From Flavobacteriales bacterium (GTDB taxonomy: Bacteria > Bacteroidota > Bacteroidia > Flavobacteriales > Flavobacteriaceae): a DNA stretch of 34,122 nucleotides. Where the stretch lies: NCBI GenBank assembly GCA_027061855.1, contig JAMOVT010000074.1, forward strand, positions 1 to 34,122, written 5' to 3'. The position numbers were made by a program, and so were the translations under genes. Under the pieces are notes generated by a model, which worked only from the letters and a program-made list of their open reading frames with translations, did not search any database and was not told the origin of the DNA. The stretch's first letter is position 1; every line of letters begins with the position of its first letter. Below are positions 1 through 34,122 of the stretch, in pieces.

Positions 1-23
1 TCTCATAGGGCTAGTCTTTTTTG

Positions 24-52
24 TTACTTTTTTTGACGATGAAAAAAAGTAA
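24..52. repeat. Perfect 11-bp inverted repeat
   Basis: Arms at 24-34 (TTAC followed by seven T) and 42-52 (seven A followed by GTAA) are exact reverse complements around a 7-base loop. It lies in non-coding DNA at the window edge. A T-rich stem of this kind could be a terminator for a gene to the left of the window or a dispersed palindromic repeat. From general memory, similar TTAC-T(n)/A(n)-GTAA palindromes are common between genes in Flavobacteriia, but only this copy is visible here. Confidence 0.5.
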
Positions 53-92
53 AAAACATATAATTGATAAAACTCAAATTTTATTTAATATA

Positions 93-202
93 GAGATCCC
101 TCGTCGCTACGCTCTGTCGGGATGACAGTCGTTTCTTTACATTTTTTTATTATATATAAGAATGTCTTTTTCAACCCCGCTTATTGCGGGATGAGAAATC
201 TC
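93..202. repeat. MITE-like or dispersed intergenic repeat, 110 bp
   Basis: The left end GAGATCCCTC (93-102) and the right end GAGAAATCTC (193-202) are imperfect terminal inverted repeats, matching at 8 of 10 positions. The left half carries an internal inversion between ATCCC (96-100) and GGGAT (119-123). The right half contains a small CCCCGC/GCGGGA-type hairpin at about 175-191. The GC-rich, structured segments contrast with the surrounding A/T tracts and hold no reading frame. The left half resembles a repeat I recall as dispersed between genes in many Bacteroidota genomes. No second copy occurs in this window, so mobility is an inference. Confidence 0.4.
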
Positions 203-215
203 AAAAAAACATAAC

Positions 216-244
216 AAAAAAAGCCGCATCACTGCGGCTTTTTT
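216..244. terminator. Bidirectional intrinsic terminator
   Basis: An 8-bp stem, AAGCCGCA (221-228) with TGCGGCTT (233-240), closes a 4-base loop. It is flanked by an A tract on the left and a T tract on the right, so it can end transcription on both strands. It lies 15 bp past the stop codon of the minus-strand VPS10-like gene and is the clear terminator for that gene. Confidence 0.85.
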
Positions 245-259
245 AATTGGAACAATTTT

Positions 260-3200
260 TTAATCCCTCCCCGGAGTCCATCTCACTCCTTTTTCTTTCA
301 TTTGTTTTTTTATTGCCGATAATTGTTCTTTAACTTGATTCAATTGTTCTTGTAAAGAAGGCAATTGTTTTTTAATGATTCTCAAAGCATCTTTTTCCAT
401 CTCCGTAACAGGAGCCGTGCTGTCAAAATGTGCATAGGCCAAATAATATAAGCGATCGTTCAAAGGTACCGGTTGCGGAATGCGTTCTTCGGCACTTGCC
501 GGAGGAGTTTGGCCTTCAAATTTCCACTTTATGTCTTTTAAGGTTTTTTCCAAGGATTCCAATTTTTTATAAACCGACAAATCCATATCCGGAGAATGCA
601 AAACGGCATATTTCATCGAGTTTATTTCTTTGAGCAAAGTATTTACATCTTTTTTCATCGCTTCGGCTTCACGGTAAGCTTCGCTTACTTCGGCTAAGAA
701 TTTTTGTAAACTTTTTAAATCGGCATCCGGCAAGGTGGAATTTTGTAAAAATTTCACTTCAAAGGATTGATCTCTAAGCAAAGGAATGATTTCTCCTCCT
801 GCATATTCATCTACCTCAACATAATATTTCCCCGGGAGAACCAAGCGGCCGCTTCCGTCTTTTTTCAAGGGATCGAATTTTTTTATTTCCACGGGATTAA
901 CAGAAGGATATCGCAAATTCCAGTTCACACGGTTGATTCCTTTTTTGCTCTTGGAGGTGAGTCTGTTTACTATATTTCCTTGATCGTCTTTGATGGTAAA
1001 AATCAAGTAGGGTTCTATTTCTTCTTTTTCCTTGCGTTGTTCATTTAAGGAAGGAATAGGTATTTTTTTGGCTTCTTTAAAGAGTGCTTTTTCTTTCTCC
1101 CTTCTTTTTTGTTTCAAAGTTTTGGGCACTTGCTTGTCAAAATAAGTGAATACCGCTCCGAAATCCCTGTTTTTGTCCACCTTTTGCGTATGGCCGAAAC
1201 CATATCCTCCACGGTTTCGCTGGATATAAAGCAATGCATCTTTGACAGGAAACATATAAAAATCCTTTTGAACCGCTTCTTTTATATTTCGCAATGGCGA
1301 ATAGTTATCCAAAACAAAAAATCCGCGTCCGAAACTGGCCAATACCAAATCGTTTTCTCTTTCCTGCAAGGCAATATCACGCATGGCAATCGTAGGTAAC
1401 CCCGATTTCAAACGGATCCAGTTTTTTCCGTAATCGGGAGAAAAATAAATCCCGAATTCCGTTCCTGCAAACAATAGATTTTTGTCTTTAAAATCTTGTG
1501 CCAAGCTATGCACGGGGCTGTTTTCTTCGGGAAGATTTCCCTCGATATGTTTCCATGTTTTTCCCAGATCATGGGAAACAAGGATATAAGGTTTCAAATC
1601 GTTGTGTTTGCGGTTATCAAAGGTGACAAAAACGGTATTTTTATCAAATTTTGAAGGTTCGATATCGCTGATATAAGTATATTCGGGCACGCCGGGGAAC
1701 TTGCGGATTTGCCTCCAAGTTTTTCCGTCGTCGGCAGTGATGTTCAATGCGCCGTCGTCTGTCCCCACAAATAATATTCCGGGTTGGACAGGAGACTCGG
1801 CCATGGCTACCGCCGTGCCGTATAAGGAAGTGGAAACATCTTTGGCAACGGCATCTATTCCCCAATAATGTCCCATCACTTTCCATTTATTACGATCTGT
1901 TTTGGTAGTAATATCATCGCTGATTACTTTCCAGGAATTTCCTCTATCGATAGATTTAAAAACCTTATTGGCCGCCATATATAAAGTGGTAGGATTGTGC
2001 TTGCTTAAAATAAAAGGTGCATTCCAATTCCATTTATACAACTTCTCCCCTTCTCTTTCCCTGGGTTTTATATTGATTCTTTGTCCGTTTTGTTTATCAT
2101 ACCGGTAAATATTTCCATATTGATATTCGGAATAAACAATATTCGGATTAGTAGGGTCTATGGCTTGCCAAAAACCGTCTCCTCCCAAAGTGATGTCCCA
2201 ATCGCAAGCACTTATTCCGTCACTATATAAAGTGGAGCTGGGCGCACCCAAACTGTTGTTGTCTTGGGTTCCGCCGTAAATCCAATAAAAAGGATAAGCA
2301 TTGTCCACCGCCGCTCTGTAAAATTGGGTTATACCCAAATTTTCTTTATGGATATAGGTTTTTCCGTGGTTATAAGTTTCATAAATTCCTCCGTCTCCTC
2401 CTATCAGATAATGATTTTTATCTTTGGGATCCAACCAAAAAGCATGATCATCCACATGTTTCTTTTTTTGGCCTAATAATTTCCAGGTTTTTCCGCCGTC
2501 GGTGGTATATTTTGAGCGCGTTTCCATGGAATAAACGGTATTTACATCAAAAGGGCTGGTATAAATCTCGCTGTAATATTGCCCGCTGGTATGGTAATCA
2601 CTCATTTTTTGCCAGGATTCGCCGCGGTCTGTGGAACGGTAAAATCCGCTTTTGTCCATCGCCGCTTCTATGATAAGATATAGCACATCGGGATTTACAG
2701 GTGAAATGGCCAATCCCATTCCGGCTTTATCCACAGAAGGAATGCCGTTGGTAATTTTCCTCCAAGTCTTTCCGCCGTCTTCCGATTTATACAAAGCGCT
2801 TTCGGGGCCTCCTCCTATACGCGTTTGGGTTCTTCGGCGACGTTGTTCGGCTGTGGCATAAAGCAAATCGGGATTGCGGGGATCCATTACGATATTGTTT
2901 ACGCCCGTATCTTCATTGATATATAAAATACGTTTCCAGGTTTTCCCGCCGTCTTCGGTTTTATATAAACCGCGGTCTCCTCCCGGGCCCCATACGGAGC
3001 CTTCGGCGGCTACATAAACAATATTTCCGTTTTGAGGATGAATGAGGATTTTTCCTATTTGCATGGATTTTTTCAATCCCATATTTTTCCAACTTTTACC
3101 TCCGTCCATACTTTTATATACACCGTCACCGTAACTCACAGAGCGTTGATGATTGTTCTCTCCCGTTCCCGCCCAAATAATATGCGGATTTGTAGGATCA

Positions 3201-3478
3201 ATGGCCAGTGCTCCTATGGAATAAACCGGATATTTATCAAATACGGGCTTGAAAGTGGTTCCGTTATCGGTGGTTTTCCAAATGCCTCCTGCGGCAACCC
3301 CTACGTAATATTCATGTGAATTTTCGGGATTTACGGCAAAATCCGAAATCCTGCCGGAAATATGCCCCGGAGAAATATTTCTAAATTTTAATCCCCCGTA
3401 GATATCCTTTGGGATAGTCGTCTGGGCTATAAGCGAATAACTCATCAATAAAACGAGTAAATAAATTATTTTTTTCAT
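260..3478 (-). CDS. Secreted VPS10/sortilin-like BNR-repeat protein
   Basis: A 1072-residue exported protein. Residues 1-18 form a signal peptide ending ...SLIAQ. The N-terminal two thirds is a beta-propeller of the sortilin (VPS10) / BNR type: Asp-box motifs recur, such as TTDNGTTF, SMDGGKSW, TEDGGKTW, SEDGGKTW and STDRGESW, with repeated 'NP..IYVG' strands between them. After about residue 740 the propeller gives way to a charged region and an Ig/FlgD-like segment, where 'GINRVNWNLRYP' is typical. The C-terminal 150 residues are helical and probably coiled coil. Bacteroidota proteins of this type are often annotated as glycosyl hydrolases, but the fold alone does not show an enzyme activity. 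Unlike the BNR protein at 25298-28633, it has no T9SS sorting domain, so it is probably periplasmic. It is monocistronic and ends at the terminator at 216-244. Confidence 0.88.
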   Translation of the reverse strand: MKKIIYLLVLLMSYSLIAQTTIPKDIYGGLKFRNISPGHISGRISDFAVNPENSHEYYVGVAAGGIWKTTDNGTTFKPVFDKYPVYSIGALAIDPTNPHIIWAGTGENNHQRSVSYGDGVYKSMDGGKSWKNMGLKKSMQIGKILIHPQNGNIVYVAAEGSVWGPGGDRGLYKTEDGGKTWKRILYINEDTGVNNIVMDPRNPDLLYATAEQRRRRTQTRIGGGPESALYKSEDGGKTWRKITNGIPSVDKAGMGLAISPVNPDVLYLIIEAAMDKSGFYRSTDRGESWQKMSDYHTSGQYYSEIYTSPFDVNTVYSMETRSKYTTDGGKTWKLLGQKKKHVDDHAFWLDPKDKNHYLIGGDGGIYETYNHGKTYIHKENLGITQFYRAAVDNAYPFYWIYGGTQDNNSLGAPSSTLYSDGISACDWDITLGGDGFWQAIDPTNPNIVYSEYQYGNIYRYDKQNGQRINIKPREREGEKLYKWNWNAPFILSKHNPTTLYMAANKVFKSIDRGNSWKVISDDITTKTDRNKWKVMGHYWGIDAVAKDVSTSLYGTAVAMAESPVQPGILFVGTDDGALNITADDGKTWRQIRKFPGVPEYTYISDIEPSKFDKNTVFVTFDNRKHNDLKPYILVSHDLGKTWKHIEGNLPEENSPVHSLAQDFKDKNLLFAGTEFGIYFSPDYGKNWIRLKSGLPTIAMRDIALQERENDLVLASFGRGFFVLDNYSPLRNIKEAVQKDFYMFPVKDALLYIQRNRGGYGFGHTQKVDKNRDFGAVFTYFDKQVPKTLKQKRREKEKALFKEAKKIPIPSLNEQRKEKEEIEPYLIFTIKDDQGNIVNRLTSKSKKGINRVNWNLRYPSVNPVEIKKFDPLKKDGSGRLVLPGKYYVEVDEYAGGEIIPLLRDQSFEVKFLQNSTLPDADLKSLQKFLAEVSEAYREAEAMKKDVNTLLKEINSMKYAVLHSPDMDLSVYKKLESLEKTLKDIKWKFEGQTPPASAEERIPQPVPLNDRLYYLAYAHFDSTAPVTEMEKDALRIIKKQLPSLQEQLNQVKEQLSAIKKQMKEKGVRWTPGRD

Positions 3479-3542
3479 GGCTGTTGAGTTTATGAACTAT
3501 AAATTTATAAAGGAAATTTTTATTTTCTGTTAAATAAAACAT

Positions 3543-3575
3543 AAAAAAGGGAGGGCTTTATTTCAAGTCCCTCCC
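3543..3575 (-). terminator. Intrinsic terminator of the peroxiredoxin gene
   Basis: GGGAGGG (3549-3555) pairs with CCCTCCC (3569-3575), with three further pairs (CTT with AAG) across a one-base bulge. On the minus strand the stem is followed by a run of six T. It lies 30 bp downstream of the peroxiredoxin stop codon, so it separates that gene from the VPS10-like gene. Confidence 0.8.
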
Positions 3576-3605
3576 GCTAAAAATAAACTATGCTGACAAT
3601 TAGTA

Positions 3606-4232
<627 letters not shown>

Positions 4233-4255
4233 ATTTTTTTGTTTTTTGATTACCC

Positions 4256-4285
4256 CAAAAGTAGGTAACTATTGCTACAATCAAA
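4256..4285 (-). promoter_or_regulatory. Bacteroidota-type promoter of the peroxiredoxin gene
   Basis: Read on the minus strand, a -33 element TTTG (4282-4285) is followed after 18 bases by TACTTTTG (4256-4263), an exact match to the -7 consensus TAnnTTTG. The ATG follows 23 bases later. This is the only promoter in the window in which I find both elements at normal spacing. Confidence 0.65.
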
Positions 4286-4307
4286 AAAGAGTTTAATCGA
4301 ATTAATT

Positions 4308-4319
4308 TATAAGCTTATA
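4308..4319. promoter_or_regulatory. 12-bp perfect palindrome, possible operator
   Basis: TATAAGCTTATA is a perfect dyad lying 22 bp upstream of the peroxiredoxin -33 element and 8 bp beyond the arsC stop codon. It could be a regulator site for the peroxiredoxin gene. It could also be chance in AT-rich DNA; without a spacer it makes a poor hairpin terminator. Confidence 0.25.
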
Positions 4320-4327
4320 GAAAAGAA

Positions 4328-4750
4328 TTATCCGGCCAAGTTTTGTTCAAAAAAACGGCGAAACTCCTTTTTGATTTGTTCTCTGATTTTTCTGAATTCC
4401 TCTTTCTTTTGCTCTTCGGGTCCTTCAAAAGCGGCGGGATCTTCAAATCCCATATGAAGCCTGTTTTTTACCTCTCCCGTAAATACGGGGCAAGTTTCCT
4501 TGGCCTCATCACAAACCGTAATTACATAATCAAAATATTGATCGAGATATTTTTCTACCGGTTCGGGTTTGTTTCGTGACAAATCAAAATCGATTTCTTT
4601 CATAACCTCAAGGGTAAGCGGATGCACTTCTTTTGCGGGTTCCGTTCCTGCCGAATATACTTCGAGACAGGGATCAAAGCTGTTTAACAAGGCTTGGGCC
4701 ATTTGGCTTCTGCAAGAATTTCCGGTACAAAGAATGAGTATTTTTGACAT
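4328..4750 (-). CDS. arsC: Arsenate reductase, thioredoxin-coupled ArsC family
   Basis: A 140-residue protein of the low-molecular-weight tyrosine phosphatase fold. The phosphate loop CTGNSCR gives the CX5R motif with nucleophile Cys8 and Arg14. Two further cysteines, Cys80 and Cys87 in VCDEAKETCPVF, are at the positions used in the disulfide relay of thioredoxin-linked ArsC, and the Asp-Pro general acid is at 104-105. The three cysteines favour arsenate reduction to arsenite over a plain protein phosphatase. No arsR, acr3 or arsB is nearby, so arsenite export would have to be encoded elsewhere. The ATG shares its A with the TAA of the upstream gene (TAATG), which indicates translational coupling. 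Confidence 0.88.
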   Translation of the reverse strand: MSKILILCTGNSCRSQMAQALLNSFDPCLEVYSAGTEPAKEVHPLTLEVMKEIDFDLSRNKPEPVEKYLDQYFDYVITVCDEAKETCPVFTGEVKNRLHMGFEDPAAFEGPEEQKKEEFRKIREQIKKEFRRFFEQNLAG

Positions 4751-5508
4751 TATTTTGATTTTTTTATTTTTTCCAGCGTTTTGGGGTATTTTTTGGGGTC
4801 CACCTTATATTTTTTTATGGCCTCGAGCTGTTTATCCTTATAAGTTAAATGATTGGCAACAAAAAGAGGCAAATAAATATTGAAATAAATTTCTTGATTT
4901 TGTTGAGGTAAATTTTTTGGTGACACCAGCATTTTGTCAAAAGGCATCTGATTATAATATCGCACTTCTTGTCTCTTTAATTCATAATTTTTCTGGTTGA
5001 TAATAAGAAACTCATCGCTTGTACTTCTCACCACATAGGCTTTGTCAAAGGATTCTCCGGTACCGCTATATAAAGGCACACGTAGCAAATCACCGTATTT
5101 TTTGTAATAAAATTTGGATTTTTTTTCATCTCCGGTTTTTTTTGCGGCATAACCGGCCAACATATATAAGCGGGCTTCCACGGGATATTTTTTCAAGAGG
5201 CTTTCGGCGGTTTTCAAACCCGCTTCAAAATCCATATTTCCTGTAAGTTTATATATGGTTTCTATTTCTTTTTCGGCCACACCGGGTTGATAACCTGGCA
5301 AAAAGGCAGACCCATAATAAAGCATAACCATTTGACTTTCGGTTAAGTCCGTTTTTTGAAATTTTCTTTTTAAAGCTTGAAAATAAGCAGGTTTTTCTTT
5401 TACCCAATTTCGGATGGTATCCAATGAAATCCCATAAACTACCGGAGCGGTCTGGGATTGCATATTCATAAAAAGAAAACCAATAACTATGAAAAGATAT
5501 TTTTGCAT
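4750..5508 (-). CDS. DUF4919-like exported protein
   Basis: A 252-residue protein with a signal peptide (about residues 1-19, ending NMQSQ). The early motif 'LTESQMVMLYYG' and the later block with 'SFDKAYVVRSTSDEF' and 'IYFNIYLP' resemble the Bacteroidota family DUF4919, whose function is unknown. The middle (residues 80-130) reads like a TPR-type helical hairpin pair: 'DFEAGLKTAESLLKKYP' followed by 'ARLYMLAGYAAKK'. It is the first gene of a two-gene unit with arsC, coupled through a one-base stop/start overlap. That physical link does not by itself imply a role in arsenic metabolism. The family call is from memory of sequence pattern. Confidence 0.75.
   Translation of the reverse strand: MQKYLFIVIGFLFMNMQSQTAPVVYGISLDTIRNWVKEKPAYFQALKRKFQKTDLTESQMVMLYYGSAFLPGYQPGVAEKEIETIYKLTGNMDFEAGLKTAESLLKKYPVEARLYMLAGYAAKKTGDEKKSKFYYKKYGDLLRVPLYSGTGESFDKAYVVRSTSDEFLIINQKNYELKRQEVRYYNQMPFDKMLVSPKNLPQQNQEIYFNIYLPLFVANHLTYKDKQLEAIKKYKVDPKKYPKTLEKIKKSK
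5498..5505 (+). promoter_or_regulatory. Candidate -7 box of the ggt-like gene
   Basis: TATTTTTG matches TAnnTTTG on the plus strand, 39 bases before the gamma-glutamyltransferase ATG and touching the start codon of the divergent DUF4919 gene. No convincing -33 TTTG is seen. If real, the two divergent promoters overlap. Confidence 0.3.
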
Positions 5509-5530
5509 ACGATTTTTATTTAATTTAGAG

Positions 5531-5538
5531 CAAAATTA
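5531..5538 (-). promoter_or_regulatory. Candidate -7 box of the DUF4919-arsC unit
   Basis: The minus strand reads TAATTTTG, an exact TAnnTTTG match, 22 bases before the DUF4919 ATG. The gap to the divergent ggt-like gene is only 36 bp, so any -33 element would lie in or beside that gene. None matching TTTG is seen at normal spacing. Confidence 0.35.
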
Positions 5539-5544
5539 TTTTTT

Positions 5545-7248
5545 ATGAAACAAAGATTATTCCTTTTTGGTTTTTTGCTACTTATTTTTTCTTGTAAAAC
5601 TTCAAAGAAAACTCCGCTTGAAGCGGAACATCATAAAATTACGAACAAAGCCATGGTGGTTTCCGCCAATCCTTATGCTTCACAAGCCGGAACAAATATA
5701 ATGAAAAACGGCGGAAATGCGGTGGATGCTTTGGTAGCCACTCAATTTGCCTTGGCAGTGGTCTATCCCCGTGCAGGAAATCTGGGCGGAGGTGGATTTG
5801 CCATCGTGCGATTGCCGGGAGGAAAAAACGAAGCCGTCGATTTCAGGGAAACCGCACCTGCAAAAGCCCATAAGGACTTATATCTCGATGAGAACGGAAA
5901 TGTAATCCCCGGAATGAGCACCGAAGGAGGATTGGCAGTAGGAGTTCCCGGCACCGTAGCCGGATTATATGAAATATGGAAAAAATACGGCAAAACCGAA
6001 TGGAAAAATTTATTGCAACCCGCCATAGAATTGGCCGAAAACGGATTTCCTATTAGTGAAACGGAAGCCAAAAGATTGAATAAATATCGAGAAGTATTCA
6101 TTAAATACAATCCTGAAAATAAAGTATTTATAAAAAACGGAACATGGAAAGCCGGTGATATTCTGGTGCAAAAGGAGCTGGCAAAAACTTTACAAATGAT
6201 AGCGAATGAAGGGCCCAAAGCTTTTTATGAAGGAGATGTAGCCGAAGAAATCGTCAAAACCCTGCAAAAACACGGAGGAATTATCCGCAAAGAAGATTTA
6301 AAAAATTACCAAGCAAAATTTCGCGAACCCATTCGCATTGATTATAAAAATTACAAAGTAATTTCCATGCCACCGCCTTCAAGCGGTGGAATAACCTTGG
6401 GACAATTATTAAAAATCACCCGAAATTATCCTGTCAAACAATGGGGAGCCGATGATCTCAAAACCATTCAACTGATGATAGAAGCCGAACGACGCGCCTA
6501 TGCAGACAGAGCTAAGTTCCTTGGCGACTCCGATTTTTATCCCGTTCCGGTGGACAGCCTTTTGAACGATGATTATTTAAAGGAAAGAATGAAAGATTTT
6601 TCTTTTGCACATGCTACAAACAGCGACAGCATCTCGGCGGGAAATTTCAAATTGCAAAAAGAAAGTTTTGAAACTACTCATACTTCCATTGTGGATCCAA
6701 ATGGAATGGCCGTTTCTTGCACGACCACTTTAAATTCCAATTACGGCTCGAAAGTGATTGTAAACAAATACGGCTTCTTTCTCAATAACGAAATGGATGA
6801 TTTCAGTGCCAAACCCGGTGTGCCCAATCAGTTTGGATTGATAGGTGCCGAGGCCAATTCCATTGCACCCGGAAAACGCATGTTGAGCTCCATGACGCCC
6901 ACCATTGTGGAAAAAGACGGAGATATATTTATGGTATTGGGAAGTCCCGGAGGATCGACCATCATCACATCGGTTTATCAAGTGATTTTAAATGTAATCG
7001 ATTTTGATATGAATATGTATCAAGCGGTTCAGAAACCCCGTTTTCACCATCAGTTTTTGCCCGATGTGGTAATGTATGAAGAAGGGCGTTTCAATCCGGA
7101 AATTAAAGATTCGTTGATACAAAAAGGCTATAAACTTAAAAAAGTAAAAGCCTTGGGAGTGGTAAAAGCCATTTTAAAAACCGGAGAAGGAAAACTGGAA
7201 GGTGCCGGAGACCGTCGCAATCCGGATGATGATGTAGAAGGGTTTTAG
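5545..7248 (+). CDS. ggt: Gamma-glutamyltransferase, lipoprotein
   Basis: A 567-residue Ntn-hydrolase that cleaves or transfers the gamma-glutamyl group of glutathione and related compounds. The precursor is self-processed into large and small subunits at Thr377 in ETTHTSIVD, the counterpart of the TTHYS nucleophile in the E. coli enzyme. The substrate-binding R101-E-T-A-P, the SSM-TP segment (448-452) and the oxyanion-forming GSPGG (467-471) are all present. Residues 1-17 end in a lipobox (LIFSC), so Cys17 is probably lipidated and the enzyme membrane-anchored in the periplasm or outer membrane, rather than soluble as in E. coli. The length is normal for the family. It is divergent from DUF4919-arsC, with no terminator visible before the next gene. 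Confidence 0.95.
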   Translation: MKQRLFLFGFLLLIFSCKTSKKTPLEAEHHKITNKAMVVSANPYASQAGTNIMKNGGNAVDALVATQFALAVVYPRAGNLGGGGFAIVRLPGGKNEAVDFRETAPAKAHKDLYLDENGNVIPGMSTEGGLAVGVPGTVAGLYEIWKKYGKTEWKNLLQPAIELAENGFPISETEAKRLNKYREVFIKYNPENKVFIKNGTWKAGDILVQKELAKTLQMIANEGPKAFYEGDVAEEIVKTLQKHGGIIRKEDLKNYQAKFREPIRIDYKNYKVISMPPPSSGGITLGQLLKITRNYPVKQWGADDLKTIQLMIEAERRAYADRAKFLGDSDFYPVPVDSLLNDDYLKERMKDFSFAHATNSDSISAGNFKLQKESFETTHTSIVDPNGMAVSCTTTLNSNYGSKVIVNKYGFFLNNEMDDFSAKPGVPNQFGLIGAEANSIAPGKRMLSSMTPTIVEKDGDIFMVLGSPGGSTIITSVYQVILNVIDFDMNMYQAVQKPRFHHQFLPDVVMYEEGRFNPEIKDSLIQKGYKLKKVKALGVVKAILKTGEGKLEGAGDRRNPDDDVEGF

Positions 7249-7306
7249 CCAATAAAGGAATGCGTTAAGGAAATACAAAAAATAAAAATCCAATTGATTT
7301 TTGGTT

Positions 7307-7314
7307 TATCTTTG
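7307..7314 (+). promoter_or_regulatory. Candidate -7 box of the DUF4834 gene
   Basis: TATCTTTG fits TAnnTTTG exactly and ends 17 bases before the ATG. No -33 TTTG occurs at the usual 17-20 base spacing. The site suggests the small gene has its own promoter within the 83-bp gap after ggt. Confidence 0.4.
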
Positions 7315-7331
7315 TTTTAAAATATTAACAA

Positions 7332-7598
7332 ATGGGATTTTTAAAAATTATATTATACTTTCTGATTTTTTATTATGTAGCCAAATTTGTAATGCGTTTA
7401 TTGGCACCTATGATGGCCAAAAAAATGATGGACAAGGCGGCGCAAAACTTTGAAAAACAATTTAATAATCCTTATTATAAAGAAAAACCCACAGTTAAAG
7501 AGGGAGAGACCGTGATTGAAAAAACCGGAGAGAATCCTACTTCAAAAAAAGGCTCGGAAGAGGGAGGTGAATATGTCGATTATGAAGAAATCGATTAA
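7332..7598 (+). CDS. DUF4834 family small membrane protein
   Basis: An 88-residue protein with a single N-terminal membrane segment (about residues 3-20, hydrophobic and aromatic). A basic stretch with the pattern 'KMMDKAAQNFEKQ' follows, then a polar tail ending GEYVDYEEID. The acidic GEYVDYEEID end is, from memory, characteristic of the DUF4834 family of Bacteroidota, whose function is unknown. The stop codon directly abuts the stop codon of the convergent rhomboid gene, with no base between them. Confidence 0.8.
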   Translation: MGFLKIILYFLIFYYVAKFVMRLLAPMMAKKMMDKAAQNFEKQFNNPYYKEKPTVKEGETVIEKTGENPTSKKGSEEGGEYVDYEEID

Positions 7599-8237
7599 TT
7601 AAATTTTTCCTTTTTGTAAATAATAATATCCCCCTGCAAGTGCTCCTATTATTAATAAAGTGAGCAAAGGATGATCTAAGAAAGCATGCCTTGAATCCAA
7701 TAATATGGTGAGGATCACTCCCGCCAAGGCTCCTCCGAAATGAGCCTCATGGCCTATCCTGCTACCCATATTTTGTGAACCTTTGACCGTGTACCACAAA
7801 TAACCCAAAGCAAAGAGAATTCCGGGGATAGGAAAGAAAAACATCAAATATAAGGTCATGGTAGGATCCAAAGTAATGGCCGAAAATACCACCGCATTTA
7901 CACCGGCTGATGCACCGATGGCAGAATACCATAGATCATTCTTGTGTAAATAATATGCCAGGTAATTCCCTAAAGCCACTCCCCCGAAATAGATAATCAG
8001 AAAACCCGTTACCCCTAATCGAGCTACAATATAATCGCCAAAAAAGTAAAGGGTAATCATATTGACAAAAAGGTGGTTCCAATCCGCATGTAAAAAGGCG
8101 GAAGTAATCAGGCGATAATATTCACCGGCTTTAATTCCGGCTACTGAAAATTTATATTTTTCAAAAAAAGACGGATTGCTAAATCCTTGATAGGTAAAAA
8201 TAGCCGTAACTATAATAATAATGGTAACAATAGACAT
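7599..8237 (-). CDS. Rhomboid family intramembrane serine protease
   Basis: A 212-residue integral membrane protease with about six transmembrane segments, close to the minimal bacterial rhomboid core. The catalytic Ser110 is in GASAG, and its partner His166 is in HEAHFGG. His55 and Asn59 in HLFVN match the oxyanion residues of E. coli GlpG. It probably cleaves single-pass membrane proteins within the bilayer; the substrate is unknown. It lies 39 bp downstream of the aminotransferase gene but has its own candidate -7 box (8254-8261). It converges on the DUF4834 gene with zero spacing. Confidence 0.93.
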   Translation of the reverse strand: MSIVTIIIIVTAIFTYQGFSNPSFFEKYKFSVAGIKAGEYYRLITSAFLHADWNHLFVNMITLYFFGDYIVARLGVTGFLIIYFGGVALGNYLAYYLHKNDLWYSAIGASAGVNAVVFSAITLDPTMTLYLMFFFPIPGILFALGYLWYTVKGSQNMGSRIGHEAHFGGALAGVILTILLDSRHAFLDHPLLTLLIIGALAGGYYYLQKGKI

Positions 8238-8253
8238 ATTTGAAATTTTTTGT

Positions 8254-8261
8254 CAAAAATA
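8254..8261 (-). promoter_or_regulatory. Candidate -7 box of the rhomboid gene
   Basis: The minus strand reads TATTTTTG, matching TAnnTTTG, 16 bases before the rhomboid ATG and within the 39-bp gap after the aminotransferase gene. No clear -33 element is present. Confidence 0.4.
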
Positions 8262-8276
8262 ATTTAAAAAAACGAC

Positions 8277-9755
8277 TTATAAACGAAACCAGTCATTTAC
8301 TTGATGGATAAGAAAGTTAATTTCGGGAAATCGTTTATGTACATAAGTTCCGTTTTTCAACTCGTAATCTTTGCTCCATTCCTTGAAATTATGTGCCAAA
8401 GCTTTCACCGCTTTATTGATATAAGCCACCTCTTCATCGGAAGTGGTGGGATGAATGGAGAGACGTATCCAACCCGGTTTTGCTTCTTCATGTCCTTCTT
8501 CCACCTCTTTGATAATTTTCTTTGATTTTTCCCTGTCGATGCCCAAAAGGATATGGCCGTAAGTGCCGGCACAAGAACAACCTCCACGGGTTTGAATACC
8601 GAAATGATCATTGAGCAAACGCACGCCCAAATTATAGGGTAAATCGTCAATATAAAAGGACAAGACTCCCAAGCGGTCTTCGAAATCGCCCGCCAGGAGA
8701 TGTAAATTTTCTATAGATTTGAAAGCGGGAATAAGCCGCGACAGAATTTCATGCTCCCTTTCTTGGATATTTCTCACTCCCATTTGCTCTTTTAATTCTA
8801 TGGCCAATGCCGTACGGATGGCTTGTAATATCCCGGGCGTTCCGCCGTCTTCACGGATTTCAGGATCATCATAATAGCGATGCTCCTTCCATGGATTGGT
8901 CCATAAAACCGTTCCTCCTCCGGGATTATCGGGGATTTTGTTTACATATAAAATTTTATTGAATACCAATACGCCATTTGCTCCGGGACCGCCCAAAAAT
9001 TTATGGGGAGAAAAAAAGATGGCGTCCAAACGTTCCTCTTCGTCCTCCGGATGCATATTCATATCCACATAAGGCGCCGAACAGGCAAAATCTACAAACA
9101 TATAACCGCCTGCATTATGGATCATCCTCGCTATTTTTTTATAATCGGGTTTGAGTCCGGTTACATTGGAACAAGCGGTTACCGAAGCTATTTTTAAGTT
9201 CCGGTTTTTATATTTCTCCAAGAGTTTTTCAAAAGCCTCAAAATCGATATCTTTTTCGTTCAGATAAGGAATTATTTCAACATCGGCAATGGTTTCCAAC
9301 CACGAAGTCTGATTGGAATGATGTTCCATATGGGTAATGAAAACGATAGGACGCTGCTTTTCTTCAAGACAAATTTTATCATGAAAAAACTCATGCAAGC
9401 GCAAGCCCATCATTCTTTGTAATTTGTTGATAGCTCCGGTCATTCCATGGCCGGTAAATATCAATATATCATCCTCTGTGGCTCCTACATGATTTTTCAC
9501 AATTTGACGAGCTTGATGATAGGCCATGGTGATGAGATTTCCCGTTGTGGTAGTGGTAGTATGCGAATTGGCCATAAAAGGCCCGAAATCTTCAAGAATT
9601 TTTCTTTCGATAGGTTCGTAGAGTCTCCCGCTGGCGGTCCAATCGGTATAAATAAGAGGCATCGCCCCGTTGGGCGTTTCAATCACTTCTTCAATTCCTA
9701 CGATATTGTCGCGGAATTTTTGAAAATAGGCGGATAAGGGAGCTCGACTTTTCAT
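8277..9755 (-). CDS. Class V aminotransferase, cysteine desulfurase-like
   Basis: A 492-residue PLP enzyme. Lys252 in SPHKFLGG is the Schiff-base lysine, preceded by His251. Asp222 in VDFACSAP would bind the pyridine nitrogen, and His145/His146 in THMEHHSN lie where the PLP-stacking histidine falls. A conserved loop, TRGGCSCAG, carries Cys393 and Cys395, which suggests cysteine desulfurase or selenocysteine lyase chemistry. The protein is longer than SufS or IscS (about 400 residues), with inserts after residue 120 and a C-terminal extension, so it is not a standard SufS. No suf or isc partner is adjacent. It follows glmM by 15 bp and probably belongs to the recF-glmM transcription unit. The exact substrate is unknown. 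Confidence 0.85.
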   Translation of the reverse strand: MKSRAPLSAYFQKFRDNIVGIEEVIETPNGAMPLIYTDWTASGRLYEPIERKILEDFGPFMANSHTTTTTTGNLITMAYHQARQIVKNHVGATEDDILIFTGHGMTGAINKLQRMMGLRLHEFFHDKICLEEKQRPIVFITHMEHHSNQTSWLETIADVEIIPYLNEKDIDFEAFEKLLEKYKNRNLKIASVTACSNVTGLKPDYKKIARMIHNAGGYMFVDFACSAPYVDMNMHPEDEEERLDAIFFSPHKFLGGPGANGVLVFNKILYVNKIPDNPGGGTVLWTNPWKEHRYYDDPEIREDGGTPGILQAIRTALAIELKEQMGVRNIQEREHEILSRLIPAFKSIENLHLLAGDFEDRLGVLSFYIDDLPYNLGVRLLNDHFGIQTRGGCSCAGTYGHILLGIDREKSKKIIKEVEEGHEEAKPGWIRLSIHPTTSDEEVAYINKAVKALAHNFKEWSKDYELKNGTYVHKRFPEINFLIHQVNDWFRL

Positions 9756-9770
9756 AATTATAAGAGTTTA

Positions 9771-11156
9771 TTATGTAATGGATTTAATTTCATTCATGGT
9801 TTTCATGGCCAGTTCATCCGCTTTTTCTTGAGTTTTGCCTTCGCTGTATATACGGATAATCGGTTCGGTATTGGATTTTCGCACTTGTACCCAGGAATTT
9901 TCAAAATCTATTCTAATTCCGTCTTGGGTATCGATTTCGGCAGCGGGATATTTTCCGGAGAAATATTCAATGATTTTTTCCAAATCAAAATCCGGGGAAA
10001 CTTCCATCTTGTTCTTGCTCATGTAATATTGCGGATATTCATTTTTCAATTGCGACAGGCTTTTGCCGCTTTCGGCCAAATGGGAAAGAATCAATGCAAT
10101 TCCCAGTAAGGCATCTCTTCCTGCATGCAAAGCGGGATAAATCACACCACCGTTCCCTTCGCCCCCGATAACCGCATTCACCTCTTTCATTTTTTCCACC
10201 ACATTCACTTCGCCCGTTTTGGCTTTATGGTATTCTACGCCGTATTTATCCGAAATATCTTTCAAAGCCCGCGAAGAAGACAGATTGGAAACCGTATTTC
10301 CGGGTTTTTTTGACAGGATATAATCGGCGGCGGCTACAAGTGTGTATTCTTCTCCAAACATTTGGCCGTTTTCATCGATTAATGCCAGGCGGTCCACATC
10401 GGGATCCACCACTATACCGAGGTCAAAATTCCCGTTTTTGATTTTTTCCATGATAGCAGTGAGGTTTTGTTCCAAAGGCTCGGGATTATGCGGAAAATCA
10501 CCCGTTGGCTCACAATACATACAATCGTATTCCACACCTAGTTTTTCCAATAGAACCGGAATGGCCAATCCTCCGGTGGAGTTTACCGTATCAATGGCTA
10601 CTTTGAATTTCCTGTTTTTTATTTTTTCGGTTAAAACTTCGGGAAGATTTATAATTTTTTCGATATGTTCGTTTATATATCCTCCGGGATAAGCCTCTAT
10701 TTTTCCCAATTCATCCACGGGAGCATATTCAAAATCTTCTTTTTCAATGATTTCCAATAATTTTTTTCCGTCTTCGGCCGATAGAAATTCGCCTTTATCG
10801 TTGAGCAATTTCAAGGCGTTCCATTGTTTGGGATTATGGCTGGCCGTGAGAATAATACCGCCGTCGGCATTCAAACCGGTAACCGCCATTTCTACCGAAG
10901 GCGTAGTGGAAAGTCCCAAATCCACCACTTCAATTCCCATTCCCGAAAGTGTATTTTGCACGATATTTTGAATCATAGGCCCCGAAAGCCTGGCATCCCT
11001 GCCTATCACGGTTTTTAGTTTTTTGCCGGGGAATTTTTCCTGCATCCATTTTCCATAAGCCGAAGCAAACTGCACGGCATCCAAAGGAGTGAGGTTTTCT
11101 CCCGGCTTCCCACCGATGGTACCTCTGATTCCCGATATGCTTTTTATCAAACTCAT
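9771..11156 (-). CDS. glmM: Phosphoglucosamine mutase, archaeal-type GlmM
   Basis: A 461-residue alpha-D-phosphohexomutase. It probably interconverts glucosamine-6-phosphate and glucosamine-1-phosphate, feeding UDP-GlcNAc for peptidoglycan and lipopolysaccharide. Four family sites are visible: phosphoserine Ser106 in TASHNP, the Mg-binding DPDVDR (Asp251, 253, 255), the sugar-binding loop GGEGNGG (331-337), and the phosphate-binding loop RKSNTEP (426-432). The GEGNGG loop, in place of the bacterial GEQSGH, resembles archaeal-type GlmM, a form commonly found in Bacteroidota. A phosphomannomutase activity cannot be excluded from sequence. It lies between recF (22 bp upstream) and the class V aminotransferase (15 bp downstream). 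Confidence 0.9.
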   Translation of the reverse strand: MSLIKSISGIRGTIGGKPGENLTPLDAVQFASAYGKWMQEKFPGKKLKTVIGRDARLSGPMIQNIVQNTLSGMGIEVVDLGLSTTPSVEMAVTGLNADGGIILTASHNPKQWNALKLLNDKGEFLSAEDGKKLLEIIEKEDFEYAPVDELGKIEAYPGGYINEHIEKIINLPEVLTEKIKNRKFKVAIDTVNSTGGLAIPVLLEKLGVEYDCMYCEPTGDFPHNPEPLEQNLTAIMEKIKNGNFDLGIVVDPDVDRLALIDENGQMFGEEYTLVAAADYILSKKPGNTVSNLSSSRALKDISDKYGVEYHKAKTGEVNVVEKMKEVNAVIGGEGNGGVIYPALHAGRDALLGIALILSHLAESGKSLSQLKNEYPQYYMSKNKMEVSPDFDLEKIIEYFSGKYPAAEIDTQDGIRIDFENSWVQVRKSNTEPIIRIYSEGKTQEKADELAMKTMNEIKSIT

Positions 11157-11178
11157 TTTTCTTATATCTTTTTAAAAT

Positions 11179-12258
11179 TTATAAATCGAATATTTTAAAA
11201 CTTTGATGGACTTGTTCCACCAGTTTTTTTGTGCGTTCCGCATGTGTATCACTGATAAAAATCTGGCCGAAAGTCTCATCATTCACCATTTTTATAATTT
11301 GCTCTACCCGGTGCTCGTCGAGTTTATCAAAAATATCGTCAAAAAGCAGGATAGGTAATTTCCCTGATTGTTTTTTCAGAAATTCAAATTCGGCCAGACG
11401 CAAAGCAATCAAATAGGTTTTTTGTTGGCCTTGACTCCCGAATTTCCGGATGGGTTTTTCATTTATTTCAAACAGAAAATCATCGCGGTGAATCCCCTTG
11501 GAAGTATGCTGCAAAATACGGTCTTTCTGTATGTTTTCATGTAGAAGTTCTTCCAGCGGTTTGATATCCAATTCCGAATAATAGGAAATGTCCACCTCTT
11601 CTTTACCACCTGATAATACTTCGTATTTCTCTTTAAGGTACCGGGCAAAATCGCGAATAAACTCTTTACGTTTTTGATGAATAAAACTTCCGTATTGATG
11701 CAACTGTTCATCATACACAGCCAATGTATCTTTATCAAATTTATGATTGGAAGCAAAATATTTCAAAAGGCGGTTGCGTTGGGTCAAATTCTTTTGGTAA
11801 GCAATCAAAGCCGATAAGTATGCCGCATCCGATTGAGAAATGATTTTATCGACAAATCTTCGGCGGATTTCGCCATGTTCCGATATCAAATCGCGGTCGT
11901 AAGGAGAAATAAGGACCAGGGGAATCAATCCGATATGATCCGAAAGGCGATCATAGGCTTTATTATTCCGTTTGATTATTTTTTTCTTATCCGAACGGTA
12001 GGAAACCAGGATTTCTTCGGGTTTGTTGTTGATTTCAAAAACTCCTTTCACACTAAAAGCCTCCTCCCCGAAACGTATAATTTGCCGTATATTACTATTA
12101 AAAAAAGACTTCCCGAAAGCGAGGAAATAAATGGCATCGAGCACATTTGTTTTCCCCACGCCGTTATTTCCTACAAAACAATTGATCTTACGGTCAAAAT
12201 CAAAAGATTTATCCGCAAAATTTTTAAAATTATATAATTGCAGGTTTTTAAGATGCAT
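11179..12258 (-). CDS. recF: DNA replication and repair protein RecF
   Basis: A 359-residue SMC-like ATPase that helps load RecA at gapped DNA through RecOR. The Walker A motif GNNGVGKT is at residues 30-37, the ABC-type signature GSQGQQKT at 274-281, and Walker B LPILLFDDIFDKLD at about 301-314. I place the start at the ATG whose A is at 12258, giving MHLKNLQLYNFKNF, the standard RecF N-terminus. A longer frame would begin seven codons earlier at a TTG (12277-12279), but that codon lies inside a TAnnTTTG promoter box. recF leads an apparent recF-glmM-aminotransferase unit and is not next to dnaA, dnaN or gyrB in this window. Confidence 0.95.
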   Translation of the reverse strand: MHLKNLQLYNFKNFADKSFDFDRKINCFVGNNGVGKTNVLDAIYFLAFGKSFFNSNIRQIIRFGEEAFSVKGVFEINNKPEEILVSYRSDKKKIIKRNNKAYDRLSDHIGLIPLVLISPYDRDLISEHGEIRRRFVDKIISQSDAAYLSALIAYQKNLTQRNRLLKYFASNHKFDKDTLAVYDEQLHQYGSFIHQKRKEFIRDFARYLKEKYEVLSGGKEEVDISYYSELDIKPLEELLHENIQKDRILQHTSKGIHRDDFLFEINEKPIRKFGSQGQQKTYLIALRLAEFEFLKKQSGKLPILLFDDIFDKLDEHRVEQIIKMVNDETFGQIFISDTHAERTKKLVEQVHQSFKIFDL

Positions 12259-12276
12259 TTTTCGGGGCTTACTATA

Positions 12277-12284
12277 CAAAAATA
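12277..12284 (-). promoter_or_regulatory. Candidate -7 box of recF
   Basis: The minus strand reads TATTTTTG, an exact TAnnTTTG match, 18 bases before the recF ATG. It covers the alternative upstream TTG, arguing against use of that codon. No clear -33 is seen. Confidence 0.4.
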
Positions 12285-12507
12285 AGAAAAAGCAATGGTA
12301 AATTTATTTTTTTATGCTTTTATTTTGAAGGCAAATCGCAAAAAATATATTTAAGCACAAGCAAAGCCGGAATTTTATTTATTATCTTTTATAATTTTAT
12401 AGATTTTTTTAATGCATTTCAGAATTAAAATAGAATCCAAAATGTTGAACAATAAATATTTAACATTTCAGTTATTATAATATTACAACATTCAAAATAC
12501 TAACAAC
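12285..12507. other. AT-rich intergenic region
   Basis: About 220 bp between the divergent recF and metallophosphoesterase genes. It is very AT-rich, has no reading frame of note and no RNA gene I recognise. It should contain the promoter for the plus-strand gene. I found no exact TAnnTTTG near its ATG, although TTG at 12445-12447 could be a -33 element. Confidence 0.4.
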
Positions 12508-13953
12508 ATGAAAAAACGGTTCACTTTCCTTTTATTGTTGGCTATTTATTCCACTTCCTTTTCCCAAGTTTATATTCCAAAGACTTCCTCTGAAAAAACT
12601 ACCGACAAAGGAAACTCTTATACACTTAAATATGCCGGCTCGGATTATTTCCGGAAATCCCCTTATGTATTATATCCCGGAAAAAACGATGAAATGTTAA
12701 TTTTATGGCAATTGAATACCACCGCTACTTGCGAAGTTAAATATGGTACCGATACCTCCTATTCTTCCGGTACTCAAACTACTACCGAATACGGGAACGA
12801 TCATCAACATAAAGTCAATTTAACCGGTTTGACTCCCGGACAAAAATATTATTATCAAATAACGGCGGGTAATCAAAATACTAAAAACGGGAGTTTTCAG
12901 GCAGGAGCACCGGATAACGATAGTCAATTGACTTTTTTTGCCTACGGAGATACGCGGTCATACCCTTCCCATCATGATGTTGTGGCAACTGCTATATTAA
13001 ATGATATAAATAACAACAATTTAAAACAAACTTTCATAATCAATTCCGGCGATTTGGTAAATGACGGAGACGATGAAGATTCTTGGCAAAATGAATTTTT
13101 TAATTCTTCTTTTACTCATATCATTGAAATGTTAGCTAATTTACCGTATCTCACGGCAATGGGAAATCATGAAGGCCAAGGGGTTTTATTTAAAAAATAT
13201 TTCCCCTACCCCATGTATGAAAACAATAGTTTCTACTACTCTTTTGATTATGGGCCTCTCCATGTATGTGTCGTAGATCAGGAAATCGACTATTCACAGG
13301 GAAGCACTCAATACAACTGGATAGTAAACGACTTATCCTCATCCGGTAAACTTTGGAAAATTGCCGTTTTTCATAAACCGGGATGGTCGGCGGGAGGACA
13401 TTCAAATTCCTCTGATGTTCAAAACAATTTACAAGGATTATTTGAAAATTACGGAGTTTCTCTGGTTATAACGGGACATAATCATTATTATGCACGGGCA
13501 GTTGTAAATAATGTTCATCATATTACTACGGGTGGTGGCGGCGCTCCTTTATATACTCCTAATGCTTCCTATCCCAATATTGTAAAAGTAGAGAAGTCCA
13601 ATCATTACTGCAAAATTGAAATCGACGGAAATAAATTACAATTTTCTGCCATTCGTGACAACGGAAGCCAAATCGAAGTTTTTGATCTTGAAAAAACGGC
13701 TTCTTCCATAGAGGAAAACAGTTTAAATTCAAAATGGTTTGCATATAATAATGAAGAAGGAATGCTTGTAATAAAAACCAAAGGCGTTCATGGAAAGATA
13801 GAAATTTATGATAATTTAGGCAGAAAGATTTATAAAAATAAAATAAATGACCGGTTGATTTATATGCCCAAAAAGCATGGAATATATTATGTGCGATTTA
13901 TTGACGGGCAAAATTTCAGCGTCAAAAAAATAATTTCTGGGAGATATAATTAA
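12508..13953 (+). CDS. T9SS-exported metallophosphoesterase
   Basis: A 481-residue secreted protein. Residues 1-20 form a signal peptide (ending TSFSQ). Residues 50-135 form a fibronectin-III-like domain of the kind that precedes purple acid phosphatases, with 'VNLTGLTPGQKYYYQITAG'. Residues 141-345 form a calcineurin-like phosphoesterase with metal-binding motifs GDTR (Asp148), SGDLV (Asp182), GNHE (Asn220-His221), FHKPG (His289) and GHNH (His324, His326). The last 80 residues form a type-A T9SS sorting domain, with 'GKIEIYDNLGRKIYK' and an ending in VKKII plus a few residues. The protein is therefore probably cell-surface or secreted and may release phosphate from organic esters. Its gene is 15 bp upstream of a small membrane protein gene. 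Confidence 0.92.
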   Translation: MKKRFTFLLLLAIYSTSFSQVYIPKTSSEKTTDKGNSYTLKYAGSDYFRKSPYVLYPGKNDEMLILWQLNTTATCEVKYGTDTSYSSGTQTTTEYGNDHQHKVNLTGLTPGQKYYYQITAGNQNTKNGSFQAGAPDNDSQLTFFAYGDTRSYPSHHDVVATAILNDINNNNLKQTFIINSGDLVNDGDDEDSWQNEFFNSSFTHIIEMLANLPYLTAMGNHEGQGVLFKKYFPYPMYENNSFYYSFDYGPLHVCVVDQEIDYSQGSTQYNWIVNDLSSSGKLWKIAVFHKPGWSAGGHSNSSDVQNNLQGLFENYGVSLVITGHNHYYARAVVNNVHHITTGGGGAPLYTPNASYPNIVKVEKSNHYCKIEIDGNKLQFSAIRDNGSQIEVFDLEKTASSIEENSLNSKWFAYNNEEGMLVIKTKGVHGKIEIYDNLGRKIYKNKINDRLIYMPKKHGIYYVRFIDGQNFSVKKIISGRYN

Positions 13954-13968
13954 GGAAAGTATTTTTTC

Positions 13969-14175
13969 GTGACTAAAAAAATCCTGTTATTTTTCTTTCT
14001 TCTTGTTTCGGTTTTATGGCTCTTCATAAAAATCGACCGTATGATTCAAATCGACCGGTGTTTGGATAGCGGTGGAATATGGAATTACAAAATGCACCGC
14101 TGTGAAAAGGATAGTCTTACAAAGGAAGAAAAAACTCTTCCTGTTTCACAAAAACACCAAGGAACAATTAATTGA
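13969..14175 (+). CDS. Small membrane protein with a CLDxGGxW...C motif
   Basis: A 68-residue protein with a GTG start. The sequence AAGGAAAG at 13953-13960 is a plausible ribosome binding site, and the next in-frame ATG would delete the membrane segment. Residues 5-20 are a strongly hydrophobic helix, so this is a single-pass protein or signal-anchored peptide. The rest is small and polar, with the spaced motif DRCLDSGGIWNYKMHRC. Cys31 and Cys47 could form a disulfide in the periplasm. Short proteins with this Cys-Leu-Asp-x-Gly-Gly-x-aromatic...Cys pattern recur in bacteria, by memory, but I know no function. It lies 15 bp after the T9SS phosphoesterase gene and is probably co-transcribed. 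Confidence 0.65.
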   Translation: MTKKILLFFFLLVSVLWLFIKIDRMIQIDRCLDSGGIWNYKMHRCEKDSLTKEEKTLPVSQKHQGTIN

Positions 14176-14319
14176 GTAAATTAAAAAAACTCAATATTGA
14201 ACATAATGTTTTTTCTAAATTTTGCAACTGCTAACTCCTCTTATTTTTTTTTATAAATCGGCAGAAAGCTCTTTTTTCATGTTTATTTATTTTCGTATTT
14301 TTACCTAAAATTTTTACGC

Positions 14320-14595
14320 ATGGAAATCGAAAAAGACATATTGATAGAAGACTTGGTGGAAGATTATCCTTTTGCCGAGGAATTTCTACGTGTCCGCGGG
14401 ATAAAATGTATCCGTTGCGGCGAGCCTATTTGGGGCACCTTGGAAGATGCTTGTAAGGAAAAAGGATTTTCCGATCAAGAAATAGAGCAAATAGTAAAAG
14501 ATTTAAACGAAATTAACCAAAATAAAAATCAACAAAATGAGTCAGAAGATCAACATACAAGAAGTATTAAAACGATTAGGTATAAAGGAGATTAA
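14320..14595 (+). CDS. DUF1858 domain protein, putative redox disulfide
   Basis: A 91-residue cytoplasmic protein. Residues 1-65 match the DUF1858 / hybrid-cluster-associated redox disulfide pattern: an N-terminal 'I.DLVEDYP.AEEFL...GI' helix pair, then Cys30-x2-Cys33 in KCIRCGEP and a further Cys45 in 'LEDACKEKGF'. The CxxC pair could be redox active or bind metal. The last 25 residues are low-complexity (Asn/Gln-rich) and lie in the region where the reading frame overlaps the start of the ALDH gene by 59 bp in a different frame. A near-consensus -7 box, TATTTTTA, is at 14296-14303. Confidence 0.8.
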   Translation: MEIEKDILIEDLVEDYPFAEEFLRVRGIKCIRCGEPIWGTLEDACKEKGFSDQEIEQIVKDLNEINQNKNQQNESEDQHTRSIKTIRYKGD

Positions 14596-16096
14596 TTCAG
14601 GGGTCTCTACCGGAACAAAATGGTTTGAAACCGAAGGAAAACTTAACAAATCCACTTCACCCGTCGACGGCAGTTTGATAGCTTCGGTGCAAACGGCCAC
14701 AATGGATGATTATGAAAAAGTAATCAAAACGGCACAAGAAGCTTTTAAAGAATGGCGTATGACACCTGCTCCGGTACGTGCGGAAGTAATCCGTCAAATC
14801 GGGAATGCTTTGCGTGAAAACAAAGAAGATTTGGGCGCCTTGGTTTCCTATGAAATGGGGAAAATCTATCAAGAAGGTTTGGGAGAAGTTCAAGAAATGA
14901 TAGATATCTGTGATTTTGCCGTGGGACAAGCCCGTACAATGAACGGTTTTAACTTACAGTCTGAAAGACCTATGCACCGCTTGATGGAACAATACCAACC
15001 TCTGGGAATTGTGGGAATTATTTCCTCTTTTAATTTTCCAGTAGCCGTATGGATGTGGAATGCCGCCATCGCCATCACCGCAGGAGATGTGGTAGTATGG
15101 AAACCTTCTTCCAAAACTCCTTTAACGGCTATTGCCTCACATAAAATCATCGAAAAGGTCCTCAAAGACAACAATGTTCCCGAAGGAGTTTTCAATCTTA
15201 TTATCGGTCGTTCCTCGGTAATGGGTGATAATTTCCTTGATGACAAACGAATTCCGCTTATTTCCATGACAGGTTCTACTGCCGTAGGAAAACGCGTGGG
15301 CGAAAGAGTGGGAAAACGTTTGGGAAAAACCATTCTTGAATTGGGAGGAAATAATGCCGTGATTGTCACTCCCAAGGCCAATTTGAATATGGCTTTAATG
15401 TCTACGGTATTCGGTACGGTCGGTACGGCAGGACAACGTTGTACTTCTACTCGTCGAATTATTTTACACGAAGATATTTATGACGAATTCAAAGAAAAAA
15501 TGATCAATGCCTATGAAAAAATCAAACAACGAATAGGCAGTCCGCTCGACCCCGAAACTTTGGTAGGTCCTTTACATGATATACATGCGGTAAATCAATT
15601 CAAACATGCCATCGAACAAGTTCAAAAAGAAGGTGGAAAACTCATCTACGGAGGAGAAATCCTGGAAGGTCCCGGTTTTGAAACGGGTACTTATGTGGTT
15701 CCTGCCATTGCAGAAGCGGAAAACCATTATGATATTGTACAAGAAGAAACCTTTGCACCGATTGTATATCTGATTAAATACAGCGGAGATGTGGAAAATG
15801 CCATTGCCTTAAATAACGATGTACCGCAAGGACTTTCATCGGCCATCTTTACACAAGATATGCAAGAGGCTGAAAAATTCTATTCGGCTATGGGATCGGA
15901 CTGCGGTATAGCCAATGTCAATGCCGGAACATCCGGAGCCGAGATAGGCGGTGCTTTCGGTGGAGAAAAAGATACCGGAGGCGGACGTGAGTCCGGTTCC
16001 GATGCATGGAAAGCCTATATGAGAAGACAAACCACCACTGTTAATTACGGTTCCGATTTGCCATTGGCACAAGGAATTAAATTTGACCTCGATTAA
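14537..16096 (+). CDS. Aldehyde dehydrogenase, ALDH7 family
   Basis: A 519-residue NAD(P)-dependent dehydrogenase. It resembles the ALDH7 (antiquitin / alpha-aminoadipic semialdehyde dehydrogenase) group, including 'FNFPVAVWMWNAA' and 'GTAGQRCTSTRR'. Active-site residues are Cys302 (GQRCTS), Glu268 (LELGGNN), Asn166 (SSFNFP) and the cofactor loop GSTAVG (246-251). A likely substrate is 2-aminoadipate-6-semialdehyde (piperideine-6-carboxylate) from lysine degradation, but no other lysine-catabolic gene is nearby. The N-terminus MSQKINIQEVLKRLGIKEIN resembles that of other family members, supporting this ATG even though it lies inside the upstream DUF1858 gene. Transcription ends at the hairpin at 16116-16149. 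Confidence 0.92.
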   Translation: MSQKINIQEVLKRLGIKEINSGVSTGTKWFETEGKLNKSTSPVDGSLIASVQTATMDDYEKVIKTAQEAFKEWRMTPAPVRAEVIRQIGNALRENKEDLGALVSYEMGKIYQEGLGEVQEMIDICDFAVGQARTMNGFNLQSERPMHRLMEQYQPLGIVGIISSFNFPVAVWMWNAAIAITAGDVVVWKPSSKTPLTAIASHKIIEKVLKDNNVPEGVFNLIIGRSSVMGDNFLDDKRIPLISMTGSTAVGKRVGERVGKRLGKTILELGGNNAVIVTPKANLNMALMSTVFGTVGTAGQRCTSTRRIILHEDIYDEFKEKMINAYEKIKQRIGSPLDPETLVGPLHDIHAVNQFKHAIEQVQKEGGKLIYGGEILEGPGFETGTYVVPAIAEAENHYDIVQEETFAPIVYLIKYSGDVENAIALNNDVPQGLSSAIFTQDMQEAEKFYSAMGSDCGIANVNAGTSGAEIGGAFGGEKDTGGGRESGSDAWKAYMRRQTTTVNYGSDLPLAQGIKFDLD

Positions 16097-16115
16097 AACA
16101 TAAAAATCACAAACC

Positions 16116-16149
16116 AAAAAAAGCAGTCTTTTATTAAGGCTGCTTTTTT
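16116..16149. terminator. Bidirectional intrinsic terminator
   Basis: AGCAGTCTT (16122-16130) pairs with AAGGCTGCT (16136-16144), including one G-U type pair, around a 5-base loop. An A tract lies to the left and a T tract to the right. It sits between the convergent ALDH gene and the gene at 16157, and can serve both. Confidence 0.85.
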
Positions 16150-16156
16150 ATATTAT

Positions 16157-17077
16157 TTATCTTTTGATTCGTTTTTGTCTCATTTTTCTTTTTCGTTTCT
16201 TGTATAGCTTAGGTTTTGTCTTGGTAATAACGGCATCCACCACATTACTTAATTTGATTGTCACTTTGTCATCATCTTCCTTGATGCTCAATTTCCATTC
16301 GGGAATTTTTCTGAAATTATATTTGGAATAAATATTTTTCACTTCGGTTAATTGCTTGGGTAAAAGAAAAATTTTGGGGTCGGGTTTAAAAATAAATTCC
16401 TGACCGTTATATACTACTATGATTGATTTTATTTGCTCATAAGTATATCCTTCGGGCTTTAACAATTTATTGTTTTCTTTATCCAGGATATTTACTTTTA
16501 AATAATCAAGATTATTTGTTTCCACATACATTTCCAACGGCAAACCTTTTGCTTCGGCTTTATAATGATTATAATATATCTTCAAATCAACCGGTTCATG
16601 CTTCTTTTTGATTAATTCCAAATAACGGGGAATAGAATATTTGTGTAAATCGGCTACTTCTTTGTCTGCCAATTTTTTGATTCGAGGATATAAAGAGGTA
16701 GCAATGACTTGATCTCCTTGTCCGTTATTTATTCTTCTCACCATCTTTTTTAAACTGTCATAAGGCATTTTCTCATATTGATATCGTATTCGGTCCAAGA
16801 TGTGTCTTCTTAAAAATTTAAATTGGTGATCTATATTCCATAAAAAATATTCATAATCCTCGGGGGTATTCACATTCAGTCCGTATTCTTTAAAATAAGT
16901 ATCGATATTTGAAGAAATTTTCTCTTGTTCTTCCCATAAAATAGTATCCAAAACCAAATGAGGATAAGTATAGGACAAGAATTGATGAGCCAATGCTTTT
17001 CTTTTTCCGGTATGTTGTGCAAAAAGAGAAGTGTATGTAAATAAAATTAATATAAATACTCTGTGTTTTTTTGACAT
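16157..17077 (-). CDS. Exported protein of unknown function, basic C-terminus
   Basis: A 306-residue protein with a signal peptide (cleavage probably after Ala20, in TSLFAQ). I do not recognise a domain. The first half is helical and rich in charged and aromatic residues ('DYEYFLWNIDHQFKFLRRHI'). The second half has alternating beta-type segments ('KSIIVVYNGQEFIFKPDP', 'VTIKLSNVVDAVI'). The last 20 residues are almost entirely Lys and Arg, which may bind nucleic acid, lipopolysaccharide or another polyanion. It begins 1 bp after the stop of the gene at 17079 and is probably co-transcribed with it. It ends 7 bp from the terminator at 16116-16149. Confidence 0.7.
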   Translation of the reverse strand: MSKKHRVFILILFTYTSLFAQHTGKRKALAHQFLSYTYPHLVLDTILWEEQEKISSNIDTYFKEYGLNVNTPEDYEYFLWNIDHQFKFLRRHILDRIRYQYEKMPYDSLKKMVRRINNGQGDQVIATSLYPRIKKLADKEVADLHKYSIPRYLELIKKKHEPVDLKIYYNHYKAEAKGLPLEMYVETNNLDYLKVNILDKENNKLLKPEGYTYEQIKSIIVVYNGQEFIFKPDPKIFLLPKQLTEVKNIYSKYNFRKIPEWKLSIKEDDDKVTIKLSNVVDAVITKTKPKLYKKRKRKMRQKRIKR

Positions 17078-17078
17078 A

Positions 17079-17423
17079 TCAAATGAGTTGATTTTCTTTA
17101 AAATAGGATATAATAGCTTCTTTCATCAAATCTTCTTGCTCTTTTGCTTTCATTTTAGGCAATAGTTTCACTCTTTTATAGTGAGGCCAAGCATCCTCGT
17201 CAAATTTATCAAACTTATAATATCCATAAGGTTCCAAAAGTTTACAAGTAGCTATATGCATTAAATTTACTTTTTCATCTTTGGTAAAAGATGGTTTTAC
17301 CCTACCCAACTCTTGAACACCTATCAAAAAAAGAATGGTATCCATTTCAGGCTCTTCTCCATCAGTGAATTTCTTCTTAAAAAAATCAACAACTTTCTTC
17401 CAATCTTGCAATTTTTCATTCAT
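17079..17423 (-). CDS. Conserved hypothetical protein, Flavobacteriia-type
   Basis: A 114-residue soluble, largely helical protein with no signal peptide. Motifs such as 'TILFLIGVQELGR', 'KDEKVNLMHIATCKLLEPYGYY' and 'DEDAWPHY' look strongly conserved and resemble, by memory, an uncharacterised Flavobacteriia family. His56 and Cys60 sit in the central helix. I know no function. It is the first gene of a two-gene unit with the exported protein at 16157, and a candidate -7 box is at 17450-17457. Confidence 0.75.
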   Translation of the reverse strand: MNEKLQDWKKVVDFFKKKFTDGEEPEMDTILFLIGVQELGRVKPSFTKDEKVNLMHIATCKLLEPYGYYKFDKFDEDAWPHYKRVKLLPKMKAKEQEDLMKEAIISYFKENQLI

Positions 17424-17449
17424 ATTACTCTGTTTTTTTAATCAAAATA

Positions 17450-17457
17450 CAAAAATA
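17450..17457 (-). promoter_or_regulatory. Candidate -7 box of the 17079-17423 gene
   Basis: The minus strand reads TATTTTTG, an exact TAnnTTTG match, 26 bases before the ATG. No -33 element at normal spacing. Confidence 0.35.
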
Positions 17458-17616
17458 GCTTATTTTCAAGAAGCTTTCTTACTAAACTTTTTTCAATTCG
17501 TTTTATTGAATAAAACCGGGCAAAAGTTTTGTAAAAGCCCATATTATATTTTTTAGATTTAATCCACTTTCAAAAACCATTCCTTTTCCAAGATAATATC
17601 AAACGAAAGCATGATA

Positions 17617-17654
17617 CGGATATTATGTAATCCGCAAAAAATAAATTACCTTTG
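17617..17654 (+). promoter_or_regulatory. Candidate promoter with an overlapping dyad, M28-like gene
   Basis: TACCTTTG (17647-17654) matches the -7 consensus, 32 bases before the ATG. The dyad CGGAT (17617-17621) with ATCCG (17630-17634), 8 bases apart, covers the place where a -33 element would lie. The dyad could be an operator. A clear TTTG -33 box is missing; TATG at 17624-17627 is the nearest candidate. Confidence 0.4.
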
Positions 17655-17686
17655 TATATTGCATTTTACCCAAAATATTTTCCTAT

Positions 17687-19261
17687 ATGACCAGACACAT
17701 TTACTATATTTTTTTAGCATACTTATTATTAGGCTATTCTTGTAAATCTCACAAGTTAAAGAAGTTAGAAAAAGATTACGAGCTTTCCGATAAAAAAGAG
17801 AAAAAGAAAAAGACCAAACATTTACCTACTCTCGCCGAAGTTTTTGCAGAAAGCATTACATCCGATGATTTGGACTATCACGTATATAACCTGTCTGCCG
17901 ATACTATGCAGGGAAGAAAAAACGGTACTCCCGGGCAAGAGAGAGCCGCCGAATATATCAAAGATTTCTTTATCGACGAACAAATTGCCTTTCCTCTGGA
18001 ACTCGAAGGTTATTATCAAAATTATACGGTTACACAAAACAATATGCCTGTGGTTACTTTTGAAACCGACTTGGCTGCTTATAAATACGGCGAAGATTTC
18101 ATATCCTTTTTTCCTCATGACACCATAAATATTCAACAGGATAAAATCATTTATGCAGGTTACGGAATAGAGGATTACAAATACAATGATTATGCTTATC
18201 AAGACGTGAAAGACAAGGTGGTACTGATTGCCGGAGGTGAGCCAAAAGATGCTTATGGAAATTATATTATTTCCGGCGGCAGAAAACCTTCTGAATGGTC
18301 TGCAGATCCCATTCATTCATATATCCTGAAAAGAAAAGCGGCATTGAAACACGGTGCCAAAGCCTTATTGATTTATGACCCTCAAAACACTGAATATTTT
18401 TGGCATAATTTCAAGAAAAAATTTCAAAATAAAGAATTAAGCGTATCGGCAAAATATGACTCCTTATATGATTTTTTTATCAATAAAGAAATGTTTGCCG
18501 GAATAACCGGTTATGAGGATCCTGCCGATATGTCTTATGACCGGAAAACCAGAAAACTCAGTGTGCCGGTCAAAATCTATTATAAAAATACCAATAAACT
18601 TACCCGGTCCAAAAATGTGATAGGATGGATTGAAGGGGAAGAAAAAAAGGATGAATATATTGTGGTTATTTCTCATTATGACGGATTAGGTATAAAAAAC
18701 GGAACCATATATCCAGGAGCAAACGATAATGCTTCGGGTGTAGCCGCTTCCTTCGAAATGGCAGAAGCCTTTCGCTATGCTATCGATTCAGGATATGTTC
18801 CCAAAAGAAGCCTTGTATTTATACATTTTTCCGGAAAAGAAGAAGGGATGACCGGTTCAAAATATTATATAAAACACCCTGTCGTTCCTCTTGAAAAAAC
18901 AAAAGCGGTTATTGAGCTGCATCAATTGGGAAGGTTAAAAAATGAAGACGAAATCGGCGAATTTTTCCCTGTTTATATCGGATTAGACAGGTTTGGCGAA
19001 TATGATATACGGAAAAAAATTGATGATATTCATGCGTATAATGATCATATTAAAATCCATTATAATGCGGAATATGCCCCATCGGATTTTTTGCAATTTA
19101 AAGCCATGGACATACCTGTTATCTACTACTACGGAGGAAGCTTTAACGATTATCATAAACCGACAGATATTGCAGAAAATGTCAGTTATGAGATTTTAAA
19201 AAAACGCACCAAATTCATTTTCCAAGTAATATGGAAATTGGCCAATGATAAAAATTTTTAA
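17687..19261 (+). CDS. M28-like peptidase lipoprotein with altered active site
   Basis: A 524-residue protein. A lipobox (LLGYSC) places the lipidated Cys at residue 19. Residues 20-45 are a Lys-rich linker, residues about 145-240 look like an inserted PA-type domain, and residues 300-520 are the M28 zinc-peptidase domain. Conserved metal positions are His330 and Asp332 (SHYD), Asp347 (GANDNASG), Glu385 and His490 (NDYHKPTD). The usual SGEEKG motif is SGKEEG here: the general-base Glu is Lys384. The position of the second aspartate ligand (usually N-x-D-M-x-G-R) is His412 in ELHQLGR. Peptidase activity is therefore doubtful. It is the first of four same-strand genes (gaps 21, 6 and 1 bp). The substrate is unknown. 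Confidence 0.85.
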   Translation: MTRHIYYIFLAYLLLGYSCKSHKLKKLEKDYELSDKKEKKKKTKHLPTLAEVFAESITSDDLDYHVYNLSADTMQGRKNGTPGQERAAEYIKDFFIDEQIAFPLELEGYYQNYTVTQNNMPVVTFETDLAAYKYGEDFISFFPHDTINIQQDKIIYAGYGIEDYKYNDYAYQDVKDKVVLIAGGEPKDAYGNYIISGGRKPSEWSADPIHSYILKRKAALKHGAKALLIYDPQNTEYFWHNFKKKFQNKELSVSAKYDSLYDFFINKEMFAGITGYEDPADMSYDRKTRKLSVPVKIYYKNTNKLTRSKNVIGWIEGEEKKDEYIVVISHYDGLGIKNGTIYPGANDNASGVAASFEMAEAFRYAIDSGYVPKRSLVFIHFSGKEEGMTGSKYYIKHPVVPLEKTKAVIELHQLGRLKNEDEIGEFFPVYIGLDRFGEYDIRKKIDDIHAYNDHIKIHYNAEYAPSDFLQFKAMDIPVIYYYGGSFNDYHKPTDIAENVSYEILKKRTKFIFQVIWKLANDKNF

Positions 19262-19282
19262 TAAAATTTAAAAAGTATCAAA

Positions 19283-20998
19283 ATGAAAAAGGAAATCATA
19301 GAAAAAGCAAAAGTATGGACAAAAGCTCCTTTTGACGAGCAAACCAGAGAAGAAATAAAAGAATTGATAGAAAATAATCCGGATGAACTCGAAGACCGTT
19401 TTTATAAAAACCTGGAATTCGGTACCGGAGGAATGCGCGGAATAATGGGTGCGGGAACCAACCGTATCAATAAATATACCTTGGGAAAAAACACGCAAGG
19501 ACTTGCCAACTATATCAACCGTGTTTCCAACAAAAAAGAAAAAAGTGTTGCCGTTAATTATGATGTACGTCACAACAGCAAGGAATTTGCCAAAATTGTA
19601 GCCGATGTACTTTCAGCAAACGGAATTAAAGTATATCTTTTTAAAGAATACCGCCCTACGCCCGAACTTTCTTTTGCCGTAAGGCATTTGGGAACCGATG
19701 CAGGAATTGTTTTGACAGCCTCCCATAATCCCCCGGAATATAACGGATATAAAGTCTATTGGAGCGATGGTGCGCAAATTGTCCCGCCACAAGATAAAGA
19801 AATCGTTGATGAAATCAATAAAGTAAAATTTGACGAAATTAAATTTACTCCCAATGAAGATTTGATCGAATACGTGGGAGAAGACCTTGATAAAGCATTC
19901 CTGGAAGCTTCCGTTAAACACGGAACCTTTGATGCCCCCGATCGAAGCAATATAAAAATCCTCTTTACTCCCCTACACGGAACTTCCATCACTTTGATGC
20001 CGAAAGCAATGAAAAAAGCGGGATTTACCGATTTTCATATTGTAGAAGAACAAGCCAATCCCGACCCTGAATTTTCAACCGTAAAATCTCCTAATCCCGA
20101 AGAACCCGAAGCCTTTACCATGGCCCTTAAAAAAGCCGATGAAATAGGAGCCGATATTATTCTCGCCACCGATCCGGATTCTGACCGTATTGCTGTGGCC
20201 GTGAGAGAACCCGATGGAAAAATGAGACTCCTCAATGGAAATCAAACTATGTCTATGATGGATGCGTTCTTGATTAGAAAATGGAAAGAACAAGGTAAAC
20301 TGGACGGGAATGAATTTATTGGCTCCACAATTGTCTCAACCGATATGGTTAAAAAAATCGGAGCCGCAGATAATGTAGAAGTAAAAACCGGATTGACAGG
20401 CTTTAAATGGATTGCCAAAATGATTCGTGAGGCTGAAGGGAAACAAGATTTCATCGGAGGCGGTGAAGAAAGTTTCGGTTATATGGTGGGAGATTTTGTT
20501 CGTGATAAAGATGCCATTACTTCGGGTCTATTGGCTGCCGAAATTGCTTCCGAAGCAAAATCAAATAACAGTTCATTTTTTAAAGAGTTATTAAAACTTT
20601 ATAAAAAACATGACTTTTATAAGGAAGGCCTTGTTTCACTGGTAAAGAAAGGAATTGAAGGGAAAAAAGAAATAGACCGAATGATGGTAAATTTCAGAGA
20701 AAATCCACCCAAAGAATTTGACGGTTCACCGGTGATAAGAATGGAAGACTACAAAACCTCTATTGCAAAGAACCTAAAAACCGGAGAAGAAGAAAAACTT
20801 ACAGTTGAGCCTTCCAATGTTTTGATTTTTTATACCGAAGACGGAAGCAAAATAGCCATGCGCCCCAGTGGAACAGAACCAAAGATCAAATTCTATTTCA
20901 GTGTACACAAACCTTTGAAAGAAATCGAAAATTATAAAGAAGTGGAAAAAGAATTGGATGATAAAATAGAACGGATTAAAAAAGATTTAAACTTATAA
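19283..20998 (+). CDS. Phosphohexomutase (phosphoglucomutase/phosphomannomutase)
   Basis: A 571-residue alpha-D-phosphohexomutase of the longer PgcA / PGM2-like group. It has phosphoserine Ser147 in TASHNPPEYNG, Mg-binding DPDSDR (Asp297, 299, 301), sugar loop GGEESFGY (393-400) and phosphate loop RPSGTEPK (527-534). The GGEESFGY loop and the length favour glucose-1-phosphate/glucose-6-phosphate interconversion, although mannose phosphates are possible. It is distinct from the GlmM paralogue at 9771-11156, which is 110 residues shorter and has different loops. It sits between the M28-like gene and the ABC exporter, 6 bp before the latter. Confidence 0.92.
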   Translation: MKKEIIEKAKVWTKAPFDEQTREEIKELIENNPDELEDRFYKNLEFGTGGMRGIMGAGTNRINKYTLGKNTQGLANYINRVSNKKEKSVAVNYDVRHNSKEFAKIVADVLSANGIKVYLFKEYRPTPELSFAVRHLGTDAGIVLTASHNPPEYNGYKVYWSDGAQIVPPQDKEIVDEINKVKFDEIKFTPNEDLIEYVGEDLDKAFLEASVKHGTFDAPDRSNIKILFTPLHGTSITLMPKAMKKAGFTDFHIVEEQANPDPEFSTVKSPNPEEPEAFTMALKKADEIGADIILATDPDSDRIAVAVREPDGKMRLLNGNQTMSMMDAFLIRKWKEQGKLDGNEFIGSTIVSTDMVKKIGAADNVEVKTGLTGFKWIAKMIREAEGKQDFIGGGEESFGYMVGDFVRDKDAITSGLLAAEIASEAKSNNSSFFKELLKLYKKHDFYKEGLVSLVKKGIEGKKEIDRMMVNFRENPPKEFDGSPVIRMEDYKTSIAKNLKTGEEEKLTVEPSNVLIFYTEDGSKIAMRPSGTEPKIKFYFSVHKPLKEIENYKEVEKELDDKIERIKKDLNL

Positions 20999-21004
20999 AA
21001 AGGA

Positions 21005-22840
21005 ATGGATAAACGTTATAGACAATCATTTTATCAATATGTCAAGCCTTATAAAAAATTTGCTTTTTTAAACATTATCAGTAATGTTTTTTATGCTCTT
21101 TTTTCTACATTGGCTTTTCTTGTTTTTATTCCACTGCTAAAAGTTCTTTTCTCCGAGGATGTGCAAAAAACCATTCCCAAACCGGAATGGACAGGCATAG
21201 AACATCTCAAAGAATATTCTACTCAACTTTTAAATTATCATTGGTTGGAATATATCAATTTGCACGGTCAGAAACAGGCTTTGACATTGGTAATTATTCT
21301 AGTTATCAGTATAGTGTTTTTAAAAAACCTATTCAATTATCTCGCTTTGTTTTTTATGACTTTTTTGCGAAACGGAGTATTAAAAGATATGCGTGATGAT
21401 TTATATGATAAAGTTTTATCTCTACCTATCCCTTTCTTCTCTGAAAGAAAAAAAGGAGATGTAATTGCCCGGATGACCTCAGATGTAAACGAAGTAAAAA
21501 ATGCGGCTCTGATTGTTCTTGAAATCATTGTCAGAGAACCTTTAACTATTTTATTTACAATAGTAACGATGTTGTATTTGAATTACAAACTTACTTTGTT
21601 TGTATTTCTTTTTACACCGGTCGCCGGTTATATAATTTCAGCAATAGGAAAAAAATTGAAACGGGATTCTCATCTGGTACAAAAAGAAAATTCACATTTT
21701 CTTTCTCTTATAGAAGAGACACTTACCGGACTTAAAATCATCAAAGGATTTAATGCCGAACCGGTCTTTTCAAAAAAGTTCAAAAAAATCACCCAGAAGA
21801 TTTACCGGTATTCCAATGCCATGATTAACCGTCAAAATTTGGCTCATCCGGCGAGTGAATTTCTGGGCATTCTCGTGATTGTCGCTATTGTTTGGTATGG
21901 CGGACAGCTCGTTTTGGATGAGAAAAGTTTAAGCCCTGCTGTTTTTATTACATTCATCGCCTTGGCATACAACGTATTGACTCCTGCAAAAGCAATAGCC
22001 AAAGCCAGTTATACCATACAAAAAGGAATGGCCTCGGTAGAACGGATTTTTAACATTTTGGATGCTAAAAATCCGTTAAAAGACAAGCCTAATGCCATAG
22101 AGAAAAAGAGCTTTGACCAAAAGATTTCTTTTGACCGGGTAAGTTTTAAGTATGAGCTGGATGATGTATTGAAAGATATCACCTTTGATATAAACAAAGG
22201 AGAAATGGTAGCATTGGTGGGACAATCGGGAAGTGGAAAATCTACGATTGCCAATTTATTATTGCGTTTTTATGATGTCAATAGCGGAAGCATCAAAATA
22301 GATGGGATCGATATCCGCGATATGACCAAAAAATCTCTGCGAAACTTAATGGGACTGGTCACGCAAGATTCCATTTTATTTAATGATACGGTCAAAAACA
22401 ATATAGCCTTGGGAAAACCCGATGCCACAATGGATGAAATCATTGAAGCTGCAAAAATTGCCAATGCCCATGAATTTATTATGGAATTACCTCAGGGATA
22501 TGACACCAATATCGGAGACAGTGGCAACAAACTTTCGGGAGGACAAAAACAACGTTTGAATATCGCGCGTGCCATCCTGAAAAACCCTCCTGTAATGGTA
22601 ATGGATGAAGCGACCTCCGCATTGGATACCGAATCCGAAAAGCTCGTACAAGATGCATTGGATAAATTAATGAAAGATCGAACTTCAGTAGTGATTGCAC
22701 ACCGTTTATCCACCATTAAAAATGCCGATAAAATTATCGTCTTGCATAAAGGGCGAATTATTGAAATAGGAAATCACAAAGAATTGATGGGTAAAAAAGG
22801 AACTTATCATAATTTGATTATGCTCCAATCATTCGAGTAA
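21005..22840 (+). CDS. ABC exporter, MsbA-like half-transporter
   Basis: A 611-residue fused permease-ATPase that acts as a homodimer. Residues 1-340 form six transmembrane helices, and 370-611 form the nucleotide-binding domain. Walker A GQSGSGKST is at 406-414, the Q-loop Gln at 454, signature LSGGQKQ at 510-516, Walker B VMVMDE at 530-535, and the H-loop His at 566 (IAHRLS). MsbA-type proteins flip lipid A-core or other lipids, and related ones export drugs or peptides. The sequence here does not show the substrate. It lies in a plus-strand run after the phosphohexomutase (gap 6 bp, with AAAAGGA before the ATG) and one base before priA. Confidence 0.9.
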   Translation: MDKRYRQSFYQYVKPYKKFAFLNIISNVFYALFSTLAFLVFIPLLKVLFSEDVQKTIPKPEWTGIEHLKEYSTQLLNYHWLEYINLHGQKQALTLVIILVISIVFLKNLFNYLALFFMTFLRNGVLKDMRDDLYDKVLSLPIPFFSERKKGDVIARMTSDVNEVKNAALIVLEIIVREPLTILFTIVTMLYLNYKLTLFVFLFTPVAGYIISAIGKKLKRDSHLVQKENSHFLSLIEETLTGLKIIKGFNAEPVFSKKFKKITQKIYRYSNAMINRQNLAHPASEFLGILVIVAIVWYGGQLVLDEKSLSPAVFITFIALAYNVLTPAKAIAKASYTIQKGMASVERIFNILDAKNPLKDKPNAIEKKSFDQKISFDRVSFKYELDDVLKDITFDINKGEMVALVGQSGSGKSTIANLLLRFYDVNSGSIKIDGIDIRDMTKKSLRNLMGLVTQDSILFNDTVKNNIALGKPDATMDEIIEAAKIANAHEFIMELPQGYDTNIGDSGNKLSGGQKQRLNIARAILKNPPVMVMDEATSALDTESEKLVQDALDKLMKDRTSVVIAHRLSTIKNADKIIVLHKGRIIEIGNHKELMGKKGTYHNLIMLQSFE

Positions 22841-22841
22841 A

Positions 22842-25301
22842 ATGAATGAAAAATCCAAATATTATATTGATGTTGTCCTTCCCTTGAAACTTTGGAAAAA
22901 TTTTACCTATGAAGTAAGCAGAGAGGAGTATTCATTTTTGGAAAAAGGAATGAGGGTAGCGGTTGAATTTGGAAAACAAAAAGTGCAGACCGGTATTGTT
23001 TATAAAAAACATCAAAAAAAACCTTTGCATTATGAAACCAAACCGATATTGCATATTATAGATGACGAACCTATTATCAATGAAAAGCAATGGCAACTTT
23101 TTGAGTTTATTTCTTCTTATTATTTAAGCCCGTTAGGATTGGTGGTAAAAGCCGCTCTTCCGGGAGCCTTTATGTTGGAAAGCGAAACTTATCTTCTGTT
23201 GAATGAGGATACAAAAAGTGATGACATAACCGGGCTCAAGGAAGAAGAAATTTTAATCCTTCAAGCCCTAGACTTAAAAAAAGCGATTCATATTAAAGAA
23301 TTAAGCAAACTATTGCCCAAGAAAAAAATTCTCAAAACGGTTCATGCCCTAATCAAGAAAAACAAAATCAAAACCCTTCAAGAATTCAAAGAAAAATACA
23401 AACCCAAAACGGAAATCTTCATTCAACTTCATGAGGAATGGAAAACGGAAAAGTTAAATGATTTATTAGAGGAGTTGCACAAAAAAGCACCGAAACAAAA
23501 ACTTCTATTGTTCACTTTTTTGAGTTTGCAGAGGAATGGAAAGCCGGTGGCAAAGAAAACACTTCTTAAAAAGAGCAATGCCAATGCAAACAGTTTAAAA
23601 TCACTTATGGGAAAAGGTGTTTTTTATGAGATAGAAACTTCCATCGATAGAATTCTGTTTGAAAATGCTCGTGAGCAAGCGCAAGCACTCTCCAACATAC
23701 AAGCTGATAAAAAAAAGGAAATTGAGAATTTATTTGAACAACAAAAGCCTGTTTTGTTTCACGGAGTCACTTCCAGCGGAAAAACACAAGTGTATATTCA
23801 CCTTATTCAAGAAAGTTTGCGCAAAAACAAACAGGTTCTTTATTTAGTTCCCGAAATTGCTTTAACCACTCAGCTGGTCCAACGTTTGGTTAAAATTTTC
23901 GGCAATAAAATAGCTGTTTACCATTCCCATTACACACAGCAAGAACGTCGTGAAGTCTGGATGCAAGTTTTACATAAATCCCCACAAGCTCAACTTATTT
24001 TAGCAGCTCGTTCGGGAATTTTTCTACCCTTTGTTGATTTGGATTTAATAATCGTTGATGAAGAGCACGAAAAAAGCTATAAGCAACATCAACCTGCTCC
24101 ACGGTATAATGCCCGCGATATGGCTATTGCAATGCATAAAATTCATCAAGCCAACATTGTGCTGGGATCGGCTACACCGGCTTTGGAAAGTTATTTTAAT
24201 GCACAAAAAAAGAAATTTTCACTGGTTGAACTCAATGAAAGATTTGGAAAAATAGCACTTCCCGAATTAAAAATTATTGACTTGAGAGAAGCACAGAGAA
24301 GAAAAAAGATGAAAGGATATTTTTCTCATGAAGTCCTAAATGAAATTGAAAAAACACTTTCTGAAAAAAAACAAGTCATTGTTTTCCAAAACCGTAGAGG
24401 TTATGCGCCGGTAGCCCAATGCAAGGACTGTGGCCACGTGATGGAATGCCCGCATTGTGATGTCAGCTTGACCTTGCACAGACACAGCAACAAATTAAAA
24501 TGCCATTATTGCGGTTATCAGATTGAGGCGCCCTTAGTATGCCCTGCTTGTGGTAACCCTTCCATAGAATACAAAGGAATAGGGACGGAACAAATACAAC
24601 ATGATTTGGAAAAGTTCTTTCCCGAATACAAAATTGACCGTTTGGATAGCGATACAACCAGAAATAAAAACAGTTTTACAAAGATTCTAAATCGATTCCA
24701 ACAGTTTGAAACCGACATTCTGGTAGGTACACAAATGCTTGTCAAAGGTTTGGATTTCGAGCATGTCGGCCTTGTGGTGGTCATGAATGCCGATCAATTA
24801 TTATATTTTCCTGATTTTCGTGCCGATGAAAGAAGTTTTCAAATGCTAATGCAGGTAGCAGGAAGAGCCGGCAGAAAAAAGGATCAAGGACGTGTATTGA
24901 TTCAAACTTATAATCCTTCACACCCTATCCTACAATTGGTCTTGGAAGGAAATTACAAAAAAATGTATGCACAGCAAATACGGTTGCGGAAAGAATACTT
25001 TTACCCTCCTTATTCAAAAATGGTCAATATTATTTTGAAAGAAAGAAACATACAAAAAGCCATTGAGGCTTCTCAATGGCTTAAAAAATCTTTTGATCAT
25101 TATTTCGGACAGGTTTTAGGCCCTTCCGACGGACTTATTCCCCGCATTAAAGATCGCTATATTAAGGAAATAGTAATTAAGCTTCCCGCAGGGAAAAATC
25201 TTCATCACGAGAAGCTTAAAATTTTGCATGTTTTAAATTCTTTTGAAAACATTGCTTATTTCAAATCTGTACAGGTCATTATTGATGTAGATCCTTATTA
25301 A
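22842..25301 (+). CDS. priA: Primosomal replication-restart helicase PriA
   Basis: An 819-residue superfamily-2 DNA helicase that reloads the replisome at stalled forks. The N-terminal DNA-binding domain occupies about residues 1-110. Walker A GVTSSGKT is at 308-315 and DEEH at 406-409. A two-zinc cluster uses eight cysteines (Cys527, 530, 536, 539, 554, 557, 567 and 570), followed by helicase motifs such as 'TQMLVKGLDFEHV' and 'QVAGRAGR'. The length is a little above E. coli PriA (732), owing to an expanded helical, Lys-rich linker at about 125-290. It starts one base after the ABC exporter and its stop codon overlaps that of the convergent T9SS gene by 4 bp. Confidence 0.96.
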   Translation: MNEKSKYYIDVVLPLKLWKNFTYEVSREEYSFLEKGMRVAVEFGKQKVQTGIVYKKHQKKPLHYETKPILHIIDDEPIINEKQWQLFEFISSYYLSPLGLVVKAALPGAFMLESETYLLLNEDTKSDDITGLKEEEILILQALDLKKAIHIKELSKLLPKKKILKTVHALIKKNKIKTLQEFKEKYKPKTEIFIQLHEEWKTEKLNDLLEELHKKAPKQKLLLFTFLSLQRNGKPVAKKTLLKKSNANANSLKSLMGKGVFYEIETSIDRILFENAREQAQALSNIQADKKKEIENLFEQQKPVLFHGVTSSGKTQVYIHLIQESLRKNKQVLYLVPEIALTTQLVQRLVKIFGNKIAVYHSHYTQQERREVWMQVLHKSPQAQLILAARSGIFLPFVDLDLIIVDEEHEKSYKQHQPAPRYNARDMAIAMHKIHQANIVLGSATPALESYFNAQKKKFSLVELNERFGKIALPELKIIDLREAQRRKKMKGYFSHEVLNEIEKTLSEKKQVIVFQNRRGYAPVAQCKDCGHVMECPHCDVSLTLHRHSNKLKCHYCGYQIEAPLVCPACGNPSIEYKGIGTEQIQHDLEKFFPEYKIDRLDSDTTRNKNSFTKILNRFQQFETDILVGTQMLVKGLDFEHVGLVVVMNADQLLYFPDFRADERSFQMLMQVAGRAGRKKDQGRVLIQTYNPSHPILQLVLEGNYKKMYAQQIRLRKEYFYPPYSKMVNIILKERNIQKAIEASQWLKKSFDHYFGQVLGPSDGLIPRIKDRYIKEIVIKLPAGKNLHHEKLKILHVLNSFENIAYFKSVQVIIDVDPY

Positions 25302-28300
25302 TTAATTATTAATTTTTTTATTCCCATTCCTTTATCCGAGTGGATTTTTACCAAATACATTCCTTTAGGCAATGAACCGATATTAAATATATATTGAGTT
25401 GAATTTTCAGGAGACACACTAAGAAGTTGTTTACCGTCAAGACTTATGATCTCTATAGATTTCACCAACATATTTTTCCATTTCAAAAGAAATGAATCTT
25501 TTGCAGGATTGGGATAAAGCATTATACTATTGGCTATTTCATCATTATTAATACTTGCCGTACCACTAATTATCAAATCGTCCAAAACTACTCCTTCACC
25601 TGTAACAGAAGGATCGGAAGCCATTACAAAACGGAACATTACATGGGTTTCATTTGCCAAGAAAGATAAATCATGAGAATAGGTGAGCATATCTACATTT
25701 GTTCCGGTCCATTGACTACCTATACATTCTGATTGTTCAAAGTCACTATTATACCAGTTTGGATCATTTGCCGTTCCCAATACTTGCCAAGTTTTTCCAT
25801 AGTCTGTCGAGTATTGTACGTAGAAAGCATCCCAATTTTCTTCAATATCAAAAGCAAGTTTAAAACTAATGCTTGGGTTTAAGACTTGAGTCATATCAAA
25901 ACAAGGAGTAACGAGATAATCTTTATTGAGATCTTCATAATTTCCGCCTGCATTTGTACAATAAGCATACTCTCCATCGCCCGCTTGCTTCAATTTAAAA
26001 CCTGCCGGTTTGGCAATTTCCCATAAATCATCTCCTACTTCACGATAATGAAGTAAGGGATCGGTAAAAATACTTTCAAAAGAAGTTTCGAAATTTAAAT
26101 TATCCGTTTTGTTTACAAGAAAATAATTTTGATATGTATTATTTTGAATAAATTGCTCATTGTTAAAATTTACTTCAGCTTTTACTTCATATTTTTTGTA
26201 TTCCCAATTTTGTTGAGGTAATTCGATATCTACCGTTTCACCCGGCGCAATATTTTGAGTATAATCTATGCTTCCGTTAGCAGCATTTATATCATAATTC
26301 AATTGAAAACCATTTACATTGTTACTTCCTTTATTTTTTACTTTCACCAAAATTGAAGCATTAGTAGTACAAGTAAAAGGATTTCCTGAACCGGTTACTA
26401 TATCAATGATTGCCAAGTCATTTTCCGGTTGAGTTACTGGAATGGCCGCTTCCCATATACCTCTACCAAAAGTTCCGGCTGTAATGATACCTTGCTCGAA
26501 ATTTATTTCCAAATCACGAACCGGAACATTTGGTAATCCGTCAGAAAATACTTGCCAATCGGTAGAACCGTCATTTTTATAATATACTCCTAAATCTGTT
26601 CCCAAATAGATGGAATTATCTGTACTAAAAGGATGCCATTTAATTACATTAATATGTTCCCCAGGGAAGTTTGAGGTTATATTATTCCAAGTAGAGCCAT
26701 TATCGGAAGATTCATAAATCATTTCATCTGCTGTAAACCATATCTTATTATCAAAAGGGTTTACTGCTATTGAAGAAATTGCATATAAAGAAGAGCCTAT
26801 CTCCACTAGAGTTTGCCCCCGATCCGTACTACGATAAAGCTTAGTACCTTCGGCCACATATATAATGTCCGGATTAAGAGGGTCACATTCCAAAGCATCT
26901 ATATTACTAAAAAAAGAATTAGTTGTTACTGCTTCCCATACCCCATTATTTAATTTATAAATCTTTTTAAAACCGGAATAAAGTGTCCCGTCGGCAGCCA
27001 TATCTAGAGGAGTAACCCAATTTCCTTTTTCTCCCGCAGGCTGTGAAGCACCACTACTGACTGTAATTCCGCCATCGGTAGTAATACTCAAAGATTGGCC
27101 GTAATAAATAAAACTATAACCCACATTCGGCTCATTATTTTTCATGGCATTTTCCATTCCGTCTCCACCATGATAAATTCTCCAAATTAAATCTTTACGG
27201 GAAAAACCCCCATTATCTTGCAGTCCTCCGTAAATTTGATAATTATCTGTCAATGAAGTGGAAATTTTATAGAACTGACTTATTACCAAGTCTTCATTAT
27301 AATCTGTAAAGGTATCACCGTCATCCTCGGATAAATAAATACCTCCATCAGTTCCGGCAGCCAAAACTCCATTGTAATATCTTAAAAAATGAATATCCGC
27401 ATGGGTATAATTGGGTGTATAATTATTCCAAGCGTTTATATTGGCAATATTGTTACCTCCATCGGTAGAACGAGATAAATTGATTACTCCGATAAATAGT
27501 GTATTGGGATCTGTATCGGAAACGGCAAAAGCAAAATCATACCAGCTTTGATTATTATTGGCAAAAAAGTTGTCATTTTCGGCCGTTTTTGTGAAATTTT
27601 GTCCTTGATTATTCGAAATATAAACTCCTCCAAAGCCTCCGTCACTTTTAACGGCAGCTAGATAAACTCTGTCTGTTGAGGCAGGAGTTACTTCAATTTC
27701 TATTCTTTGGGGATTGTCAGTAAACCCAACATTTATTGATGAAAAATTATCACCTCCATCCGTAGAACGATAAAAGGTATTGGTAGAAGCTGCATATATA
27801 ATAGAAGAGTTTACAGGATGTCTTTTCATTGATTTTATATTACCTTGAAGTGAACGAATCCAGTTATTTCCTCCATCTATTGTTTTATATAAACCATTTG
27901 AAGTAGCTACCCATAAGGTATTATCATTCTCTGCTCCAACTATAATCTCATATATAACAGCTGTTTCCGGCAAAGAATCGGGGCCTATTGCTTCCCAGTT
28001 ATCTCCTCCGTCAACAGATTTATATACTCCTCGACTATAAGTATCTTTTGCATCGTCATCCCCCGTTCCAATAAAAATTATATTATTGTTTTGGTTTGAC
28101 AATGCAATTGCAGAAACTCCTATTTGAGGCAAATCATCCGTAAGAGGTGTCCAGGTTTGTCCCTTATCGGTTGTTTTCCAAATACCTCCGGCGGGGGCTC
28201 CTACATACATAATATTGGAATCTGTTGGATCAATCATTACAAAATTTACTCTCCCTTTTCCGGGTAAATGATTATTTCTATCTACTATTGAAGGCCCCAC

Positions 28301-28633
28301 AGAAGTCCAATTTGCCAATTGTCTTTTGTTTTGAGAAGACATAGCTTTCTTTTTGGCAAATGCCCGGTCGATATCTTGTATGGGATGAAAACCTCCTTTC
28401 CGGTAGAAATAAGGTTCCCATAAGCTCCTCCACCTTTCAAAAGGTTTAATTCCGTTTCCTTTCTTTGACATATCTACATTCTCGGCAAACTTCTGAAAAC
28501 GAGCCAACATTTCCGGATAACTCAGTTGTTTCGACGCGGTTCCGTTTTCCGGTTGCAACCAAGGAACATCAGGATATTGACCATAAGAACTTATACTTAA
28601 AAGTAGAATAAAAAGTAATAATATTTTTCTCAT
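25298..28633 (-). CDS. T9SS-exported BNR/VPS10 beta-propeller protein
   Basis: A 1111-residue secreted protein. Residues 1-18 are a signal peptide (ISSYGQ). Residues about 110-730 hold a BNR/sortilin-type propeller with many Asp boxes (TTDKGQTW, SVDGGDNW, TIDGGNNW, STDRGQTL, SSDNGSTW). Residues about 740-820 look like a CARDB-type beta domain ('ASILVKVKNKGSNNVNGF'), and 830-1020 like a jelly-roll adhesion or MAM-like domain ('VQYSTDYGKTW', 'GEGVVLDDLIISG'). The last 86 residues are a type-A T9SS sorting domain with YPNPAKDSF and 'GMYLVKI', ending KKLIIN. It is probably surface-exposed and perhaps adhesive. It shares propeller architecture with the protein at 260-3478. The gene is 27 bp downstream of a lipoprotein gene, probably the same transcript. 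Confidence 0.9.
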   Translation of the reverse strand: MRKILLLFILLLSISSYGQYPDVPWLQPENGTASKQLSYPEMLARFQKFAENVDMSKKGNGIKPFERWRSLWEPYFYRKGGFHPIQDIDRAFAKKKAMSSQNKRQLANWTSVGPSIVDRNNHLPGKGRVNFVMIDPTDSNIMYVGAPAGGIWKTTDKGQTWTPLTDDLPQIGVSAIALSNQNNNIIFIGTGDDDAKDTYSRGVYKSVDGGDNWEAIGPDSLPETAVIYEIIVGAENDNTLWVATSNGLYKTIDGGNNWIRSLQGNIKSMKRHPVNSSIIYAASTNTFYRSTDGGDNFSSINVGFTDNPQRIEIEVTPASTDRVYLAAVKSDGGFGGVYISNNQGQNFTKTAENDNFFANNNQSWYDFAFAVSDTDPNTLFIGVINLSRSTDGGNNIANINAWNNYTPNYTHADIHFLRYYNGVLAAGTDGGIYLSEDDGDTFTDYNEDLVISQFYKISTSLTDNYQIYGGLQDNGGFSRKDLIWRIYHGGDGMENAMKNNEPNVGYSFIYYGQSLSITTDGGITVSSGASQPAGEKGNWVTPLDMAADGTLYSGFKKIYKLNNGVWEAVTTNSFFSNIDALECDPLNPDIIYVAEGTKLYRSTDRGQTLVEIGSSLYAISSIAVNPFDNKIWFTADEMIYESSDNGSTWNNITSNFPGEHINVIKWHPFSTDNSIYLGTDLGVYYKNDGSTDWQVFSDGLPNVPVRDLEINFEQGIITAGTFGRGIWEAAIPVTQPENDLAIIDIVTGSGNPFTCTTNASILVKVKNKGSNNVNGFQLNYDINAANGSIDYTQNIAPGETVDIELPQQNWEYKKYEVKAEVNFNNEQFIQNNTYQNYFLVNKTDNLNFETSFESIFTDPLLHYREVGDDLWEIAKPAGFKLKQAGDGEYAYCTNAGGNYEDLNKDYLVTPCFDMTQVLNPSISFKLAFDIEENWDAFYVQYSTDYGKTWQVLGTANDPNWYNSDFEQSECIGSQWTGTNVDMLTYSHDLSFLANETHVMFRFVMASDPSVTGEGVVLDDLIISGTASINNDEIANSIMLYPNPAKDSFLLKWKNMLVKSIEIISLDGKQLLSVSPENSTQYIFNIGSLPKGMYLVKIHSDKGMGIKKLIIN

Positions 28634-28660
28634 TTTTTTGTTTATTTACTGGTAATTTAT

Positions 28661-29251
28661 TTATTTTTTTTTATTTTTTTTCAAAATAGGTTTATTATCA
28701 ATTTTAAGAAATTTTCGGGTTGTATCTTTCATAATGGAATCATATTCAAGAATTTCTTTGAACTCATCTTTTTGTCGATGATATTTCCCTGCAATTTCAA
28801 TCATAAGATTAATATCGGATACAATTTTATTTAAAGTTTTTTCAATGGTATCCGGTTCTATTTTTTTCTTGTTAATTAAATAATTTAATTTATTGATATG
28901 CAAACGTGTCAATACCAAACGGCTTTTGACCGCAGGCGTATCCAATAGACTCTGTTTTCTCCGCAAAGTCAAAGGATGAATATAAGACATATTTTGTTTG
29001 GTTTTATCGCGTAAAAGTTCTAAGGAGTAAAGGCTGTCATTAAAATTATTAATCAGATTTTTAAAATTCTTATTGACCTTGGCCAAGGAATCCGTAAGGC
29101 TGTTTTTTTTTATTTTATTATGCAAACGAATTTTTAAAATTTCATTCTCTTCTTTGGTATTTTTTTGATTTTCTTGCACTTGTATTTCTTTCTCACAGGA
29201 AAGAGAAAAAAGTGTAAAAATCGCTAAAACCAAAAAAACTTTAATTTTCAT
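28661..29251 (-). CDS. Lipoprotein of unknown function
   Basis: A 196-residue protein with a lipobox (LFSLSC), so Cys19 is probably lipidated. It is largely helical, Lys-, Asn- and Leu-rich and likely coiled coil over residues 30-180. The C-terminus is highly basic (ILKKNKKK). I recognise no domain. Its stop codon is 27 bp upstream of the T9SS BNR protein, so the two are likely co-expressed, and the lipoprotein could anchor or assist that protein. This partnership is inference from gene order only. A weak -7-like TATCTTGC precedes the ATG on the minus strand. Confidence 0.75.
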   Translation of the reverse strand: MKIKVFLVLAIFTLFSLSCEKEIQVQENQKNTKEENEILKIRLHNKIKKNSLTDSLAKVNKNFKNLINNFNDSLYSLELLRDKTKQNMSYIHPLTLRRKQSLLDTPAVKSRLVLTRLHINKLNYLINKKKIEPDTIEKTLNKIVSDINLMIEIAGKYHRQKDEFKEILEYDSIMKDTTRKFLKIDNKPILKKNKKK

Positions 29252-29329
29252 AGGCGCAAGATAAAAAAAACTCTAAAATAATCGTTCTGTTTATGACATT
29301 TTTAAGTTAATGCTAAAAAGAAAAAACAG

Positions 29330-29337
29330 TATCTTTG
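29330..29337 (+). promoter_or_regulatory. Candidate -7 box of threonine dehydrogenase gene
   Basis: TATCTTTG fits TAnnTTTG exactly, 18 bases before the ATG. No TTTG or TTG lies at normal -33 spacing; GTTAA at 29306-29310 is the nearest sequence. Confidence 0.45.
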
Positions 29338-29355
29338 TGATAAATTGAAAATTGT

Positions 29356-30315
29356 ATGGGAAAAGCATTGGTTATCGGCTCAAACGGTCAAATCGGAACG
29401 GACTTGGTAGAAAAACTCCGTAGCCTTAAAGGAGATGAAAATGTCATTGCCTCGGATATTTATCAACCGGCAAAAGAAGACCCTTTTTTTATCTTGCTGG
29501 ACGCAACCGACCGTGAAGCCGTTGAAAAAGCAATAAAAGCCCAAAATATTGACGAAGTTTATTTAATGGCGGCCATACTTTCTGCCAAGGCAGAACAAAT
29601 GCCCAACAAGGCTTGGGATATCAATATGCAAGTTCTGTTTAATATTCTGGAATTAGGAAAACAAGGCTTGATTAAAAAGATTTTCTGGCCCAGTTCCATT
29701 GCCGTTTTCGGTCCCAATACTCCGCGTATTAATACTCCTCAATATACCATTATGGACCCGAATACGGTTTACGGAATTAGTAAATTAGCCGGAGAACGTT
29801 GGATTGAATATTATAATGAGCATTATAATATGGATGTACGTAGCGTAAGATATCCCGGAATCATCAGTTGGAAAACCCTTCCGGGAGGAGGAACGACCGA
29901 TTATGCCGTAGAGATTTTTCATGAAGCACTTAAAAATAAAAAATACACGTCTTTTTTATCCAAAAATACACGTCTTCCGATGATGTATATGCCCGATGCC
30001 ATTGATGCTACCATAAATATTATGTCTATCCCCAAGGAAAACTTACGCATCAAGCATAGTTATAATATTGCCGGAATTAGTTTCACTCCCGAAGAATTGG
30101 CCGATGCCATAAAAAAACGCATACCGGATTTTGAAATTGATTATAAACCGGATTTCCGTCAAGCCATCGCCGATTCATGGCCGGAAAGCATTGATGATGA
30201 TATGGCATTTAAAGATTGGCATTGGCATCATAAATATGATTTGGATGCCATGGTGGATGACATGCTGAAAAATCTATCTAAAAAATACAACAAAGAGGAA
30301 AGTTTGCCTTTATAA
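29356..30315 (+). CDS. L-threonine 3-dehydrogenase, SDR type
   Basis: A 319-residue NAD-dependent enzyme of the extended short-chain dehydrogenase superfamily that oxidises L-threonine to 2-amino-3-ketobutyrate, the first step of conversion to glycine. The Rossmann motif GSNGQIG is at residues 8-14, with Ser114 in WPSSIAVFG and the catalytic pair Tyr139-x3-Lys143. The segment YPGIISWKTLPGGGTTDY (166-183) is characteristic of the SDR-type threonine dehydrogenases first described from Flavobacterium, which are unrelated to the zinc-dependent E. coli Tdh. No 2-amino-3-ketobutyrate CoA-ligase gene is adjacent, so the pathway partner is elsewhere. It converges on murI with one base between their stop codons. 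Confidence 0.93.
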   Translation: MGKALVIGSNGQIGTDLVEKLRSLKGDENVIASDIYQPAKEDPFFILLDATDREAVEKAIKAQNIDEVYLMAAILSAKAEQMPNKAWDINMQVLFNILELGKQGLIKKIFWPSSIAVFGPNTPRINTPQYTIMDPNTVYGISKLAGERWIEYYNEHYNMDVRSVRYPGIISWKTLPGGGTTDYAVEIFHEALKNKKYTSFLSKNTRLPMMYMPDAIDATINIMSIPKENLRIKHSYNIAGISFTPEELADAIKKRIPDFEIDYKPDFRQAIADSWPESIDDDMAFKDWHWHHKYDLDAMVDDMLKNLSKKYNKEESLPL

Positions 30316-30316
30316 C

Positions 30317-31105
30317 TTAAAATTTTTCCAATAAAATTTTGGCAGACGGAAAATTTTCCAAAAGTTTTCTCATGGCTTTTACGGATTTATTGGCCATAAA
30401 AACATATTCCGGATAATTATTACTGCCAGCCAAAGCCCCTTTTGACTCCAATACTCTTTTCACCTGTTTTGCAATGGCAGGGCTTGGATCGATGATGTTG
30501 ACTTTGTCTCCCAAAATGGCTTCCATTTGTTTTTTTAGAAAAGGATAATGTGTACAACCCAATACCAATTGATCAATTTCTTTCTCCATCATTGGTTTCA
30601 GGTATTGAGTGAGTAAAAATTTACTCTCCTCCGACTCCATTTCCATATTCTCTACTATTTCCACTAGTCCTTGTCCATAGCGTCCGATGATATCTATATC
30701 TTGTGTGGGTATTTGTTTTTTTAACAGGTCCAACATCTCACTCTTCAAAGTCCCTGCTGTAGCCAGCAGACCGATTTTTTTTGTTTTACTCAATAAACCT
30801 GCCGGTTTAATGGCAGGTTGAATCCGGATAAAGGGAACTTTGTATTTTTGACGCAAATGCGGAATAGCATTGGTCGAAGCTGTATTACAGGCTACAACTA
30901 TTAATTTGACATTATGTTCCAATAAGAATTCGGTATTCTTTTCACTTAAAAAGATAATTTCCTCTTTACTTTTATCTCCATAAGGGGCATTTTTATTATC
31001 GGCCAAATAAAGCGTATTTTCATTAGGCAATAATTTTTGTACCGCCATCCAAATACTTAAGCCTCCCACTCCGGAGTCAAAAAATCCAATGGGCTTGGAA
31101 CTCAT
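30317..31105 (-). CDS. murI: Glutamate racemase
   Basis: A 262-residue cofactor-independent racemase that makes D-glutamate for peptidoglycan. The two catalytic cysteines are Cys73 in VVACNTAST and Cys184 in LGCTHYPFL. Asp10-Ser11 lie in FFDSGVGGLS and the PYGDKS loop is at 41-46. Length and motifs are normal for MurI. It is the last gene of a PASTA-RluD-MurI unit, starting 6 bp after the pseudouridine synthase stop. It converges with the threonine dehydrogenase gene, and no hairpin terminator is visible between them. Confidence 0.95.
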   Translation of the reverse strand: MSSKPIGFFDSGVGGLSIWMAVQKLLPNENTLYLADNKNAPYGDKSKEEIIFLSEKNTEFLLEHNVKLIVVACNTASTNAIPHLRQKYKVPFIRIQPAIKPAGLLSKTKKIGLLATAGTLKSEMLDLLKKQIPTQDIDIIGRYGQGLVEIVENMEMESEESKFLLTQYLKPMMEKEIDQLVLGCTHYPFLKKQMEAILGDKVNIIDPSPAIAKQVKRVLESKGALAGSNNYPEYVFMANKSVKAMRKLLENFPSAKILLEKF

Positions 31106-31111
31106 AAATAA

Positions 31112-32137
31112 CTATTCGATTTTGTGTTTGGCATAATTTCTCCACCGTTCGATTGCTTGTTGCATATCAGAAGGTATTTCCGAATCAAACTCCATAAATT
31201 TTCCGGTTTTAGGATGTACAAAACCCAATGTTTTGGCATGTAAAGCTTGCCTGGGGAGAACCTTAAAAGTATTCTCGACAAACTGTTTGTATTTTGAAAA
31301 AGTCGTTCCTTTTAATATTTTGTCACCTCCATATCTTTCATCATTAAACAAAGGATGCCCGATGTATTTCATATGTGCTCTGATTTGATGAGTACGGCCT
31401 GTTTCCAATTCCAATTCGACCAAAGTCACATAACCGAAACGCTCTAAAACTTTATAATGTGTAACGGCATGCTTCCCTTGATCACCTTCGGGAAATACAA
31501 TCATTTGCAAACGATTTTTGGGATTTCTTCCTAAGTTTCCTTCAATCGTTCCTTCGTCTTCTGCCAAATCTCCCCATACCAGCGCAATATATTTTCTCTT
31601 TGAGGATTTATCGGCAAATTGTTTCCCGAGATGCGTCAAAGCCTCTTCGTTTTTTGCCACCACCAATAAACCTGTGGTATCTTTATCAATACGGTGTACC
31701 AACCCCGGACGCTTATCGGCATTTTCAGGTAGATTATCAAAATGATAAATCAAACCGTTTAATAATGTGCCGCTATAATTACCATGACCGGGATGAACCA
31801 CCATTCCTGCCGGTTTATTGATTACCACTACATCATCATCTTCATAAACTATATCCAGGGGAATATCTTCGGGAACCAATAGATTTTCATAAGGCGCATA
31901 GGGCAAAACAATTTTTATTTTGTCCAAGGGTTTGACTTTATAATTCGACTTAATCGGTTTATCATTTACCAAAACTCCTCCCGCTTTTGCCACATTTTGA
32001 ATACGGTTACGCGTAAGGTTCTCAATTTTATCGGTCAAATACCGGTCTATTCGGACAGGTGATTGCCCGGCAGGCACTTCAAATTGAAAATGCTCGAATA
32101 GTTTTTCTTCTTCGGGGGAATTAGTTTCCAAGGACAT
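31112..32137 (-). CDS. RluD-type 23S rRNA pseudouridine synthase
   Basis: A 341-residue RluA/RluD family enzyme. Residues 25-75 form an S4 RNA-binding domain ('RIDRYLTDKIENLTRNRIQN'), and the catalytic domain follows. Catalytic Asp151 is in VHRIDKDTTGLLVV, and 'ETGRTHQIRAH' is the usual later motif. The S4 domain and length favour an RluD-like enzyme acting on large-subunit rRNA, although the precise uridines cannot be told from sequence. Its start overlaps the end of the PASTA gene by 17 bp, implying coupled translation. Confidence 0.92.
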   Translation of the reverse strand: MSLETNSPEEEKLFEHFQFEVPAGQSPVRIDRYLTDKIENLTRNRIQNVAKAGGVLVNDKPIKSNYKVKPLDKIKIVLPYAPYENLLVPEDIPLDIVYEDDDVVVINKPAGMVVHPGHGNYSGTLLNGLIYHFDNLPENADKRPGLVHRIDKDTTGLLVVAKNEEALTHLGKQFADKSSKRKYIALVWGDLAEDEGTIEGNLGRNPKNRLQMIVFPEGDQGKHAVTHYKVLERFGYVTLVELELETGRTHQIRAHMKYIGHPLFNDERYGGDKILKGTTFSKYKQFVENTFKVLPRQALHAKTLGFVHPKTGKFMEFDSEIPSDMQQAIERWRNYAKHKIE

Positions 32138-32756
32138 TGTTTAATATTTCTTCTACGTTATTATCATTTGAAGTCGGTTCTTCATCGTTTCCGGAAGTCG
32201 ATTCCACACTGGTTTTTCCGTCACCTACAATTAAATTTACAGTGGTATTTTTGGGTACCGGCATGCCGGCTTTAAGGGTGTCTTTTTTATGCATAGCGGC
32301 GAGTACCACTTCTGCAAAATAAGGCCTTTTAGTAATTTTTCCTACTTTAAAACCTGTGGTTTTCAATATAGTTTTGGCTTGACGTTCTGTTTTTCCCAAA
32401 ATTTTCGGGAAAGGAACTTTGCTGTACCCTCCACTGTTTATTTTTACATAAATTTTTCTTCCTAATTTTACTTTATCACCTTTTCGGGGATCTTGCTCGA
32501 TAATGGAATATTTCGGATAATCGGGATTATAATCCACCGTATCGATTACCACCAGATTCATTCCTCTTTCCTTTAAAATCCCAGTCGCTTCTTCAATTTT
32601 TTTCCCTTTTAGTTCGGGCACCAAATGGTAATCATCATGATTTGTATATGAATCCAAATAAAATTGCAATCCAAATACCAATAAAACCGTCAAAAGGATT
32701 GCGGCTAACAAATTCTTAAAAAAGGTTTTACTGATCAAAAAGCGAAAAAAATCCAT
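32121..32756 (-). CDS. Membrane-anchored protein with two PASTA domains
   Basis: A 211-residue bitopic protein. One transmembrane helix (about residues 15-33) follows a short cytoplasmic N-terminus. Two PASTA domains occupy about 42-108 and 112-178, each with a 'VP...G....A...L...G' pattern, followed by an acidic Ser/Asn-rich tail. PASTA domains in other bacteria bind peptidoglycan or beta-lactams, but no kinase or transpeptidase domain is fused here. I place the start at the ATG whose A is at 32756 (MDFFRFLISK). The longer frame, to 32876, adds 40 basic residues, leaves only 20 bp to the divergent gene, and would run across a TAnnTTTG box at 32772-32779. It leads the unit with RluD-like and murI genes. 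Confidence 0.88.
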   Translation of the reverse strand: MDFFRFLISKTFFKNLLAAILLTVLLVFGLQFYLDSYTNHDDYHLVPELKGKKIEEATGILKERGMNLVVIDTVDYNPDYPKYSIIEQDPRKGDKVKLGRKIYVKINSGGYSKVPFPKILGKTERQAKTILKTTGFKVGKITKRPYFAEVVLAAMHKKDTLKAGMPVPKNTTVNLIVGDGKTSVESTSGNDEEPTSNDNNVEEILNNVLGN

Positions 32757-32771
32757 GAAAAATAATTTTGA

Positions 32772-32779
32772 CAAATTTA
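32772..32779 (-). promoter_or_regulatory. Candidate -7 box of the PASTA-rluD-murI unit
   Basis: The minus strand reads TAAATTTG, an exact TAnnTTTG match, 15 bases before the ATG at 32756. This supports the shorter start of the PASTA gene. No clear -33 element. Confidence 0.45.
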
Positions 32780-32884
32780 TGAAAAAATATCGGGTTGTTC
32801 TTCGTTTCTTTTCCAAAGCTCTGAAATAAAGACGGGAAAATACCGAAACTATTGCCCGTATATTCATTTGATTCAATTTTGAAG

Positions 32885-32892
32885 TATATTTG
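32885..32892 (+). promoter_or_regulatory. Candidate -7 box of the YgiQ-like gene
   Basis: TATATTTG matches TAnnTTTG and lies only 4 bases before the ATG. Transcription would then start at or inside the start codon, suggesting a leaderless mRNA if this box is used. TTTG at 32867-32870 is 14 bases upstream, shorter than usual for a -33 element. Confidence 0.4.
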
Positions 32893-32896
32893 CCTT

Positions 32897-34122
32897 ATGA
32901 GAAAATATCAACTTTCCGATTGGTTACCCACCACCCTAAAAGAAGTGAAAAAACGAGGCTGGGATGAGCTGGATGTGATTTTATTCAGCGGTGATGCCTA
33001 TATCGATCATCCTTCCTTCGGGCCTGCCGTAGTGGGGCGAATTTTCGAAAGTTTCGGTTTGCGTATTGCCATTGTTCCTCAACCCAATGTCCGTGACAAC
33101 CTGCAAGATTTCATAAAATTAGGGCGTCCGCGTCTGTTTTTTGCCGTAACTGCCGGTAGTATGGATTCTATGGTCAGCAATTATACAGCCAGCAAAAAAC
33201 CCAGAGACAAAGATGCTTATACACCGGGAGGTGAAAAAGGATTCCGTCCCGATTATGCAAGCATTAAATACAGCCAAATTCTCAAAAATTTTTATCCCGA
33301 TGTTCCTATTCTCATCGGAGGAATTGAAGCTTCCTTGCGTCGCGTTACTCATTATGATTATTGGAGTGACCGCTTGAAACCTTCTATTTTGGCCGAATCC
33401 GGAGCGGATTTATTGGTTTACGGTATGGGTGAGCAACCGCTGCGGGAAATTGTTCGTTTGGTAGAAAGAGGCGTTCCCTTTTCTTCTTTGAAAACAATCC
33501 GCCAGACTGCCTATTTGCAAGATAAAAATCAGGCTTTGCCAAAAAACAAAAACTGGGAAGACATCCGTTTATTTTCTCATGAAGAATGTTTAACGGATAA
33601 AAAAGCCTTTGCAAGAAATTTCAAAACCATTGAAATCGAGGCGAATATGCTCACTCCCAAAAGACGATTATTACAGGATATAGGCGATAAAACCCTGGTG
33701 ATCAACCCGGCTTTTCCCGCTATGACGGAAAACGAAATTGATGCTGCTTTCGACCTTCCGTTTACGCGTATGCCTCATCCGAAATACCGTAAAAGAGGAC
33801 CGATCCCCGCCTATGAAATGATTAAGCATTCCATCAATATCCATCGCGGTTGTTTCGGCGGATGTAGTTTCTGTACCATCTCCGCACATCAGGGAAAATT
33901 TATTGCCAGCAGGAGCAAATCATCCATTCAAAAAGAACTGGAACAAATCACACAACAGGAAGATTTTAAAGGATATATTTCCGACATCGGCGGTCCTTCG
34001 GCCAATATGTACCGAATGAAAGGAAAAGACCTCTCTATTTGTGAAAAATGTACTTCTCCTTCTTGTATTTATCCCGTCGTTTGCAGTAATTTAGATACTT
34101 CTCATAAAGATTTATTGGATAT
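32897..34122 (+). CDS. ygiQ: YgiQ-family radical SAM protein, partial at 3' end
   Basis: The frame is open from ATG 32897 to the window edge (408 codons seen, no stop), so the C-terminus is missing. The N-terminus MRKYQLSDWLPTT, with 'DVILFSGDAYIDHPSFGP', is typical of the YgiQ / UPF0313 family. Cys319-x3-Cys323-x2-Cys326 in RGCFGGCSFCTI forms the radical SAM [4Fe-4S] site. 'IGGIEASLRRVTHYDYW' is another family signature. The reaction is unknown for this family; radical SAM chemistry is inferred. It is divergent from the PASTA gene with 140 bp between starts. Confidence 0.93.
   Translation, partial: MRKYQLSDWLPTTLKEVKKRGWDELDVILFSGDAYIDHPSFGPAVVGRIFESFGLRIAIVPQPNVRDNLQDFIKLGRPRLFFAVTAGSMDSMVSNYTASKKPRDKDAYTPGGEKGFRPDYASIKYSQILKNFYPDVPILIGGIEASLRRVTHYDYWSDRLKPSILAESGADLLVYGMGEQPLREIVRLVERGVPFSSLKTIRQTAYLQDKNQALPKNKNWEDIRLFSHEECLTDKKAFARNFKTIEIEANMLTPKRRLLQDIGDKTLVINPAFPAMTENEIDAAFDLPFTRMPHPKYRKRGPIPAYEMIKHSINIHRGCFGGCSFCTISAHQGKFIASRSKSSIQKELEQITQQEDFKGYISDIGGPSANMYRMKGKDLSICEKCTSPSCIYPVVCSNLDTSHKDLLD

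Follow-up and report, generated by a model that had tools for sequence, protein, structure and literature searches.

The M28 fold has been described both in enzymes, among them the leucyl aminopeptidase of Aeromonas (Vibrio) proteolytica, a 291-residue chain without a PA domain, and in proteins such as nicastrin, in which an M28-fold lobe is used without catalysis. PDB titles describe the human GCPII mutants E424M and E424A as inactive, and Glu424, the human GCPII counterpart of the general-base Glu, is critical for activity according to PMC10794815; entry 2anp, by contrast, is titled a ‘Functional’ Glu151His mutant of the Aeromonas aminopeptidase. As far as excerpts of the relevant papers go, MEROPS holds over 550 non-peptidase M28 homologues, few of them characterised (PMC4000134), transferrin receptor 1 is non-enzymatic (PMC10794815, PMC4000134), and the M28-type glutaminyl cyclases put the fold to non-peptidase use (PMC7522609, PMC4000134) while keeping, unlike the protein described here, all five metal ligands along with both active-site residues, Asp and Glu (PMC4000134). 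A bacterial non-peptidase M28 relative, DUF4910 (CA_C2195 of Clostridium acetobutylicum), is also in print; in the same excerpted source, it combines an M28-like fold with a PA-resembling insert domain and has the active-site Glu replaced by Pro in 81 and Val in 1 of 82 aligned homologues (PMC4000134).

Here, we describe an M28-like gene encoded in the window (the whole 34,122-nucleotide stretch of DNA analyzed), which belongs to a 2.04 Mb Flavobacteriaceae assembly of 117 contigs that is about 95% complete, together with its orthologues in three genera, g1 (the window's genus), g148, and g228. Like DUF4910, the window protein has lost the active-site Glu; unlike DUF4910, as excerpted in PMC4000134, its clade carries mostly a basic residue rather than Pro at this site and retains the active-site Asp (Asp332), and its layout differs from that of DUF4910, which has a C-terminal winged helix, a distinction drawn from the published description rather than from sequence comparison. 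The DUF4910 profile (PF16254) is outside the families matched by the window protein at E 1, in a search in which HMMER filters drop most weak matches. Given that DUF4910-type relatives are already published (PMC4000134, consulted in part), the Glu-loss clade is another bacterial case and a variation on a known theme; it is without a description in the literature searched, which included parts of PMC4164334 and PMC11241649 and covered subscription papers thinly.

Architecture and active site of the M28-like protein

The features of the gene and its downstream neighbors are collected in Table 1. The window protein scores 108 bits against Peptidase_M28 (cut-off 21.3), and 21 of 21 full orthologues match this profile at E 0.001. 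The boundary of the PA half is our own division. The window protein is probably a lipoprotein, with Cys19 as the lipidated residue. Canonical long-form M28 proteins (PA plus M28) of the same family and class share its length and layout, are 30-35% identical to it, and can be aligned with it at all six active-site positions.

Table 1. Positions of the features discussed, in window coordinates
Feature	Position	Strand	Remarks
Putative M28-like pseudopeptidase lipoprotein gene, 524 aa	17687..19261	+	524 codons plus stop; ORF, Pfam match
Cys19 codon, probable lipoprotein cysteine	17741..17743	+	Cys in this column in 14/21 orthologues, gap in 7
N-terminal/PA half, residues 45-305	17819..18601	+	weak Pfam PA match, E 0.026, under cut-off
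FPHD, residues 142-145	18110..18121	+	invariant in 21/21 orthologues; variable in 26 canonical relatives
Peptidase_M28 domain, residues 310-513	18614..19225	+	PF04389, E=6.7e-31
His330 (CAT), metal-ligand position, kept	18674..18676	+	
Asp347 (GAT), bridging metal-ligand position, kept	18725..18727	+	
Lys384 (AAA), replacing general-base Glu	18836..18838	+	
Glu385 (GAA), metal-ligand position, kept	18839..18841	+	
His412 (CAT), replacing a metal-ligand Asp	18920..18922	+	
His490 (CAT), metal-ligand position, kept	19154..19156	+	
Phosphoglucomutase/phosphomannomutase gene	19283..20998	+	PGM_PMM domains I-IV; starts 21 nt past M28-like stop
ABC transporter gene	21005..22840	+	ABC_membrane + ABC_tran; next after mutase

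An AlphaFold model of the window protein, built from a 47-row alignment, has a mean pLDDT of 89.3 and resembles the Aeromonas aminopeptidase in its catalytic fold (Z 32.0-32.3 over 270 residues for 1amp and 2anp; Z 32.0 and rmsd 2.6 for 1amp), with 2anp as the best structural match. By this model, the M28 aminopeptidase fold would be intact; a g228 member without the metal-binding His residues was modeled at pLDDT 85.3. Human transferrin receptor 1 (M28B) reaches Z of about 30 over ~400 residues spanning both parts of the window model, with an rmsd of about 13; this eukaryotic protein is longer, and the likeness drawn here is one of fold. On the C-terminal side, where a transferrin receptor-like protein would carry its dimerisation domain, the window protein ends 11 residues past the M28 match. 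Only one of the 21 clade members matches the Nicastrin profile (PF05450, E 2.1e-6); the other 20, including the window protein, have no match at E 0.001, and the window protein has none even at E 1.

An earlier note on this DNA had placed Lys384 at the position of the general base and His412 at that of a metal-ligand Asp, with the other ligands in place, and each of these assignments held. In a phmmer search of solved structures, FSGKEEG aligned without gaps to AAEEVG of 1amp, with K384 on Glu151 and E385 on Glu152 (1amp numbers counted by hand from the alignment). The window motifs FSGKEEGMTGS and ELHQLGR correspond to FTGEEKGLLGS- and NIDMIGR-like motifs in most canonical relatives, and the codons confirm His330, Asp347, Glu385, and His490, that is, four of the five ligands in the His, Asp, Glu, Asp, His set. 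Codon 386 is also GAA, and a one-residue slip with Glu385/Glu386 as the catalytic pair was considered and rejected, given that orthologues with GHEQN, GKEQD, and GREQN have a single Glu at that place. A sequencing error was likewise rejected as the cause of Lys384 because the base Glu is missing in all 21 full orthologues.

At position 384, these orthologues have Arg (11), Lys (7), His (2), or Thr (1), and never Glu; at position 412, they have His (10), Asp (9), Asn (1), or Gly (1). The combination of Lys and His, proposed in the earlier note as a possible clade marker, is found in only 5 of the 21, so that what all of them share is the missing base Glu, with Arg or Lys in its place in 18. Written as the residues at positions 330, 347, 384, 385, 412, and 490, the states are HDKEHH in the window and HDHEHH in its two congeners; HDKEHH (4), HDREHH (2), HDKEDH (2), HDRMHH, HEREDH, and HNTENH in g148; and NNREDR (4), NNREDK, NLREDK, and NNREGR in g228. 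By comparison with the window, 64 of 64 canonical long forms examined are HDEEDH. The base Glu is kept in all 101 distinct ORFs from other genera (98 HDEEDH and 3 HDEEDT), which come from the best-scoring fetched loci and are a subset of all matches, as well as in all 14 loci taken from other families of the class, each of them HDEEDH. The HDEEDT state, with Thr for the last His ligand in the motif EDYTKPTD, was seen in short M28 paralogues from other genera (L014, L142, and L151), which retain the base Glu and four ligands and may form a group of their own that is inactive or binds one metal. A change of Glu385 to Met occurs once among the 21 orthologues (L105:1495-3096, genome G332).

The metal site has fared differently in the two branches. 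Across g1 and g148 (n = 14), His330 and His490 are kept in every copy, Asp347 in 12, and Glu385 in 13; in all seven g228 copies, His330 is replaced by Asn and His490 by Arg or Lys, and the bridging Asp is lost too. Asp332, an active-site residue in M28 that follows the first His ligand by two positions, does not vary among the 21 orthologues, which, together with the ligands mostly kept in g1 and g148, suggests that the active site still matters. The suggestion in the earlier note that the protein may bind metal is thus possible for g1 and g148, where a bound metal is plausible because the ligands are mostly kept, and improbable for g228, in which metal binding would be unlikely with both metal-binding His residues gone.

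These residues also bear on whether the window protein could be a metallohydrolase with altered chemistry, in which five ligands including His412 hold the metal, and Lys384, His384 in the congeners, or a metal-activated water acts in place of Glu. The retained ligands and the invariant Asp332 fit this reading, replacement of Asp by His is a plausible ligand swap, and, going by the title of 2anp, the two congeners with His at the base site need not be dead. Against it, Arg (4) and Thr (1) in the 14 g1 and g148 copies are poor bases, the YYYRSDHYNFAK stretch that is conserved in most canonical relatives is lost, and the M28 half is under relaxed constraint (see below). We consider this reading unlikely as a whole, and the specific form of it raised earlier, with Lys as the base, is disfavored because the residue found most often at the site is Arg, a poor base. 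On the residues compared here, normal peptidase activity is most likely gone from the window protein.

Distribution, descent, and selective constraint

A profile built from seven members and searched against 397 genomes of the family retrieved seven genomes of the three genera at 559 bits or more, and the next match scored 389; no further clade member stood out in overlapping samples of 395 genomes from the order and 395 from the class, and a search of genome contigs for related loci yielded one locus, of the canonical type. Within the three genera, the gene is present in both other genomes of g1 (G001 and G002), in 12 of the 13 g148 genomes (11 full copies and 1 fragment), and in 8 of the 9 from g228 (7 full copies and 1 fragment). 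G323 and G336, in which the gene was not found, have no close match to the neighboring mutase either, which suggests assembly gaps. The fragments (L110 in G329 and L118 in G339) were excluded from the residue counts, the dN/dS estimates, and the tree of M28 domains; in L102 and L117, no Met was taken near the start and the frame was read from the stop before it, which makes their N-termini unreliable.

A maximum-likelihood phylogeny of the M28 domains (84 rows) separates the 21 copies from the other sequences by a branch supported at 100/99; the root was placed at the midpoint, and the run gave a long-branch warning for g228 and an unsettled bootstrap. Because the tree of the neighboring mutase also groups the same three genera (100/100), the two phylogenies favor a single origin of the degenerate form followed by vertical descent. 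Horizontal transfer of the degenerate form was rejected, as the mutase tree recovers the same three-genus group.

The gene is under purifying selection: the 14 closest pairs, which come from g1 and g148, have Nei-Gojobori dN/dS values of 0.036-0.082, imprecise given dS above 1 in every pair. Divergence of the M28-like protein was then expressed relative to that of the mutase, as medians over non-independent pairs, for 7 canonical genomes (21 pairs), 13 genomes of g1 and g148 (78 pairs), and 5 of g228 (10 pairs); 18 of the 21 copies were included, with G330, G338, and G340 omitted because the mutase was partial or not adjacent. For the M28 half, the ratio is 0.72 in the canonical proteins, 3.05 in g1 and g148, and 2.84 in g228, about 4 times faster; for the PA half, it is 2.45, 2.45, and 2.56, respectively. 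The special constraint on the catalytic half has therefore largely gone, and the PA half evolves at an unchanged pace. For the whole protein, the ratios in g1 and g148 (2.78) and in g228 (2.89) exceed the canonical value of 1.55, so that constraint on the protein as a whole is moderate.

Site patterns, with fixation in the clade set at 95% or more, differ between the halves in two comparisons. Of the positions that do not vary in the canonical proteins, the clade keeps 21 of 41 fixed in the PA half against 23 of 117 in the M28 half (p=0.0002). Of those that do vary there, 31 of 178 PA-half and 1 of 51 M28-half positions have become fixed (Fisher p=0.003), a count that may be inflated if the clade is younger than the canonical sample and for which the M28 half serves as an internal control. 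The newly fixed sites include FPHD and Gly-Tyr (275-276), the latter in columns that have no counterpart in the 26 canonical rows. Tighter overall constraint on the PA half than in canonical proteins was rejected, the rate being the same and the difference lying in the newly fixed sites only.

The accelerated divergence relative to the mutase, and the many once-fixed sites of the M28 half that now vary, could also be read as the decay of a pseudogene. This is highly improbable in view of the low dN/dS, the retention of the gene in small genomes across three genera, and the open frames of at least 502 aa in all 21 complete copies; even L112 and L113, whose matches contain an internal stop, yield open frames of 506 aa.

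Candidate role in the cell envelope

We put a probability of about two in three on the clade being a lineage-specific pseudopeptidase that keeps the PA and M28 fold and most likely has a binding, non-catalytic role in the envelope, as a scaffold or receptor. On this reading, the gene encodes an exported lipoprotein with the PA and M28 aminopeptidase fold, from which the proton-shuttle Glu was lost, most simply once, before the split of the three genera, as the trees support; the gene would then have been retained under purifying selection. Because the catalytic half is relaxed, and the PA half keeps its rate and has gained invariant residues, the working surface has probably shifted to the PA side, where the partner may be a protein, a peptide, or a glycan. 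The non-peptidase receptor or scaffold role proposed in the earlier note is backed by this comparative evidence.

The basic residue at the former base site (Lys or Arg, and His in two copies) probably forms salt bridges with the remaining acids and stands in partially for the lost charge of the metal; in most of g228, two acids would face two bases at the old site. In the window's branch, one metal ion may stay on His330, Asp347, Glu385, His412, and His490. A fuller scenario, in which an M28 enzyme became an envelope receptor by substituting Arg or Lys for the structural charge of zinc, acquired a new surface on the PA half that binds a partner or ligand, and left a graded series of relatives, is offered tentatively, as one that may well turn out otherwise. 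With the metal site kept, partly lost, or replaced by basic residues, the clade supplies natural intermediates that make the change from metallopeptidase to binding protein testable, and a family-level annotation as aminopeptidase would mislead for its members.

Pseudoenzymes often regulate active paralogues, and several canonical relatives have a long and a short M28 gene side by side, so that regulation of an active M28 paralogue through heterodimers of dead and active subunits was weighed against the binding role. A second M28 gene was not found in the window's genome: this gene was the only strong match in the PF04389 search, and two weak matches (one at 21.5 bits against the cut-off of 21.3) are M20 peptidases. 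Likewise, the assemblies of G001, G002, and the gene-bearing g148 and g228 genomes, incomplete as they are, contain one match each. Even with a second gene possibly missed at the estimated completeness of the window's assembly, we give regulation of a paralogue very little weight.

Genomic neighborhood

The mutase gene lies directly downstream of the M28-like gene in 22 of 23 copies, fragments counted; in G340, it is on another contig. Measured to the first in-frame ATG, the gap is 5-41 nt in 20 of these 22 and 140 and 145 nt in two, and given this short spacing, co-transcription of the two genes is likely. The arrangement was rejected as a family-wide feature: no M28 gene was found in the 1.5 kb or less of upstream sequence covered for each of 29 mutase loci of other genera, drawn from 119 other genomes searched.

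Upstream of the M28-like gene, the region differs between the g148 locus L062 and the g1 locus L065. On this side of the gene in the window, two ORFs of 306 and 114 aa (16157-17423, minus strand) have no Pfam match at 1e-5; the congener contig L065 has both ORFs on the same side, with redoxin-like and DUF6029 genes in between, and L064 has one of them. Elsewhere in the window, positions 260-3478 on the minus strand encode a 1072-aa protein with matches to Sortilin-Vps10 and BNR repeats.
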